Source of the DNA: Fuscovulum ytuae
Lineage (GTDB): Bacteria > Pseudomonadota > Alphaproteobacteria > Rhodobacterales > Rhodobacteraceae
NCBI RefSeq assembly: GCF_029953595.1
Contig: NZ_CP124535.1
Coordinates: forward strand, 1,892,001-1,956,000
Direction: 5' to 3'
Length of the DNA: 64,000 nucleotides
The notes below the pieces were generated by a model. The model did not search any database. It was not told the origin of the DNA and saw only the letters and a program-made list of their open reading frames with translations. A program made the position numbers and the translations under genes. How positions within the stretch are numbered: position 1 is the stretch's first letter; the number at the start of each line of letters is the position of its first letter. Positions 1 through 64,000 of the stretch are shown piece after piece.

Positions 1-1151
1 GCCATCGCGATGGGATGGCCCACCGCGCGGTATTGGCACATCATGTTCTTGTTCTGGAACACCACCCGCCCCCGCGCGCGATAGGCCTCCATCCGATAGG
101 GCGCCCCGGTCAGGTTCAACACCTGATTGCATTCGATAGCCGAGGTGCGCGGATACATCGAAAACGGCCCGATCCCCGTCAGGTCATCAATCTCCAGCCC
201 CGCAATCCGCCCATCGGGATGCACCCCGATCCGCCCCGTCACCACATGGTCGCGGGCATGGATATCGGTCTGGAAACTCTCCATCCGGTCCGCCACGAAT
301 TTCACCGGACGACGCAGCAGTTTCGCCGCCGCGCCCACCGCGATCTCATCGCCATAGGTGTGGATCTTGATCCCGAAACTGCCCCCCACATCGTTCGAGA
401 TGACGCGGATATCCTCCTCCGCCATCCCCAGATGGCGCGACAGGATCACCTGCATCATATGCGGGGCCTGCCCCGAATAATGCATGGTCAGCCGTCCCTC
501 GCCGGGGTCATAGTCCATCACCGTCGCGCGCGGCTCCAGCGTCACGCCCGTATGGCGGCCAAAGCGGAACGTCCGCTCCACCACCCGCACGCCGGGTTGG
601 GCCATGGCGGCGGCCATGTCCCCCACCTCCACCCGCCGCTCCCAAGCCAGATTAGACCCGAACTCCGGATGGATCACGGGGGCATCCGGCGACAGCGCCT
701 CTTCCATCCGCACCGCGGCGGGGATCGGCTCATAATCCGCCTCGATCCGCTCCACCGCATCCTCGGCCTCTGCCCGGCTGGCCGCGACCACCATCGCCAC
801 AGGCTCCCCCTGCCAGCGCACCACATCCACCGCCATCGCAGGCTGCGGCGGCGACCGCAGCCCCGCCAGATGCGTCAGAACCCCCACCCAAGGCGTCACA
901 TGCGCCGCCATCTCGGCCCCGGTCCAGACCGCCACCACCCCCGGCATGGCCCGTGCCTCGGTGACATCCAGCGAAACGATCCGCGCATGCGCATGCGGGC
1001 TGCGCAGAAAGGCCGCATGCACCATCCGCGGCAATTGGATGTCATCGACAAACCGCCCGCGCCCCTGCAACAGCCGCGCCGCATCCGCCCGTGGCTCCGC
1101 CTTCCCGATATAGCGGTTCGGACGGTCAAAGATCGTTGCAGGCCCCGTCAT
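1..1151 (-). CDS. Molybdenum hydroxylase large subunit (xanthine dehydrogenase/CoxL family), 3' part cut by window edge
   Basis: N-terminal 383 residues of a molybdopterin-binding hydroxylase subunit; the rest lies beyond the left edge. The start gives MTGPATIFDRPNRYIG and overlaps the Fe-S subunit stop as ATGA, so translation is coupled. The order FAD subunit, Fe-S subunit, Mo subunit is the CoxM-CoxS-CoxL layout. These enzymes hydroxylate a carbon next to N or O (CO, purines, nicotine, nicotinate and others) with water as oxygen donor, passing electrons through 2Fe-2S to FAD. The motif facing the Mo site reads QYRAVGHPIA. It is neither AYXCSFR of true form I CO dehydrogenase nor a plain AYRGAGR, so this is not expected to be a CO dehydrogenase. 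The substrate cannot be read from the sequence; neighbours point to an aromatic or heteroaromatic acid. Confidence 0.9.
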   Translation of the reverse strand, partial: MTGPATIFDRPNRYIGKAEPRADAARLLQGRGRFVDDIQLPRMVHAAFLRSPHAHARIVSLDVTEARAMPGVVAVWTGAEMAAHVTPWVGVLTHLAGLRSPPQPAMAVDVVRWQGEPVAMVVAASRAEAEDAVERIEADYEPIPAAVRMEEALSPDAPVIHPEFGSNLAWERRVEVGDMAAAMAQPGVRVVERTFRFGRHTGVTLEPRATVMDYDPGEGRLTMHYSGQAPHMMQVILSRHLGMAEEDIRVISNDVGGSFGIKIHTYGDEIAVGAAAKLLRRPVKFVADRMESFQTDIHARDHVVTGRIGVHPDGRIAGLEIDDLTGIGPFSMYPRTSAIECNQVLNLTGAPYRMEAYRARGRVVFQNKNMMCQYRAVGHPIAM

Positions 1152-1624
1152 GCCGCATCCCCCCCGATCACATCGCACACCGCCTCGACAATCGCCTGAT
1201 AGCCGGTGCAGCGGCAGTAATTCCCCGACAGATGCGCCCGTATCGCCGCCCGATCCGGCCCCCCGCCGCCTTCGATATATTCAAGGGCCGAGGCGATCAT
1301 CCCCGGCGTGCAGAACCCGCATTGCAACGCATTGCGTGCCGTGAAGGCCGCCGCCAGCGCCGCCGACCGCCCGCTATCCGCCAGCCCCTCCACCGTCACC
1401 ACCTCGCAGCCTTCCGCCTGCACCGCCAGCATCAGGCAGCCCCGCACCGTCACCCCATCCACAAGGATCGTGCAGGCCCCGCAGACCCCATGCTCGCAAC
1501 CCGCATGGCTGCCCGTCAGCCCCAGATCGTTGCGCAGGAAATCGAGAAGATTCCGCCGCACGGGCACATCGGCCCGCACCTCTTCGCCATTCACCCGGCA
1601 GGTCAGCCGCGCCATCCCTGTCAT
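1148..1624 (-). CDS. Molybdenum hydroxylase small [2Fe-2S] subunit (CoxS-like)
   Basis: A 158-residue two-cluster iron-sulfur subunit, the normal size for CoxS/NdhS proteins. The N-terminal plant-ferredoxin-type cluster uses Cys43, Cys48, Cys51 and Cys63 (GCEHGVCGAC followed by RGC). The C-terminal helical domain binds the second cluster through Cys102, Cys105, Cys137 and Cys139 (QCGFC and NYCRC). It relays electrons from the Mo subunit to the FAD subunit. ATGA overlaps join it to both flanking genes, which decides the start at 1624; an in-frame ATG nine bases downstream is a weaker option. A longer frame starting further upstream has no support. Confidence 0.95.
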   Translation of the reverse strand: MTGMARLTCRVNGEEVRADVPVRRNLLDFLRNDLGLTGSHAGCEHGVCGACTILVDGVTVRGCLMLAVQAEGCEVVTVEGLADSGRSAALAAAFTARNALQCGFCTPGMIASALEYIEGGGGPDRAAIRAHLSGNYCRCTGYQAIVEAVCDVIGGDAA

Positions 1625-2472
1625 GCCACAGCCTCCGCCCATGCCCGCCTTATCGCCACGCCTGCCAGATGCCGCCGCATCGGGGCCGAGGCATGGATGT
1701 CCCCCGCAAAGTCAATCTCGGCCAGCGCCGCCACCGCCCGGTCCAGCGCCGTGCCATCGCCCAGCGCCGCGCCCCGCAAAGCGACCTCGGCCCCTGTCGC
1801 GCGGATCGCCCGATCCGCCACCCCAAACAGCGCGATGCGCGCTTCCGCCACCCGTGCGCCCTCCATCGTCACGGCCACTGCCGCCCCGGCCAGTGCGAAA
1901 TCCCCATGCCGCCGCCCGATCTCGTGGAAACCGAACCGCATTTCCCCGGCCTTCGGCACTTCCAGCGCCACGATCAACTCACCCGGCCCCCGCGCGGTCT
2001 CGTAATGGCCAAGGAAGAAATCGCCCGCCGCCACCCGCCGCTCTCCCGTCAGCGATCGCAGCACCACCACCCCCTCCAAGGCCAGCAGAACCGCAGGCAC
2101 CTCTGCCGCCGGATCGGCCAGCGCAACCGACCCGCCAATCGTGCCCCGATTGCGGATCGCCGGATGCGCAATCTCAGGCAGCGCGCGCGCCAGAAGCGGC
2201 ACCTCCTTGGCAATCTCTTCCGACGCCATCAGGTCCGACCAGCGCGTCATCGCCCCGATCACCAGATGCCCACCTCCATCACAGATGCCCCGCAGCTCGG
2301 CCAAGGCCCCCAGATCGATCAGACGCTCGGGCATCGCCACCCGGAAATTCATCATGGGCATCAGGCTCTGGCCCCCGGCCAAGGGCATCGCCCCGCCCTC
2401 GCCTGCGGCCAATGCCTGCAAAGCATCCTCGATCCGCCCCGGTCGCAGATATCCGAACTCCGCAGCCTTCAT
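1621..2472 (-). CDS. Molybdenum hydroxylase FAD-binding medium subunit (CoxM-like)
   Basis: A 283-residue FAD subunit of a three-subunit molybdenum hydroxylase. It carries the two FAD-binding motifs of the family, AGGQS at residues 32-36 and TIGGS at 111-115 followed by DPAAE. It accepts electrons from the Fe-S subunit and passes them to a cytoplasmic or quinone acceptor. It is the first gene of the operon and overlaps the Fe-S gene by ATGA. About 60 bases upstream lies an operator-like inverted repeat (2531-2544) also found at three other promoters in this block, so the operon is probably controlled by the TetR protein at 2619-3260. Confidence 0.93.
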   Translation of the reverse strand: MKAAEFGYLRPGRIEDALQALAAGEGGAMPLAGGQSLMPMMNFRVAMPERLIDLGALAELRGICDGGGHLVIGAMTRWSDLMASEEIAKEVPLLARALPEIAHPAIRNRGTIGGSVALADPAAEVPAVLLALEGVVVLRSLTGERRVAAGDFFLGHYETARGPGELIVALEVPKAGEMRFGFHEIGRRHGDFALAGAAVAVTMEGARVAEARIALFGVADRAIRATGAEVALRGAALGDGTALDRAVAALAEIDFAGDIHASAPMRRHLAGVAIRRAWAEAVA

Positions 2473-2530
2473 GCGCCCCCCCGTTACGGTGGCCCGCGCA
2501 ACCCTCCCGCCACGCCGACCCCGCCCTTGT

Positions 2531-2544
2531 TTATCGATCTATAA
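2531..2544. promoter_or_regulatory. Putative TetR operator, copy 1 (molybdenum hydroxylase promoter)
   Basis: TTATCGATCTATAA, an inverted repeat with TTAT/ATAA arms and a 6-base centre, lies between the FAD subunit start and the 3' end of tetR. Near-identical 14-mers occur at 3299, 3377 and 6289, all in promoter regions of this block. Assignment to the neighbouring TetR protein is inference. Confidence 0.65.
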
Positions 2545-2618
2545 CTTAACCGCCGAACAGCATCTGGCAAGCCCGTTTCCATCCCCGGAAACGCGCCAAC
2601 CCTCGACCTTTTCGGAAA

Positions 2619-3260
2619 TCAGCCCCGCTTCAGCGCCAGCCCATGCAGAAAGGCCGCCACCGCATCCGCGATCACCTGCCGCTTGTCGGCGGAAACGCAG
2701 CTTTCATAGATCAGATCGCGCACGCCGTAATAGAAGATACCGCCATGCATGACCCAAGCGAACTCCACCTCGTCATCGCGCGGCACGGCCTCTGGCAATC
2801 CCGCCTCTGCCCGCGCCTCGATCACGATTGGCTCTAGGATGCGATGCCGGACAAGCTGCATGTAGCGGCGGTTGATATCCACGCCCTTCAGCCCGGAAAA
2901 CAGATAGATGCGCATCCATTCCCGGTTAAAGATCACATCGGTATAAGCGTTGTAGAATTCGTTCAGCCGATCCGCCAAAGGCCGCGACCGATCCCCGATC
3001 AGGGTCGCCCATTCCGGCTGCCAGCGGTTCACATAGACCGTCTCATAGACTTCGTGGATCAGGTCTTCCTTGCTTGGGAAATAGCGATAAAGCAGCGGCT
3101 GCGTCACCCCCAGCCGCTTGGCCAACCCACGCGTCGAACTTTCAAAGCCCTCTTCGGCAAAGAATTCCACCGCTCGCGTGACAAACTCGCGCCGCCGCTC
3201 GTCCGAAGGCAAACGCCGCCTGCGCGGCTTTTCCGCCCCCTCAGGCCGTTCATCCTTCAT
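2619..3260 (-). CDS. TetR/AcrR family transcriptional regulator
   Basis: A 213-residue one-component regulator. The N-terminal DNA-binding domain spans about residues 20-70. Its helix-turn-helix (STRGLAKRLGVTQPLLYRYF) is followed by PSKEDLIHEVYE, the usual end of the TetR_N domain. The C-terminal domain would bind the inducer. The ATG at 3260 is chosen because a purine-rich AAGGGG lies seven bases upstream; a GTG 18 bases further up has no such site. It sits between the molybdenum hydroxylase operon and the divergent cyclase-GST operon. A 16-bp palindrome at its own promoter and related sites at the others suggest autoregulation and control of the whole block, most likely as a repressor released by a pathway compound. 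Confidence 0.92.
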   Translation of the reverse strand: MKDERPEGAEKPRRRRLPSDERRREFVTRAVEFFAEEGFESSTRGLAKRLGVTQPLLYRYFPSKEDLIHEVYETVYVNRWQPEWATLIGDRSRPLADRLNEFYNAYTDVIFNREWMRIYLFSGLKGVDINRRYMQLVRHRILEPIVIEARAEAGLPEAVPRDDEVEFAWVMHGGIFYYGVRDLIYESCVSADKRQVIADAVAAFLHGLALKRG

Positions 3261-3297
3261 CGCGCACCCCTTCCGCACAGGGCCAACTTCGCCGCCC

Positions 3298-3313
3298 GTT
3301 ATCGATTGATAAC
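3298..3313. promoter_or_regulatory. Putative TetR operator, copy 2 (tetR promoter)
   Basis: GTTATCGATTGATAAC is an inverted repeat with 6-bp arms (GTTATC/GATAAC) and a 4-base centre. It lies 38 bases upstream of the tetR start and is the most symmetric of the four related sites. An autoregulatory position is typical of TetR operators. Confidence 0.7.
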
Positions 3314-3376
3314 AAATTCCGCCCTAGGGCGGCAAGTTTCCCCACCGCAGACCTATTGACGCGCCTTCCGTTTTAT

Positions 3377-3390
3377 TTTTCAGTCGATAA
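3377..3390. promoter_or_regulatory. Putative TetR operator, copy 3 (cyclase-GST promoter)
   Basis: On the minus strand this reads TTATCGACTGAAAA, with one half-site perfect and the other degenerate. It is 29 bases upstream of the cyclase-family gene and about 65 bases from copy 2, so the tetR-cyclase divergent promoter carries two sites. Confidence 0.5.
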
Positions 3391-3419
3391 ATAACGCAGG
3401 GCGCAAGGGGGAGGGTCCG

Positions 3420-4376
3420 ATGGCGAAATACACCCGCGACGATATCTACAAGGCCGCGAAAGAGCTGTCGAATTGGGGCCGCTGGGGGGCGGATGACCAG
3501 ATCGGCACGCTGAACAATGTCAGCCCCGAAGACGTGGTCCGCGCCGCTGGCCTGATCCGCAAGGGCAAGACCTTCGCCCTTGGCCTGAACCTGAAGGAAA
3601 AGATCCAGTCCGGCCTTTTCGGCGGGCGCTGGAACATGATCCACCAGATGCTCGCCACCGGGACCGATGCCGTGATCGGCGCGCAGGACGGGGACGGCAA
3701 GAAATACCTCCGCTACGCCGATGACGCGATCAACCTGCCCTGTCAGGGATCGACGCAATGGGACGCGCTCTGCCACATCTTCCTCGATGACAAGATGTAT
3801 AACGGCTACCCCGCCACCGACGTGACCGTGGCAGGTGCCGCCCGCCTTGGCATCGAACATGTCCGCGACAAGATGGTCGGTCGCGGCGTCCTTCTCGACA
3901 TCGCGCGCTGGAAGGGACTCGACAGCCTTCCCGACGGCTATCCCGTCACCAATGCCGACCTTGACGGCTGCGCCGCCGCGCAGGGCGTGGAAATCCGCAA
4001 GGGCGATTTCGTCATCATCCGCACCGGTCATCAGGAACGCTGCCTCGCCGCCGCCGACTGGACGGGCTACGCGGGCGGCGATGCCCCCGGCCTTGCCTTT
4101 GAAACCGCCTACTGGATTCGTCAGCACGACATCGCCGCGATCTGCGCCGATACCTGGGGCTGCGAAGTCCGCCCCAACGAATGCGACGAGGCGAACCAGC
4201 CTTGGCACTGGGTCGTCATCCCCGCCATCGGCATTTCCATGGGCGAGATTTTCTACGTCAAGGAATTGGCAGAAGACTGCGCTGCCGATGGGGTCTATGA
4301 ATTCTTCTTCACCGCCCCGCCGCTCCACATCCCCGGCGCGGCAGGCTCCCCCATCAATCCACAGGCAATCAAATGA
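3420..4376 (+). CDS. Cyclase family protein (PF04199-type metal-dependent hydrolase)
   Basis: A 318-residue member of the family that includes kynurenine formamidase and isatin hydrolase, which open amide or lactam bonds with a bound metal. The centre shows QGSTQWDALCH (about residues 109-119). The Asp and the final His match the family metal-binding pattern, but the leading His of the usual HxGTHxD motif is replaced. This is a feature of the longer branch of the family. No signal peptide is seen, so it is cytoplasmic. It starts an operon with the GST gene (ATGA overlap) and lies under a putative TetR operator. In this block it could open a hydroxylated N-heterocycle or hydrolyse an amide intermediate; that role is inference. 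Confidence 0.85.
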   Translation: MAKYTRDDIYKAAKELSNWGRWGADDQIGTLNNVSPEDVVRAAGLIRKGKTFALGLNLKEKIQSGLFGGRWNMIHQMLATGTDAVIGAQDGDGKKYLRYADDAINLPCQGSTQWDALCHIFLDDKMYNGYPATDVTVAGAARLGIEHVRDKMVGRGVLLDIARWKGLDSLPDGYPVTNADLDGCAAAQGVEIRKGDFVIIRTGHQERCLAAADWTGYAGGDAPGLAFETAYWIRQHDIAAICADTWGCEVRPNECDEANQPWHWVVIPAIGISMGEIFYVKELAEDCAADGVYEFFFTAPPLHIPGAAGSPINPQAIK

Positions 4377-5017
4377 CATTCATCCTCTGGGGCCGCGCCA
4401 GCTCGGCCAATGTGCAAAAGGCGCTCTGGGCGCTGGCCGAATTGGGCTTGCCTTACGAACACCGCATCGTGGGGGGCCGCTATGGTGGCACCGACGGCGC
4501 GGAATTCACCGCCCTCACCCCCACCCGCAAGGTGCCCGTCCTGCAAGACGGCCCCCTCGCCATCTGGGACAGCCATGCCATCCTGCGCCACTTGGGCCTG
4601 TGGCACGCGCCCAAGGACCATGCCCTGCACCTTGGCACGCCCGCCGCGATGGCCGCCTCCGATTCATGGCTCGACTTCACCTCGACCGTGCTGCAACCGC
4701 CCTTCATCCGGCTGTTCTGGCAACTGGTCCGCACCCCTGCCGATCAGCAAAGCGCCGCCGCACAAGAGGCCGCCAAGAAGGACATCGCCGCCGCCCTCAC
4801 CGAACTCGCGCGCGGGATCGATGATGACGGGCGGCTGGCCGGGGCCGATTTCAGCATGGCCGACATCGCGCCCGGCAGCCTGATGTATCGCCTGAACGAC
4901 CTCGCCCCCGAGGTGATCGCCGCCAACCCCAAAGTCGCCGCATGGGTCGCACGCCTTCAGGTGCGCCCCCACTGGCAGGCCCATGTCGCCACCAGCTACG
5001 AAGAACTGCGCGTGTAA
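4373..5017 (+). CDS. Glutathione S-transferase family protein
   Basis: A 214-residue soluble GST. The N-terminal thioredoxin fold starts FILWGRASSANVQKALW, with a Ser in the position used to activate glutathione, and includes the conserved KVPVLQDG cis-proline segment. The all-helical C-terminal domain contains the ADFSMADIAPG motif of the hydrophobic core. Its start overlaps the cyclase stop as ATGA, so both act together. In catabolic operons such proteins often isomerise cis/trans ring-cleavage products or detoxify intermediates. The substrate is unknown. Confidence 0.9.
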   Translation: MTFILWGRASSANVQKALWALAELGLPYEHRIVGGRYGGTDGAEFTALTPTRKVPVLQDGPLAIWDSHAILRHLGLWHAPKDHALHLGTPAAMAASDSWLDFTSTVLQPPFIRLFWQLVRTPADQQSAAAQEAAKKDIAAALTELARGIDDDGRLAGADFSMADIAPGSLMYRLNDLAPEVIAANPKVAAWVARLQVRPHWQAHVATSYEELRV

Positions 5018-5061
5018 CGAACCGGGCCGGGGGGGCCGCCTCCGGCCCCCCCGCACCCCCC

Positions 5062-6255
5062 CTATTCCACCATCACCGCCGTATCGCGCATGATCTCCTC
5101 CTGATGGCGGTTGTTCGCACCATCCGCATTCCCCCCCGGCGGATCATCAAACAGATAAGCCCCCAGCCGCCGTGACCGCGACCATGCCTTCTCGGCCTCG
5201 GGCACCCGTTCCGCCGAATAGGCCGCCAGCGCCGCCGCCACATCCCCCGCCCCAGCCAGATGCCGCGCCAAGGCCAGCGCATCGCAAGCAGCCTTCGTCA
5301 CCCCCATCCCCACATGGGGCCGTGCCACGCAGGCCGCATCCCCCGTCAGCGCCACCCGCCCCTCAGCCATCACGGGCGAGACATGGTCATAGATCGGCGT
5401 GAAAAAGGGGCGCTCGGCCACCCGCAAGATCTCTACAAAAGGCCGCGCCAGCCGCGCCTCTGCATCAGCCATCATCGCCGACACGACATCCTCCCGCACC
5501 AGTGGCGGCGGGATTGACACGGAATGCAGCACGCCCTCCCCATCCGTCAGCATGTCACGCAAGGCGCGCGGCTCTACCGGCACATACCAGACGAAATTGT
5601 ACCGCCGATGCCCCGGTCGCAGGTCATTCTCCGGCCCCGCGATGGGATAGCCGATGAACTCCCCCCCCGTTGGCAGGTGAAACCCGAAATGCGGGAACAC
5701 CTCCTCGCGCACCTGCACGGGCAAGTCCGCCTCATGGGCCAAGGTCCGCCAGACCACATAGCCGGAATAGACGGGCTGTACTTCAGGCAGCATCTGCCCC
5801 CGGATCGCCGACCTGAACCCATCCGCCCCCACCAGCACATCGCCCCGCGCCGCACGCCCATCGGCAAAGTGCAGCGTCACGCCATCCGCATCCTGCGCAT
5901 AACCCGCCACCGCCCGGCCCATATGATGCGTCCCCTCCGGCATCAGCGCCCGCAAACCCCGGTGAATGCGATCCCATGAGGTCACCACCTGCGGCAGGCG
6001 CAACCGCCCCACCTCGCGGCCCGCCAAATCCCATGTCACCCGATCCTCGACCGCCACGCCCAGATCGGCCACATCCACACCCACCGCCCGAAGCGCCGCC
6101 ACCAGCACGTCATGCGTCACGATCCCAGCGCCGCGCCCCGAAAGCTCCACCCCCGTGCGCTCGAACACCTCAACCTGCCAGCCCGCGCGCCGCAGGGCCG
6201 CCGCCGCGAACAGCCCGCCAATCGACCCGCCGCAGACCAGCGCCTTCCCCGTCAT
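5062..6255 (-). CDS. FAD-dependent aromatic monooxygenase, 2,6-dihydroxypyridine 3-monooxygenase-like
   Basis: A 397-residue single-component flavoprotein hydroxylase. It has the N-terminal Rossmann motif GGSIGG (residues 9-14), the DG-type segment VLVGADGFRS, and the second FAD motif VALTGDAAC. Several stretches (LSGRGAGIV, YSGYVVWRT, IGYPIAGPEND, and a following NFVWY) match the pattern I recall for 2,6-dihydroxypyridine 3-monooxygenase from nicotine degradation. It probably adds a hydroxyl to an aromatic or pyridine ring using NAD(P)H and O2. It is convergent with the GST gene and divergent from the cupin, sharing the promoter region that contains operator copy 4. The exact substrate is not deducible. 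Confidence 0.88.
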   Translation of the reverse strand: MTGKALVCGGSIGGLFAAAALRRAGWQVEVFERTGVELSGRGAGIVTHDVLVAALRAVGVDVADLGVAVEDRVTWDLAGREVGRLRLPQVVTSWDRIHRGLRALMPEGTHHMGRAVAGYAQDADGVTLHFADGRAARGDVLVGADGFRSAIRGQMLPEVQPVYSGYVVWRTLAHEADLPVQVREEVFPHFGFHLPTGGEFIGYPIAGPENDLRPGHRRYNFVWYVPVEPRALRDMLTDGEGVLHSVSIPPPLVREDVVSAMMADAEARLARPFVEILRVAERPFFTPIYDHVSPVMAEGRVALTGDAACVARPHVGMGVTKAACDALALARHLAGAGDVAAALAAYSAERVPEAEKAWSRSRRLGAYLFDDPPGGNADGANNRHQEEIMRDTAVMVE

Positions 6256-6285
6256 GCCACCGCTCCCTTTCCTCTGGCCACCCTC

Positions 6286-6305
6286 TATTTATCGCACTAT
6301 AAATA
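6286..6305. promoter_or_regulatory. Putative TetR operator, copy 4 (monooxygenase/cupin divergent promoter)
   Basis: TATTTAT-CGCACT-ATAAATA is a perfect inverted repeat with 7-bp arms. It contains the core TTATCGCACTATAA (6289-6302), which aligns with the other three sites. It sits 34 bases from the monooxygenase start and 43 bases from the cupin start, able to serve both. Confidence 0.65.
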
Positions 6306-6347
6306 AGAAGAGCCAGACGAAGAAGCAATCTCGAAGCGGAGGATGCG

Positions 6348-6749
6348 ATGACGCCCCACACCCCAGCGCAAGATTTTTCCGGCCCCCATTGGACGCCCGA
6401 ATTGCTGACCGAACTGGAACAGGGCCGCAGCAATGGTCGCGTAGGCTCCCGCATCGTGTCGGAAAGCGACCGGGTCCGCGTCTGGCTGATCGAATTGCAA
6501 CCGGGCGAACGCCTGCCCTTCCACACCCATGTGCAGGACTATTTCTGGACGGCCACCACACCAGGCCGCGCCCGGTCACGCTATGCCGACGGACGGGTGG
6601 CCGAGGTCACCTATGATCTGGGCGACACCCGCCATTTCAGCTTTGGCAAGGGCGAGTCGATGACCCATGATCTGGAAAATATCGGCGACAGCGTGCTGTG
6701 CTTCACCACGGTGGAATTCTTCGGCAGCGCGAACCCGCCCCTGCTCTGA
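6348..6749 (+). CDS. Small cupin-domain protein
   Basis: A 133-residue protein that fits a single cupin barrel. The first cupin motif is recognisable as PGERLPFHTHVQDYFW, with HTH supplying metal-ligand-like histidines; the second motif is near residues 105-125 (MTHDLENIGDSVL) and keeps a His. A GCGGAGGA ribosome site precedes the ATG at 6348. Such small cupins can be metal-dependent dioxygenases, isomerases or ligand-binding accessory proteins. Here it is divergent from the flavin monooxygenase and shares its operator, so it probably acts on a compound of the same pathway. Its reaction is unknown. Confidence 0.8.
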   Translation: MTPHTPAQDFSGPHWTPELLTELEQGRSNGRVGSRIVSESDRVRVWLIELQPGERLPFHTHVQDYFWTATTPGRARSRYADGRVAEVTYDLGDTRHFSFGKGESMTHDLENIGDSVLCFTTVEFFGSANPPLL

Positions 6750-6857
6750 TCCCTTTCCCCAGAGAAAGGAAAACCCGCCATCGGGCGGGATGCTCTATGT
6801 GCGCCAGCGCACGGTTAACCATGCCGCCAACCGATTTCACGCAAAAATCGGTATGAA

Positions 6858-6902
6858 CACTTTGCTGCACAAAACCCGGCACAAAACAGGGCACAGCCGT
6901 TG
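6858..6902 (+). repeat. 45-bp GCACAAAA intergenic repeat, copy A
   Basis: It contains three GCACA(AAA) units at a 12-base period. Closely similar 45-mers lie at 40484-40528 and 47092-47136. About 60 bases upstream is a GTGCGC/GCGCAC inverted repeat and GGTTAACCAT (6799-6822), also matched upstream of copy B. It lies between convergent gene ends. Function unknown. Confidence 0.75.
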
Positions 6903-6917
6903 TCGGCCAAATCCCTG

Positions 6918-6960
6918 AAAAGGCGGCGGAAAACGGTTACCTTAACCGTTTTCCGCCGCC
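6918..6960 (-). terminator. Rho-independent terminator of the tctCBA operon
   Basis: A perfect 18-bp stem (6922-6939 with 6943-6960) and a 3-base loop, followed on the minus strand by TTTT, begins 6 bases after the tctA stop codon. This is the strongest terminator-like hairpin in the window. Confidence 0.9.
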
Positions 6961-6966
6961 CCCGCT

Positions 6967-8484
<1,518 letters not shown>

Positions 8485-8485
8485 C

Positions 8486-8974
8486 TCAGCGCCCGAATAT
8501 CGCCATCTCGATCGGCCCGCCCGGCAGGTTCAACTGCAACAGGACGTCGAAAGCAGCGTAGATGACAAAGCCAAGGACAAGGCCCGAAGGGATAGCGATA
8601 TGGAACCGCCGCTCGCCAAAGGCCGCCGCCGCGCAGGTGAACAGGATCGTCGATCCAAGGATGAAACCGATCGTGTGGATCGTGGCAACCATCGCCGCCA
8701 TCCCGCCCAACAGCCAGATCAGCGGCACCGGATGTTGTTTTGGCCGCGCAGGCCCCGGATTGCGCCAACCTTCGATCCCCGTGCCAATCCCCAGCAAAAC
8801 AAGGACCGCCCCGATCAGTTTGGGCACATCACCCGCCCCGACACCGGAATATCCCGCCCGTGCCGGCACGCGCGCGCCGTCCCAGATCAGCAGCAGCCCA
8901 AGCCCCACCAAGGCCGCCGCAATAACGAACGCCGCCCCGTCGGGGCGGCGTCCCTTGGCACCTTGCGGTGTCAT
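8486..8974 (-). CDS. tctB: Tripartite tricarboxylate transporter, small permease TctB
   Basis: A 162-residue membrane protein with four predicted helices (about residues 17-32, 45-62, 85-105 and 115-140), matching TctB size and topology. The sequence of TctB proteins is poorly conserved, so the call rests mainly on topology and position between tctC and tctA. The start overlaps the tctC stop as ATGA. Confidence 0.9.
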
Positions 8975-9915
8975 TGCACCAGACCGATGTCCTTGAGGAC
9001 AGCCGTCGTCGCTTCGATTTCCTTGGCAAGCTGCGCCTCGAAATCGGCACCGGCCAGATAGGTGTCAGCCCAGCCTTTCGTCGCCAGCGCCTGCTGCCAA
9101 CCCGCGGATTTCGCAAGCTTTTCGATATCAGCTTGCACCTGCGCCTTCTGCTCGTCGCTCAGGCCCGGCGCGGCGGCGACCATGCGCCAGTTCTGCACCA
9201 CCACGTCATAGCCCGCCTCGGCCAGCGTCGGCGCATCCACGCCCTCGATCCGCGCATCCGACGACACGGCCAGAAGGCGCATCGTGCCCGCCTCAACCTG
9301 CGGCAGGAACTCGCCCAGACCCGACACACCCGCCGTCACCTGATTGCCAAGGATGGCCGCCGTCGCCTCGCCACCGCCCGAGAAGGCGATATAGTTGATC
9401 TTGGTCGGATCAATGCCCGCCGCCTTGGCCAGAAGGCCCACGGTGATATGGTCCACACCACCCGCCGACCCACCGGCCCAGCTTACCGCACCCGGATCGG
9501 CAACCATGGCATCGACCAACCCCTTGATATCCTGAATGGGCGAGGCCGCCGGAACCACGATCGCCACCGCTTCACCCGTCAGCCGTGCAACCGGCGTGAC
9601 ATCGGCCAGCGACACCGGCGAGGCATTGGTCAGGATCGCCCCCACCATCACATAACCACCGACGATCAACTGCGACGCATCACCCGACGCGCTCGCCACG
9701 AATTGCGCAAGGCCCACCGTGCCACCCGCGCCGGGGACGTTCGTCACCTGAACCGACCCGGAAATGCCTTCCGCCTGCATCACTTCCTGCATGGTGCGCG
9801 CGGTGGAATCCCACCCGCCGCCGGGGCTGGCCGGGGCCATGATCGTGTAATCATTGGCAAAAGCCGGCATCGCCAGCGCAGCAGCAACCATCGCGCCAAA
9901 AAGGGCGTGTTTCAT
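8971..9915 (-). CDS. tctC: Tripartite tricarboxylate transporter, periplasmic binding protein TctC
   Basis: A 314-residue binding protein with a clear Sec signal peptide (MKHALFGAMVAAALAMPAFA). Mature TctC-family features follow, including the early MAPASPGGGWDSTAR loop that contacts the ligand carboxylate and a NVPGAGGTVGLA segment. The ATG at 9915 is preceded by GGGAGG and starts the signal peptide; a longer frame upstream would bury it. TctC proteins deliver diverse carboxylates, including aromatic acids, to TctAB. The promoter region upstream holds a direct repeat resembling an OmpR/PhoB-class site. Confidence 0.93.
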   Translation of the reverse strand: MKHALFGAMVAAALAMPAFANDYTIMAPASPGGGWDSTARTMQEVMQAEGISGSVQVTNVPGAGGTVGLAQFVASASGDASQLIVGGYVMVGAILTNASPVSLADVTPVARLTGEAVAIVVPAASPIQDIKGLVDAMVADPGAVSWAGGSAGGVDHITVGLLAKAAGIDPTKINYIAFSGGGEATAAILGNQVTAGVSGLGEFLPQVEAGTMRLLAVSSDARIEGVDAPTLAEAGYDVVVQNWRMVAAAPGLSDEQKAQVQADIEKLAKSAGWQQALATKGWADTYLAGADFEAQLAKEIEATTAVLKDIGLVQ

Positions 9916-9933
9916 CTGGATTATCCTCCCTTG

Positions 9934-9952
9934 TCCCGGGTCAGGCCCGGGA
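9934..9952. promoter_or_regulatory. Hairpin in the tctC leader
   Basis: TCCCGGG and CCCGGGA form a 7-bp stem with a 5-base loop, 19 bases upstream of the tctC start codon. It may influence leader folding; no U-tract follows, so it is not a typical terminator. Confidence 0.4.
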
Positions 9953-10006
9953 TGATTCCCTTGGTGGGCACCTCCTCGTGCCTCCCAAGCGTCAGGCAAT
10001 CACAGA

Positions 10007-10028
10007 AACCTGTCATCAACCTGACACG
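10007..10028. promoter_or_regulatory. 11-bp direct repeat upstream of tctC, OmpR/PhoB-class binding site candidate
   Basis: Two adjacent 11-mers, AACCTGTCATC and AACCTGACACG, lie 92-113 bases upstream of tctC. Direct repeats with this period are typical of OmpR-family regulators. The 18 bases from 10010 match most positions of the classical Pho box. The nearby TctD-like regulator is the likelier ligand, PhoB the alternative. Confidence 0.5.
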
Positions 10029-10031
10029 GGT

Positions 10032-11093
10032 CTAGCGCCCCGTCAGCGCCGCCTCCCACCGTGCCAACAACCGCCGCCGCTTGGCCTGATCCAGATAGAC
10101 CAGCAAACCGGGGCTAACGCCCACCGGCTGCAACTGCGCCCCCAGCACTGCCTGCATCATCCGCGCGCTGTTGGCATCCGACACTTCCAAGGAAACCGCA
10201 GGCAGCCGCAGCTTGCGCGCCAGAACCTCCTGCCCCTCCCGGCTCATCAGAAAGCCAAGGAAAGCCTCGCCCAGATCGGGATTGCGCGCGGCCTTCGGCA
10301 CCAGCGCCACGCGCGACACAACCACCGTGTAGTCCTTCAGCAGCACCAGCCCGATCTCTGGCCGCTGCCGCGCCTGATCGGCGGCGTATGATCCAAGGAT
10401 GTTGTAGCCGATCTTCAACCGCCCATCGGCCACCCGGTCGATAATGTCCTGACTGGTGGGGAAAACCTCCAACCCCGCCCGCGCCATGGCCCCGACCAGC
10501 GTCCAGATATCGGCAAACCGCTCTTCATCCCGCGCAAGGAACAGATAGCCCAGCGCCGACCGCGTGATGTCATAGGTCCCCACCGCGCCCCCGCCCCCCG
10601 CAGGCTGCGCCTTAAGCCAAGCCATCAACGCCAACCGCGATTGCGGTGGCCCATCCGGAAAGCTCGGTCGATGATAGACCAGCACCGCAGGTTCAAAGGT
10701 CAGGGCATAGGCCCGGTCCTGCCATTTCGCCCAATCCGGCCAATCCCGCGCCGCCTCTGGCTGCACCGACAGGGCATAACCGTCATTGGCAAGGCTCATC
10801 TGCAAATCCATGCCGGACGAAAAGACGAAATCTGCCGTCACACCCGGCCCGTCCGTCTCATCCCGCACACGGTCGCGGATCTGGCCTGTCAGCAAATCCT
10901 CATAGCGCACCGCCACGTCGGGGTAGGCCTCTTGAAAGGCCGTGACCATCGGTGCGGCCAGCCCTTCATCCAGCGTGGAATAGATCGTCAACTCCCGCGC
11001 CGGCGTCCCAGATGGCGCCTCGAAAAGGAAAACTTCCCCCCGCGCGGGCCACGCGAAGGCCAAGGCCAACAGGATAGGCACGATCCCCCTCAT
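10032..11093 (-). CDS. Orphan periplasmic ABC-type substrate-binding protein, probable co-sensor of the TctDE-like system
   Basis: A 353-residue extracellular solute-binding protein of the iron/spermidine/phosphoglycerate-regulator type. The signal peptide is about residues 1-19 (MRGIVPILLALAFAWPARG). The mature part begins ELTIYSTLDEGLAAPMVTAF, typical of type-1 binding proteins. No permease or ATPase gene is nearby. It is divergent from the two-component pair, the arrangement of PgtC-like proteins that regulate a sensor kinase rather than import. It therefore probably binds the inducer in the periplasm and touches the kinase sensor domain. That role is inference; a transport role with distant partners is possible. 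Confidence 0.85.
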   Translation of the reverse strand: MRGIVPILLALAFAWPARGEVFLFEAPSGTPARELTIYSTLDEGLAAPMVTAFQEAYPDVAVRYEDLLTGQIRDRVRDETDGPGVTADFVFSSGMDLQMSLANDGYALSVQPEAARDWPDWAKWQDRAYALTFEPAVLVYHRPSFPDGPPQSRLALMAWLKAQPAGGGGAVGTYDITRSALGYLFLARDEERFADIWTLVGAMARAGLEVFPTSQDIIDRVADGRLKIGYNILGSYAADQARQRPEIGLVLLKDYTVVVSRVALVPKAARNPDLGEAFLGFLMSREGQEVLARKLRLPAVSLEVSDANSARMMQAVLGAQLQPVGVSPGLLVYLDQAKRRRLLARWEAALTGR

Positions 11094-11170
11094 GGCGCAC
11101 AGCTTGCCCGAACCCGCCCCAGTTCACAACGCCGCCATTCCCCCCTACTCTCCCTCGCCAGAGGGACACC

Positions 11171-11845
11171 ATGCGCATCATGCTTGTCGAAGATGACCGC
11201 CCACTGGCCGAGGCGCTGACCACGCTTCTCGTCACGGCGGGCTATGCCGTCGATACCGTCCATGACGGCGCCTCGGCCGAGGCGCTCGGGGCGGCAGAAC
11301 GCTTCGATCTTGTGATCCTCGACCTGAACCTGCCGGAAATGGATGGGCTTTCGGTCCTGCGCGCCCTGCGCGGGCGCTCCGATGATGCCGCCGTGATGAT
11401 CCTGACGGCGCGCGGCGCGCCCGAAGACCGCGTGCGCGGCCTGAACCTTGGGGCAGATGACTATCTCACCAAACCCTTCGACGTGGCAGAGTTCGAGGCG
11501 CGGGTCCGCTCGCTCCTGCGCCGTCAGGCGGGCCTGCGCACCTCTAGCCTGACCTTGGGCGATGTGACCCTCGACCTCATCTCCCGCCGCTTCTTTACAC
11601 CCGACGGCCCCATCGACCTGCCCGCCCGCGAACTTGCCCTGTGCGAGCTTCTCTTCACCCGGGCGGGCAAGGTGGTCAGCAAGGAAACCATCGTCCAATC
11701 CCTCACCTCGCTGGACGACTCACTGTCCGATAATGCCATCGAACAATACATCTCCCGCCTGCGCCGCCGCCTTGCGCCGCATGGCGTGACCCTGCGCACC
11801 GCGCGCGGCATCGGCTATTACATCGACAAGGGCCCCGGCGCATGA
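11171..11845 (+). CDS. tctD: OmpR-family response regulator, TctD-like
   Basis: A 224-residue two-domain regulator. The receiver domain has the acidic pair in MLVEDDRP, the phospho-acceptor Asp in VILDLNLPEMDG (about residue 51) and the conserved Lys in YLTKPFD (about residue 102). The C-terminal winged helix (about 125-220) ends ISRLRRRLAPHGVTLRTARG as in OmpR/PhoB. It overlaps the kinase gene by ATGA. It lies next to tctCBA and an orphan binding protein, so it likely activates tctC expression; the 11-bp direct repeat at 10007-10028 is a candidate target. Confidence 0.92.
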   Translation: MRIMLVEDDRPLAEALTTLLVTAGYAVDTVHDGASAEALGAAERFDLVILDLNLPEMDGLSVLRALRGRSDDAAVMILTARGAPEDRVRGLNLGADDYLTKPFDVAEFEARVRSLLRRQAGLRTSSLTLGDVTLDLISRRFFTPDGPIDLPARELALCELLFTRAGKVVSKETIVQSLTSLDDSLSDNAIEQYISRLRRRLAPHGVTLRTARGIGYYIDKGPGA

Positions 11846-13230
11846 CGGCCCTTCCCGTCTTTGTCCGTGGATCGCTGCGCCGCCGCCTGCTGGGCTGGCT
11901 GCTGGTGTCCACCCTCCTTCTCGGCCTCATCGCCCTTGCCGATACATGGGCCGAGGCACGCCGCACCGCGCAGGGCGTATCGGACCGCGTCCTTGCCGGC
12001 TCCACCCTCGCCATCGCCGAACGGGTCAGCGTCGATCTGTCGGGCGTGATCGAGGTCGACATCCCCTATTCCGCGCTCGACATGCTTGCCTCAGCGGCCG
12101 AGGATCAGGTCTTCTACCGCGTCGACGGTCCCGACGGGTTCCTGACGGGTTATGACGGCCTCGCTCTCGCCCCGCGCCCTGATGGGGCAGATACCGGCTT
12201 TGCCGATGGGGCCATTGGCGACACGCGCCTACGCATTGCCACCCGCTACGGGCAGGTGTCCACGGGCGAAGATGTCCTGCCCTTTTCGGTCACCGTGGCC
12301 GAATCCACCCGCGCCCGCGATGCACTGGCGCAGACGATCCTCGTCCGCTCTGCCCTGCGCCTGACGGGCCTTGCCGCCGGGGCCGCGCTAATCGTTTGGA
12401 TCATCGTGACCATCACGCTGCGGCCTTTGGACCGCCTTGCCCGCACCCTTGCCGCGCGTGCGCCCGATGACCTCAGCCCGCTAGAAGCCGACATCCCCTC
12501 CGAAGTCGCAGGTCCAATCGAGGCGATGAACAGCTTCATGGCCCGCCTCGACGGCGCCGTGGCCGCGCTGCGCAACTTCACCGGCAATGCTGGCCACCAG
12601 CTGCGCACCCCCCTCGCCACCGTCCGCGCCCAGCTTGCCCTTATCGCGCGCGGCGGCCCCGAAGGCCGCGACGGCATCGCCAAGGCGGAAGGCGCGCTGA
12701 TCCGCGCCGAACGGGTGCTGGCGCAACTCCTGATGCTTGCCCGGATCGATGCCACCGCCGCCCGCCGCGCGCTGCCCGCAACCGACATCGCCGCTATCGC
12801 CCGCACCACCACCGCCGAGGCGATCCCCGAAGCCACCCGCTTCGGCCATGATCTGGGCTATGAAGGCGATGACCACCTCATCGCCCGCGCCGATCCCGTC
12901 CTGTGCGCCGAACTTTTGACCAACCTCGTCGACAACGCCATCCGCTATGCAGGCCCCCGCGCCACGATCACTGTCCGCGCCCGCCACACCAGCCAAGGCC
13001 CGGTGCTGGAGGTAGAGGATGACGGCCCCGGCCTTCCCCCCGACGCCATCCCCCGCCTGATCGCGCGGCAAGACCTGCGCGCCGATGCCAGCCAAGGCAC
13101 CCATGGCCTAGGCCTTGCCGTTGTGGCCGAAATCGCGCGTCTGTTTGGTGCCGCGCTTGATTTCGCCCCGGCAACCTCTGGTAAGGGCCATGTCATCCGC
13201 TGCCGCTTCCCGCAGCCCGACGCCGATTAG
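11842..13230 (+). CDS. tctE: Sensor histidine kinase, TctE-like
   Basis: A 462-residue inner-membrane kinase. The first membrane helix is about residues 12-32. A periplasmic sensor domain (about 35-170) resembles the two-component sensor kinase N-terminal domain of TctE/QseC. The second helix is about 178-198, followed by a HAMP-like linker. The H-box GHQLRTPLATV holds the phosphorylated His (about residue 252). Nucleotide-binding N, G1 and G2 boxes are visible as LVDNAIRYA, VEDDGPGLP and THGLGLAVV. Its stop overlaps the stop of the convergent exoD-like gene. It probably senses a carboxylate, alone or through the orphan binding protein, and controls tctCBA. Confidence 0.9.
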   Translation: MTALPVFVRGSLRRRLLGWLLVSTLLLGLIALADTWAEARRTAQGVSDRVLAGSTLAIAERVSVDLSGVIEVDIPYSALDMLASAAEDQVFYRVDGPDGFLTGYDGLALAPRPDGADTGFADGAIGDTRLRIATRYGQVSTGEDVLPFSVTVAESTRARDALAQTILVRSALRLTGLAAGAALIVWIIVTITLRPLDRLARTLAARAPDDLSPLEADIPSEVAGPIEAMNSFMARLDGAVAALRNFTGNAGHQLRTPLATVRAQLALIARGGPEGRDGIAKAEGALIRAERVLAQLLMLARIDATAARRALPATDIAAIARTTTAEAIPEATRFGHDLGYEGDDHLIARADPVLCAELLTNLVDNAIRYAGPRATITVRARHTSQGPVLEVEDDGPGLPPDAIPRLIARQDLRADASQGTHGLGLAVVAEIARLFGAALDFAPATSGKGHVIRCRFPQPDAD

Positions 13231-13886
13231 AACGCGTTCAAGATCAGGAAAAGCGCCGCCTTCGCCAGGGCCCAGACCACGCCAGACACGATCACCATAG
13301 ACAAAACGCCCACGACGACCCCGATCATCACCCACAGCCCGTCCCGCTCCAGCACGCCCAGCGCCATCAACGAAATCGCCAAGGCGGGCAGCATATTGCC
13401 AAGCGGGATGGGCATGGCCAGCACGATGGCCAGCACAAGGCAGAGGCCACCGATGATCCGTTCCCCGGTGGCCGAGGTGATGAACAAAAGCCGCGGCTTG
13501 AGCAGCCGCTCGGCCCGTGCGAGCAGCGGCGTCACCCGCCCGACAAAGGAATTGAAATCCGACCGCGTCATTGACCGATCCGCGATGATCGCAGGCAGCC
13601 ATGGCAATTTGCCCAGCATCATCTGCGCCGTCAGGTAAAGAAGCGGCAGCCCAAGGATCGACGATGTCCCCGGCGGCGTCGGCACCACATTCGGCAACGC
13701 GAACAAAAGGATAAGCGCCGCCACCGCCCGCGCATCCATGGCGCGCATCAGGTCGGAAACCGAAACCCTCTCGCGCCGCTCATCCGCCCCGATGGCATCA
13801 AGGATCTGCGAAAACCGCTTTTTCCCTTCGGGCTGCGGCCCTTCGATCCCGCGAAAGCGCTTGGCGATTTTGCGTCCCCGGCCCAT
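13227..13886 (-). CDS. ExoD-family exopolysaccharide synthesis protein
   Basis: A 219-residue membrane protein with a basic N-terminal cytosolic part and several hydrophobic segments after about residue 55. The stretch LLFALPNVVPTPPGTSSILG is the conserved core of the ExoD family, first linked in rhizobia to exopolysaccharide production and alkaline tolerance. The molecular function of the family is unsettled. It stands alone, convergent with the TctE-like gene and sharing stop-codon bases. Confidence 0.88.
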   Translation of the reverse strand: MGRGRKIAKRFRGIEGPQPEGKKRFSQILDAIGADERRERVSVSDLMRAMDARAVAALILLFALPNVVPTPPGTSSILGLPLLYLTAQMMLGKLPWLPAIIADRSMTRSDFNSFVGRVTPLLARAERLLKPRLLFITSATGERIIGGLCLVLAIVLAMPIPLGNMLPALAISLMALGVLERDGLWVMIGVVVGVLSMVIVSGVVWALAKAALFLILNAF

Positions 13887-13985
13887 CGCAGGTGATCCCT
13901 CTTAGCTTCCCGCCCAAACTCGGCATTCCCATCGGGGGATGCAACCCCATGAAACCGACCTGACGAACACAAATCCGCGCAGCCC

Positions 13986-15698
13986 CTAGGGGATCACCTC
14001 AAAGCGGTCCACATCCACCATCCCGTGATCGGTAATCTTCAGATGCGGGATCACAGGCAGCGCCAGAAAGGCCAATTGCAGAAAGGGTTCCTCCAGCAGC
14101 ACGCCCAACCCCGCCGCCGCCGCCCGCAACGCAACCAGACGCTCGCGCACCACCTCGAAGGGCTCCAGACTCATCAAACCCGCCACGGGCAGCGCCAGTT
14201 CCGCCAGCACACGGCCCCCCTCGACCACCACAAATCCCCCCTCGATCTCGCCCAATCGGTTCGCCGCCAAGGCCATGTCGGCATAATCCGCCCCAACCAC
14301 TGCAATATTGTGATGATCATGGCAGACGGTCGATGCGATGGCCCCCCGTTGCAACCCAAACCCCTGCACGAATCCCGTTGCGCGGTTCCCGTTTTTCCCA
14401 TGCCGTTCGATCACCGCGATGCGGATCAGATCGCGCGTCAGATCGGGCCGCTTGTCACCATCCACCGGGGCGATATCAAAGGTCAGATGTTCGGTGATGA
14501 TCTTGCCCGGCAGGATGCCGATCACCGGCGTCTCCACCCGGTTGCCGCCACAGCGAAAATGATGCGCCTCCACCCTCGGCGCTTTCACCGAATGCCGCGC
14601 CACCGGCGGGATCTCGGCACGGGCGGCAAAGGCCGCCTCCGTCACCTCTACCCCGCCCGCGAACACCATCGCCGCATGGCACCCCTCAAGCGAGTCCAGA
14701 ACCGCGATATCCGCCCGCTTCCCCGGCGCAATCAGCCCCCGGTCCTTCAACCCAAAAGCCTCGGCCGCCGACAGGCTTGCCGCCCGATACACCGCCAAAG
14801 GGTGCGCCCCCAAACCAATCGCCGTGCGGATCATGTGATCCAGATGCCCATGCTCGGCGATATCCAACGGGTTCCGGTCATCCGTGCAAAGGCATAGATA
14901 TGGCGCGAACCGCTCCACCAGCAGGGGCGCCAGCGCGTGCAAATCCTTGGAAACCGATCCTTCACGGATCAGAACCCGCATCCCCTTGCGCAACTTTTCC
15001 AGCGCTTCTTCGGCGGATGTCGCCTCATGCTCCGTCCGTATCCCTGCCGCGATATAGCCGTTCAGGTCATTGCCGCGCAAAAGCGGCGCATGCCCGTCGA
15101 TGTGCCGCCCCTGCCAAGCCTCCAGCTTCGCCATGCAGCCCGCATCCTGCATCAGGACACCGGGGAAATTCATGAACTCCGCCAGCCCGATCCCGCGCGG
15201 ATGATCCATCAGCGGGATCAGGTCCGCTGCCTCCAGCCGCGCGCCTGCCGTTTCCATATGCGTCGATGGCACGCAGGACGACAGCTGCACCCTGATATCC
15301 ATCAGCGTCCGCCCGGACGCCTCAAGGAAATAGCCGATCCCTTCCAGCCCACAGACATTGGCAATCTCATGCGGGTCACAGATCGCCGTGGTCACCCCGC
15401 GCGGGGTCACACAGCGGTCAAACTCGAACGGCGTGACGAGAGAGCTTTCAATATGCAGATGCGTGTCGATGAACCCCGGCACCAGCACTTTCCCTCCCAC
15501 ATCGACAACACGTTTCCCCTCATAGGACCCGTACACACCCACGATCGTATCGCCACAGATGGCGACATCGGTTTCCACCAAATCCCCGGTGATCAGGTCG
15601 AACACCCGCCCCCCGCGCAGCACCAGATCGGCAGGCACCTGCCCACGCCCCTGCGCGATACGGTCGGAAAGGGCGGCTTTGGGGGAAATCTGCGGCAT
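13986..15698 (-). CDS. ade: Adenine deaminase
   Basis: A 570-residue amidohydrolase of the bacterial adenine deaminase family, close to the usual length. The metal-binding motif [13 protein letters not shown] is followed by [18 protein letters not shown], diagnostic for this family, and a C-terminal adenine-deaminase domain with [12 protein letters not shown]. It converts adenine to hypoxanthine plus ammonia in the cytoplasm. The ATG at 15698 has AAGGAG upstream and starts [13 protein letters not shown]. The open frame runs further upstream through a GC-rich tandem repeat with no homology, so that extension is rejected. Confidence 0.95.
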
Positions 15699-15751
15699 GA
15701 TAAAACTCCTTTGCCCCCAGCAAAGCCGAAGGCCCCGCCCCCGTCCAGCCC

Positions 15752-15802
15752 CCAGTCTTGCCCCCCCAGTTTTGCGCCCCAGTCTTGCGCGCCCAGTCTT
15801 GC
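15752..15802. repeat. 14-bp minisatellite, four copies
   Basis: CCAGTCTTGC (one copy CCAGTTTTGC) recurs at 15752, 15766, 15779 and 15793, a 13-14 base period, in the divergent region between ade and the EamA transporter. It is close to both promoters. Confidence 0.85.
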
Positions 15803-15871
15803 GCCCCGGGCGCCGAACCCTTGCACCGCCCACGAAACGATGGTCCAACCGAACCAAGCCCGGAGAACACC

Positions 15872-16792
15872 ATGCGCCCCCTGCGCGGCATCGCCTTCAA
15901 ACTTGGCTCGGTCCTCGTCTTCATTGTGATGGCGGCGATGATCAAGGCCACCGCCGATCAGGTTCCCGCCGGTCAGGCGGTCTTTTTCCGCTCGGCCTTT
16001 GCCATTCCGGTCATCGTCATCTGGCTGATCCTGCGGCGCGAATTGGCCACCGGGCTGCGCGCCGCCCATCCGATGGGCCATGTCTGGCGCGGCTTTGCCG
16101 GCACCTGCGCCATGGGCCTTGGCTTTGCTGGCTTGGGCTACCTGCCTTTGCCCGAGGTTACGGCCATCGGCTACGCCGCCCCCCTTCTAACCGTCATCTT
16201 CGCCGCGATGTTTCTGGGCGAAGACGTGCGCCTCTTCCGGCTGTCCTGCGTGGCGCTGGGCATGGTTGGCGTCCTCATCGTCCTGTCGCCCCGCCTGACG
16301 GTCCTAGACGGCGGCGCAGGCCATGCCGAGGCTTTCGGGGCCATGCTGGTGCTGGGCGGCGCCGTCTTTGCGGCCCTTGCACAGGTCTTCGTCCGCAAAC
16401 TGGTTAAAACGGAAAAGACCCCCGCGATCGTCTTTTACTTCTCGCTCACCGCGACCTGCCTGTCGCTTATCACGGCCCCCTTCGGCTGGGTCTGGCCGGA
16501 ACCGCATCTCCTTGCCCTTCTCATCGGCGCGGGGCTGCTGGGCGGGATCGGGCAAATTCTTCTCACCTCCAGCTACCGTGAGGCCGATGCCTCCCTCGTC
16601 GCGCCCTTCGACTATGCGTCGATGCTGTTCGCCCTTGCCATCGGCTGGTTCGTCTTTGCCGAAATGCCCACCCTCACCATGCTGGCCGGGGCGGGGCTGA
16701 TCATCTTTGCGGGCATCCTCATCATCTGGCGCGAACACCGCCTTGGCAAAGATCGCGCGCAGGCACGCAAGGTTACCACCCTTCAGGGCTGA
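15872..16792 (+). CDS. EamA/DMT-family transporter
   Basis: A 306-residue inner-membrane protein made of two EamA repeats, each about 140 residues with five helices, giving ten helices in all. The first repeat ends around [10 protein letters not shown] and the second around [13 protein letters not shown]; the cytosolic C-terminus is basic. Such proteins export small metabolites or amino acids, or import purines in some cases; no substrate can be read. The ATG at 15872 has CGGAGA upstream; the longer frame runs through the minisatellite and is rejected. It is divergent from ade. Confidence 0.9.
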
Positions 16793-16857
16793 CGCGCCCC
16801 CTTGACCCCAGCGCATCAACCGACAGGATCACGCCTGCCACAGCAAAAGGTCCGCCA

Positions 16858-17769
16858 ATGCCCACCATCCTTGTCGTAGGTTCCCTCCATCACGACATCA
16901 TGATCGAAACGGACCACCTGCCGCGCCCCGATGAAACCGCCGTGGGTCGTCGCTGGTATCCTAAATTCGGCGGAAAGGGCGGCAATCAGGCCATTGCAGC
17001 CGCCCGCGCCGGGGCTGCCACGCGCATGTTCGGCGCCGTGGGCGCGGATGATTTCGGGCGCAGCCTGCGCGCCACGCTCAAGTCAGGTGGCGTGGATCAC
17101 CGTTTCGTCGCCACCCTGCCCGATCACGGATCGGGGATGAGCGTGGCACTCTCCCTTCCCAATGGCGACTATGCCGCCACCATCGTCTCGGGCGCGAACC
17201 TTGCGCTTGATCCCGCAGGGCTGGACGATCCCGCCCTCTGGCAGGATGTGGCTCTTCTCTTGCTGCAAAACGAGGTGCCCGAAACCATCAACCTCGCCGC
17301 GGCAACCGCTGCACGCCGCCGGGGTCTTCGCGTCCTCCTGAACGCCGCCCCCGCCCGCCCCCTGCCCGATGCCCTGCGCGCCGCCGTCGATATCCTGATC
17401 GTCAATGCAGTTGAGGCCGCCATGATGGGCGGCGGCGACGTGCGCGATCTTCCCTCGGCCCTATATGCCGCGCAGAGCCTTGCCGATCCCGGTCAGACCG
17501 TCATCGTCACGGCAGGCAGCCATGGCCTTGCCCTTGCAGGGGGCGGCGTGGCCCCGCTGTCCCTTCCTGCCCCCAAGGTCATCGTGCAAAGCACCCATGG
17601 CGCGGGGGATTGCTTCTGCGGCGCGCTGGCCGCCGCCATTGTCCAAGGCGCGGACCTTCACAGCGCCTGCCACACGGCCACCGCCCGCGCCGCCGCCCAT
17701 GTCGCGGGTCATGTCGCGGGTCATGGTGAAAAGAACGCCAAAGGCATCAGCCACATCCCGACGGCCTAG
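16858..17769 (+). CDS. PfkB-family carbohydrate kinase (ribokinase-like)
   Basis: A 303-residue cytoplasmic sugar kinase. The N-terminal PfkB signature appears as KFGGKGGNQAIAAARAGA (about residues 37-54), shared with ribokinases. The C-terminal signature THGAGDCFCGALAAA (about 243-257) holds the catalytic Asp of GAGD. It should phosphorylate ribose or a related sugar or nucleoside with ATP. The C-terminus carries a small duplication, VAGHVAGHG. It follows the EamA gene by 65 bases and may be cotranscribed. Ribokinase is likely but other PfkB substrates fit. Confidence 0.88.
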   Translation: MPTILVVGSLHHDIMIETDHLPRPDETAVGRRWYPKFGGKGGNQAIAAARAGAATRMFGAVGADDFGRSLRATLKSGGVDHRFVATLPDHGSGMSVALSLPNGDYAATIVSGANLALDPAGLDDPALWQDVALLLLQNEVPETINLAAATAARRRGLRVLLNAAPARPLPDALRAAVDILIVNAVEAAMMGGGDVRDLPSALYAAQSLADPGQTVIVTAGSHGLALAGGGVAPLSLPAPKVIVQSTHGAGDCFCGALAAAIVQGADLHSACHTATARAAAHVAGHVAGHGEKNAKGISHIPTA

Positions 17770-17966
17770 GCAAGAAAAGGCCCCCCATCCGCATAACAGA
17801 CCGCAGGCCCGTGCCGCGCATGGAACTGCACCTCGCGCCGATGGCATACCTTTTTCAGACCTATTTCCCAAGGATCGTGAGACCAAACCCCGATCACCTC
17901 CGCACCAGACTGCGCCATGGTCTTCCCAAGAGCGATGCTGCGACCGCACGGAGGATGGGGGACATC

Positions 17967-18056
17967 ATGATGCAGATTATAACAGTAATCCGGGACGCTG
18001 CTATTCCCCTGCCATCAGGGTCGCAGACCCTGCACATTGAGGTGACCGCGAAATGA
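17967..18056 (+). CDS. Possible 29-residue leader-like peptide
   Basis: A short frame starting MMQIITVIRDAAIPLPS, preceded by GGGGGA four bases upstream and a GGAGGA further up. Its stop overlaps the start of the next frame as ATGA, suggesting coupled translation. A longer 81-residue reading from 17811 has no good ribosome site. No homology is recognised. Confidence 0.3.
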   Translation: MMQIITVIRDAAIPLPSGSQTLHIEVTAK

Positions 18057-18325
18057 CCGAGACCCGCGTCACGCCGTTTACCCCGCGCAAGAAACCCGCC
18101 CCAAAACTGCTTGACCGTGCCCGCACCGGGCGCGACAGCGCCCTGGGCTGTCGAATGGTCACTGTCATCCGGGTCGTGGCCCCAAATGGGACCGAGGTGG
18201 AACACCGTTTCACATCCATGCCAAAGATCGCGGATCTCATCGCCCGGCTGGGGGCTGAGACGCGCATCCTTGGATTGCGGATGGAACGGCCAGATCACGC
18301 CAGTACCGGACGCATCCCTGCCTAA
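18053..18325 (+). CDS. Hypothetical small protein
   Basis: A 90-residue frame. The first 35 residues are basic and Pro/Arg-rich; the rest (MVTVIRVVAPNGTEVEHRF and on to a short helical part) looks like a folded beta-alpha unit. The TVIR segment also occurs in the 29-residue frame just upstream, with which it overlaps by ATGA. I do not recognise a family. It lies alone between the kinase and the ThDP enzyme and is followed by a GC hairpin. The antisense frame looks less protein-like. Confidence 0.45.
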   Translation: MTETRVTPFTPRKKPAPKLLDRARTGRDSALGCRMVTVIRVVAPNGTEVEHRFTSMPKIADLIARLGAETRILGLRMERPDHASTGRIPA

Positions 18326-18346
18326 CACAGAGGATCACCGCAACTG

Positions 18347-18364
18347 CCCCGCGCTGCCGCGGGG
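18347..18364 (+). terminator. GC-rich hairpin after the small hypothetical gene
   Basis: CCCCGCG and CGCGGGG form a 7-bp stem with a CTGC loop, 22 bases after the stop at 18325. No U-tract follows, so termination is uncertain. Confidence 0.4.
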
Positions 18365-18493
18365 CCTTGGGCCTTGCGACCCCAAGCCCGCGTGCCGTGG
18401 CAGCATTCCCCTTGCCCTACCGCCCATTTCCTGATTTCCGCCCCCGGCAAAAACCGTCAGGATGGCGGCGGCAACAGCTTTTGAGGCAGAACG

Positions 18494-20158
18494 ATGCGAA
18501 ACGGCGGGCAGCTTCTGGTCGAAACCCTCGTGGCACTTGGGGCAACCAAGGCCTTCGGTGTTCCGGGCGAAAGCTATCTCGCCGTCCTCGACGCGTTGCA
18601 TGATACCCAAGGCAAGCTTGATTTCATCCTCTGTCGGCAGGAAGGCGGGGCCGCCTTCATGGCCGCCGCTTGGGGCAAGCTTATGGGACAGCCCGGCATC
18701 TGCCTTGTGACGCGCGGCCCCGGCGTCACCAACGCCTCAATCGGCATCCACACCGCCATGCAGGATTCCGCCCCGATGCTCTGCTTTGTCGGGCAGGTCG
18801 GCACCGACATGCGGGGGCGCGAGGCGTTTCAGGAAATCGACTACCGCGCCGTTTTCGGCAGCATGGCGAAATGGGCGGTCGAGATCGACCATGTCGATCG
18901 CATCCCCGAAATCCTGTCTCGTGCTTGGATAACGGCCCTGACAGGCCGCCCCGGCCCGGTGGTGATCGCCCTGCCCGAAGACATGCTGACCAGCCTGACG
19001 GACACGCCCCCCCTCACCGCCCCCGCACAGATCGCCGAACCCGCAGCCGACCCCGCCACAACCGAGGCCGCCCTTGCCCTTATCGCAAGCGCAGCCCGCC
19101 CCCTGATCCTTATCGGCGGCTGCAACTGGACGGAGGACGGCAGGGCCGCGCTACAAGCCTTTGCTGTGACCTCCAACATCCCCGTGATCGCCGCCTTCCG
19201 CTATCAGGACCAGTTCGACAACACCGCCACTGTCTATGCAGGCGAGGCGGGCGTCGGCATGCCCCCTCATGTCAAACGCCTGATCCGCGAGGCCGACCTG
19301 ATCCTTGCCATCAACGTCCGCTTTGGCGAGATGACGACCGACGCCTATACCCTGCTCTCCGTCCCCGTTCCGTCCCAGACACTCATCCACGTCCACGCCT
19401 CGGATCGTGAGATCGGCAAGATCTATCAACCCACCCTCGGCATTCAGGCCGGACCGAACGCCTTTGCCCGCGGCCTGCGCCCCGTCTTGGGCCCATGGGC
19501 CGCATGGCGGGCCCGCGCCCGCGCCGATTGGGAAGGCAGCTTCGACCTCGCCCCGCAACCCTCTCCCGTCGATATGGGAAAGGTCACCGCCCATCTGCGC
19601 GATGTCCTGCCTGAAGATGTGATCCTCACCAATGGTGCAGGCAATTTCACCGTCTGGCCGAACAAGTTCTTCGCCTTCGGCCCCAAGGCGCGACTCCTTG
19701 CCCCGCAATCGGGGGCGATGGGCTATGGCCTGCCCGCCGCCATCGCCGCCAAGATCGCCCATCCCGACCGAACGGTGGTCTGCTTTGCCGGTGACGGCGA
19801 TTTTCAGATGACCTGCCAAGAGCTTGGCACCGCCATGCAGGCGGGCGCACAGCCCATCGTCCTCATCCTGAACAACGGCATCTACGGCACGATCCGCGCT
19901 CATCAGGAACGCAACTACCCCGCCCGCGTCTCCGGCACGACGCTGGAAAACCCGGATTTCGTCGCCCTCGCCCGCGCCTATGGCTTCCACGCCGAGCGCG
20001 TCACAAGAACCGAAGACTTCCCCGCCGCCTTTGACAGGGCGGTCGCCTCGCAGCACGGTGCGGTCCTCGACCTCGACATCAGCCCCGAAGCCCTCACCCC
20101 GCGCCAAACCCTCTCGGAAATGCGCAACGCCGCCCTTGCCGCCAAAAGCGGCGGCTGA
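18494..20158 (+). CDS. Thiamine-diphosphate-dependent enzyme, acetolactate synthase large-subunit-like
   Basis: A 554-residue ThDP enzyme with the three-domain order of the acetolactate synthase/pyruvate oxidase family. The N-terminal pyrimidine-binding domain contains the catalytic Glu in CRQEGGAA, and the central domain carries the LILIGGCNW segment. The C-terminal pyrophosphate domain has the metal motif GDGDFQMTCQELGTAMQAG, ending at LNNGIYGTI. No small regulatory subunit (IlvN) is adjacent and the gene stands alone, so it is probably not the biosynthetic acetolactate synthase. A decarboxylase or carboligase on another 2-oxo acid is more likely. It is followed by three hairpins. Confidence 0.88.
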   Translation: MRNGGQLLVETLVALGATKAFGVPGESYLAVLDALHDTQGKLDFILCRQEGGAAFMAAAWGKLMGQPGICLVTRGPGVTNASIGIHTAMQDSAPMLCFVGQVGTDMRGREAFQEIDYRAVFGSMAKWAVEIDHVDRIPEILSRAWITALTGRPGPVVIALPEDMLTSLTDTPPLTAPAQIAEPAADPATTEAALALIASAARPLILIGGCNWTEDGRAALQAFAVTSNIPVIAAFRYQDQFDNTATVYAGEAGVGMPPHVKRLIREADLILAINVRFGEMTTDAYTLLSVPVPSQTLIHVHASDREIGKIYQPTLGIQAGPNAFARGLRPVLGPWAAWRARARADWEGSFDLAPQPSPVDMGKVTAHLRDVLPEDVILTNGAGNFTVWPNKFFAFGPKARLLAPQSGAMGYGLPAAIAAKIAHPDRTVVCFAGDGDFQMTCQELGTAMQAGAQPIVLILNNGIYGTIRAHQERNYPARVSGTTLENPDFVALARAYGFHAERVTRTEDFPAAFDRAVASQHGAVLDLDISPEALTPRQTLSEMRNAALAAKSGG

Positions 20159-20182
20159 AACGGAAACTGGCTTTCCAACACC

Positions 20183-20281
20183 GCCAATCGCCAAGACCGC
20201 GATTGGCAAAAGGCGCGTGACAGATATTGCAGGGGCCCCATGCCGAAACCCATGGGGCAGGATCGCAGCGCAAAGCGCTGC
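20183..20281 (+). terminator. Three consecutive hairpins after the ThDP enzyme gene
   Basis: Three perfect stems: 20183-20191 with 20199-20207 (9 bp), 20235-20242 with 20251-20258 (8 bp), and 20265-20271 with 20275-20281 (7 bp, loop AAA, then CTCTT). They lie between the convergent ThDP enzyme and membrane protein genes and probably end transcription from both sides. Confidence 0.55.
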
Positions 20282-20312
20282 CTCTTATCCGCCCCCGTTT
20301 CCGCGGCAGCCT

Positions 20313-20789
20313 TCAGCCGCCGAAAAGCCCGCCGAACATGTCGCCAAAGGCATCGCGCAGCGTGTAAATGACCGCACAGATCACAAGCCCGCCGACAAAC
20401 TGCATCATCATCCAGGCGAAAAGCTGAAAGCCTACAGCAAGGCCACCAAGCGCAATCCCGGAAATTGCGGCCCGCTTGCGTTCATAGCGCACCAACGCCG
20501 CGACACCGAGGATGATAGACAGACCCGCCAATACGCCGACCCCTATTCTGAGATAGTCGTCAATGTCGCGCGCCGGCACCAAGGCCGCAGGTTGTGGCTG
20601 CCCCGCGACCGAACGAGCAGCCGACTTCGCAATATCGGCCACAAGCTCGCCAAGACCCACGCCAACATCTTGCTGCGGCGCAAAAGGGCCAGCCCAGAAG
20701 ATTAAGATGGTCAAGACAAGAGCGACCGATCCCGTGGCAAAACCGATCCAACCAAGCGTGGATCGAGGGGCCTCTACCGCATCCGCCAT
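20313..20789 (-). CDS. Hypothetical four-helix membrane protein
   Basis: A 158-residue protein with hydrophobic helices at about residues 14-34, 74-92, 104-124 and 126-145. A soluble loop, rich in Ala and polar residues, lies between the first two. The C-terminus is Gly-rich (FGDMFGGLFGG). It resembles DUF4190-like small membrane proteins in layout, but I cannot assign a family. The start at 20789 has GGAGAATGGG just upstream; an ATG six bases earlier would leave no spacing. Function unknown. Confidence 0.75.
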   Translation of the reverse strand: MADAVEAPRSTLGWIGFATGSVALVLTILIFWAGPFAPQQDVGVGLGELVADIAKSAARSVAGQPQPAALVPARDIDDYLRIGVGVLAGLSIILGVAALVRYERKRAAISGIALGGLAVGFQLFAWMMMQFVGGLVICAVIYTLRDAFGDMFGGLFGG

Positions 20790-21002
20790 TCCCATTCTCC
20801 GCTAAATTCACCCAACCAACAAAAAGCGCGAGTTTGTCACGGATATGGCGCGAACCGGATTTTCGCCGCCCTGCGAAGATAAATACCACGCGGGCCAACA
20901 GCCCATTTTTCGACCAACACCGCCTTCAAAGAAAGCAACCTGCGGGGGATAGGATGCGGGAAGGGCAACATCCCCAACGACGTCAGATTGCAACGGGTAA
21001 GA

Positions 21003-21092
21003 TGGCGGAGACGAAGGGATTCGAACCCTCGAGACGGTTTCCCGCCTGCACCCTTAGCAGGGGTGTGCCTTCGACCACTCGGCCACGTCTCC
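21003..21092 (-). tRNA. tRNA-Ser(GCT)
   Basis: A 90-base serine tRNA read on the minus strand. The acceptor stem GGAGACG pairs with CGTCTCC, followed by discriminator G and an encoded CCA (21003-21005). The anticodon is GCT in the loop CTGCTAA, decoding AGC/AGU. The long variable arm typical of tRNA-Ser and the GGTTCGAATCC T-arm are present. Nothing suggests an integrated element at its 3' end. Confidence 0.97.
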
Positions 21093-21154
21093 GCCGACTC
21101 GTTTAGCGATGGCCGTGCGAAGGGGCAAGGGGAAAGGCAGCGGAAACGACTGCC

Positions 21155-22252
21155 TTAGCCATTGAACAGGAAATGCAACACATCCCCGTCCTTGACCTCA
21201 TAGGTCTTGCCCTCGACGCGGAACTTGCCCGCTTCCTTCGCCCCCGCCTCGCCATTGCCGGCGATATAGTCGTCATAGGCAATCGTTTCGGCCCGGATAA
21301 AGCCCTTCTCGAAATCCCCATGGATCACACCCGCCGCCTGCGGGGCCAGCGTGCCCTTGGTGATCGTCCAAGCCCGCGCTTCTTTTGGACCCACGGTGAA
21401 ATAGGTCTGCAGGCCCAGCAATTCATATCCGGCCCGGATCAGGCGATCCAAACCCGCCTCAGCCAGCCCCATCTCTTCAAGGAACATCGCCGCCTCATCC
21501 TCGGGCAGCTGCGCCAGCTCCTCTTCGATCCGGGCCGAGATGACCACCGTCGCCGCCCCTTGCGCCTGCGCCATGGCGGCGACCCGGTCGGATTGGCTGT
21601 TGCCCGTGGCGGCCTTCGCTTCTTCGACGTTACAGACATACAGCACGGGCTTCGCCGTCAAGAGTTGCAACAGACGCCACGCCCGACGGTCATCCTCGGC
21701 CACCGCCACCGTCCGCGCGGGCTTGCCCGCCTCCAGCACTGCCTGCGCCTGCGCCAGAAGACGGTCCTGATCCGCCGATTCCTTATCCCCACCCTTCAGC
21801 TTGCGCGCCAGATTGGCCCGCCGCCGCTCGATCGTTTCAAGATCGGCCAGCATCAGCTCCGTCTCGATCGTCTCGGCATCGGCGACCGGGTCTATGCGCC
21901 CTTCCACATGGGTGATGTCGCCATCCTCGAAACAGCGCAGCACATGGGCGATGGCATCGCATTCGCGGATATTGGCAAGGAACTGGTTGCCCAATCCCTC
22001 TCCCTTTGATGCCCCCCGCACCAGACCGGCAATATCGACAAAGGTCATCCGCGTGGGGATGATCTGCTTGGATTGCGCAATCGCCGCCAGCTTGTCCAGC
22101 CGCGCATCCGGCACCGCCACCTCGCCGACATTCGGTTCAATCGTGCAGAAGGGGAAATTGGCCGCCTGCGCCGCAGCCGTCCGCGTCAGCGCATTGAACA
22201 GGGTCGACTTGCCGACATTCGGCAGACCCACGATCCCCATCTTGAAACCCAT
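21155..22252 (-). CDS. ychF: Redox-regulated ATPase YchF (Obg-family)
   Basis: A 365-residue P-loop protein of the YchF/OLA1 family at its normal length. G1 is GLPNVGKST, the switch region is followed by [20 protein letters not shown], and a coiled-coil insertion lies around residues 130-200. The C-terminal TGS-like domain ends [14 protein letters not shown]. YchF hydrolyses ATP rather than GTP and binds ribosomes, with roles in stress responses. The start is supported by GGAGAG ten bases upstream. Confidence 0.96.
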
Positions 22253-22354
22253 CGCCCGCTCTCCTTGCCCGCGCCGCAGCCAGTCGCGCCGCTTCTAGAG
22301 GGCTGCTCCGCCCATAGCAAGTTCCCGGTCAACGCCTGCCCTCCCCGTCTGCTG

Positions 22355-22405
22355 CTTCATCTTGGCCCAAATACTCCGGGGGTCCGGGGGCTGGCCCCCG
22401 GTCCC
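22355..22405 (+). repeat. CTTCATCTTGG intergenic element, copy 1
   Basis: CTTCATCTTGGCCCAAATAC is followed by a GC hairpin (CCGGGGG/CCCCCGG, 22384-22401), in the divergent space between ychF and trpA. Related copies occur at 26055, 30523, 35103, 35186 and 59446. Confidence 0.7.
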
Positions 22406-22491
22406 ACCGCACAGCCCAGGCCCACGCCCATTGATCTTTCCCCCCGCCTCCGGCAAAACCCCGGCAAGACATAGGGGACGGGGCCAGCCAG

Positions 22492-23283
22492 ATGACCAGA
22501 ATCGACGCCACCTTCGCGCGGCTGAAGGCCGAGGGCAAAAAGGCCTTCGTCAGCTACATCATGGGCGGCGATCCGGATGCCGAAACCTCGCTCGCCGTGA
22601 TGAAGGGCCTGCCCGCCGCAGGTGTGGATATCATCGAGCTTGGCATGCCCTTCACCGATCCGATGGCCGATGGCCCGACAATCCAGCTTGCCGGTCAGCG
22701 CGCGCTCGACAAGGGGATGACGATGGATGCCGTCCTCGACATGGTCCGCGCCTTCCGCGCGGGCGATCAGGCGACGCCCATCGTTCTGATGGGCTATTAC
22801 AATCCGATCTATTCCCGTGGCGTGGACCGCTTCCTTGCCGATTGCAAAGAGGCCGGTATCGATGGCCTGATCGTCGTCGATCTTCCACCTGAAGAGGATG
22901 ACGAACTTTGCATCCCCGCCCAGAAGGCCGGGATCAACTTCATCCGCCTTGCCACCCCCACGACCGATGCCAAGCGCCTGCCCAAGGTCCTGCAAAACAC
23001 CTCGGGCTTTGTCTATTACGTCTCCATCACCGGGATCACCGGGGCGGCGGCGGCACAGGCTGCGGATGTGGCCCCCGAAGTGGCCCGCATCAAGGCCGCA
23101 ACCGATCTTCCCGTGATCGTGGGCTTTGGCATCAACACGCCCGAAGCCGCCCGCGCCATCGCGGGCGTGGCCGATGGCTGCGTTGTGGGTTCGGCCATCG
23201 TCAAGGAAATCGGCGCAGGCATCCCCGTGCCGCAAGTTCTGGCCAATGTCGCGGCCCTTGCCGCAGGCGCGCATTCCGCCTGA
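22492..23283 (+). CDS. trpA: Tryptophan synthase alpha chain
   Basis: A 263-residue TIM-barrel enzyme matching TrpA throughout. The catalytic Glu lies in [16 protein letters not shown] (about residue 49) together with the Asp of that loop. [15 protein letters not shown] and the phosphate-binding [11 protein letters not shown] follow. It cleaves indole-3-glycerol phosphate to indole and glyceraldehyde 3-phosphate, channelling indole to TrpB. trpB is not adjacent here, which is common in this group of bacteria. Confidence 0.97.
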
Positions 23284-23314
23284 TTGCCCACGGTTCCCAA
23301 GTAACGATTGCCCC

Positions 23315-24211
23315 ATGCGCCCCGTCACGACCCAGACCGTTGCCATAGCCCTGATCGCCCTTTGCCTTGGCCTGACGCCCCGGTCCGGCGGCGCTGTGGT
23401 CATCCTCGACAGCACATGGCAGGCCCAGGGCGGTAGCGACGCCAGCCCCGCCGCTGGCTTCACGGCCCATGTCGCCCTCGCGATGGAACCACAATTCGCC
23501 GCCATCTTCGGCCTGCATGACGGCACGAGCTATGGCGGCTCCGCGACCTGGATCGGCAATGACAGCGACCACGGCTACCTGCTGACCGCCGCGCATAACT
23601 TCGGCGCGGATGCCGATCCCGCCGCATGGCTCTACTGGTCGCGCGAAGGCACCGCCTATGAAGGCATCGCCGTCCATATCCATCCCGGCTATGACCCCGA
23701 GGACGACAGCACCTCCGGCTATGACATGGCGATCGTCATTCTCGACGCGCCCGTCACCGATGCGGGCCGCCAGCCCCGCCTCTATGCCGGGCGCGATGAA
23801 CTGGGCCGCGTGGTCACGATCACGGGCTATGGCTCGCGCGGGACCGGATCCTCGGGCGAAGCCGACGATTACTATGATTTCGAAGGAGAAACCCCCGCCG
23901 CCGCCCGCAACATCGTGGACGAGGTGGATGGCGAGAACGGCAGCAACAGCCTCATCATCGACTTCGACAGCGAGGCGGGCGATGCCTCGGTCCTGGGCGA
24001 CGCAAACCCCTTGGACGACATGGAAGGCATTCTCGGCAGCGGCGACAGCGGCGGCGCGTCCTGGATCGAAACGCGCCAAGGATGGGCCATCGTCGCCACC
24101 AACACATGGGGCGACGATTCCGTCTACGGCTCCATCTCCGGCCTCAGCCGCATCTCGACGCAGTTGGACTGGATCGCCTCCATCTACCCCGGCATCCGCA
24201 CCGCCGAGTGA
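23315..24211 (+). CDS. Secreted trypsin-like serine protease
   Basis: A 298-residue protein with an N-terminal signal peptide (about residues 1-27, TVAIALIALCLGL as core). A trypsin-fold domain follows, with the full triad: His in LLTAAHNF, Asp in GYDMAIVIL and Ser in GSGDSGGASW. It contains no extra PDZ or anchoring domain, so it is likely periplasmic or secreted. The C-terminus ends with the usual helix (ISTQLDWIASIYP). The ATG at 23315 lies 31 bases after trpA; earlier in-frame starts are inside trpA and would remove the signal peptide from the N-terminus. The substrate is unknown. Confidence 0.88.
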   Translation: MRPVTTQTVAIALIALCLGLTPRSGGAVVILDSTWQAQGGSDASPAAGFTAHVALAMEPQFAAIFGLHDGTSYGGSATWIGNDSDHGYLLTAAHNFGADADPAAWLYWSREGTAYEGIAVHIHPGYDPEDDSTSGYDMAIVILDAPVTDAGRQPRLYAGRDELGRVVTITGYGSRGTGSSGEADDYYDFEGETPAAARNIVDEVDGENGSNSLIIDFDSEAGDASVLGDANPLDDMEGILGSGDSGGASWIETRQGWAIVATNTWGDDSVYGSISGLSRISTQLDWIASIYPGIRTAE

Positions 24212-24262
24212 CGCCCTGTTCCGGGCTACCGCACCGTCGGGCGGGGTAGCCCCGCCTTACGC

Positions 24263-24721
24263 TCAGGCCGCCTCCGGGAACCGCCGCTGATCCTCCAGCC
24301 GCTCGGCCAGCGAGGCGAGGTCACGCGCCAGCGCCTCCACCGCGGCCAGCGGGGCCAGCCCCGCGATGCGCGCCATGTCCTGCTCCACCGCCGTCACGCC
24401 CGTCATGGCCATCGTCCGCCCCTTCGGCGTCAGCCACAGGCATTTCGACCGCCCGTCGCGCGGATTGGGCTCCAACCGCACCAGACCCCGCGACTCCAGC
24501 ACCGCCAGCGTGTGCGACATGCTGGTCTTGGGCCAGCCGAAAGCCGCCGCGATGGATCGCGGCGTCTGCCCCTCGCCCAGCCGGATCAACCGCTCCAGAA
24601 CCGCGAATTGCGCGGCACCGAGCCCCTTGGGCAGCCGCGCCTCGACAAGGCGCTGCGCCGTGTGATGGGCGGCCGATATGGCCGCGATCAGGGTCAGGAC
24701 AGGGGTAAGGGTTTCCGTCAT
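24263..24721 (-). CDS. MarR-family transcriptional regulator
   Basis: A 152-residue winged-helix regulator. The DNA-binding part spans about residues 40-110, with helix-turn-helix RSIAAAFGWPKTSMSHTLAVL and the wing LEPNPRDGRSKCLWLTPKG, characteristic of MarR. Flanking helices form the dimer. The ATG at 24721 is preceded by GGAGG; longer readings lack support. It is divergent from lldD, and the 148-base space contains two inverted repeats, so it probably regulates lldD and itself. Confidence 0.9.
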   Translation of the reverse strand: MTETLTPVLTLIAAISAAHHTAQRLVEARLPKGLGAAQFAVLERLIRLGEGQTPRSIAAAFGWPKTSMSHTLAVLESRGLVRLEPNPRDGRSKCLWLTPKGRTMAMTGVTAVEQDMARIAGLAPLAAVEALARDLASLAERLEDQRRFPEAA

Positions 24722-24785
24722 CTTTGGGGGCCTCCATGCCGATGCCCCGGACGCAGCAAGTTGCATGCCAAAAACCGCATCACCC

Positions 24786-24801
24786 GGTGCGACCTCGCAC
24801 C
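24786..24801. promoter_or_regulatory. Inverted repeat in the marR-lldD divergent region
   Basis: GGTGCG-ACCT-CGCACC, perfect 6-bp arms, 65 bases from the marR start. Candidate regulator site. Confidence 0.35.
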
Positions 24802-24831
24802 ACTTGCCCGTACTCTTGCCGTGCGCCCCCG

Positions 24832-24858
24832 CGATTGGTAAGCAAAGGTAACCAATCG
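24832..24858. promoter_or_regulatory. Inverted repeat just upstream of lldD
   Basis: CGATTGGT and ACCAATCG are perfect 8-bp arms separated by 11 bases, ending 11 bases before the lldD start codon. The half-sites resemble those bound by LldR/PdhR proteins (TTGGT/ACCAA) but the spacing is wider. The adjacent MarR protein is the other candidate. Confidence 0.5.
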
Positions 24859-24869
24859 GAGCGCGCCCA

Positions 24870-26033
24870 ATGCCCGTCATCACCTGCATCGACGATCTCA
24901 AACGCCTGCACAAGCGGCGCACGCCCAAGATGTTTTATGACTACTGCGAAAGCGGCAGCTACACCGAACAGACCTTCCGCGAGAATACGTCGGATTTCCA
25001 ACGCCTCCGCCTGCGCCAGAAAGTGGCGGTCGACATGCTGGGTCGGCGCACCGACGGCACCATGATCGGCGAAAAAGTGGCGATGCCCGTGGCCCTCGCC
25101 CCCGTCGGCATGACAGGGATGCAACGCGCGGATGGCGAGATCAAGGCCGCCCGCGCCGCCGAAAAGGCGGGCGTTCCCTTCACCCTTTCGACCATGTCCA
25201 TTTGTTCGATCGAAGATATCGCCGAACACACCAAGGCGCCCTTCTGGTTCCAGCTTTACGTGATGAAGGACGAAGGCTTCGTCGACAGCGCCATCGAACG
25301 GGCGCGTGCGGCGGGCTGTTCGGCCCTTGTCCTCACGCTCGATCTGCAAATCCTCGGCCAGCGGCACAAGGACCTGAAGAACGGCCTTTCCGCGCCCCCC
25401 CGCCTGACGCTGCGAAACATCCTCGATATGGCGATCCGCCCGCAATGGTCGCTGGAGATGCTCGCCACCAAACGGCGCACCTTCCGCAACATCGTGGGCC
25501 ATGCCAAGGGCGTCGGCGATCTCTCCAGCCTGATGAGTTGGACCAACGAACAGTTCGACCCGCAGCTGGATTGGAAAAAGATCGCCCGCATCCGCGATCA
25601 ATGGGGCGGCAAACTGATCCTGAAGGGCATCCTTGACGAAGACGACGCCCGCGCCGCCGCCGATTTCGGCGCCGATGCCATCATCGTGTCAAACCATGGC
25701 GGGCGGCAGCTGGACGGTGCGCTGTCGTCGATCCGCATGCTGCCCCGCATCGTCCGCGCCGTGGGCGACAAGACCGAGGTCTTCCTCGACAGCGGCATCC
25801 GCTCCGGTCAAGACGTGCTCAAGGCGCTGGCGCTGGGGGCCAAAGGCACGATGATCGGCCGCGCCTATATCCACGGGCTGGGCGCCATGGGCGAAGAGGG
25901 CGTGACCAAGGCGCTGGAGGTGATCCGCAAGGAACTCGACATCACCATGGCGCTGTGTGGCGAGAAGTCGGTTGAAAACCTTGGCCGCCATAACCTGCTC
26001 ATCCCCAAGGATTTTGAAGGCGATTACCTCTGA
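24870..26033 (+). CDS. lldD: FMN-dependent L-lactate dehydrogenase (alpha-hydroxy-acid dehydrogenase family)
   Basis: A 387-residue FMN alpha/beta-barrel enzyme of normal LldD length. The FMN and substrate residues are visible: ALAPVGMTGMQ, FQLYVMKDEGF, and the catalytic His with the substrate-binding Arg in SNHGGRQLDGA. The later DSGIRSGQDVLKALALGA and MIGRAYIHGLGA bind the FMN phosphate. It oxidises L-lactate to pyruvate, feeding electrons to the quinone pool at the membrane. The start is preceded by CGGAGCG. Related 2-hydroxy acids remain possible substrates. Confidence 0.92.
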   Translation: MPVITCIDDLKRLHKRRTPKMFYDYCESGSYTEQTFRENTSDFQRLRLRQKVAVDMLGRRTDGTMIGEKVAMPVALAPVGMTGMQRADGEIKAARAAEKAGVPFTLSTMSICSIEDIAEHTKAPFWFQLYVMKDEGFVDSAIERARAAGCSALVLTLDLQILGQRHKDLKNGLSAPPRLTLRNILDMAIRPQWSLEMLATKRRTFRNIVGHAKGVGDLSSLMSWTNEQFDPQLDWKKIARIRDQWGGKLILKGILDEDDARAAADFGADAIIVSNHGGRQLDGALSSIRMLPRIVRAVGDKTEVFLDSGIRSGQDVLKALALGAKGTMIGRAYIHGLGAMGEEGVTKALEVIRKELDITMALCGEKSVENLGRHNLLIPKDFEGDYL

Positions 26034-26054
26034 TCGCCGCGCCCTATGCAGGCC

Positions 26055-26105
26055 GCCGGGGGTGCTTTGCCCCCTCGGCCCCCCAGAGGAAATTTTAAGC
26101 CAGAA
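26055..26105 (-). repeat. CTTCATCTTGG-type intergenic element, degenerate inverted copy
   Basis: The minus strand reads as a CTTTCTGGC...AAAAT stretch, a run of G, and a GGGGG/CCCCC hairpin (26058-26074). It lies between the convergent lldD and MFS genes and resembles the elements at 30523 and 35186. Confidence 0.5.
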
Positions 26106-26122
26106 AGTGAACAGGGCCTGCG

Positions 26123-27280
26123 TCAAACCGGGATCGCCCGACGCTGCCGCGCCATCAGGGGCGCAAGGATCAGCACCATCAAGAGCATGACGGCAGCAAA
26201 GACGAAGGCAAAGCGCAGACCAAACGCTCCGGCAAGAAAGCCCAGCGTCGGCGGGCCGAAGAAATAGCCGAAATAGCCCAAGAGCGTCGCCCGCGCCACG
26301 GCCCGCGCCCGTGCCTGAGGTTCGGCCAGCCGCCCCACCATGGAAAAGGCCGTGGGGGCGATGACCGATGACCCGATCCCCATGACGATGAAGCCCGCAT
26401 AGGCCATCAGGGGCGTTGTCGCCATCGCCGCCCCCAAGGCCCCGCAGGCCGATACCAGCGCCCCGCCGATCAGCAACCGGATCGGATCGACCCGCTGCAC
26501 GATCCCCTGTCCCGCCAGCCGCGCGAAACCCATGGTCAGCGCCAGCGCCGCAGGCCCCATCGCGCCCTCCTCTGGGCTGCCGCCCAACGTCTTTTCGATA
26601 TGCAGCGCCGACCAATTCTCGGCCGCGTTTTCTGTCAGGAAGGCGATCAGAACGATACCGCCCCCGATCACCGGGATCAGGCCCAACCGCCCCGCCGACC
26701 CATCCTTGGGCTTCCGAAGCCCGTGGATCGTCCCATCCCGTTCCAGCGTCGACAGCGCCAGCACCGCGGCCACCGCCGCCATTGTCCCCATGACCCAAGC
26801 GGGATGCCACCCATCGCCCCGCATCGCCCCCGTGGCCAAGGCCCCCCCTGCATAGCCAAAACTATAGGCCGCATGGCACAGATTCATCAGGTGCAGGTTC
26901 CGCTCATTTTCCAGCGCGGCCACGCGGGCGTTCATCAACACATCGGTCAGCCCCGTCGCCGCCCCGCAGGCCATCATCGCCAAGGGAAAGACCCAGGCCA
27001 CCCCCGCCTGCCCGGGCAGGGCAAAGGCCGCGGCCATCAGGACCGTGGCAACCGGCAGCGCCACCCGCCCCAGCATCGCCCCGATCATCGGCGCGAGCAG
27101 CATCGCCACCACCGCCGCAATCGGCGTGGGCAGGATCAGGACACCCAATTCCGCCTCTGTTACCGCAAGACCCGCCTTCAGATCGGGCAGCACGGCGGCA
27201 AATGTCCCCCATAGCACGCCCATGGCGGCAAAGGCGGCAACGGGCGCGCGCGCCGCGACAAGGGTGGTGGACACGGACAT
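26123..27280 (-). CDS. Major facilitator superfamily transporter
   Basis: A 385-residue inner-membrane protein with 12 predicted helices and the short N-terminus typical of the YbjJ/fucose-permease-like MFS branch. Helix 1 begins FAAMGVLWGTFAAVLPDL. The central LERDGTIHGLRKPKDG is the long cytosolic loop between the two six-helix halves. No substrate-specific motif is recognised. The ATG at 27280 has AGGAG upstream; an in-frame start 108 bases earlier is not supported. It is convergent with lldD. Confidence 0.87.
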   Translation of the reverse strand: MSVSTTLVAARAPVAAFAAMGVLWGTFAAVLPDLKAGLAVTEAELGVLILPTPIAAVVAMLLAPMIGAMLGRVALPVATVLMAAAFALPGQAGVAWVFPLAMMACGAATGLTDVLMNARVAALENERNLHLMNLCHAAYSFGYAGGALATGAMRGDGWHPAWVMGTMAAVAAVLALSTLERDGTIHGLRKPKDGSAGRLGLIPVIGGGIVLIAFLTENAAENWSALHIEKTLGGSPEEGAMGPAALALTMGFARLAGQGIVQRVDPIRLLIGGALVSACGALGAAMATTPLMAYAGFIVMGIGSSVIAPTAFSMVGRLAEPQARARAVARATLLGYFGYFFGPPTLGFLAGAFGLRFAFVFAAVMLLMVLILAPLMARQRRAIPV

Positions 27281-27462
27281 GAAGGTGATCTCCTGCCTGC
27301 CACAGCTAGACCGCCCTCCACCTTGCGGCAAGCCCGCCCGCGACCCGCGCCACGCCACCCGCGACCCGATTTTCCCTTTCCTTCCCAACGAATCGCGGCT
27401 ATAGCCCCCCGGTCGCGCCGCACACCCTTGGAGGGCGGCGGATATATATATGGAGAAAACCT

Positions 27463-28050
27463 ATGGCTCATGAGATCCCCGATCTTCTGGCCGAGGTACG
27501 GACGGGGACAGGCAAGGGGGCCGCTCGTCAAGCTCGTCGTGAGGGCTACGTACCCGGCATCATCTATGGCGATGGCAAAGAGCCGACGCCGATCAAGCTG
27601 AACTACTACTACCTGCTCAAGCGCCTCAAGGCGGGCCGCTTCCTGCAAACCCTCTTCAACGTGAAGATCGAGGGTGGCGAAGAAGTGCATGTGATCTGCC
27701 GTGGCGTGCAGCGCGACGTGGTCAAGGATCTTCCGACCCATGTCGATTTCATGCGCATCCACGATGAATCGCGCATCAACCTCTTCATCCACGTCGATTT
27801 CGTGAACCACGAAGCCTCGCCGGGCCTGAAGCGTGGCGGCACGCTCACCATCGTGCGTCCGGAAGTGGAGCTTGAGGTGATGGCGGGCGACATCCCCGAT
27901 CACATCACGGTCGACCTGACCGGCAAGCAGATCGGCGACGTCATCCACATCAACGATGTTGAACTGCCGAGTGGTGCCAAGCCCACCATCGCGCGCAACT
28001 TCGTCATCGCGAACATCGCTGCTCCGTCGGGCCTCGCCGCTTCGGAGTGA
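27463..28050 (+). CDS. rplY: 50S ribosomal protein L25/general stress protein Ctc
   Basis: A 195-residue L25 of the long Ctc type: the 5S-rRNA-binding L25 domain (about residues 5-95) plus the C-terminal TL5 beta domain (about 100-185). Conserved stretches include [20 protein letters not shown] and [30 protein letters not shown] ribosome site precedes the ATG. It is followed by pth 127 bases downstream, a widespread pairing. Confidence 0.97.
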
Positions 28051-28177
28051 TCCTTCGGGATCGTGCATAGGGGGCGCGGCCGAGGGATCGGCTGCGCCCT
28101 TTTCCTTTTCGCTGCAGGCTTGCGCCACCGCCCCTCCTGCGGCAAAGGTCGCGCAGGACCGCAGGAAGGGCAGGACA

Positions 28178-28867
28178 GTGAAAATCTTCGCAGGCCTCGG
28201 CAATCCGGGTGCGAAATACGCGGGCAACCGCCACAATATCGGCTTCATGGCGCTGGACCGTATCGCCGCAGATCATGGCTTTGGCCCGTGGAAATCGGCC
28301 TTCAAGGCGCAGGTCGCCGAAGGCCGGCTTGGATCGGTCAGGGTGCTCCTCCTCAAGCCTCAGACCTTCATGAACCTGTCGGGTGAGGCGGTCCGCGCCG
28401 CGCTGGATTTCTACAAGCTCGCCCCCGATGCCCTGACGGTGTTTCATGACGAGTTGGACCTCGCCCCCGGCAAGGCCCGCGTGAAACAGGGCGGCGGCCA
28501 TGCCGGGCATAACGGCCTACGGTCGATCCACGCCCATCTCGGCACCGATGCCTATGCCCGCGTGCGGCTTGGCATCGGCCATCCCGGCCATAGGGACGCA
28601 GTGGCCGCATATGTGCTGCATGATTTCGCCAAGGCCGATCAGGATTGGCTGGATGATCTTCTTCGCGGCCTGTCCGACGGTGCATCCGCACTGGCCGAAG
28701 GCGACGCCGCGCGCTTCATGAATGCCGTGGCACTGCGCACGGCCCCGCCGCGATCTTCGGACAAGGTCGAAGGCAAGTCGGAACGCCCCACGCACAAGGA
28801 CCCTGCCCCAGACCCCGAACCCGACACGCGCAGCCCAATGCAGCGCCTGATGGACAAATTCCGCTGA
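28178..28867 (+). CDS. pth: Peptidyl-tRNA hydrolase
   Basis: A 229-residue Pth enzyme, slightly long because of a hydrophilic C-terminal tail (about residues 190-229). GLGNPGAKYAGNRHNIGF contains the catalytic His in RHNIGF; FMNLSG, the FHDELDL segment with its conserved Asp, and GGGHAGHNGLRS follow. It releases peptides from prematurely dropped peptidyl-tRNA. The start codon is GTG at 28178 (VKIFAGLGNPG), with GGAAGGGCAGGA upstream; longer frames run back into rplY. The last base pairs overlap the probable start of the DUF2332 gene. Confidence 0.96.
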   Translation: MKIFAGLGNPGAKYAGNRHNIGFMALDRIAADHGFGPWKSAFKAQVAEGRLGSVRVLLLKPQTFMNLSGEAVRAALDFYKLAPDALTVFHDELDLAPGKARVKQGGGHAGHNGLRSIHAHLGTDAYARVRLGIGHPGHRDAVAAYVLHDFAKADQDWLDDLLRGLSDGASALAEGDAARFMNAVALRTAPPRSSDKVEGKSERPTHKDPAPDPEPDTRSPMQRLMDKFR

Positions 28868-29892
28868 CCCCCGGCCCCACCCGCGCCGACACCATCCGCG
28901 CCGCCTTCCGGTCGCAGGCCCGTGCCTGCGCCCGCCTCGGTTCGCCCCTGATGGAGGTGCTGCTGAACGGCCTTTCCACTGCGCTCCAACCCGGCACAGC
29001 CCTTACCGACCGCATCCTCAACTGGCCCGGCGATCCCGGCCCCGCAGGCGATGCGCTGCCCCTGCGCCTTGCCGCAGGCCTGCACGCCCTCGCCCTTACT
29101 GGAACCGATCCTGCCCTTGCCAAGGCCTATGCCGCCCGCGATCCGCTGCCCGCCGCCCTGAACGCCCTGCACAGCCATGCCACCCATCTCGACCTCTGGC
29201 TCGACAACCCGCCCCAGACGAATGAGGTGCGCCGCTCCGCCCCCCTCCTTGCCGCCGCACATCTCCTGACCGCCCGTCATGGCCTGCCGCTCACCCTTTC
29301 GGAACTCGGCGCCTCGGCGGGCCTCAATCTCCTCTGGGATCGCTGCACCCTCACCCTGCCCGGCCTCACCCTCGGCCAAGGTCCGATTCCGCTCTCCCCC
29401 GAATGGGACGGCCCGCTTCCCCCCGCCACCCCGCTCACCATCTCAGATCGCGCGGGTTGCGACCTTTACCCCGTGATCGACCGCCTCCGCCTCCTCGCCT
29501 ATCTCTGGCCCGATCAACCCGACCGCCTGACCCGCACCGAAGCCGCGCTGGCCGAGGCGGACACCCTCCGCCCGCCCATCGCCCAATCTGACGCTGCCGA
29601 CTGGCTCGACCAGCGCCTCGCAGCATCACGACCCGGCAGCCTCCATATCGTCTTCCACACCATTGCCGCGCAATATTTCCCCGCCACCACCCGCGCCCGC
29701 ATCGCCACAGCCATGGCCGACGCTGGCGCAAGGGCCACCCAAGCCGCCCCCCTCGCCCATCTGACGATGGAGGCCGACGGCACTCCCGACGGCGCTGCCC
29801 TCGCCCTCACCACATGGCCCGGCGGCCAGACCGAACCCCTCGGCCGCGCCTGTTTCCACGGACGTTGGGTGCGCTGGGCCCCTCAGACCTGA
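28864..29892 (+). CDS. DUF2332 family protein, probable CTG start overlapping pth
   Basis: A protein of about 342 residues if translated from CTG at 28864, whose last two bases overlap the pth TGA (CTGA overlap). The first ATG is only at 28951. The preceding in-frame stretch, with FRSQARACARLGSPLMEVLL, fits the start of this family, so an ATG start would cut into the domain. No ATG, GTG or TTG exists between the pth stop and 28951. The domain has TLSELGASAGLNLLWDR and continues to near the C-terminus; the family is uncharacterised but resembles a methyltransferase-like fold in its glycine-containing motif. Probably cotranslated with pth. Function unknown. Confidence 0.8.
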   Translation: MTPGPTRADTIRAAFRSQARACARLGSPLMEVLLNGLSTALQPGTALTDRILNWPGDPGPAGDALPLRLAAGLHALALTGTDPALAKAYAARDPLPAALNALHSHATHLDLWLDNPPQTNEVRRSAPLLAAAHLLTARHGLPLTLSELGASAGLNLLWDRCTLTLPGLTLGQGPIPLSPEWDGPLPPATPLTISDRAGCDLYPVIDRLRLLAYLWPDQPDRLTRTEAALAEADTLRPPIAQSDAADWLDQRLAASRPGSLHIVFHTIAAQYFPATTRARIATAMADAGARATQAAPLAHLTMEADGTPDGAALALTTWPGGQTEPLGRACFHGRWVRWAPQT

Positions 29893-30121
29893 CCGAACCG
29901 CTGCCGCCCTCAAAACCAGCTACGGCAGGCACTTCCCCCCAGCAGATCACCCCGCGCACCCGACTGCGCCACCAAAGACGCAACCCTTGGCGCCCCCCTC
30001 CAACGCTTGGAAAACCCTATCCCCCCTCAAAAACACCGCCACCGACCAAGCCCGTTCCCCCAACGCCCCCTCTCTGCGATGCACCTAGCCCTTGGCAAAA
30101 CACGCCCCACCCCCACCCCAG

Positions 30122-30480
30122 TAACCTTAACGCCCCCAAACCCATGACCCCGCTCTTCCGACCTGGACAACCCTAACTCCCCCACAGTCCCCCCCTCCCC
30201 ATTAACCTTAACACTCCCAAACCCACCTCCCCACCCTTCCGACCAACCAAGACCCAACCATCCGACGGCCCCCGCTCGCAGCCCGTCAACCTTAACGCCC
30301 CAGTGCGCAGGTCCCGGCCCTTCGTACCGACACACCCCCGCCCCCCGGTCTCAACGCCCACCACACCCGCACCGCGTTAACCTTAACGCCCCCCAGACCC
30401 ACGTCCCTGCCCTTCCGACCAGCACAACCCCACGCCCCACACCCACAGCCCGCTAACCTCACCCATTAACCTCAACGCCC
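30122..30480. repeat. Degenerate 80-90 bp tandem array with TAACCTTAAC cores
   Basis: TAACCTTAAC-like cores recur at 30122, 30203, 30287, 30378 and 30467 (the last TAACCTCAAC), spaced 81-91 bases. Each is followed by an AC-rich stretch, often ending CCCTTCCGACC. Almost no G occurs on this strand. The whole gap 29893-30662 has no credible gene; its first 230 bases are C-rich and featureless apart from this composition, and its end holds the element at 30523. A single matching core lies at 35160. Confidence 0.75.
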
Positions 30481-30522
30481 CCGCGCCAAGGCCCCTCCTT
30501 CCAAAACGCCCGTCCCTCCCCC

Positions 30523-30597
30523 CTTCATCTTGGCAAAAAATACTCTCAGGGGGTGAATGGTCGCGCAGCGACCAGAGGGGGCGGAACGCCCCTTTTT
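30523..30597 (+). repeat. CTTCATCTTGG two-hairpin element with terminator end, copy 2
   Basis: CTTCATCTTGGCAAAAAATA is followed by hairpin 1 (GGTCGC/GCGACC, 30559-30573) and hairpin 2 (GGGGCG/CGCCCC, 30578-30592) with TTTTT after it. Hairpin 2 looks like a rho-independent terminator. Layout matches the copy at 35186, with different stem sequences. Confidence 0.75.
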
Positions 30598-30662
30598 CTT
30601 CCTTCCCCGCTTGGCAACCCGCCCGCGCCATGCCAAGCCTTCCCTCAAACAGGGAAACCACA

Positions 30663-31805
30663 ATGCGCCGCGCCTTTCGCCTCATCCTCCTCCTGATCCT
30701 CCTCCTCGCCGCCACCGCCCTGTGGAAGCGCGAGGAAATCACCCGCCTCATGGCCGTGAATTCCCTCTTCGCTCCCGAAACCATCGTCCAGAATTTCAGC
30801 CATATGGACGACCTCTTCCTCACCCGCCCCCTCTCGCGCGGCGACGGTCCCATCAGTCCCCTGCCCCAAGGCACAGCCGCCACCCTCCCGGCCGAGGTCA
30901 CCGACTGGATCGCCACCCGCAACGTCACCGCCCTCGTCATCCTGAAAGACGGCCAGATCGTCCATGAAAGCTATCACCAAGGCACCGGCCCCGATGATCT
31001 CCGCATCTCATGGAGCGTGGCGAAAAGCTTCCTCTCCGCCCTCTTTGGCATCGTGCTGGCCGAGGGCCATATCGACAGCCTCGATGACCCGGTGACGAAA
31101 TACGTCCCCGACCTCACCGGCACCGCCTATGACGGCACAACCCTCCGCCATATCCTCACCATGTCCTCGGGCGTCGCCTTCAACGAAGATTACATGGACT
31201 TCTGGTCCGACATTAACCGCATGGGCCGCGTCCTCGCCCTTGGCCAATCGATGGACGGCTTTGCCGCCAGCCTGAAGGACCGCGCCGCCGATCCCGGCAG
31301 CCGCTGGCACTATGTCTCAATCGACACCCATGTCCTCGGCATGATCATCCGGGGCGCCACGGGCGAAGACATCCCCGAACTTCTCGAACGCCATATCCTC
31401 ATCCCCATGGGCTTCGAAAAGGCCCCCTATTACCTGACCGATGGCTATGGCGTCTCCTTCGTCTTGGGCGGCCTCAATGTCACAACGCGCGACTATGCTC
31501 GCTTCGGCCAGATGATCGCGCAAGGCGGGGCGTGGCAGGGAAAACAGATCGTCCCCCGCGACTGGGTCGAGGCCTCCATCACACCTTCCGCCCCCGGCGG
31601 TGCGGGCTATGGCTATCAATGGTGGATCGCCAAAGGTGCAGCACCGGGCGAGGTGAACGCCCAAGGCATCTACGGCCAATATATCTGGATCGACCGCGCC
31701 CGAAACGTCGTCATCGCCGTCAACGCCGCCGACCGGGGCTTCGAAGATCCCGGCGTGGCAGAAGGCAACATCGCCCTTTTCCGCCGCATCGCCGCCAGCC
31801 TTTAG
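30663..31805 (+). CDS. Serine hydrolase, beta-lactamase/class C PBP family
   Basis: A 380-residue protein with an N-terminal membrane anchor or uncleaved signal (about residues 3-20, RAFRLILLLILLLAATA). The class C beta-lactamase-like domain has SVAK as the SxxK active site (in ISWSVAKSFLSALFG), the Tyr in WHYVSIDTHVLG as YxN-like, and GGAGYGYQWWI near the KTG position. It is likely periplasmic, acting as an esterase or peptidase rather than a true beta-lactamase. The ATG at 30663 begins the hydrophobic segment; an ATG 33 bases upstream is possible. Confidence 0.88.
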   Translation: MRRAFRLILLLILLLAATALWKREEITRLMAVNSLFAPETIVQNFSHMDDLFLTRPLSRGDGPISPLPQGTAATLPAEVTDWIATRNVTALVILKDGQIVHESYHQGTGPDDLRISWSVAKSFLSALFGIVLAEGHIDSLDDPVTKYVPDLTGTAYDGTTLRHILTMSSGVAFNEDYMDFWSDINRMGRVLALGQSMDGFAASLKDRAADPGSRWHYVSIDTHVLGMIIRGATGEDIPELLERHILIPMGFEKAPYYLTDGYGVSFVLGGLNVTTRDYARFGQMIAQGGAWQGKQIVPRDWVEASITPSAPGGAGYGYQWWIAKGAAPGEVNAQGIYGQYIWIDRARNVVIAVNAADRGFEDPGVAEGNIALFRRIAASL

Positions 31806-31814
31806 CCGGGGCCT

Positions 31815-32798
31815 TCAGGCCTGCTCCCCCTTGCCAAAGAACCCGGCCAAGGCGCGGCTCACCGTCTCGGTCACCCCCGGCCTCGGCAAGGCGTCAAAGG
31901 GCATGGGGCGACAGATTTCCATCGCCGCCACCCCCACCCGCACGGTCAAGGCCCCATTCACCACGCCCTCGCCGAACCGGCGGGACAGCTTGGCCAAAAG
32001 CCCACCCCCCGCCACCGACCCGATCAGATCATCGGTGAGTGCCAGCGCCCCCGTCGCCACCAGATGCCCAAAGACCCGGCGCAACAGCTTCACCGAACCG
32101 ATCATCCCGGCCCGCCCGCCATATATCTCCGCCACCCGCCGGATCATCCGCAGATTGGCAAACAGGGCCGCCGCCACATCCGCCAGCGCAAGAGGCACCA
32201 GCGCCGTCACCGTCGCCACCTGCCGCGCCGCCGCCTCCACCTCGGCCCGCGCCGCCTGATCCAGCGGGGCCATCACCTCCTGCTCCGCCAAACGGATCAG
32301 CGCATCCGCATCCATCACATCCGCCTCACGCTCGGCCAGCCGCGCCAGACCCCAGCGCAGCTCCCCCCGGCCCGCATAAAGCCGCCGCAACTCGCGCAGC
32401 ACGGCCCGCGCCTCGGCCAAGGTGCCCGCCCCCGCCGCCCGCGCCCGAATGCCATCCAGCCGCCCCAGCCGCGCAAAGCCCGCCGCCTCGCGCAGTGCCA
32501 GCAAAGTGGCAGCCAGAACCGCCGCCCCCACCAGAACCAGCGCAACCGTCCCCAAAACGGTGTTCGACGCCAGCAGACCCGTCACGAAATCCCACGCCGC
32601 CACGGACAGGACAAAGGTGAACAAGGCCCCAAAGGCCCAAGCCGCAAACCGCCCCAAGGCTGACCCGCGCCGCGCCGCCCCCACCCGCAATGCCGCCTGC
32701 ATCGCCCGCCCCTCGGGCAAAACCTCTGGCACCGCTGGGGCCAACGCCGGATCGGCACCCCCCTCTCGCTCCATCACGAATGGCTTATCCGCACTCAC
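31815..32798 (-). CDS. ycjF: YcjF-like membrane protein (TIGR01620/DUF697)
   Basis: A 327-residue inner-membrane protein. Two hydrophobic helices lie near residues 50-95, with a second hydrophobic region in the C-terminal DUF697 part (about 185-290). The start is GTG at 32798, overlapping the ycjX stop as GTGA, so both are coupled. In enterobacteria ycjX-ycjF follow the phage-shock genes; no psp genes are present here. It probably works with the YcjX P-loop protein at the membrane in envelope stress. The exact function is unknown. Confidence 0.87.
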   Translation of the reverse strand: MSADKPFVMEREGGADPALAPAVPEVLPEGRAMQAALRVGAARRGSALGRFAAWAFGALFTFVLSVAAWDFVTGLLASNTVLGTVALVLVGAAVLAATLLALREAAGFARLGRLDGIRARAAGAGTLAEARAVLRELRRLYAGRGELRWGLARLAEREADVMDADALIRLAEQEVMAPLDQAARAEVEAAARQVATVTALVPLALADVAAALFANLRMIRRVAEIYGGRAGMIGSVKLLRRVFGHLVATGALALTDDLIGSVAGGGLLAKLSRRFGEGVVNGALTVRVGVAAMEICRPMPFDALPRPGVTETVSRALAGFFGKGEQA

Positions 32799-34210
32799 AG
32801 CCGATCTCCGATCAGAAACTCCACCGCCCGATCCAGCCTGATATGCGGCGGCCCCTCGCCGGGGCGCACCGCCATCCGCAAGGGCGGCGCGAAACTCATC
32901 ATCCCGAACTCCGCCTCCAGCCAACGCTCCGCTCCCTGCCGCGCAGGTGACAGAAGGCGCGCGGGATCATCGGGCAGACGGCCGGGATACATCGCCACCA
33001 CCCGCCCATCCTCCAGCCGCCCTGTCACGCAATCCAGAACCCGCCCCTCGCGCGTCACCGTCTCTTCGACCGTGGCCCGAAACCCCGCCAGCGACATCGC
33101 CCCCGTCAAGGCCCCCGCAAACTCCGCCCGGTCCTTCGCCTCGCGCAGCATCGCCTCCATGATCGCGGTCAGTGCCCCGTGCTGGCTGTGATGCAGATGA
33201 TCCGCCTTGGTCGCGGCAAAGAGGATGCGCTCCACCCGCTTGCCGCCCAAAAGCGCCGTCAACCAGCCGTTCCGCCCCGGTCGAAACGCCCCGAGCACAT
33301 CCGCCATCACCCGCCGCAGGTCTTCCAGCGCCTGCGGCCCCCGATGGATCGCGCCCAGCACATCGGCCAGCACCACCTGCCGATCAATCCGCGCGAAATG
33401 CGCCCGAAAGAAGGGCTGCACCACTTGCGCCTTATATCCCTCAAACCGCCGCTCCATCTCGCGCCACAAACAGCCGCGTGGGGTATCGCCGGGCTTCGGC
33501 AAAGGCGCAAAGGTCAACGCGGGCGACCCCGCCAGATCGCCGGGCAGCAAGAACCGCCCCGGCGTGCAATCCGCCCAGCCCGCCTGCCGCGCGCCCCCCA
33601 GATAGGCCGTGAACAGCGCCGCCAGCGCCTGCGCCTTGCCCTCGACAAAGGGCAGCGCCCCATCCTCCGCCCGCGCGGTCGCCAGAAACGCCGCCCCCTC
33701 CGGCCGCTTGGCAAGCCGAGACAGCACCTCTTCCGACCAATCGGCATAGGTCTTGTCCAAAAGCGCAAGGTCCAAAAGCCACTCACCCGGATAATCCACG
33801 ATATCCAGATGCACCACGCGCGGCCCGGTCAGCCCCGAAAGCCACCCCTCCGGCCGCACCCGGAAAGACAGCCGCAATTCCGATACCGCCCGCGTGCTTT
33901 CCGGCCAGCGCGGCGCATCCCCGGTCAGCGCCGCCAGATGCCCCTCATAATCGAACCGCGGCAAAGTCAGGTCCGGTTGCGGCTGCAACCAGACCGCTTC
34001 GATCCGTCCCGCCGCCTGCGCCTGCACCTGCGGCATCCGCCCCCGGTCCAGAAGATTGGCCACCAGCCCGGTGATGAAGACGGTCTTCCCCGCGCGGCTC
34101 AGCCCGGTCACCCCCAACCGCACCACCGGTTCGAACAGCGCCTCCGAAACAGAGGCCGCCGCCCCCTCGATCGTGCGGGCAATCCCGTCGGTGATGGATG
34201 AAAGGACCAA
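32795..34210 (-). CDS. ycjX: YcjX-family P-loop protein (DUF463)
   Basis: A 471-residue nucleoside-triphosphatase with Walker A GLSRAGKTVF (about residues 36-45), the strongly conserved VDYPGEWLLDL, and FAATKADH as a G4-like motif. The C-terminus ends PHIRLDRAVEFLIGDRL, almost as in E. coli YcjX (PHIRLDAALEFLIGDK). The start is TTG at 34210 with AGGGGAAG four bases upstream. It is the first gene of a two-gene operon with ycjF. Confidence 0.93.
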   Translation of the reverse strand: MVLSSITDGIARTIEGAAASVSEALFEPVVRLGVTGLSRAGKTVFITGLVANLLDRGRMPQVQAQAAGRIEAVWLQPQPDLTLPRFDYEGHLAALTGDAPRWPESTRAVSELRLSFRVRPEGWLSGLTGPRVVHLDIVDYPGEWLLDLALLDKTYADWSEEVLSRLAKRPEGAAFLATARAEDGALPFVEGKAQALAALFTAYLGGARQAGWADCTPGRFLLPGDLAGSPALTFAPLPKPGDTPRGCLWREMERRFEGYKAQVVQPFFRAHFARIDRQVVLADVLGAIHRGPQALEDLRRVMADVLGAFRPGRNGWLTALLGGKRVERILFAATKADHLHHSQHGALTAIMEAMLREAKDRAEFAGALTGAMSLAGFRATVEETVTREGRVLDCVTGRLEDGRVVAMYPGRLPDDPARLLSPARQGAERWLEAEFGMMSFAPPLRMAVRPGEGPPHIRLDRAVEFLIGDRL

Positions 34211-34316
34211 TCGCTTCCCCTATGCCTCCCCTGAACATAAGCACGACCACAGACCTTGTGTAGCCACGCCCCTTGCACAGTGGACAAGCCCGCCTTGCAT
34301 CGGCTAACCCCCACCC

Positions 34317-35090
34317 ATGCCCCGCTTCGCCCTCCTCATCGACTATGATGGCACGCCCTTCAACGGCTGGCAGCGTCAGGCGCAGGGCCAACCTTCCGTC
34401 CAAGCCGCCATCGAAGAGGCGCTTGCGAAACTCGAACCCCGCCCCCATACCATCGCCGCCGCTGGCCGCACCGATGCAGGCGTCCACGCCACAGGCCAAG
34501 TCGCCCATGCCGACCTCACCCGCGACTGGGATCCCTTCCGCCTGTCCGAGGCGTTGAACCACCACCTCAAACCCGCCCCCGTCGCGATCCTGAAAGCCGC
34601 CCGCGTGCCCGAAGACTTCCACGCCCGCTTCTCGGCGCTGGAACGACGCTACACCTTCCGCCTCATCACCCGCCGCGCCCCCCTCACGCATGACCGTGGC
34701 CGCGCCTGGCATATCCAGCACAAGCTCGATCTCGATGCCATGCGCGCAGGCGCCGCCCATCTGATCGGGCTGCACGATTTCACCACCTTCCGCTCCACCC
34801 TCTGCCAGTCGAAAAGCCCGGTAAAGACGCTCGACGAAATCACCATCGACAGCCGTCCCACGACAGGCGGCACCGAGATCCGCTTCCACCTCCGCGCCCG
34901 CAGCTTCCTGCACAATCAAGTCCGCTCCATCGTCGGCACGCTCGAAAGGGTCGGTGCAGGCGGCTGGCACCCAGACGAGGTCAAGGCGGCGCTCGATGCG
35001 AAAAACCGGGCCGCCTGCGGCCCCGTCTGCCCGCCGCAGGGCCTCTACCTCACCGGCGTCTCCTATCCGGCTGACCCTTTCGCGGATTGA
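34317..35090 (+). CDS. truA: tRNA pseudouridine(38-40) synthase
   Basis: A 257-residue TruA. The catalytic Asp is in [14 protein letters not shown] (about residue 52). [16 protein letters not shown] and the C-terminal [17 protein letters not shown] are family signatures. It makes pseudouridine at positions 38-40 of the anticodon arm. It is divergent from ycjX with about 106 bases between them. Confidence 0.97.
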
Positions 35091-35102
35091 CCCGTCGACC
35101 GA

Positions 35103-35152
35103 GGGCGCCTCGCCCATCGGCCCCCCAAGGGTATTTGAAGACAGAAAAATGG
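35103..35152 (-). repeat. CTTCATCTTGG-type element, inverted degenerate copy after truA
   Basis: Immediately after truA a GGGCG/CGCCC hairpin (35103-35115) is followed by CCCCCCAAGGGTATTTGAAG; the minus strand reads CTTCAAATACCC and a G run. It resembles the intergenic element family and may end truA transcription. Confidence 0.45.
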
Positions 35153-35185
35153 CAGCACGTTAACCTTAACGGCCCGCCTTTCCCC

Positions 35186-35254
35186 CTTCATCTTGGCGAA
35201 AAATACTCTCGGGGGTGAATTGGCCGAATGGCCAAGAGGGGGCAGAAGGCCCCC
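35186..35254 (+). repeat. CTTCATCTTGG two-hairpin element, copy 3
   Basis: CTTCATCTTGGCGAAAAATA is followed by hairpin 1 (TTGGCC/GGCCAA, 35220-35235) and hairpin 2 (GGGGGC/GCCCCC, 35238-35254). Compared with copy 2 both stems differ in sequence but pair fully, which supports RNA structure. It lies between truA and the sulP stop. Confidence 0.75.
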
Positions 35255-35321
35255 TAACCCCGGAGGAGGCGCGCATGCGCCGACGACAGGAAAGGCTTGC
35301 GGCGCATGCCGCTCCGCCAGA

Positions 35322-36965
35322 TCACCGCCCGTCCAGCGCGCCAAGATCGGGCAGATGCCGCACCAAGGGCGCGGCCAGCCCCTGATGGTCCAGCACCTTG
35401 CGCACGGCGGGTCGCGCGCCGACCACGATCAGAACCCCCTCCCGCCGCGCCATCCGCCGCGCCAGCAAAAGGAAGGCCCGCGCCCCCGAACTGTCGATCA
35501 TCGGCACATCGGTCACATCCACGACGAACTCTCTCGGCCGATCCGCGATCCGCTCCAGAACCGAACCCAACCGCGCCGCCGCGCCAAAGAACCACGGCCC
35601 GCGCAGCCGGATCACCACCCGGTCGCCGTCCTGCTCGGCCACAGGCGCAGCGCCCGCGCCCGACATTTCCGCCGCCTCCGACATGCGCGCGATAAAGACC
35701 AGACCGCCCAGCGCAAAGCCCACCACGATCCCTTCTGTCAGATCCCGGAACACCACCAGCAGAAATGTCACCACCAGCACCGCAGCATCCGCCCGGCTGC
35801 CGCGCAACAGGTGCCAGAACTCCTCCTTCTCGGCCATGTTCCACGCCACCACCGCCAGCACCCCCGCCAGTGCCGCCAAGGGGATGAACCCCGCCAAGGG
35901 TGCCGCCACCAGCATGAAGGCCAGCACGAACAGCGCATGCAGCATCCCCGACACCGGCCCGCGCGACCCCGCGCGCACATTGGTGGCCGTGCGCGCGATG
36001 GTCCCTGTCACGCAGAACCCGCCAAACAGCGCCGATCCCACATTGGCCGCCCCCTGCGCCACAAGTTCCGCATTGCTCCGGTGGCGCGCCCCACTCATCC
36101 CATCCGCCACCACGGCAGAAAGCAGCGACTCGATGGCCCCCAGCAGGGCAAAGCTCACCGCCCAAGGCAGCGCCGCCAGCACCGCCTCACCCGTCATCAC
36201 AGGCAGGCCCGGCACAGGCGGCAGGCGCGGCAATTCCCCGAATTTCGACCCGATGGTTTCCACCTCCAGCCCCAGCCCCGCCACCAGAACCGATGCCAGC
36301 GCCACCGCGATCAACATCCCCGGCGCGCCCGGACGCCAGCGCTTCACCCCCTGAATGACCGCGATCACGCCCAAGGCGACCCCAAGCGCCGCCCCTGTCA
36401 GCGTCCCCCGCGCCTCCCATAGGGCGGCGACCTTCTCCACGATCTCCGCCGGTTCCGGCGCGGACAGCGTCAGCCCGAACAGGTCGCGCAACTGGCTGGT
36501 GAAGATGATGACCGCAATTCCGGCCGTGAACCCCACCGTTACCGGATAGGGGATGAACCGGATATAGGTCCCCAGCCGAAGCGCCCCCGCCGCCAGCAGG
36601 ATGAACCCCGACAGAAAGGTCGCAAGGATCAACCCCTCCAGCCCGATCGCCATCACACAGGCCGAGACCAGCACGATAAAGGCCCCCGCAGGCCCCCCGA
36701 TCTGATACCGCGACCCGCCCAGCAGCGACACGAGGAACCCGCCCACGATGGTGGTGTAAAGCCCCCGCTCCGGCCCCACCCCACTTGCAATGGCAATCGC
36801 CATCGACAAAGGCAGCGCCACAATGGCCACGGTCAGCCCCGCCAAGGCATCCGCCCGCAGATCGCGCAAGGCATAGCCCTCGCGCAGCACGGTCAACATC
36901 TTTGGCAGGAATTCCGGCTCACGCTGCGGAAGGGGCGAAGGGGCGGTGCGGCTTGCGTCTGTCAT
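35322..36965 (-). CDS. SulP-family anion permease with STAS domain
   Basis: A 547-residue SulP transporter. The membrane domain (about residues 30-410) has ALAGLTVAIVALPLSMAIAI as the first conserved helix and GLYTTIVGGF as the SulP core. The cytosolic STAS domain (about 430-540) includes VPMIDSSGARAF, the phosphorylation-loop segment of STAS domains. It imports sulfate, bicarbonate or another anion; the substrate is not determinable. The ATG at 36965 is chosen; a longer frame has no support. It is divergent from the flavin-reductase-like gene. Confidence 0.93.
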   Translation of the reverse strand: MTDASRTAPSPLPQREPEFLPKMLTVLREGYALRDLRADALAGLTVAIVALPLSMAIAIASGVGPERGLYTTIVGGFLVSLLGGSRYQIGGPAGAFIVLVSACVMAIGLEGLILATFLSGFILLAAGALRLGTYIRFIPYPVTVGFTAGIAVIIFTSQLRDLFGLTLSAPEPAEIVEKVAALWEARGTLTGAALGVALGVIAVIQGVKRWRPGAPGMLIAVALASVLVAGLGLEVETIGSKFGELPRLPPVPGLPVMTGEAVLAALPWAVSFALLGAIESLLSAVVADGMSGARHRSNAELVAQGAANVGSALFGGFCVTGTIARTATNVRAGSRGPVSGMLHALFVLAFMLVAAPLAGFIPLAALAGVLAVVAWNMAEKEEFWHLLRGSRADAAVLVVTFLLVVFRDLTEGIVVGFALGGLVFIARMSEAAEMSGAGAAPVAEQDGDRVVIRLRGPWFFGAAARLGSVLERIADRPREFVVDVTDVPMIDSSGARAFLLLARRMARREGVLIVVGARPAVRKVLDHQGLAAPLVRHLPDLGALDGR

Positions 36966-37039
36966 GATCCGGCAATAGCCAATAGGGATGGCGCATCCAA
37001 CGCCCACGCCCTGCCCCCTGTCAACCACCGGAACGCCAC

Positions 37040-37528
37040 ATGTCCACCCGTCCCGATCCCGTCGCCGCCGCCGATGACGAGGCCCGCGCGCTGGCCCGGT
37101 CGCTGATCGACACCGCGCGCCATGCCGCGCTCGCTGTCACCGACCCCGCCGATGGCACCCCCGGCATCAGCCGCATCGCCATCGGTCGCGCGCCGGATGG
37201 TGGGTTTCTGACCCTCGTCTCGGCCCTTGCACCCCATCATGCGGCGCTCAAGGCCCATCCTGCCTGCGCGCTGATGCTGGGCGACGTGGGGGATAAGGGC
37301 GACCCCCTCACCCATCCCCGCCTGATGGTAAAGGCCCGCGCAACCTTCCTCGCCCCCGACGATCCCGCGCGGCCCGCGCTTCGCGACCACTGGCTGATCC
37401 ATCAGCCCAAGGCCAAGCTCTACGTCGATTTCGGCGATTTCGCCTTCGTCCGGCTGACGCCCATCTCCGCCCTTCTGAATGGCGGCTTTGCCCGGGCCTT
37501 CCGGCTTTCGCCGGAAGACCTCGGGTAA
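37040..37528 (+). CDS. Pyridoxamine 5'-phosphate oxidase-like/HugZ-type protein
   Basis: A 162-residue split-barrel FMN-binding-like protein. ARHAALAVTDPADGTPGISRIAI is the first strand pair typical of this fold, and YVDFGDFAFVRLTPI is the conserved C-terminal segment found in HugZ-type haem-utilisation and general PNPOx-like proteins. It lacks the extra C-terminal domain of true HugZ. It stands alone between sulP and the beta-helix gene. The reaction is unknown. Confidence 0.85.
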   Translation: MSTRPDPVAAADDEARALARSLIDTARHAALAVTDPADGTPGISRIAIGRAPDGGFLTLVSALAPHHAALKAHPACALMLGDVGDKGDPLTHPRLMVKARATFLAPDDPARPALRDHWLIHQPKAKLYVDFGDFAFVRLTPISALLNGGFARAFRLSPEDLG

Positions 37529-37532
37529 AGGC

Positions 37533-39821
37533 TTACAACGGGTTATCGCAGCGCACCGTCACCTGCACCCGCCCCCGCACCGCCGTGGGCCAGCGCAGAT
37601 GCACCTCGTTGCGCGCCACCCCCTGCTCCACCAGCGCGAAAGGCTGCGCCCATTGCGCCACGTTCGATGCGTTGCTGATCTGCCCCTCCGGCACCAGCCC
37701 CGTCACCACCCGCGCGCGAGAGGCAAAAGGCAACCACGGCCCCGGCTGCACCACCCAAGTCTCCGCCGCGCTGCTCTGGTTATGCTCGATGATCACCGGA
37801 CTGACCGTCATCTGGTCGATGGAATGAAACGCATTCGCCTCAAAGGTGATGTTGCGGAACCGCCCCGTATCCAGCCCGGCAAAGGTATCGTCCACCCCCT
37901 CCACCCTCTCGATATTCCCGTTGATCGTGCGGAAGGCATTATCCGTCACCATCAACCCGTTGATGAAATGCCCCGGCCCGCGCGGCGTCACCACAATCCA
38001 GCGAAAGGCCGTGCTGACCCCGCTCGCCATGAAGATATTCCCCGTCACCGTCAGCCCGCCAAAGGACAGCTCATTGCTGAATCCCGGTTCCGCATCATGC
38101 TCGTTCGACCATTCAAGAAAGCAGTTGTCGATGTAATTCCCCACCACCAGACTGCGCGCATGGGTCGAGGTGAAGACGATCCCCGCCCGCCGGATTCCCG
38201 CCTCCTGCTCGTCCCCCTGAAAGAAGTGGTTCGCCACCACCAGATGCCCTGTCCCGCCCAGCACCGCGAAATGGGCAAACCGCACCACCCGGCATTCCCG
38301 CAGCTTCACGTCATTGGCGTTCACATTGACGGCAATCGTCGTCCGGCTCTGCACGGGCAGCGATTGCTCGTTCGACAGGAACTGGCACAGGTCCACCATC
38401 AACCCTTGGCAGCCCAGCCCCGGTGACGTGATCCCCCGGTCCAGCGGGCGGTTGAAGACGCAATTGTCCACCCGCAGTGCGATGCCTGCCACGGGCAGGA
38501 TGATCCCGCTGGCCACCCCGCTGCAGTCAAACTCCACCTCGCGAAACTCCAGACGGCTCAGATTGGCGAACCCCGCCAAATCGACGACATAGCGATAGCG
38601 CTGGAAGGTGAACGTCCGCGTCCCCGCCGCCGCGAACAGGGGTTGGCTCAACTCCACCGTCCCTGCCGCCACATTCACCGACCGGACATAGACCTCGCGC
38701 CCCACGCCCGTCCCGCTCACCCGCGCGCCAAGGGCGATATTCGCCGCATTCGCCACCCCGGTAAGCCGCGTGGGGTTTGAAACTGTATAGGTCGCGACCG
38801 ATGTCGCCACCGTCGTCGCCCATGCCGGGCTGTCCTGCGCATCCAGATGGCCGTTGCGGATCACCCGCCGCAGGTTAAAGACCGACAGGCCCGTGATCGC
38901 CGCAAGGTCGAGCGGTGCCGTCAACCGCACCCGCCGCCCCGACAGATCAAACTCCACATGATCCGAAAAATTGAACAGCGATTGCAACGCCTTGCGTAGC
39001 CCTGCCTCATCGTCGCCAAAGGCCGCCGCATAGGTGTTCAGGTCGAAATTCCGTCGACAGGTCAGCCGCGCCGTGGGCGGCATGGTGACCGTTCCCTCGA
39101 AATGCACATGGCTTTCAAAGGTCACATTTCCCGCCAGCCGATAGGTCCCCGCCGAAACCAGAACCGACCGTTGCCCCGCCGCCGCATCCGCCGCCTCGAA
39201 GGCCGCCGTGTCATCGGCCACCCCATCGCCCACCGCGCCATAGTCGCGCACATCGACCCATGTCATCAGGTCACGATGATAGACCTCGGTCGCATCCTCG
39301 ATCACGATGTCATCGATCCGCACCACGCCGCCCACCGGGCCAATCAGATCGATCCCCAGATGCCCATAGGCCGGGGCCGTGCCCCAGATCATGTCGGTCC
39401 CGCCCCGGTTCCCCGATCCGATGATCGCGCTTACCGTGAACACCTGCCCATAGGCGGTCAGCGCCACGCTCGGCCCCACCTGCACGGCGCTCGCCACGTT
39501 GGACCCGTTCGCCGCCGCCGCAAAACCTGCGATCCGCACCGTGGGCAAGGCGCCCGACAGGCATTTCACCCGCGCCGTCACGCGCAGATACAGCCCCGGC
39601 TGAAAGGGGATGCGCTGAAAGCTGCGCAGCTTCAGCGTGGCCGTGGCCTTCTGCACTTCCAGACATCCGCCGAAATCCTGATCGGCTGGCACAAAGGCCG
39701 CATTGGGCTGCCCCGCCCAAGACCCCTGCCCCGCAAGGCCATCTTCCCGCGACCACAGGCCCAGCCCCGCCTCAAAGGCCGGCGGCATCAGCGCCAGCCC
39801 CTCCGTCACCGCCATATTCAT
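37533..39821 (-). CDS. Large parallel beta-helix protein (pectate lyase/GH28-related), tailspike-like
   Basis: A 762-residue protein. The N-terminal 190 residues look like a carbohydrate-binding beta-sandwich (FGGCLEVQKATATLKLR, GLYLRVTARVKCLSG). It is followed by VRDYGAVGDGVADDTAAF, the classical start of the Pectate_lyase_3 beta-helix. Right-handed beta-helix coils then continue to about residue 690 with many short hydrophobic strands and Asn-rich turns. No signal peptide is seen. Such proteins act as polysaccharide lyases or as phage and gene-transfer-agent fibres. The ATG at 39821 has AGGGA upstream; a start 42 bases earlier is possible. No phage gene is adjacent, so a role as a stand-alone tail fibre or as an unsecreted lyase is undecided. 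Confidence 0.82.
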   Translation of the reverse strand: MNMAVTEGLALMPPAFEAGLGLWSREDGLAGQGSWAGQPNAAFVPADQDFGGCLEVQKATATLKLRSFQRIPFQPGLYLRVTARVKCLSGALPTVRIAGFAAAANGSNVASAVQVGPSVALTAYGQVFTVSAIIGSGNRGGTDMIWGTAPAYGHLGIDLIGPVGGVVRIDDIVIEDATEVYHRDLMTWVDVRDYGAVGDGVADDTAAFEAADAAAGQRSVLVSAGTYRLAGNVTFESHVHFEGTVTMPPTARLTCRRNFDLNTYAAAFGDDEAGLRKALQSLFNFSDHVEFDLSGRRVRLTAPLDLAAITGLSVFNLRRVIRNGHLDAQDSPAWATTVATSVATYTVSNPTRLTGVANAANIALGARVSGTGVGREVYVRSVNVAAGTVELSQPLFAAAGTRTFTFQRYRYVVDLAGFANLSRLEFREVEFDCSGVASGIILPVAGIALRVDNCVFNRPLDRGITSPGLGCQGLMVDLCQFLSNEQSLPVQSRTTIAVNVNANDVKLRECRVVRFAHFAVLGGTGHLVVANHFFQGDEQEAGIRRAGIVFTSTHARSLVVGNYIDNCFLEWSNEHDAEPGFSNELSFGGLTVTGNIFMASGVSTAFRWIVVTPRGPGHFINGLMVTDNAFRTINGNIERVEGVDDTFAGLDTGRFRNITFEANAFHSIDQMTVSPVIIEHNQSSAAETWVVQPGPWLPFASRARVVTGLVPEGQISNASNVAQWAQPFALVEQGVARNEVHLRWPTAVRGRVQVTVRCDNPL

Positions 39822-39920
39822 CGCATCCCTCGCCGCGTTTTCGCCCGCAGCAAGGGGTATCAAGGCAGGGTTAACGGGATGTCAGACCACCGTGCGCTCT
39901 CCGATCGCACTGGCGCAGGC

Positions 39921-40334
39921 TCAGGCCCCGACCCCCGGCTCCGGCAAAAGCTGGACGCCATTGATCAACCAGCCTTCCGGCCCCTCGACCATCTGATAGT
40001 CAAGGATATGGGTCCGCCCGGCCTGATCGGTGATCATCACCTTCTGCCACAGCCGCCCACCCACTTCGCGGTTCTCCAGCATCCGCACCGATCCGGGCCG
40101 ATGCACCATCGGATAGCCCTGCTTCACCATCCGCCCGAAATTTTCCGGCGACATGAAGATCGACTTGATCGAAGGCGAGGCAAAGGTGAAGGCCGTGGCA
40201 AAATCATCCGCCTTGAAGGCCTCGATCTGGTCGAGGATGGTCTTCTCCATCGGATTGTCCTGCGCGGCAACGGGTGCGGCGGCAGGCAGGCTCAGGCAAA
40301 AGGCAATCAACAGTCCAAAGGCGATGCGGCGCAT
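39921..40334 (-). CDS. Secreted small protein, DUF4864-like
   Basis: A 137-residue protein with a signal peptide (about residues 1-24, RRIAFGLLIAFCLSLPAAAP). The mature part starts QDNPMEKTILDQIEAFKADDF, with FTFASPSIKSIFMSPENFGRMV, matching the DUF4864 pattern. The fold is probably SnoaL-like, without known enzymatic function. The ATG at 40334 has AGGGAGG upstream. Confidence 0.85.
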   Translation of the reverse strand: MRRIAFGLLIAFCLSLPAAAPVAAQDNPMEKTILDQIEAFKADDFATAFTFASPSIKSIFMSPENFGRMVKQGYPMVHRPGSVRMLENREVGGRLWQKVMITDQAGRTHILDYQMVEGPEGWLINGVQLLPEPGVGA

Positions 40335-40483
40335 AGCGGCCTCCCTCAAACGTCCCCGGTGGAAAGCCTAGGGCATTGCGTCCACAGGTCAACGACGGCC
40401 TGCAACAGGGGCAAGGGCGCACCTGTGCGCCCACGCACGCTTAACCAATAATCGGCCCAAGTCTCTGCCGAAATTTGTATGCA

Positions 40484-40528
40484 CACTTTGCTGCACAAAA
40501 TCCGGCACAAAACAGGGCACAAGCGATG
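40484..40528 (+). repeat. 45-bp GCACAAAA intergenic repeat, copy B
   Basis: Highly similar to copy A at 6858-6902. The GTGCG/CGCAC inverted repeat and CTTAACCA about 60 bases upstream (40425-40446) also match copy A, so the shared unit is near 100 bases. It lies 3' of lysS and upstream of the DUF4864 gene. Confidence 0.75.
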
Positions 40529-40567
40529 CGCCCTGTCCTTGCCAAAATCTGTAATGAAGCCAAAAGG

Positions 40568-42145
40568 TTAAACCAGTTCGCCCGCCAGCGCCCGATCCAT
40601 CAGCGCCACGCTTTCCTTCACCCCGTAAAGCGCGACAAACCCGCCAAAGCGCGGCCCTTCGGACGCCCCCAGCAGCACCTCATACAGCGCCTTGAACCAG
40701 TCGCGCAGCGGCTCGAACCCATGTTCCTTGCCCACGGCAAAGACCATGGATTGCAGGGCATCCGCATCCTGCCCGCCCTCCCAAGCCACCAGCCGCGCAC
40801 GCAGATCGACCATCGCCGCCCGCTCTTTTTCGTCGGGCAGACGGAACTGCCGCGTGGGGGCGATCCGGTCGGTGAAATAGCGCACGGCAAAGCCTGCGGC
40901 GGCATCCAGATCGGGATGCGTCTCGGGGCTGGCCTCTGGCGCATAGGCGCGGATATATCCCCACAAGCCCTTGGAATCCTTGGCCCCTGCGACGCTTGCA
41001 AGGTTCAAAAGCATGCTGAACGGCACCACCATCTTGCTCTGTGGCGGATGGCCGCCATGGATATGCCAGACCGGGTTGTTCACCTGCCCATCGATATCCT
41101 GCGTCGGATAGGCCTTCAGCTGCTGGTGATATTCATCCACCGCCCGCGGGATCACATCGAAATGCATCCGCTTCGCCGTCTTGGGCTTTTGATACATGAA
41201 ATAGGACAAGGATTCCGTCGCGGCATAGGTCAGCCATTCGTCGATGGTCAGGCCATTGCCCTTCGATTTGGAAATCTTCTGCCCCTGATCGTCAAGGAAC
41301 AGCTCATAGGTCATATGGTTCGGCTTCCGCCCCCCCAAAACCTCGCAAATTCCGTCATAGATAGGCGTATTGGTGGAATGGTCCTTGCCATACATCTCAA
41401 AGTCGACATCCAAAGCCGCCCAGCGCGCCCCGAAATCCGGCTTCCACTGCAGCTTAACATTCCCCCCCGTAACCGGCAGCGTCCACTCGCGCCCGTCCTC
41501 GTCATCAAAGGTGATCTCGCCCCGCACGGCATCGACATTCTTCATCGGCACGTAAAGAACCCGCCCCGTTTCCGGGTGAATCGGCAGGAAACAGGAATAG
41601 GTCTGCTGCCGCTCCTCGCGCAAAGACGCCAGCATGATGTTCATGATCGCATCATACCGCTCTGCCGCCCGCCGCAGCACGGCATCAAACCGGCCTGACC
41701 CATAGAAATCCGTGGCCGAGATGAATTCATACTCGAACCCAAAGGTATCCAGAAACCGACGCAGCATCGCGTTGTTATGGTGGCCAAAGCTCGGATATTC
41801 GCCATAAGGATCGGGCACCGAAGTCAGCGGCTTCTGCATATGCTCGCGCAGCATGTCTTGCTGCGGAACGTTCTCTGGCACCTTCCGCATCCCATCAAGG
41901 TCGTCCGAAAAACAGATCAAGCGCGTCGGAATGTCCGAAATGATCTCGAAGGCCCGCCGGATCATCGTCGTCCGCGCCACCTCGCCAAAAGTCCCGATAT
42001 GCGGCAAGCCCGAGGGGCCATAGCCCGTCTCAAACAGCACATGCCCCTTTTCCGGGTCCTTCTTTTCATAGCGTTTGAGGATCGCGCGGGCCTCTTCAAA
42101 GGGCCAGGCTTTCGATTTCATCGCGGCGTCACGCAGGGCAGACAT
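40568..42145 (-). CDS. lysS: Lysyl-tRNA synthetase, class I
   Basis: A 525-residue class I LysRS, the type shared by archaea and most alphaproteobacteria and unrelated to the class II enzyme of E. coli. The HIGH-like motif is [12 protein letters not shown] and the KMSKS-like motif is KISKSKGNG. The substrate-pocket segment [17 protein letters not shown] is present. It charges tRNA-Lys. The ATG at 42145 has GAGGA upstream; an in-frame TTG six bases earlier was rejected. It is divergent from the TerB-like gene. Confidence 0.97.
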
Positions 42146-42260
42146 CGGCAATCCTCAAGGAAACGTGCAGAAACCCCATGCCTCCGCAACCCCCGTCCTC
42201 TATTGCCGCCCCCGCATCGCGTCAATAATCTCCGGGGTCAAAGCACCAAGGATTCCGACC

Positions 42261-42680
42261 ATGTCCGACACCCCCCCGATCTCTGCCCAAGATGCGCTCG
42301 TTGCCGTAATGGTCGCCTGCTCGGCCTCTGATCAGAACATGCGCACCGCCGAACTGGTGGCGATCCAGCGCATGGTCAACCATATGCCCGTTTTCGCCGA
42401 TTACGACCAAGACCGCATCCGCCGCATCAGCCAGATCGTCTTTGACCTGTTCGAAGAGGAAGACGGCCTCGACGCCCTTTTCGGTCTGATCCGCGAGGCG
42501 CTGCCCGAACGGCTGCACGAAACCGCCTATGCGCTGGCCTGCGATGTGGTCACAGCGGACGGCAACCATAATGAGGTGGAGCTGCGGATGCTCGACGAAG
42601 TGCGTGAGGAATTGAAGGTCGACCGCCTCCATGCCGCCGCCATCGAATGGGGCGCGCGCGTGCGCCACATGAAGCCCTGA
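42261..42680 (+). CDS. TerB-like tellurite-resistance family protein
   Basis: A 139-residue all-helical protein of the TerB/DjlA_N-like group, with the acidic metal-binding motif (DVVTADGNHNEVELRMLDEV) in the C-terminal half. AQDALVAVMVACSASDQNM begins the domain. In this family acidic residues bind calcium-like ions. Isolated TerB proteins are common, and no ter operon is present; the role is unknown. The ATG at 42261 follows AAGGATTCCGACC. Confidence 0.87.
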   Translation: MSDTPPISAQDALVAVMVACSASDQNMRTAELVAIQRMVNHMPVFADYDQDRIRRISQIVFDLFEEEDGLDALFGLIREALPERLHETAYALACDVVTADGNHNEVELRMLDEVREELKVDRLHAAAIEWGARVRHMKP

Positions 42681-42786
42681 ACAGAGACCGGGCCGGGCTC
42701 AAGCCTTCGCCCCATCATTTTCTTTCGAGAAATGTCCTCCGGCGTCGGCTATCGGGACGCCATCGGTTCAAGGCCCGATGACCGAC

Positions 42787-42871
42787 GGTGGCAGACATCC
42801 CCCGGTCCGACGCCTGCCACCGCGTGCCGGACCTAAAAATCCCTTCGGTAGGATGGGCCAGCCGGCCCATC
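42787..42871 (-). terminator. Hairpins between terB-like and dacB genes
   Basis: The stem GATGGGCC/GGCCCATC with an AGCC loop (42852-42871) lies 13 bases after the dacB stop. A second stem, GGTGGCAG/CTGCCACC (42787-42821), lies further on. No U-tract is seen on either strand, so these may be weak bidirectional terminators. Confidence 0.45.
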
Positions 42872-42883
42872 GCCGCCTGATAT

Positions 42884-44356
42884 TCACGCATAAAGCCCCG
42901 CCCAGCGTGCGATCAATTGCCCCTGCAACCGCCGCGCCCGGCGCGTCCAGGCCCGGCCACCCTCCGGCTGCTCCCGCTCCGCAACCGACAGACGATCGCG
43001 CCGTGCCGCATCCGCACAGAAGATGGCAAAGGCCAATTCTCGCCCCGTAGGCGGCTGCACATAACCCACCAGTGCCGAGACGAAGTTCAACGTCCCCGTC
43101 TTGCCGATCACCTTGACGGGGCTTTCAATCGCCTCGCCCTCGCCATCCCGCATCCCCAGATCGCGCAGCACGGCCTTCAACTGCCCGCCTGTCCGCGTCG
43201 CCTGCGCCGCCACCATCGCCCGCACCATCTCTTCCGCGCTGATCCGGCTGTCTGCTCCCAGCCCGGAATGATCAACAAACCGCCCCTCCGCGCCCAGCCG
43301 CGCCTTCGCCCAATCCGACATCGCCCCGCCCGAAGCCCGAAGCCCCCCTGCCCCCGACGCCGTCAACCCCACCACCTCTGCCGTCAGATTCGTAGACCAG
43401 CGCAGCATCCGCCGCAGAATATCGGCCAAAGGATCGCTTCGGTGTTCGGCCAGAACCTGCCCTCCCGCAGGCCCGCGCGCCGACCGCTTCGCCGCAGGCA
43501 GTTCAATCCCCTGCGCCGCGGCCAGCGTCTGGAACACCTCTGCCACATAGGCCCCCGGATTGCGCACAGGCAGCCAGCGGCTGCCGCCTTTGCCCAAGGC
43601 TTCCGAGGCCACCGTCCATTCCTCGGCCCCGCCCCGCGCGCGATAGGTGAACAAGGGCGCCTCCCGCCGCACCACCTCCATCCGCGCCATGCGCACCGGG
43701 GGGGCGAACCGCTCGCCCCGCGCGTCCATCGCCACACCCCAACCGCCTTGCGCGCGCCGCCATTCGAAATGCACCCGGTTGTAATTCAGGTTCAGACCCG
43801 AAATGGCGGGGTTGTACCCCACATGATCGGGCTGATCAGATGCGATCTGATCCAGCGCGGGCAGCGCCGTATCAACGTAAAGGAAATCCCCCCGCACCCG
43901 TCGCAGCCCCGTCGCCGCCAACCGCGCCGCCAGATCGCCCAGCCTATCTGTGTCCAGTTCCGGGTCCCCCGTCCCGATCAGGACCAGATCGCCTTCCAGC
44001 ACCCCGCCGCGCAGCGCCCCCGCCGCCACGACCTGCGTGACGAAACGATGCCCTGGCCCCAGCCGCTCCAGCGCGTAAAGCGCCGTCACCGCCTTGGCCG
44101 TGCTGGCAGGCGGCAGTGGCCTTCCGCCCTCCACCGCCTCAAGGATGCGCCCGCTCCGCGCCTCGGCAACCGCAAAGCCCACCACGCCGCCCAGCTTTGC
44201 CGCCGTGATCAACGCGCCGGGTTCCGCCGCCCCCGTCACCGCAGACCCGCCAGAAGGCCGCGCCACGGGCCGGGGGCTGATAACCAGCCCCTCGCCCAGC
44301 GCAGGCCCCGCCAAACCCGCCAGAACACCGCCCAGAACCACACGCCGCGAAACCAT
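42884..44356 (-). CDS. dacB: D-alanyl-D-alanine carboxypeptidase/endopeptidase (PBP4-type)
   Basis: A 490-residue class C low-molecular-weight penicillin-binding protein. The N-terminus has a signal (about residues 1-21) with RR near the start. Active-site motifs are STAK (in PPASTAKAVT), STN (in WSTNLTAE) and KTG (in GKTGTLNFVSAL), in the order of the PBP4/DacB family with its inserted domains between. It cleaves D-Ala-D-Ala and peptide cross-links in the periplasm. The ATG at 44356 has GGGAGGATGTG upstream. Confidence 0.95.
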   Translation of the reverse strand: MVSRRVVLGGVLAGLAGPALGEGLVISPRPVARPSGGSAVTGAAEPGALITAAKLGGVVGFAVAEARSGRILEAVEGGRPLPPASTAKAVTALYALERLGPGHRFVTQVVAAGALRGGVLEGDLVLIGTGDPELDTDRLGDLAARLAATGLRRVRGDFLYVDTALPALDQIASDQPDHVGYNPAISGLNLNYNRVHFEWRRAQGGWGVAMDARGERFAPPVRMARMEVVRREAPLFTYRARGGAEEWTVASEALGKGGSRWLPVRNPGAYVAEVFQTLAAAQGIELPAAKRSARGPAGGQVLAEHRSDPLADILRRMLRWSTNLTAEVVGLTASGAGGLRASGGAMSDWAKARLGAEGRFVDHSGLGADSRISAEEMVRAMVAAQATRTGGQLKAVLRDLGMRDGEGEAIESPVKVIGKTGTLNFVSALVGYVQPPTGRELAFAIFCADAARRDRLSVAEREQPEGGRAWTRRARRLQGQLIARWAGLYA

Positions 44357-44422
44357 CACATCCTCCCGACCCGACAGCGAAACCCTAGCCAAAGCCCCCG
44401 CGCCCCGGCAAGCGTCGCGCCG

Positions 44423-45019
44423 TCACACGCGCCATTCGCCCCGCGCCCGGATTGCGGTCGACGAAGACCCGTCCATCGGCAGGTTCACAAAACACCACGC
44501 AGGCGCATCCCGCACCCGCAGCACCTCGCCCCGCGCCACCCGCTCACCTCGGAAGATGCGCGCGGCCTTCGACACCCGCCCCCGCACACCCCAACCCGGC
44601 CGCGCCAGCACACCCACAGGCACCATGCGCAAAATATCCTGCCACCGCTCCCACCGATGGAACTGGCCCAGATTGTCTGCCCCCATCAGCCACACAAAGC
44701 GCACGCCGGGATAGATCGCCTGCAACCGTTCCAGCGTTTCCGCCGTGAACCGGGTGCCCAAACGTGCCTCCAGATCACTGACCACCACGCGCGGGTCGCG
44801 CATCACCGCCCGCGCCCGCGTCAGCCGGTCGGCCAAGGGCGCAGGCCCCCGCGCCTTCAACGGATTGCCGGGGGATACCAGCCACCAGACCCGGTCCAAC
44901 CCCATCCGCTTCAGCGCCTCGCGCGTGATGTGAACATGGCCCGCATGCGCCGGATCAAACGATCCGCCCAGCAACCCGATCACCATCCCCTTCCGCGCCA
45001 CGGGAAATCCTGCCCGCAC
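44423..45019 (-). CDS. nadD: Nicotinate-nucleotide adenylyltransferase
   Basis: A 198-residue nucleotidyltransferase. [17 protein letters not shown] contains the HxGH motif, [11 protein letters not shown] follows, and SSSTAIR is the second phosphate-binding motif. It adenylates nicotinate mononucleotide in NAD synthesis. The GTG at 45019 has GGAGGGACAGC upstream and gives [12 protein letters not shown], in line with related proteins; a longer frame to 45073 lacks support. It lies 67 bases upstream of dacB on the same strand. Confidence 0.95.
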
Positions 45020-45149
45020 GCTGTCCCTCCGCTGCCATTCCGGCCAAAGGCCCAACCAAACTGCCCCAATCACCTCACGTTGCCACTGTCCAGCATAATC
45101 GCTACATGGTCCCCCAACACCCCTTGGGATTCATTGCAGGAGCGGCACG

Positions 45150-46805
45150 ATGGCCTCGTATCAATACGTCTACCACATGGATGGCGTCTCAAAGACCTAT
45201 CCCGGCGGCAAGAAGGTGTTCGAGAACATCCGCCTCAACTTCCTCCCCGGCGTCAAGATCGGTGTCGTGGGCGTGAACGGCGCGGGGAAATCCACCCTCC
45301 TGCGCGTGATGGCCGGATGGGACAAGGATTTTCAAGGCGAGGCATGGGCCGCCAAGGGGGCCAAGGTCGGCTACCTGCCGCAGGAACCCCAACTCGACCC
45401 CGCGCTGACGGTGCGCGAAAACGTCAAGCTTGGCGTGGCCGAGAAACAGGCAAAGCTCGACCGCTACAACGAATTGGCCATGAACTATTCGGACGAGACC
45501 GCCGAAGAAATGGCCAAGTTGCAGGATGAGATCGACGCAGAAAACCTCTGGGACCTCGACAGCCAGATCGACATCGCGATGGAGGCCCTGCGCTGCCCGC
45601 CCGATGACGCCAATGTCGAAACCCTGTCGGGCGGCGAACGCCGCCGGGTCGCGCTCTGCAAACTGCTCTTGGAGGCGCCTGACATGCTCCTTCTCGACGA
45701 ACCGACCAACCACCTTGATGCCGAAACCATCGCTTGGCTGCAAAAGCACCTGATCGAATACAAGGGCACGATCCTGACGGTCACCCACGACCGCTATTTC
45801 CTTGATGACATCACGACGTGGATCCTCGAACTCGAACGTGGCCGCGGCATCCCGCATGAGGGCAACTATTCCTCATGGCTGGACGCCAAGGCCAAGCGCC
45901 TTGCGCAAGAAGCGCGCGAGGATAAGGCCAAGCAGAAGGTGCTGGAAAAGGAACTGGAATGGATCCGCGCCGGGGCCAAGGCCCGTCAGGCCAAATCCAA
46001 GGCCCGTATCCAAGCCTATGAAAAGATGGCCGATGAATCGGTCAAGGAACTGGTGGGCAAAGCGCAGATCATCATCCCGCACGGCCCCCGCCTCGGCTCC
46101 AAAGTCATCGAATTCGAAAACGTGTCCAAGGCACTGGGCGACAAGCAGCTGATTGAGAACCTGACCTTCTCGCTGCCCCCCGGTGGCATCGTGGGCGTGA
46201 TCGGGCCGAACGGCGCGGGCAAGTCCACTCTGATGAAGATGATCACCGGGCAGGAAAAGCCCGACAGCGGCACGATCACGCTGGGCGACACGGTCCAGCT
46301 TTCCTATGTCGACCAGTCGCGCGACGCGCTCGACCCCAACAAGAACGTGTGGGAGGAAATCACCGACGCGCTCGACATCGTGGTCTTGGGCGATGCCGAG
46401 GTGAACAGCCGCGCCTATTGCTCATCCTTCAACTTCAAAGGATCGGATCAGCAGAAAAAGGTGGGCATCCTGTCGGGCGGGGAACGGAACCGCGTCCACA
46501 TGGCGAAACTGCTGAAATCCGGTGGCAACGTCCTTTTGCTGGACGAACCGACGAACGATCTGGACGTCGAAACGCTTCAGGCGCTGGAAGCGGCGATCGA
46601 AGAGTTTGCAGGCTGCGCGGTCATCATCTCGCACGACCGCTTCTTCCTTGATCGCCTCTGCACCCATATCCTCGCCTTCGAAGGCGATGCACATGTGGAA
46701 TGGTTCGAAGGCAACTTCCAGGATTACGAAGAAGACAAAATCCGCCGCCTCGGCCCGGATTCCGTGGAACCGAAGCGCGTGAAATACAAAAAGTTCACCC
46801 GCTGA
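45150..46805 (+). CDS. ettA: Energy-dependent translational throttle protein EttA (ABC-F)
   Basis: A 551-residue ABC-F protein of EttA length. It has two ABC cassettes: Walker A GVNGAGKST and GPNGAGKST, signatures LSGGERRRVALCKLL and LSGGERNRVHMAKLL, and catalytic DEPTNHLDA and DEPTNDLDV. An arm insertion and a linker (about residues 240-320) are present as in EttA, with no membrane domain. It binds the ribosomal E site and gates translation elongation by ATP level. GCAGGAG precedes the ATG. It is followed by two GGTGGGGT hairpins. Confidence 0.96.
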   Translation: MASYQYVYHMDGVSKTYPGGKKVFENIRLNFLPGVKIGVVGVNGAGKSTLLRVMAGWDKDFQGEAWAAKGAKVGYLPQEPQLDPALTVRENVKLGVAEKQAKLDRYNELAMNYSDETAEEMAKLQDEIDAENLWDLDSQIDIAMEALRCPPDDANVETLSGGERRRVALCKLLLEAPDMLLLDEPTNHLDAETIAWLQKHLIEYKGTILTVTHDRYFLDDITTWILELERGRGIPHEGNYSSWLDAKAKRLAQEAREDKAKQKVLEKELEWIRAGAKARQAKSKARIQAYEKMADESVKELVGKAQIIIPHGPRLGSKVIEFENVSKALGDKQLIENLTFSLPPGGIVGVIGPNGAGKSTLMKMITGQEKPDSGTITLGDTVQLSYVDQSRDALDPNKNVWEEITDALDIVVLGDAEVNSRAYCSSFNFKGSDQQKKVGILSGGERNRVHMAKLLKSGGNVLLLDEPTNDLDVETLQALEAAIEEFAGCAVIISHDRFFLDRLCTHILAFEGDAHVEWFEGNFQDYEEDKIRRLGPDSVEPKRVKYKKFTR

Positions 46806-46811
46806 CCCGTT

Positions 46812-46875
46812 GGGGTGGGGTATAACCCCACCCTCCCCGGTTTCCGACTGCACGGTAGGGTGGGGTTCACCCCAC
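46812..46875 (+). terminator. Two GGTGGGGT hairpins after ettA
   Basis: A perfect 9-bp stem (46812-46820 with 46824-46832, loop ATA) and an 8-bp stem (46858-46865 with 46868-46875) share the sequence GGTGGGGT/ACCCCACC. The first begins 7 bases after the ettA stop, so it may act in termination. The duplicated stem is REP-like. Confidence 0.6.
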
Positions 46876-47024
46876 CGCCCCCTTCACTTCGTGCGTGAAA
46901 CGCGCCTTGATCGCCCCCCCTGCGCGGCCAGAAAGAGCGTAAAGAAGATGCAGGCACCATTCACCTTGGGGCGAAGGTAATGCGACATGGGGCCAAGGCT
47001 GCCATGCCCACCTTTCGCAAAGGT

Positions 47025-47050
47025 AAAGGCGGGGTACCGACCCCGCCTTT
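47025..47050. terminator. 11-bp perfect hairpin between ettA and the DUF2892 gene
   Basis: AAAGGCGGGGT pairs with ACCCCGCCTTT around an ACCG loop. It lies between convergent genes. The stretch 46876-47024 shows no credible gene: one short frame on the plus strand from 46987 has no ribosome site and crosses the repeats. Confidence 0.6.
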
Positions 47051-47091
47051 GGACGGCTGAATTTCTTAAGTCACCGTTCGCTGCGTGCCCA

Positions 47092-47136
47092 CAATTTGCG
47101 GCACAAAAGGCGGCACAAAACAGGGCACAACCGTTG
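47092..47136 (+). repeat. 45-bp GCACAAAA intergenic repeat, copy C
   Basis: Third copy of the repeat at 6858 and 40484. The same GCACAAAA units occur at 12-base spacing. The upstream inverted repeat of copies A and B is not conserved here. It lies between the convergent ettA and DUF2892 genes. Confidence 0.72.
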
Positions 47137-47197
47137 CAGGGAGATCCCGGTCAGGCCAAGGCTGGTAAACCGGCCCCGACGGTTCGATCCCTCTGGA

Positions 47198-47398
47198 TCA
47201 GAACGCGCAGCCCGGGCGCAAGCCCAGCTTCTTCATGATCGACGCCGCCGGGCAGAAACCCGTAAAGGAAGACTGGATCAAATTTGCTCCGATAAAGACG
47301 GTAAACCACAGAAAATAAGGGGAAACGAACTGCGTCAGCAGCACGCTGATCAGCACCATCACACCGGCGAAAGCCATCACGGCACGGTCAAGGGTCAT
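47198..47398 (-). CDS. Small membrane protein, DUF2892/YgaP transmembrane domain
   Basis: A 66-residue protein made of two membrane helices (about residues 6-26 and 30-48). It has the family pattern AGVMVLISVLL...WFTVFIGANLIQSSFTGFCPA with the conserved Cys, and ends KKLGLRPGC. In YgaP this domain anchors a rhodanese; here it stands alone. The start at 47398 has GGAG upstream; an ATG nine bases earlier is equally in frame. Confidence 0.88.
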   Translation of the reverse strand: MTLDRAVMAFAGVMVLISVLLTQFVSPYFLWFTVFIGANLIQSSFTGFCPAASIMKKLGLRPGCAF

Positions 47399-47540
47399 AG
47401 CATCCACTCCATCTAAGCACCCGCATCCGGGCGGGGCATCCCTGCCGATGATCTAACCTTTCTCCAGTTCATATTCAAGTAATAGAATGTTTTGAATTTG
47501 AGCGATCGTCGCCGTTTCCCGGACATTAACCCCAATTTTC

Positions 47541-47569
47541 TTGATTTTTTTGCCCACCGCGCCCATATG
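47541..47569 (+). promoter_or_regulatory. Possible promoter of cspA
   Basis: TTGATT and CATATG are separated by 17 bases in the AT-rich part of the 284-base space upstream of the cold-shock gene. If used, the mRNA leader would be about 120 bases, in line with long leaders of cold-shock mRNAs. The -10 match is poor. Confidence 0.3.
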
Positions 47570-47691
47570 TCCCCCGCGACGTTATTCTAAATCGACTTCT
47601 GTCTCGGATCTTCCGGCCACAGCATCGACCCAGGCTGACGGGGCCAAGCCGCCGCACGGTGCGGGCGGGAGACTAAACAGGAGACTTCACG

Positions 47692-47898
47692 ATGGCCAAA
47701 GGCACCGTGAAATGGTTCAATGAAACAAAGGGTTACGGCTTCATCGCGCCGGAAGGCGGGAAGAAGGACGTGTTCGTTCACATCACCGCTCTGGAACGTG
47801 CAGGCCTGCGTGGCCTGAAAGACGGCCAGGCTGTGACCTTCGACATCGAAGCCGGCCGCGACGGCCGCGAGTCGGCGACCAACCTCGCCCTCGCTTGA
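47692..47898 (+). CDS. cspA: Cold-shock protein, CspA family
   Basis: A 68-residue OB-fold single-stranded nucleic-acid-binding protein, with RNP1 KGYGFIA and RNP2 VFVHI. It follows the family from [14 protein letters not shown]. It acts as an RNA chaperone, cold-induced or constitutive depending on the paralogue. An AGGAG lies eight bases upstream of the ATG. The preceding 220 bases have no gene and probably form the promoter and leader. Confidence 0.96.
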
Positions 47899-48031
47899 TC
47901 TTCGGATCCATTCGTTAACGACGGCGCAGCGCCGAAAGGCGCTGCTGCCAGCCTCGGAACCGCCGATTGGCGACATCCGACCCGGCGCTTCCGGCCTAGC
48001 CCTCTCGTCCCGCCTAGGGCAGACTGGCCAT

Positions 48032-48976
48032 ATGGAACAGCCCGATTACACCCGCCTTATCGATGCCGAGACTTGGGATTTCATCCGCCGGTCCGAAGCC
48101 AGCTATCCCCCTGATACGGCAAGCCTTTCCATCGCCGATCAACGCGCGATCTATGATGCGCTCTGCCGCGAATTCCACCTCGGCTATCCCCCCGGAATAA
48201 CCGCCGAGGACCGCCCCTTCGGCGGCGTTCCCTCCCGCCTCTATCCCGGAAAGGGCGGCACAGTCGCCTATTTCCACGGCGGCGGCTTTGTCGTGGGCGG
48301 TCTTCACAGCCATGACGACATCTGCGCTGAAATTTGCGCCCGAACCGGGCTGACGGTGGTGTCGGTCGACTATCGGCTTTGCCCAGAACACCCCCATCCC
48401 GCCGCCTATCTGGATGCTCTTGCTGCCACCCGGGCCATCGCCGACGAATGCCCCGCGCCGCTTCTCCTTGCAGGCGACAGCGCAGGCGGCAATCTCGCAG
48501 CATCTGTCGCGCAAGCTATTGGTAGGAAAGGCGCTTTTGGTATTGCGGGGATGGTCCTCATCTATCCCGGTCTGGGCGGAGACAAAGATTTTGGGTCCTA
48601 TCTCACGCATGCAAACGCCCCCATGTTGACCCGTGACGACGTCCTCTTCTACAGCAGCATCCGCCACGGCAACGCCCCTGCGCCATCGCCCGATCCAACT
48701 TTCGCACCGCTCTCTGACAGCGATTTCTCGGACCTCCCACCCACCCTTGCCATCGCCGCCGAATGCGACCCTCTGGCCGATGACGCCACGCATTACGCAG
48801 TGCGCCTCACCGCCGCCGGTGTTCAGGCCCGCGCCATCGTCGAACCCGGCCTTGTCCACGGCTACCTGCGCGCCCGTGCCACCGTGCCCCGCGCTGCCGC
48901 AAGCTTTGACCGCATCACCCGAACCCTCACAGCCATGGCCAATGGCACATGGTCCGAAACGGAGGAATTTGCATGA
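48032..48976 (+). CDS. Alpha/beta hydrolase, hormone-sensitive-lipase family
   Basis: A 314-residue esterase. The oxyanion motif HGGGFVVGG and nucleophile elbow GDSAGGN are those of the HSL/carboxylesterase type IV family. The acid and His are in ECDPLADDA and LVHGYLRA. There is no signal peptide. Its stop overlaps the start of the class II aldolase gene (ATGA), so the two are coupled. It probably hydrolyses a small ester or lactone before the aldolase step. The substrate is unknown. Confidence 0.9.
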   Translation: MEQPDYTRLIDAETWDFIRRSEASYPPDTASLSIADQRAIYDALCREFHLGYPPGITAEDRPFGGVPSRLYPGKGGTVAYFHGGGFVVGGLHSHDDICAEICARTGLTVVSVDYRLCPEHPHPAAYLDALAATRAIADECPAPLLLAGDSAGGNLAASVAQAIGRKGAFGIAGMVLIYPGLGGDKDFGSYLTHANAPMLTRDDVLFYSSIRHGNAPAPSPDPTFAPLSDSDFSDLPPTLAIAAECDPLADDATHYAVRLTAAGVQARAIVEPGLVHGYLRARATVPRAAASFDRITRTLTAMANGTWSETEEFA

Positions 48977-49722
48977 ACGCCCCCACCCCGAACCTGACCC
49001 ATTGGCAAGAACGTTGCGACATGGCCGCGGCCTTCCGCTGGACCGCAAAACTCAACATGCATGAAGCTGTTGCGAACCATTTCTCCCTTGCGGTGAATGC
49101 CGATGGGTCGCGTTTTCTAATCAATCCGAACGGTCGTCACTTCGCCCGCATCACGGCCTCTAGCCTGATTGAGATTAATGCGAATGACCCTTCGACCATG
49201 TCCCGCCCGGATGCACCCGATCCCACCGCTTGGGGTTTGCACGGGTCCATCCACCGCGCTTTACCCCATGCCCGCTGCGTAATGCATGTCCATTCCATCC
49301 ATGCCACGGTCTTGGCCAGCCTCGCCGACTCTCGCCTGCCCGCAATCGACCAAAACAGCGCCATGTTCCATGATCGCATGGTGATCGATGAACATTACGG
49401 CGGCATGGCCTTCGAAGAGGAAGGGGCCCGCTGCGCCTCCCTTCTGGCCGATCCGAAGACGGTTGCCATGGTGATGGGCAATCACGGCGTTCTGGTGGTC
49501 GGCGCGACCGTGGCGGAAACCTTCAACCGCCTGTATTACTTTGAACGCGCAGCTGAAACCTATATCCGCGCCTTGCAGACGGGCCGCCCATTGCGGGTCT
49601 TGCCCGATGTGATAGCCGAAAAGACTGCGCAGGAATGGGAGGCTTATCCCGGCTTCGCCGAAGCGCATCTGCGCGAATTGCGGGCGCTTTTGGATGCGGA
49701 AGGGTCTGATTACGCCGGATAA
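48973..49722 (+). CDS. Class II aldolase/adducin-family protein
   Basis: A 249-residue cytoplasmic protein of the L-fuculose-phosphate aldolase/adducin fold. Metal-binding His residues are in MHVHSIHATVLA, and the later VMGNHGVLVVG carries the third His. The usual acidic catalytic region is present near NQNSAMFHDR-like residues (DQNSAMFHDRMV). It could act as an aldolase, epimerase or decarboxylase. It starts by ATGA overlap with the esterase gene. Confidence 0.9.
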   Translation: MNAPTPNLTHWQERCDMAAAFRWTAKLNMHEAVANHFSLAVNADGSRFLINPNGRHFARITASSLIEINANDPSTMSRPDAPDPTAWGLHGSIHRALPHARCVMHVHSIHATVLASLADSRLPAIDQNSAMFHDRMVIDEHYGGMAFEEEGARCASLLADPKTVAMVMGNHGVLVVGATVAETFNRLYYFERAAETYIRALQTGRPLRVLPDVIAEKTAQEWEAYPGFAEAHLRELRALLDAEGSDYAG

Positions 49723-49736
49723 TCTGTAGAGAAACC

Positions 49737-50573
49737 CTAGGCCTCGAAAAAGGGCGTCGACTGCATCGTTGCAGGCACCGGAACCCCCATCCGCGTCAGT
49801 ATGGACGGGGCAAGGGCCAATTGGTCAAGGATCACATCCTCGGGCGGCAGCGCAGAGGTCCCAAAGTAATAGAAGGCAAAGTCCTGCTGCAATTCGCCAG
49901 CGCCGCCATGATGGCCGCGTTCATCCTGCCCGTGATCCGCGGTCACGATCACCTCATACCCTGCCTGACGCCAGCGATGGATGAAGGGCGCCATCTGTTC
50001 ATCCAGCAGATAGCAGGCATGGTCCATCTCTTCACATTCGTGGAAAAAGCGATGCCCCATGCTGTCCAGCGTGCAGGAATGGTAGATGCCGTAATCGATC
50101 CCTTTCACCTCGCACAGCCTTGTCAGCGTAGCAAAGAGGTCATGGTCTGACGGTGTCATCTGATTGTCATGACCGTAACCGGACATGGTGTGGAACCGCC
50201 CATGATGAATGGGTCCTGCCTCTTCGTCATATTCGATGTCGCGCACGCTGTCGAAAGGCGCGCGCTGAAAGAATTCGGACCAGAAACTGTGGGTAACGGC
50301 CCCTGTCCGCCGACCTGCCTTTGCGAGTTCAGAAAACACGTCGGGCAGGTCGAGTTTCTTGACGGCATAGTTGCCCCAGACACCATGCACTTGCGGTGGA
50401 ACACCCGTATGGATCGAGGCATAGCACGAGGCAGAGGTGGATGGCAAAACCGCCCGCATCCTGCGTACCCGCGCCTCGCCCGACTGGACCCAGCCTTCCA
50501 GATTGCCGAACAAACGCCGCCAGTTGCGATAAGGCACACCGTCGATGATGATCAGCAGCAGCTTGCGCGTCAT
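49737..50573 (-). CDS. Alkaline-phosphatase-superfamily hydrolase (phosphodiesterase/nucleotide pyrophosphatase-like)
   Basis: A 278-residue metalloenzyme. The N-terminal LLLIIIDGVPYRN has the first metal Asp. The nucleophile region is PSTSASCYASIHTGVPP, and the second metal site is seen in TADHGQDERGHHGG. TLDSMGHRFF lies between them. It most resembles type I phosphodiesterase/pyrophosphatase proteins; the substrate could be a phosphate or sulfate ester. It has no signal peptide. The start at 50573 overlaps the stop of the ABC ATPase gene by one base (TGATG), making it the last gene of the transporter operon. Confidence 0.85.
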   Translation of the reverse strand: MTRKLLLIIIDGVPYRNWRRLFGNLEGWVQSGEARVRRMRAVLPSTSASCYASIHTGVPPQVHGVWGNYAVKKLDLPDVFSELAKAGRRTGAVTHSFWSEFFQRAPFDSVRDIEYDEEAGPIHHGRFHTMSGYGHDNQMTPSDHDLFATLTRLCEVKGIDYGIYHSCTLDSMGHRFFHECEEMDHACYLLDEQMAPFIHRWRQAGYEVIVTADHGQDERGHHGGAGELQQDFAFYYFGTSALPPEDVILDQLALAPSILTRMGVPVPATMQSTPFFEA

Positions 50574-52204
50574 CAATTGCCTGCGCTTTCCATTTTGCGA
50601 TGGGCCAGAACCTCTTCCAGCCAGCCAAGCCGCAATTCGGGCACAGATGAAAGCAGAAGGTCTGTGTAATCGTCAAACGGAGGCGTCAAGACATCGGTCT
50701 TTGACCCATAGCGCACCACCTGCCCGCGATACATGACCGCTATCCTGTCCGCGATGGCCTTCACCGTGGCAAGGTCATGGGTGATGAAGAGATAGGCCAC
50801 CCCTTCCTGTGCCTGAAGGTTCAAAAGCAGCTTCAGGATGCCATCCGCCACCAGCGGATCAAGGGCCGAGGTGACCTCGTCACAAATGATAAGCTTGGGC
50901 TTGGCAGCAAGGGCGCGGGCGATGCAGACTCGCTGCTTTTGTCCGCCTGACAGTTCGGCAGGGTAGCGGTCGATATAGCCCTTCCCCATCTCGATCTGAT
51001 CAAGCAATTCCTGAACACGCTTGCGCTTTGCCTCGCCCTTCATGCCAAAATAGAATTCCAAGGGCCGCCCGATGATCGTGCCCACCGTCTGGCGCGGGTT
51101 CATCGCCACATCCGCCATCTGATAGATCATCTGCAATTCCCGCAGATCATCCCTACTGCGCGACTTCAATTCGCGCGACAACTCGCGCCCGGCAAAGGTG
51201 ATCCGCCCCGCCGACGGCGGCAGAAGTCCTGTGATCGCGCGGGCCAACGTCGACTTGCCCGATCCGCTTTCGCCCACCACGGCAAGGGTCTGCCCGGCGG
51301 GTAGGTTGACGCTGACAGATTTCAGGACATCGAAGGTTGTGCCGCTATAGCGCGCCGTGACGTTTTGGATGGAAAGCACGGGGGGTGTTTCGCCCTTTTC
51401 CTCGTGTTCGATGGAACGAACAGACACGAGGGCACGAGTATAGGCCTCATGCGGGTCGGTGATGATCTGGCGCACAGGGCCATATTCCACCTTCTTCCCA
51501 TGCCGTAGCACAAGGATATCGTCCGCCACCTGCGCCACGACGGCAAGGTCATGGGTGATGTAAAGTGCGGCTACCCCGGTGTCGTGGATCGCTTCCTTGA
51601 TCGCAGCCAGAACGTCGATCTGCGTCGTCACATCCAAGGCCGTGGTCGGTTCGTCAAAGATCACAAGGTCCGGCTTCGGACACAGCGCCATCGCCGTCAT
51701 CGCGCGCTGCAACTGCCCGCCGGAAACCTGATGCGGATAGCGGCTCCCAAAGGTTTCGGGGTTCGGCAGGCCGAGTTTGCGAAACAGCATCACGGCCCGC
51801 GCCTCGACCTCGGCCCGGCCCATAAGGCCATGCGAAAGCGAGGTTTCGATCACCTGTTCCATCAGCCGCTTTGCCGGGTTGAAGGCGGCAGCGGCGGATT
51901 GCGCGACATAGGTCACCTCTCGACCGCGCAGGGAACGTAATCCGCCAGACGAAAGCCCGCGGATGTCGCGACCATTCAGCAGAATCTCTCCACCTGTCAG
52001 GCGGACACCCCCCCGCCCATAGGCCATCGCAGAAAGGCCAATAGTGGATTTCCCCGCCCCGGACTCCCCGATCAGGCCAAGCACTTTGCCCTTGGCTACG
52101 CTGACCGAAACGTCATCCACCAGAACCACATCCTTCGGCGGTTCACCCGGCGGGTAGGATGTCGCCTCGATGCGGAGGTTCTTGATCTCAAGCAGATCAG
52201 GCAC
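50573..52204 (-). CDS. Dipeptide/oligopeptide-type ABC transporter, fused double ATPase (DppD-DppF)
   Basis: A 543-residue protein with two full ABC cassettes joined in one chain. Walker A motifs are GESGAGKST (about residue 45) and GESGSGKST (about 320). The signatures are VSGGQLQRA and LSGGQKQRV, and the Walker B regions are LVIFDEPT and LIICDEVTSAL. Both halves carry the extra C-terminal region of oligopeptide ATPases. It powers import through the two permeases encoded just upstream and overlaps the second permease gene by eight bases. Confidence 0.94.
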   Translation of the reverse strand: MPDLLEIKNLRIEATSYPPGEPPKDVVLVDDVSVSVAKGKVLGLIGESGAGKSTIGLSAMAYGRGGVRLTGGEILLNGRDIRGLSSGGLRSLRGREVTYVAQSAAAAFNPAKRLMEQVIETSLSHGLMGRAEVEARAVMLFRKLGLPNPETFGSRYPHQVSGGQLQRAMTAMALCPKPDLVIFDEPTTALDVTTQIDVLAAIKEAIHDTGVAALYITHDLAVVAQVADDILVLRHGKKVEYGPVRQIITDPHEAYTRALVSVRSIEHEEKGETPPVLSIQNVTARYSGTTFDVLKSVSVNLPAGQTLAVVGESGSGKSTLARAITGLLPPSAGRITFAGRELSRELKSRSRDDLRELQMIYQMADVAMNPRQTVGTIIGRPLEFYFGMKGEAKRKRVQELLDQIEMGKGYIDRYPAELSGGQKQRVCIARALAAKPKLIICDEVTSALDPLVADGILKLLLNLQAQEGVAYLFITHDLATVKAIADRIAVMYRGQVVRYGSKTDVLTPPFDDYTDLLLSSVPELRLGWLEEVLAHRKMESAGN

Positions 52205-53012
52205 CGCGCCCCCCTTTCAGGCTGGTTGTCCGCGACAGGATCCAGTCAGCGACAAGGTTCACCGAAATCGCCAAAAGCGCGATGGCCAACGCGGGCATCA
52301 GGGCCGCGGACTTACCGTAGATCAGCCCATCCTTGTTCTCGCGCACCATGCCGCCCCAATCCGCAAGCGGTGGCTGGATCCCAAGACCAAGGAATGAAAG
52401 CGTCGAAATGAAGAGGACCGCGAAGATAAAGCGCAATCCGAACTCTGCCACCAAAGGTGAGAGGGCATTGGGAAGGATCTCGCGGAAGATGATCCAAGAC
52501 TGGCCTTCGCCGCGCAAGCGGGCGGCTTCGACGTAATCCATCACGGCGATATCCATCGCAACAGCGCGCGCCAAACGGAAAACCCGTGTTGCATCAAGTG
52601 TACCGATCACAAGGATAAGCACAGTCAGGTTCAAGGGCAGGACCGATAAAATGACCAAGGCGACAATAAGCGACGGAATCGCCATCATCAGATCGACCAG
52701 ACGGGAAAGCGACTGGTCGATCCATCCCCCCCGTACCGCCGCGAGAAAGCCAAGGAAGGACCCCAAACTGAAAGCGAGGGTCGAAGACGCTAAGGCCACG
52801 AAAATGGTAATCTGGCCGCCATAGATCAGTCGGCTGAGGATGTCTCGCCCGATCGTGTCGGTGCCCAGAAGATGTGTCGAGGATGGCCCTTCCCAGACCC
52901 CCCCGATGATGGCATCCACGGGATAGGGTGCGATCACTTGCGCGAAGATCGCACAGAAGAGAAAGCCGCCCGTCAAGATCAGGCCGATAAGCGCGGAAAT
53001 CGGCATCTTCAT
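52197..53012 (-). CDS. Oligopeptide-type ABC transporter permease (DppC-like)
   Basis: A 271-residue inner-membrane permease with about six helices. It has the DppC N-terminal feature GTDTIGRDILSRLIYG and the cytosolic coupling loop EAARLRGEGQSWIIFREILPN. Start and stop overlap the neighbouring genes by a few bases (ATGA with DppB-like at 53009). It forms the channel with the DppB-like subunit. Confidence 0.93.
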   Translation of the reverse strand: MKMPISALIGLILTGGFLFCAIFAQVIAPYPVDAIIGGVWEGPSSTHLLGTDTIGRDILSRLIYGGQITIFVALASSTLAFSLGSFLGFLAAVRGGWIDQSLSRLVDLMMAIPSLIVALVILSVLPLNLTVLILVIGTLDATRVFRLARAVAMDIAVMDYVEAARLRGEGQSWIIFREILPNALSPLVAEFGLRFIFAVLFISTLSFLGLGIQPPLADWGGMVRENKDGLIYGKSAALMPALAIALLAISVNLVADWILSRTTSLKGGRGA

Positions 53013-53965
53013 TTCGGGTGCCTCAGGCGCGGATTTGCGACGATGGCAATCACGTCAGCCAGAATATTCAAGCCGATATAGACAGCCGCGAAGATAAGAC
53101 CCACTGCCTGCACCACAGGAAGGTCGCGCTTGGCCACATGGTCAACAAGGTATTGGCCCAGCGCGTTATAGCTGAAGACCACCTCCACCACGACAACGCC
53201 GACGACAAGATAGGCAAGGTTCAGGACAACGACCGAAACGATGGGGGCGATCGCGTTCGGAAAAGCGTGCCGCCAGATGACCCGCATCGGGGACAGCCCC
53301 TTCAATTCTGCCGTTTCGATATAGGCTGATTGCATCACGTTTAGGATCGCTGCGCGCGTCATCCTCATCATGTGCGCAAGGACGACCAACACCAACACGA
53401 TCACTGGCAGGGCAACGGCGTTCAGCCGATCCCAGAACGACATGCCGGGAAAGACCATAGCGACGGGTTGGAAGATCGGGATGACCTGCGTTAGCAGGAA
53501 GATGACAAAATAAGCTGCCACGAATTCAGGCAGTGAGATCGTCGATAGGGTGACGCCCGAAATCACCTTATCGGGCCAGCGGCCGTTGTATCGCGCCGCC
53601 ACCAGCCCCAGAAGGATTGCCAAAGGCACCGAAATCACGGCGGCGCAGGCGGCGAGGAAGAGCGTATTGCCAAGACGCTGTCCGATGGCCTGCCCGATGT
53701 CCTGCCCGTTGGTCAAGGCTGTGCCGAAGTCGCCGGTCAGGATGCCACCGAGCCATGAGAAGTACCGCTCAATCGGCGACCGATTCAGACCCAGCGACTC
53801 GCGCAGGTTTGCCAGGGCCTCGGGCGTTGCGGATTGGCCGAGGATGGCCTGCGCCACATCCCCCGGCAGCGCCTCGGTGCCCAGAAAGATGAGCAGAGAA
53901 ACCGCCCAGAGCAGAAGAAGGCCCAGCGCAATGCGCTGGACCACGAGCTTAAGTACCTGATGCAC
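53009..53965 (-). CDS. Oligopeptide-type ABC transporter permease (DppB-like)
   Basis: A 318-residue permease with six helices. The first is residues 8-28, followed by the family segment GTEALPGDVAQAILG. The coupling loop is YIETAELKGLSPMRVIWRHAFPNA. The likely start is GTG at 53965, 15 bases after the binding-protein stop. Together with the DppC-like subunit it forms the membrane path of the transporter. Confidence 0.92.
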   Translation of the reverse strand: MHQVLKLVVQRIALGLLLLWAVSLLIFLGTEALPGDVAQAILGQSATPEALANLRESLGLNRSPIERYFSWLGGILTGDFGTALTNGQDIGQAIGQRLGNTLFLAACAAVISVPLAILLGLVAARYNGRWPDKVISGVTLSTISLPEFVAAYFVIFLLTQVIPIFQPVAMVFPGMSFWDRLNAVALPVIVLVLVVLAHMMRMTRAAILNVMQSAYIETAELKGLSPMRVIWRHAFPNAIAPIVSVVVLNLAYLVVGVVVVEVVFSYNALGQYLVDHVAKRDLPVVQAVGLIFAAVYIGLNILADVIAIVANPRLRHPK

Positions 53966-53980
53966 CTGTCACCGGCCCGA

Positions 53981-55567
53981 TCAGGCGTTCAGCCAGCACT
54001 TGGCAAGCGCCGTTCCGTCCATCAGCGTGCCGAGCGGGTTCGCTTCCCAGCCGCCGACTTCCTGCCGACGACCTTCGACCCAGTCGTTGAACATCGGGCA
54101 GATCAGACCGCCTTCGTCGCGCAGGATGTTGGCCATTTCGGAATACATGGCCTTGCGCTGTGCCTGATCAAGCTCGCCCTTCGCGGCAACGAGAAGCTCG
54201 TCGAAGCGGGCGTTCTTGAACTTGGTGTCGTTCCAGTCAGCGGTGGACAGGTAGGCGGTCGAATACATCTGATCCTGCACCGGACGGCCACCCCAATAAG
54301 AGGCGCAGAACGGTTCGACGTTCCAGACGTTGGACCAGTAGCCGTCATCGGGCTCGACCTTCACCTCCAGCGGGATGCCCGCCGCGGCGGCGGACTGCTG
54401 GAAGAGCTGTGCCGCCTCGACCGCGCCGGGGAAGGCGCCGGGCGCGGTGCGCAGGATGATCGGGCTGCCGTCATGGCCCGACGCTTTGTAAAGTTCGGCC
54501 GCCGCCGCCGCATCGTATTCGCGCTGCGGGATCGAATCGTCGAACAGCGGATAGGCCGCGTTGATCGGGAAGTCGTTCCCGCGCGAGCCGTAGCCGCCAA
54601 GGATTTTTTCCACCATCTCCTCGCGGTTGATCGCCATTTTCAGCGCGTTGCGCAGGTCCTTGTTATCGAAGGGTGCCTTGTCGCAATGCATGATGAAGAC
54701 GTAATGCCCCGGCCCTGCCGCACGCTCGATCACCACGTCGGTATTGCCCTTGAGCAGTTCGACGATCTTCGGGTCGATTCGGTTCATGAGGTGAATCTGA
54801 CCCGACTGGATCGCCGCCGTCCGGGCGGTGTTGTCGTTGATGGTCAGAACCTCCACGGTATCCGCATGGCCGCGCGAGCTGTCCCAGTAGTTTGCATGCC
54901 GCTCGAACACAGTCCGCACACCGGGCTCGTTCGAGACGATCTTGTAGGCGTTGGTACCGATGCCAGCAGCCGGATTGTCGACACCACCGCCGGGTTGGAT
55001 AACCAAGTGGTAATCGGCCAGAAGGAAGGGCAAGTCCGCATTCGCGGCTGAAAGTTTCAGGGTGACCATGTCGCCCTCGGCCACCATCTCGGCGATGCCC
55101 TGCACAATACCAAGGGCGCCGGATTGCGATTTCTCGTCCGTGTGCCGCTTGAGCGATGCAACCACATCCTCGGACGTGACCGTCTTGCCGTCGTGGAATT
55201 CAACGCCCTTGCGGATCTTGAACTTCCACTCGGTCGCATCAGCGTTCGACGAGATCTCTTCAGCGATGCGTGGATCAATGACGCCACCGGGGCCGACATC
55301 GCACAGCATTTCGCCCCAGGTCTTGTTGATCATGAACGGGACATCCGATGCTGCAAGCGCCGGGTCGAGCGAGTTCGTGGATTCCCCCCCTTGTACGCCT
55401 GCCCGCAGCACGCCCCCCTTGACAGGCTGCGCCGAGGCGACAGAGGCAAGCAGTGTGTTCGCCATCGCCGCCGAAATCCCAAGCGCCGTAGCGCGGCCTA
55501 CGAATTCGCGGCGGCTCATCAGGCCGCGCGCCGCACGCTTCAAGAGATAGTCGAACTCAGAATTCAT
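53981..55567 (-). CDS. Oligopeptide-type ABC transporter periplasmic binding protein
   Basis: A 528-residue SBP_bac_5 protein. The N-terminus carries a twin-arginine-like signal (SRREFVGRATALG, cleavage probably after VASA near residue 47). The family domain has FKIRKGVEFHDGKTVTSEDVV and continues to the end. It would bind a peptide, glycoside or other organic solute for the two permeases. The ATG at 55567 is chosen because it gives the Tat-like leader; a longer frame extends it without support. It follows the CocE-type gene by 121 bases. Confidence 0.93.
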   Translation of the reverse strand: MNSEFDYLLKRAARGLMSRREFVGRATALGISAAMANTLLASVASAQPVKGGVLRAGVQGGESTNSLDPALAASDVPFMINKTWGEMLCDVGPGGVIDPRIAEEISSNADATEWKFKIRKGVEFHDGKTVTSEDVVASLKRHTDEKSQSGALGIVQGIAEMVAEGDMVTLKLSAANADLPFLLADYHLVIQPGGGVDNPAAGIGTNAYKIVSNEPGVRTVFERHANYWDSSRGHADTVEVLTINDNTARTAAIQSGQIHLMNRIDPKIVELLKGNTDVVIERAAGPGHYVFIMHCDKAPFDNKDLRNALKMAINREEMVEKILGGYGSRGNDFPINAAYPLFDDSIPQREYDAAAAAELYKASGHDGSPIILRTAPGAFPGAVEAAQLFQQSAAAAGIPLEVKVEPDDGYWSNVWNVEPFCASYWGGRPVQDQMYSTAYLSTADWNDTKFKNARFDELLVAAKGELDQAQRKAMYSEMANILRDEGGLICPMFNDWVEGRRQEVGGWEANPLGTLMDGTALAKCWLNA

Positions 55568-55618
55568 CCCAGTGGTCTCCCTTTTGGCGGCCCGCATGAT
55601 GCGCGGACCATTTTTGTT

Positions 55619-55637
55619 GATTACCCAATCAGTAACC
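55619..55637. promoter_or_regulatory. Imperfect inverted repeat upstream of the binding-protein gene
   Basis: GATTAC and GTAACC (5 of 6 paired) are separated by seven bases, 52-70 bases upstream of the binding-protein start and downstream of the CocE-type stop. Possible internal promoter/operator. Confidence 0.3.
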
Positions 55638-55688
55638 CGCGAATCCTTTCGGGGGCAAAGGTTTTTTCCCATGCCCATGTCACGATTC

Positions 55689-57707
55689 TCAGACGAAGCG
55701 GCGCGGGACGCTGTCGTCCCACATCTTTTCGAATACCAATTCATCGCCTTCCCATGCACGCAGGACGGCCCGGTGGCGCAGGTGGGTTGCCGTCGCTGTC
55801 ATCTCGGCTTCGGCGCACGTGCGTATCGACCAGGCCCCGCGAGAAAGACGCTGTTCCCAGATATGCTCGGCCTTCGCCGATAGCGGATCTTCGGGGTGGA
55901 TCTCCCACCGTTCGCTCATCGTTTCGCCGGAACACAGGCCGTGGGACAGGTTTTCGGCATCGCCAAGATCATCCTGCACGACCAACGCATAGGTTCCCGT
56001 AATAAGGTCCTCTTCGATAAAGCGGCGGGTCTTTCCTGACCTGACGACGCGGTGTTGCCACGGTTGCGCATGTTCAGCGGGTGGCGGCAACCATTCTGCA
56101 GTGCTACCCGAATGGACCGGCAGGGTCAGGCTTCCACCCGTCACGGTCAACCGCCCCGCACCCGGCGAGGGCCAAACGAAAGGCCAATAGCTGTTCGACA
56201 AGGCAATCCGCAGCCGATGCCCCGGTGCCAGTCGATAGGCCATCTGGTCGAGACTGAAGGCCACCTCTACCACCTGCCCCGGCACCATCGGTGACGGATG
56301 TTCGCGGCTATCGCGATGGCAGAGGTTCAGCATCCCATGCGCGATCCTGAGCGATGCCCCATCAGGCGCAACATCACAAAGCCGTGCCACGACAAAGCCC
56401 AGAGGTTTGTCTGATGACAGGCGCAGACGCAACTCGGCCGCGCCAAGCAGGTCAAGCCCCGCCTCCATCGGATCGCCATCGAAACACAACGACAACGCAT
56501 CATCCTCGCGTTGATCACCCGGCATCTCGGCGTTCAGGCCCATGGGAAAGAACTCCCCAGCCTTTAGGCCCAGATGCTGTGGCGTAGCGATCGTAAGGGC
56601 AAAGGCGTCCGCCACTTGCTCATCCATTTTCCCTTGCGACGCATTGGATACCCCAGCGCCAAGGTGAAGCACCAAAGGGGAAACACGCGGCGAAGGCCAT
56701 TCCACCTCGGCCACCCAATGGCCGGGCCGTTCCTTCGCACAGGCATCCGGCGGGGCGGAATGCATCATCCAGACGCAATAGGCGGGGTCATCCTCGGCCC
56801 CATTTTTGATGCCCTTCAGCCAACGATCCCACCAGCGCAGCGCCTGTTGCAGGAAACCGACCTGAGGCCCCGGCACCGCCGTGTGCGGATATTGATGCAC
56901 CCATGGCCCGACAATCCCCTTGCAGGGCGCTGGCACATTCTCAACCAGATGCGCCACAGTGTTCATGTAGTTGTCGGCCCAGCCACCCCAGATCAGAACG
57001 GGCGTCTGCATCCGGGCGTAATCCTCGCCGACCGACCCATGTTTCCAATAGGCCCCACATTCCTGCAAGGCGGCCCAGCGTGGGGCAAGCCATGGCTCTG
57101 CCTCCAGCCGCTCCATCCACATCTTGCGCCAATCAGACCGTAGCATCGGGTCCGGAGGGCGCGATGAATAAGACAGCATCACCGCCCCCCAGCCGAAATT
57201 TTCGCCCAGAAGGCAGCCGCCCTTGAAATGGATGTCATCGGCAAAACGGTCGGTGGTGGAACAGACCGAGATCACGGCTTTCAACGCGGGCGGTTGGTGA
57301 AAGGCCGCCTGCAGGCAGTTGAACCCGCCCCATGATTTGCCCATCATTCCCACCGCGCCACTGCACCAAGGCTGGCGTGAAAGCCAATCGATGACGGCAA
57401 CCGCATCGTCCATTTCGACCTGCGTGTATTCGTCCTCCATTAGCCCTTCGCTGTCACCATTTCCCCGCATATCGACCCGAATGCAGGCATAGCCATGGCC
57501 CGCCACATAGGGGTGCATCATCTCATCCCGGGGGAGGGTTCCGTCACGCTTGCGATAGGGGATATATTCCAGAACAGCCGGGACGGGATTCGCCACCGCG
57601 TCCTCAGGCATCCAGACCCGCGCCGAAAGGCGGCAACCATCCGACAGCACGATGCCCATGTCGTCTTGCTCGATCACTCGGCAGGGAAACTCTGTCTTTA
57701 TCGTCAT
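55689..57707 (-). CDS. CocE/NonD-family hydrolase (X-Pro dipeptidyl-peptidase S15-like)
   Basis: A 672-residue enzyme. The alpha/beta-hydrolase domain (about residues 25-330) has the nucleophile Ser in MGKSWGGFN and the early YIPYRKRD segment that forms the oxyanion region. The C-terminal jelly-roll domain (about 380-600, including FSLDQMAYRLAPGHRLRI) completes the CocE layout, followed by a short extra region. Known members cleave cocaine, alpha-amino-acid esters or Xaa-Pro peptides. As first gene of the transporter operon it probably hydrolyses the imported ester or peptide. The ATG at 57707 has GGAGGATGG upstream. Confidence 0.9.
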   Translation of the reverse strand: MTIKTEFPCRVIEQDDMGIVLSDGCRLSARVWMPEDAVANPVPAVLEYIPYRKRDGTLPRDEMMHPYVAGHGYACIRVDMRGNGDSEGLMEDEYTQVEMDDAVAVIDWLSRQPWCSGAVGMMGKSWGGFNCLQAAFHQPPALKAVISVCSTTDRFADDIHFKGGCLLGENFGWGAVMLSYSSRPPDPMLRSDWRKMWMERLEAEPWLAPRWAALQECGAYWKHGSVGEDYARMQTPVLIWGGWADNYMNTVAHLVENVPAPCKGIVGPWVHQYPHTAVPGPQVGFLQQALRWWDRWLKGIKNGAEDDPAYCVWMMHSAPPDACAKERPGHWVAEVEWPSPRVSPLVLHLGAGVSNASQGKMDEQVADAFALTIATPQHLGLKAGEFFPMGLNAEMPGDQREDDALSLCFDGDPMEAGLDLLGAAELRLRLSSDKPLGFVVARLCDVAPDGASLRIAHGMLNLCHRDSREHPSPMVPGQVVEVAFSLDQMAYRLAPGHRLRIALSNSYWPFVWPSPGAGRLTVTGGSLTLPVHSGSTAEWLPPPAEHAQPWQHRVVRSGKTRRFIEEDLITGTYALVVQDDLGDAENLSHGLCSGETMSERWEIHPEDPLSAKAEHIWEQRLSRGAWSIRTCAEAEMTATATHLRHRAVLRAWEGDELVFEKMWDDSVPRRFV

Positions 57708-57789
57708 GGCACCATCCTCCGGTCTGAACCATCTGACGCCAGGCCAAAGACAAGACACAGCCAATTCGCGTCACTTCGCCCACCAATCG

Positions 57790-57809
57790 CGACATGCACG
57801 CCCATGTCG
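57790..57809. promoter_or_regulatory. Inverted repeat in the cocE-betC divergent promoter region
   Basis: CGACATG and CATGTCG are perfect 7-bp arms with a 6-base spacer, about 85 bases from both start codons. Candidate regulator site. Confidence 0.35.
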
Positions 57810-57895
57810 GGCATAAGCCAGCAAAAGACGGTCGCGCCCTATCGGCGGCCAGACCACCTCCCTATCCTGCGGCGATGACGCGAAAGGAAAACGCC

Positions 57896-59404
57896 ATGTC
57901 AAATCGCCCCAATATCCTCATCCTCATGGTGGACCAGCTGACCGGCACGCTTTTTCCCGACGGCCCTGCCCCCTTCCTGCATGCGCCCAATCTGCGCCGC
58001 CTCGCCGAAAGATCGGTGCGCTTTGCCAACAGCTATACGCCGTCGCCCCTCTGTGCGCCGGCCCGCGCGGCCTTTATGTCAGGAGCCCTGCCGAAACGGA
58101 CCCGCGTCTATGACAACGCCGCCGAATTCGCCTCGGATATCCCCACCTATGCGCATCACCTGCGCCGTGCGGGCTATCAGACGGCGCTTTCGGGCAAGAT
58201 GCATTTCGTAGGCCCCGATCAGTTGCACGGCTTTGAAGAGCGGCTGACAACCGACATCTACCCCGCCGATTTCGGCTGGACGCCCGATTATCGCAAACCG
58301 GGCGAAAGGATCGACTGGTGGTATCACAACCTCGGCTCCGTCACCGGGGCCGGAGTGGCCGAGATCACGAACCAGCTGGAATATGACGATGACGTGGCCT
58401 TTCAGGCTGTCCAGAAACTCTATGACCTGTCACGCGGCCATGATGCCCGGCCATGGTGTCTGACAGTCAGCTTCACCCATCCCCACGACCCGTTCGTCGC
58501 GCGGCGGAAATACTGGGATCTCTACGAAGGCGCACCGGAACTGGAACCGCCCAAGGCCATCGGCTACGAAGATCAGGATCCGCATTCCAAGCGCCTGATG
58601 GACGCTTGCGATTGGCAGGCTTTCGACATCACCGACACCCACATTCGCCGCGCACGGCAGGGGTATTTCGCCAACATCTCCTACGTCGACGCCAAGATTG
58701 GTGAGATTCTTGATACGCTGACCGCGACACGGCAGGAGGCGATCGTCCTGTTCCTCTCCGACCATGGCGAGATGCTGGGGGAACGGGGCCTTTGGTTCAA
58801 GATGAACTTCTTTGAAGGATCGGCCCGCGTCCCCCTGATGATCGCCGCGCCCGACCTTGCGCCGCAGCGGATCGATACACCCGTCTCTACCATTGATGTC
58901 ACACCAACACTCGGGGCGCTTGCAGGCATCGACATGGCGGAAATCCAGCCTTGGACCGATGGTGAAAACCTCGTCCCTCTGGCGCAAGGTGCCCCGCGCA
59001 AAAGCCCGGTCGCCATGGAATACGCCGCCGAAGGTACAATCTCGCCGATGGTCTGCCTGCGTGAAGGACCATGGAAATACATCCGCTGCGCCGCCGACCC
59101 GGAACTTCTGTTCAACCTCTCGACGGACCCGGAGGAACGATTCAATCTGGCAACCGATCCGAGCCATGTCTCAGTGCTAAACGATTTCCGCGCGAAAGCT
59201 GATGCCCGTTGGGACCTTGCTGCCTATGACGCAGCCGTGCGCGAAAGTCAGGCCCGCCGTTGGGTGGTCTATGAGGCGCTCAGGAACGGCGCCTATTTCC
59301 CGTGGGATCATCAACCGCTTCGGGCGGCATCGGAACGCTATATGCGCAACCACATGGACTTGAACGTGCTCGAGGAAAACAAGCGTTTCCCTCGCGGTGA
59401 ATGA
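57896..59404 (+). CDS. betC: Choline-sulfatase
   Basis: A 502-residue sulfatase that matches BetC end to end as I recall it. The N-terminus is PNILILMVDQLTGTLFPDG. The formylglycine motif is CAPAR (in SPLCAPARAAFMSG), HFVGPDQLHGFEERLTTDIY lies in the middle, and RRWVVYEALRNGAYFPWD and YMRNHM lie at the C-terminus. It hydrolyses choline-O-sulfate to choline and sulfate in the cytoplasm. The Cys of CxPxR must be converted by a sulfatase-modifying enzyme encoded elsewhere. No betI or betB is adjacent. The ATG at 57896 has GAAAGGAAAA upstream. It is divergent from the CocE operon. Confidence 0.97.
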   Translation: MSNRPNILILMVDQLTGTLFPDGPAPFLHAPNLRRLAERSVRFANSYTPSPLCAPARAAFMSGALPKRTRVYDNAAEFASDIPTYAHHLRRAGYQTALSGKMHFVGPDQLHGFEERLTTDIYPADFGWTPDYRKPGERIDWWYHNLGSVTGAGVAEITNQLEYDDDVAFQAVQKLYDLSRGHDARPWCLTVSFTHPHDPFVARRKYWDLYEGAPELEPPKAIGYEDQDPHSKRLMDACDWQAFDITDTHIRRARQGYFANISYVDAKIGEILDTLTATRQEAIVLFLSDHGEMLGERGLWFKMNFFEGSARVPLMIAAPDLAPQRIDTPVSTIDVTPTLGALAGIDMAEIQPWTDGENLVPLAQGAPRKSPVAMEYAAEGTISPMVCLREGPWKYIRCAADPELLFNLSTDPEERFNLATDPSHVSVLNDFRAKADARWDLAAYDAAVRESQARRWVVYEALRNGAYFPWDHQPLRAASERYMRNHMDLNVLEENKRFPRGE

Positions 59405-59445
59405 CCGGGCACACCAAGACGGCCACTCGAAAGATACCCATTTGG

Positions 59446-59490
59446 GCCAAGATGAAGACCGCATAGCCCCTTCATCTTGGCGAAAATACT
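59446..59490. repeat. Paired CTTCATCTTGGC sequences forming a 12-bp inverted repeat
   Basis: GCCAAGATGAAG (59446-59457) and CTTCATCTTGGC (59470-59481) are perfect arms with a 12-base loop, followed by GAAAATACTC. They lie between the convergent betC and GMC genes. The right arm is the same core as in the intergenic element family, here without the two hairpins. Confidence 0.7.
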
Positions 59491-59558
59491 CAAACTGAAC
59501 ACCACCACCCGCGCGCGATCAAAGGTTGGGGCGACCGACCACGGCCTTCCGTGGAAAC

Positions 59559-59593
59559 GCCGTTGAAGGGGGTTCGATGCCCCCTTCAACGGC
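59559..59593 (-). terminator. 14-bp perfect hairpin after the GMC oxidoreductase gene
   Basis: The stem 59559-59572 with 59580-59593 and a 7-base loop lies 14 bases after the GMC stop. There is no clear U-tract on either strand. A further CCACGG/CCGTGG hairpin lies at 59539-59554. Confidence 0.6.
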
Positions 59594-59606
59594 ACCCCGT
59601 CCGGGA

Positions 59607-61226
59607 TCAGCTTGCGTCGGCCAGAACCAGTTCCGCGCCCTTCCAGCCGATCATCATGGCCGGCGCATTCGTGTTCCCCGCGATTAGGTTGGGGAAGCTT
59701 GATGCATCGATCACCCGTAGCCCCTGGACTCCGTGCACCCGAAGGCGCGCATCCACCACGCTGCTGTCTGCATCCGGCCCCATCCGGCAGGTGCAGGATG
59801 GGTGATACACCGTGCCGGATCGCGCGCGGAAATCTGCGATCAAGGCTTCATCCGTTACCGCCTCAGGCCCCGGTCGCAATTCCTCGGCGATCAGGCGGGC
59901 CATGGGGGGCTGTGCGGCCAGATGGCGGAGGAACTTCACAGCCAAAAGCATCTCTTGCACGTCATGGTCCGTTGAAAAGGCGTTGGCGGTGATGATCGGA
60001 TGCAGGAAGGGATCGGGCGATCCGATGCGGATATGCCCCCGGCTCGTCGGGCGGCAATTCGAAAGGCCCAAGGACATGCCGGGGAAAGGATCTGGCGTCA
60101 GGATCGGACGTTCCCCATCGCGCGGGATTAAGGTCGAAAAGGCCTGCATGTAAAGCTGCATATTGGGGCGCAGCAGATCGGGCGAGGTGCGGAAAAACCC
60201 ACCCGCGTGATTGATCGATTTGGCCAGAGGACCAGCCCCAGCCAGCACGTATTTCATGCCCGCGATCAGCTTGCCCCACCATGGGCGCAGCTCGTCATTA
60301 TAGGTGGGGACTTTCATCTTCCACGTATAGTTGATGCCCTGATGATCGCTCAGATGGTCGCCGACATTGGGGTTATCGCGCAAAACCGGGATACCCATCC
60401 CCTGCAAAAGCGCCCCAGGCCCGATCCCGGACAGTTGCAGCAGTTGGGGCGAGTTGATTGCCCCGCCGGACAGGATCACCTCGGCCTTTGCGCGCAAGCT
60501 ATGGGTCTGCCCGCCTTGCACATATTCGACCCCTACGGCGCGGCCTTCTTCGATGATCACTCGCGTCACCATTGCCCCGGTAATGACACGACAATTCGGA
60601 CGCTTCATCGCCGGGCGCAGGAAAGCCCGCGCCGCCGAATTGCGTCGGGCCTTGTGGATGGTCATCTGATAGATGCCCGCCCCTTCCTGTTCGGCCCCGT
60701 TGAAATCGGCATTATGCGGCAGGCCCGCACTTTCACAGGCCGCGATGTAATCTTTGACCAGAGGGTGCAGCCCTTTGCGGTTGGCCGAGACAAAAAGCGG
60801 CCCGCCGGCACCGCGAAACGTATCTGCCCCAGCTTCGGTGTCCTCCATGGCCTTATAGGCTGACAACACCTCATCCCAACCCCAACCGGGGTTTCCTGCC
60901 GCTTCCCATTCTTCATAATCCGCCCGATGGCCCCGGATATAGACCATGGCGTTGATGCTGGACGATCCACCCAGAACCTTGCCGCGCGGCCAGTGATCGC
61001 GTGCCCCCGCAAGGCCCGGATCTGGTTCCGTCTTGTAAAGCCAGTTCACCGTCGGATCGTAGAAAAGCTTCCCATAACCCAATGGCAGCATGACGAAAAA
61101 GCGCCGGTCTGACCCGCCTGCTTCCAACACCGTCACCCGGTGTTTGCCGTTGGCGGTAAGCCGATCGGCCAGAACACAGCCTGCCGAACCTGCCCCTACG
61201 ATGATGTAATCTGTCTCGTCGCTCAT
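59607..61226 (-). CDS. GMC-family FAD oxidoreductase, choline-dehydrogenase-like
   Basis: A 539-residue flavoprotein. It has the N-terminal FAD motif [14 protein letters not shown], the GMC signature [15 protein letters not shown], the second signature [17 protein letters not shown], and the catalytic His region [11 protein letters not shown]. It oxidises an alcohol to an aldehyde, with choline a natural candidate next to betC. Its layout is close to BetA, but GMC proteins with other alcohols share these motifs. No betB is adjacent. The ATG at 61226 is chosen, with GGTGGG upstream. Confidence 0.9.
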
Positions 61227-61311
61227 CAGCCCACCCATTCGTTGCGGCGGAGCCTAGCGGCGGAATAGGCCACGTCGTGACATTGCGCGACAGTTTTGCG
61301 TCGTTTCCGTA

Positions 61312-62115
61312 TCAACGCCCCTTCCAGACGGGATCGCGCTTCTCGGCAAAGGCGCGGGCACCTTCTAGCTGATCCTCGCTTGAGTAAAGCTTGTCCACCG
61401 TCGCCAATTGCCGCTTGGTGATCCGGTTGAGCGCATCTTGGAAGCGCATCGCCTCGGCTTCGCGCACCACCTCTTTAATTGCGGCGTAGACCAGCGGGGG
61501 ACCACTTTCCAAAAGCCGCGCCAATTCCCAAGCCTTGGGCAAAAGATCCTCGGTCGTGGTGATTTCTTTCAGAATGCCCCAGCGAAGCGCTTCTTCGGCA
61601 TCGAACCAACGCCCGGTCAAAAGCAGATCCATCGCCACATGATAGGGTATCCGCTTCGGCAGTTTGATCGAGGCCGCATCCGCCACTGTGCCAGACCGAA
61701 TTTCCGGCAAGGCGAAGGTTGCATTGCCTGACGCCAGAATAAGATCGCAGGAGAGCGCAAGTTCTAACCCACCCCCGCAACATATTCCGTTGACGGCACA
61801 GATCACAGGCTTGTTCAGGTTCGGCAATTCCTGCAAGCCGCCGAAGCCACCCACGCCATAATCGCCATCCACCGCATCGCCATCGGCGGCGGCCTTCAGA
61901 TCCCAGCCGGGGCAGAAGAATTTCTCGCCTTCCGCGCGCAGGATCGCCACGCGCAGGCTGTCGTCGTCTCGGAAGTCGCGGAAGACAAGGCCCATGATCC
62001 GGCTGGTGGCCAGATCGATCGCATTGGCCTTGGGCCGATCCAAAGTGACCTCAAGGATAGCACCCTCGCGCCGTGTCCGGATCGGGCCTTCAACCCGCAT
62101 CTGCATGCCGCTCAT
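61312..62115 (-). CDS. Carnitinyl-CoA dehydratase-like enoyl-CoA hydratase (CaiD-like)
   Basis: A 267-residue crotonase. ILEVTLDRPKANAID, GEKFFCPGWDLKAAADGD and the C-terminal FAEKRDPVWKGR match the corresponding segments of E. coli CaiD closely. The oxyanion loops are in PGWDLKAA and ICCGGGLELALS, and the catalytic Glu lies in ALPEIRSGTVAD. CaiD interconverts carnitinyl-CoA and crotonobetainyl-CoA. It overlaps the partial ligase gene by ATGA, so the ligase probably makes its CoA substrate. Confidence 0.9.
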   Translation of the reverse strand: MSGMQMRVEGPIRTRREGAILEVTLDRPKANAIDLATSRIMGLVFRDFRDDDSLRVAILRAEGEKFFCPGWDLKAAADGDAVDGDYGVGGFGGLQELPNLNKPVICAVNGICCGGGLELALSCDLILASGNATFALPEIRSGTVADAASIKLPKRIPYHVAMDLLLTGRWFDAEEALRWGILKEITTTEDLLPKAWELARLLESGPPLVYAAIKEVVREAEAMRFQDALNRITKRQLATVDKLYSSEDQLEGARAFAEKRDPVWKGR

Positions 62116-64000
62116 TCCGTTTCCTCCCAGATGACCGCATCCACCGCGACGGCATCGCTGGCCGTCAGCATGAGCGGGTTGATCTCAATCTCTTCCAGTG
62201 TCGGGGTCGACCGCATCAGGTCTTGCAGCGCCATGACCGCTCTAATCGCCGCCGCCACCGCCGCCTTGGGCCGCCCACGATAGCCATCAAGCAGCGGCCA
62301 GAGCCGTAGACCACGCAGGGCTTGCGCAACCGCATCCTCTGTCACGGGCAAAACGAGGGTTACCGTATCGGCCAAAACTTCTGCCGTAACCCCGCCAAAA
62401 CCCAAAGTTACCGTCGCGCCATAGACGGGGTCGCGGCGCAGTCCGACCAGCAATTCGGCCACGACGCCCGTCACCATCTCTTCGGCAAGATAGCCCTGCG
62501 CCCCCGCCATTTCGGCCTGACCGTCCAGCGTCACAAGGCCCAAACGCACCGCACCTGCCTCGGTCTTATGTGCAAAACCAAGCCCTTTAAGCGCGAGCGG
62601 AGCGGTCAGCCCTGCCGCCTTGGCAGCCAATTCCAGCAGAGTTGGCGCGGTAGCAGAGCGCGGAACGGCCACCCCAGCGCCCGCGATGAGGGCCTTGGAC
62701 GACCCCTCATCGCGCATCTGCAATCTGCGGCCGCCCATTGCGGGCCATGGGCGCCACCCCCCCCGGTTCGGACCGGTTTGCGCAGCCTTGATAGCACCCA
62801 AAGCAGTTTCCAGACCCATCATTGGCACGACATTTGGCGCGGCCATCTTAACCGCCAAGGCCTCATCAAAATTCTCGGGCAGAGAGGCCACGGCAAAGGC
62901 GGGCTTGCCCGTGTTTTGCGACGCCGCCACAACGGCATCCAAGGCGGGCTGAAAACTAGACGGGTCGCAGCGGTCGGGGCGGGGCGGGTCGATGATGAAG
63001 ATGCCAGCATCATAGCCTGCCAGCATAGTTGTGAAGACATCCGTTGTGCGCGGCCCGTCACCCCAGATGAACGTATGATAATCCAAGGGATTGGAGATGA
63101 AGACGATCGGGCCAAGGATTTCGCTCAGCCGCTGCCTTTGAGCATCCGACGGTGGCGGGAAGTCCACGCCGAAAGGCGCAGCCAGGTCGGCCACCAGCCC
63201 CGCCTCGCCACCGGAGCAGGAAAGCGAGCAAAGACGCGGGCCGATCTGTGGGCCACAATGGTGGAAGATTTTAAGCGTTTCGATCAGTTCGGCAGGGGTC
63301 GCCACCTCAGCCACACCGCAGGCCCGCAGGAAAGCAGAGGAAGCAGCCCCCCCGCCTGCAAGCGAAGCTGTATGCGACGCAGCGGCGGTGCGAGACAGTT
63401 CCGTCTTGCCGGACTTGATACAGACAATCCCCTTGCCTGCCGCCCGCGCGCGTTCGGCCAGATCGGCGAAGGCCGTAGCATCGTCGATGCCTTCAACATA
63501 CATGCCCAGCGCCGTCACCCGCTCATCGGACAAGAGCGCATCCGCAAGCTCAGCCAGACCCACCTGCGCGGCATTGCCAAGGCAGGCGACATAGGCCACG
63601 GGCAGCCCGCGCGCCTGCATCGTCAGGTTGATGACAATGTTGGAGGATTGGGACAGAAGAGCCACCCCGCGATCCACCCGCACCCCGCCATGCTGATCCG
63701 GCCAAAGGAGCGCGCCGTCGAGATAGTTGATCACGCCGTAGCAATTGGGGCCAAGGATCGGCATGTCGCCTGCCGCCTGTACGAGGCGGGCCTGAAGATC
63801 GGCCTCTCCCGCCTCTTCCCAGCCCGAAGCAAAGCAAGTTGCCCCCCCTGCCCCCATCGCCGCCAGTTCCGCCACCACATCCAGCGTGGCATGTCGGTTG
63901 ACCCCAATAAAGGTGGCATCAGGGGCATGCGGCAAATCGGCAAGACTGCGGTAGCAGGGCACCCCAGAGATCTGATCACGCGTCGGATGAACGGGCCAAA
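62112..64000 (-). CDS. ADP-forming acyl-CoA synthetase (acetate--CoA ligase family), 5' end outside window
   Basis: At least 629 residues; the reading frame continues past the right edge, and the internal GTG at 63962 is not the start because WPVHPTRDQISG, a CoA-binding-domain segment, lies before it. Domains in order are the end of the CoA-binding Rossmann domain, the two succinyl-CoA-ligase-like flavodoxin domains with the phospho-His in ASHTASLAGG, and a C-terminal ATP-grasp domain from about residue 400 of the visible part. It activates a carboxylic acid with ATP and CoA. Coupling to a CaiD-like gene suggests carnitine or crotonobetaine, in place of the AMP-forming CaiC. Confidence 0.9.
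   Translation of the reverse strand, partial: WPVHPTRDQISGVPCYRSLADLPHAPDATFIGVNRHATLDVVAELAAMGAGGATCFASGWEEAGEADLQARLVQAAGDMPILGPNCYGVINYLDGALLWPDQHGGVRVDRGVALLSQSSNIVINLTMQARGLPVAYVACLGNAAQVGLAELADALLSDERVTALGMYVEGIDDATAFADLAERARAAGKGIVCIKSGKTELSRTAAASHTASLAGGGAASSAFLRACGVAEVATPAELIETLKIFHHCGPQIGPRLCSLSCSGGEAGLVADLAAPFGVDFPPPSDAQRQRLSEILGPIVFISNPLDYHTFIWGDGPRTTDVFTTMLAGYDAGIFIIDPPRPDRCDPSSFQPALDAVVAASQNTGKPAFAVASLPENFDEALAVKMAAPNVVPMMGLETALGAIKAAQTGPNRGGWRPWPAMGGRRLQMRDEGSSKALIAGAGVAVPRSATAPTLLELAAKAAGLTAPLALKGLGFAHKTEAGAVRLGLVTLDGQAEMAGAQGYLAEEMVTGVVAELLVGLRRDPVYGATVTLGFGGVTAEVLADTVTLVLPVTEDAVAQALRGLRLWPLLDGYRGRPKAAVAAAIRAVMALQDLMRSTPTLEEIEINPLMLTASDAVAVDAVIWEETE

Follow-up and report, generated by a model that had tools for sequence, protein, structure and literature searches.

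A probable TetR regulon in a molybdenum hydroxylase catabolic cluster of Fuscovulum ytuae and its recurrence in related genomes

Introduction

Within a 64,000-nucleotide stretch of the Fuscovulum ytuae genome (the window), a tetR gene stands among genes for a molybdenum (Mo) hydroxylase, a cyclase-family protein, a glutathione S-transferase (GST)-like protein and a FAD monooxygenase, accompanied by four similar 14-base palindromes. An earlier note on this DNA proposed that a single TetR protein controls the four promoters concerned. Does it, by what kind of control, and do further promoters belong to the set? Our best explanation, to which we assign a probability of about 0.9, is that the palindromes serve as operators of the TetR protein encoded at 2619-3278, which would hold a catabolic regulon off until a compound of the pathway releases it.

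Results

Four palindromes in a catabolic gene cluster

The four 14-mers described in the earlier note were found exactly, at the same coordinates and on the same strands (Table 1), and each lies where that note had placed it, in the promoter regions of coxM (Mo hydroxylase), tetR, the cyclase gene, and the monooxygenase and cupin genes. Their span was overstated there, as positions 2531 to 6302 cover 3.8 kb rather than 6.7 kb.

Table 1. Genes and candidate operators in the analyzed part of the window
Feature	Position	Strand	Description and basis
coxL-like molybdopterin subunit	3..1178	-	Pfam/NCBIfam; truncated at the window edge; ORF of 803 aa in the extended locus L056
coxS-like 2Fe-2S subunit	1148..1642	-	Pfam/NCBIfam
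coxM-like FAD-binding subunit, molybdenum hydroxylase	1621..2472	-	Pfam/NCBIfam
Operator 1 (candidate)	2531..2544	.	59 bp upstream of the coxM start (coxM on minus strand)
tetR	2619..3278	-	TetR-family regulator with TetR_N; 219 aa when counted from the ORF's GTG
Operator 2 (candidate)	3299..3312	.	tetR-proximal; tetR-proximal sites also in other genera
Operator 3 (candidate)	3377..3390	.	cyclase-proximal; TTTTCAGTCGATAA on + strand
cyclase-family protein	3420..4376	+	PF04199
glutathione S-transferase-like protein	4373..5017	+	Pfam/NCBIfam; overlaps cyclase end
FAD monooxygenase	5062..6255	-	Pfam/NCBIfam; best solved relative 2,6-dihydroxypyridine hydroxylase (2vou)
Operator 4 (candidate)	6289..6302	.	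divergent monooxygenase/cupin promoter
small cupin-like protein	6348..6749	+	cupin relatives among solved structures
tctA, tctC	after cupin-like gene	-	Pfam/NCBIfam or solved relatives; tctB between them named by position

The cyclase and GST genes probably share one operon. The sole solved relative of the cyclase, 5ibz, is itself named an uncharacterized protein, and neither Pfam nor NCBIfam gave the cupin-like protein a match at 0.001. A scan of positions 1-12000 of the window gave no Rfam family at gathering score. To the left of the window, the cluster continues with a histidinol-dehydrogenase-like gene, genes for an SDR, a TRAP transporter, a PuuE-like deacetylase, an LLM monooxygenase and a PcaD-like hydrolase, and others, including a LysR-like gene and dctQ, both named by eye. 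Two further sites, 80 bp apart (C1:1886615 and C1:1886695), lie in the divergent dctP/dctQM promoter of the transporter. Located 5.4 kb to the left of the window, they bring the count of sites in the cluster to at least six.

The earlier note had also argued that so many similar 14-mers are not expected by chance, a claim that searches for the exact and the symmetric forms bear out and a loose search does not. Its own pattern, TTATCGNNNNATAA, gave 22 rows in the window with up to two mismatches versus 11.9 expected (standard deviation, 3.6), a number attained in 1 of 100 shuffles of the window; this search is mostly background, since 8 of the 22 rows are the four sites counted on both strands. 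The symmetric form TTATCRNNYGATAA gave six matches with up to two mismatches versus 1.8 expected, and the four sites were its only matches in the window with zero or one mismatch.

Across the genome (4,185,011 bases, 4.19 Mb), exact TTATCGNNNNATAA occurs in four places, window positions 2531, 3299 and 6289 and the distant C1:1567966. Many unrelated genome matches, which the earlier note would have held against a common regulator, were thus not seen for exact sites, three of the four being in the cluster. Allowing one mismatch yielded 35 matches versus 36 for the reversed-pattern control, and such matches, site 3377 among them, are therefore weightless alone. This site is a weaker copy, with a TTTTCA half, and the same form recurs in other genera. 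The longer half-site TTATTTATC has three occurrences in the genome, all in the cluster and one of them at site 3377, versus none for the control.

The adjacent gene encodes a TetR-family regulator

The product of tetR, whose true start may be the in-frame ATG at 3260, has the TetR_N helix-turn-helix at its N terminus (PF00440, E value of 1e-13, 51.3 bits versus a cut-off of 24). Its monomer was modeled as ten helices and no strand (pLDDT 86.3, pTM 0.79), and the top Foldseek matches to this model were TetR-family structures, with TM-scores of up to 0.68 by query. As is usual for TetR/AcrR regulators, a palindrome lies near the gene, a likeness read from sequence alone. The protein scored below the curated cut-off for all 12 NCBIfam families listed, the best being FasR with 36.6 bits versus 330; the subfamilies compared included FasR, AcuR, RutR, BetI and AcrR. 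Among the papers listed by a literature search with the operator strings, every one contained TTATTTATCG alone, and the five palindrome forms were absent.

The sites recur at orthologous promoters

A first search covered 61 genomes, 49 of them with some TetR match at 0.001 and eight at 1e-50 or better. In a second search, 44 of 394 genomes of the family had a TetR match at 1e-30 or better, with 50 matches in total; TetR proteins of this group are present in 43 of the 393 genera sampled. The 48 loci examined comprise 45 of those 50 matches (five were not fetched) and three from the first search. Most belong to one of three classes of recognition helix: A, with QPL[LI]YRYF (25 loci); B, with QSL[LI]F[NKR]YF (15 loci); and C, with SHAVIYRHF (four loci, one ending at a contig end and three testable). 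Four loci have other helices, and no TTATC-type site was found upstream of tetR in these.

The 25 class-A loci hold 80 sites with up to two mismatches in 464,823 bases, versus 8.2 on average and no more than 17 in 20 first-order resamples and four for the reversed pattern. Among 120 permuted palindromes in these loci, TTATCG ranked first, with 40 sites versus at most five. Counting the window's monooxygenase/cupin site in addition to the 80, the sites fall at tetR (28, of which 24 are also near the cyclase), DctP/DctQ (25), coxM (14), monooxygenase/cupin (8) and elsewhere (6). The cyclase gene is near tetR in 17 of 19 class-A loci checked. The regulon drawn in the earlier note is supported at its four promoters and was too small, as the TRAP transporter promoter very probably belongs to it as well.

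In the closest relative, G010, the same 14 bases are found at Operators 1, 3 and 4, as are both TRAP sites. Operator 2 is absent there, which counts against our best explanation. A clear exception is genome G206, which has a class-A helix and no site with up to two mismatches near tetR or the cyclase gene. Genome G391 combines the class-A helix and operator with a gene order like that of class B.

Six relatives were examined among 59 plasmid records with a TetR match. In those from Rhizobium johnstonii and Ancylobacter, a class-A helix is accompanied by a site next to tetR and the cyclase gene, with one and zero mismatches, respectively. The Agrobacterium relative, also class A, has its site (two mismatches) beside a transporter/dehydrogenase gene set with no annotated cyclase or coxMSL, and the Methylobacterium relative, with the near variant QPLLFRYF, has one (two mismatches) by tetR and coxM. 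In Paraburkholderia, with a class-A helix, no site was found upstream of tetR, which counts against the best explanation; two sites (two mismatches) lie downstream of tetR, before a VOC-family gene. The Loktanella relative is class B, with TTGATC-N4-GATCAA.

Promoter-specific departures from the palindrome recur

The sites deviate from perfect symmetry in ways that depend on the promoter. One half of Operator 1 reads TTATA on the coxM strand, as it does in 12 of the 14 coxM-promoter sites found among the 25 class-A loci; in 13 of these 14, the site lies 55 to 83 bp before the matched gene start. The monooxygenase/cupin promoter carries a site in eight class-A genomes, including the source genome, and a TTATA half is present in six of seven, or seven of eight with the window's own. 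At cyclase promoters, TTGAC precedes the operator by 20 to 22 bases in 10 of 17 cases, such that a -10 element at a spacing of 17 to 18 bases would fall in the first half of the operator, which is TTTTCA in 7 of those 10. Operator 3 thus likely overlaps the -10 region of the cyclase promoter. As no sigma-70 promoter passed a consensus scan of positions 2400-6500, this reading of -10 and -35 elements rests on recurrence. The recurrence of promoter-specific departures suggests that the palindromes overlap promoter elements. The paired sites at tetR/cyclase and at the TRAP transporter would allow putative cooperative binding, and Operator 2 is possibly autoregulatory.

These positions bear on the direction of control. 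That TetR binds and activates some promoters, or is a dual regulator, would fit best at the TRAP transporter, given the positions of the sites in the DctP/DctQ promoter, one of them upstream of a possible -35 and so placed compatibly with activation too, and a TTAGC half in 18 of the 25 sites there; FasR, a transcriptional activator according to NCBIfam, is also among the weak relatives of the protein. We nevertheless regard activation as unlikely, because the overlap with the likely -10 region at the cyclase gene and the position of the sites before coxM are both repressor-like placements.

Operator type follows the TetR recognition helix

A stretch of 780 bp upstream of tetR was searched in each locus. 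TTATC-N4-GATAA (up to one mismatch in 10) was present there in 22 of the 25 loci of class A; none of the 15 class-B and three class-C loci had it. TGATC-N4-GATCA was present in 3 of 25 class-A, 13 of 15 class-B and none of the three class-C loci. AAGTGGTCACTT occurred within one mismatch in all three testable class-C loci and in one class-B locus, L117. In an open scan of tetR upstream regions for palindromes of 5+5 bases with gaps of 0 to 8, the class-A loci most often had TTATC-N4-GATAA (exact in 17 of 25). The class-B loci most often had GATCA-N2-TGATC (8 of 15) and TGATC-N4-GATCA (7 of 15), one motif read twice. As the loci of each class mostly have their own palindrome, operator type follows the recognition helix. 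The differing residues P61, Y64 and R65 fall within helix 60-66 of the predicted structure.

In a tree built from the C-terminal part of the proteins, leaving out the DNA-binding domain, classes B and C each form a single clade; the plasmid relatives except that of Loktanella were labeled class A there, the QPLLFRYF one included. The switch of helix and operator thus represents about two events, and the Fisher tests on their match, which ignore relatedness, give overstated values.

The sites might instead bind another regulator, such as the LysR-like protein, whose gene lies in the extended cluster (L056 4936-5877) and has relatives in several loci, with the adjoining TetR a bystander. We consider this very improbable. 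The operator tracks the helix of TetR in all three classes, the Agrobacterium relative retains both helix and site amid other neighbors, and genome G032, a single case, has cyclase and GST genes but lacks both a TetR match at 0.001 and any site within 1.5 kb upstream of its cyclase gene.

Sites and regulator co-occur across genomes

The earlier note had suggested a search for co-occurrence of the motif with this tetR, and its outcome agrees with control by TetR. A strict TTATCRNNYGATAA site was found in 20 of 25 class-A genomes, in 3 of 22 with another TetR type (two of the 22, G362 and G394, being genomes in which the helix was not seen) and in 4 of 53 without a TetR match at 1e-30, where absence was in part read from the full list of 44 matches. 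Twenty of the class-A genomes were picked after their loci had been seen; the remaining five and the other types were counted separately. In the three other-type genomes, the site is far from the tetR locus or on another contig, and in G072, one of the four exceptions without TetR, the cluster lies on a contig that starts at the cyclase gene. Of 35 strict places in class-A genomes, 26 are inside the fetched tetR loci, one more is on the same contig and eight are elsewhere.

At the distant exact site, C1:1567966, the gene immediately downstream is of the acetamidase/formamidase family. We left the site out of the regulon, as it is missing from the ~150 bp upstream of the same gene in the three relatives whose gene start was located (G010, G005 and G001). 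In both G107 and G240, a strict site outside the cluster precedes a gene for a metallo-beta-lactamase-fold protein, which hints at further regulon members there.

Chance likeness, or a likeness of AT-rich promoter elements in GC-rich DNA, could invoke the single-mismatch genome matches, no commoner than the control, but is scarcely credible when resamples and reversed and permuted patterns fall short of the observed counts and recurrence extends to four orthologous promoters.

Discussion

The proposal that one TetR protein serves the four promoters is supported by recurrence at orthologous promoters, by the match of helix and operator, and by co-occurrence across genomes. As a dimer, TetR would occupy sites resembling TTATTTATCRNNYGATAAATAA that cover or adjoin the promoters of tetR, cyclase-GST, coxMSL, the FAD monooxygenase and cupin genes, and the TRAP transporter outside the window, acting as a local repressor that keeps the catabolic regulon off; a substrate or intermediate of the pathway, most likely an N-heteroaromatic compound, would release it. 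From the evidence above we infer that TetR physically binds the sites, that it represses instead of activating, that it regulates its own gene, and what kind of ligand it has. That the regulon is real, recurrent and larger than first noticed is well supported; as a mechanism it is ordinary.

A broader reading, which we hold to be slightly favored over its negation, is that a widespread alphaproteobacterial TetR group regulates Mo-hydroxylase/heterocycle catabolic clusters, and that about two changes of its operator specificity went along with changes of the recognition helix. One such switch would be P61-Y64-R65 to S-F-N/K/R together with TTATC to TGATC at constant spacing, and each promoter's departure from the palindrome would be kept because an operator half doubles as a promoter element. 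The paired variants form a small natural series on DNA reading by TetR proteins. For the catabolic cluster, an operator sequence and a testable regulon are now given, and the search for the substrate is narrowed, since a single sensor links several separate transcription units with a transporter.

Literature searches on the pathway gave no usable assignment, and PheR was dropped, as it is an IclR-type regulator (PMC13273656). The protein resembles TetR/AcrR regulators (FasR, KstR, HapR/SmcR and AmtR are among the fold matches) in its N-terminal helix-turn-helix, its all-helical fold, and the palindromic site beside its gene with a divergent neighbor; it differs in sequence, with only 14 to 23% identity among the 50 structural matches listed.

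For the pathway, the closest comparison is the caffeine C-8 oxidation cluster of Pseudomonas sp. CBB1, given in the accessible text of PMC4408171 as cdhABC, tmuM, tmuH and tmuD; the word regulator is absent from that main text. Compared with the caffeine cluster as described there, the window cluster differs in having cyclase, GST and cupin genes and in its monooxygenase, which is nearest to 2,6-dihydroxypyridine hydroxylase. Partners of the TmuH/TmuD type were sought as the NCBIfam families for hydroxyisourate hydrolase (uraH) and OHCU decarboxylase (uraD), and neither appeared among the matches listed for the 20 cluster proteins scanned; one deacetylase of the cluster matched PuuE below the cut-off. 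The two clusters are alike in combining a trimeric Mo hydroxylase with a FAD monooxygenase. Matches of the Mo hydroxylase are to the xanthine/aldehyde/CO dehydrogenase group and stay below every NCBIfam cut-off, and the monooxygenase aligns with 2vou, its nearest solved relative, over residues 2-365 of 397 (E value of 2e-49), though its substrate may differ. Beside the tetR of the Methylobacterium relative lie coxMSL-like genes, a FAD monooxygenase gene, uraD, two uraH genes and a nucleobase symporter gene, a set that resembles the caffeine C-8 route as outlined in PMC4408171. Together with the matches of the monooxygenase and the Mo hydroxylase, this resemblance makes an N-heteroaromatic compound the likely substrate of the pathway.

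Predicted operator copies outside the window and in relatives

The divergent dctP/dctQM promoter of the TRAP transporter carries two more copies of the predicted TetR operator, 80 bp apart. Among the 25 class-A loci, i.e., those whose TetR orthologue has the recognition helix QPL[LI]YRYF, operator sites occurred again at this promoter in 16, and a TTAGC half was present in 18/25 of the TRAP-promoter operator sites. No recognisable operator was found near the TetR or cyclase genes of one relative, G206 (stretches L101 and L137), though its TetR helix is of class A.

Off-cluster copies precede a metallo-beta-lactamase-fold gene in two genera (G240, L152 2703; G107, L153 2985), and this gene is possibly an additional regulon member. 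Elsewhere in the source genome, a perfect palindrome, TTATCGGTCGATAA, lies immediately 5′ of an acetamidase/formamidase-family gene (C1:1567966; position 7967 of stretch L057); it was not seen in the DNA inspected upstream of the corresponding family gene in three relatives (G010, G005, and G001).

Transporter genes next to the cluster

Positions of features at and around the cluster
Feature	Position	Description
Operator copies, TRAP promoter	L056 8615 and 8695 (genome C1:1886615 and 1886695)	left of window
Perfect inverted repeat	window 6922-6960	arms 18 bases, loop 3 bases; cupin gene/tctA interval
tctA-tctB-tctC transporter genes	window 6967-9999	adjoin cluster

The inverted repeat between the cupin gene and tctA looks like a bidirectional terminator, albeit one without a T run. 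A pattern search of the window returned no operator copy at 0-1 mismatch before tctA-tctB-tctC, in contrast to the TRAP transporter.
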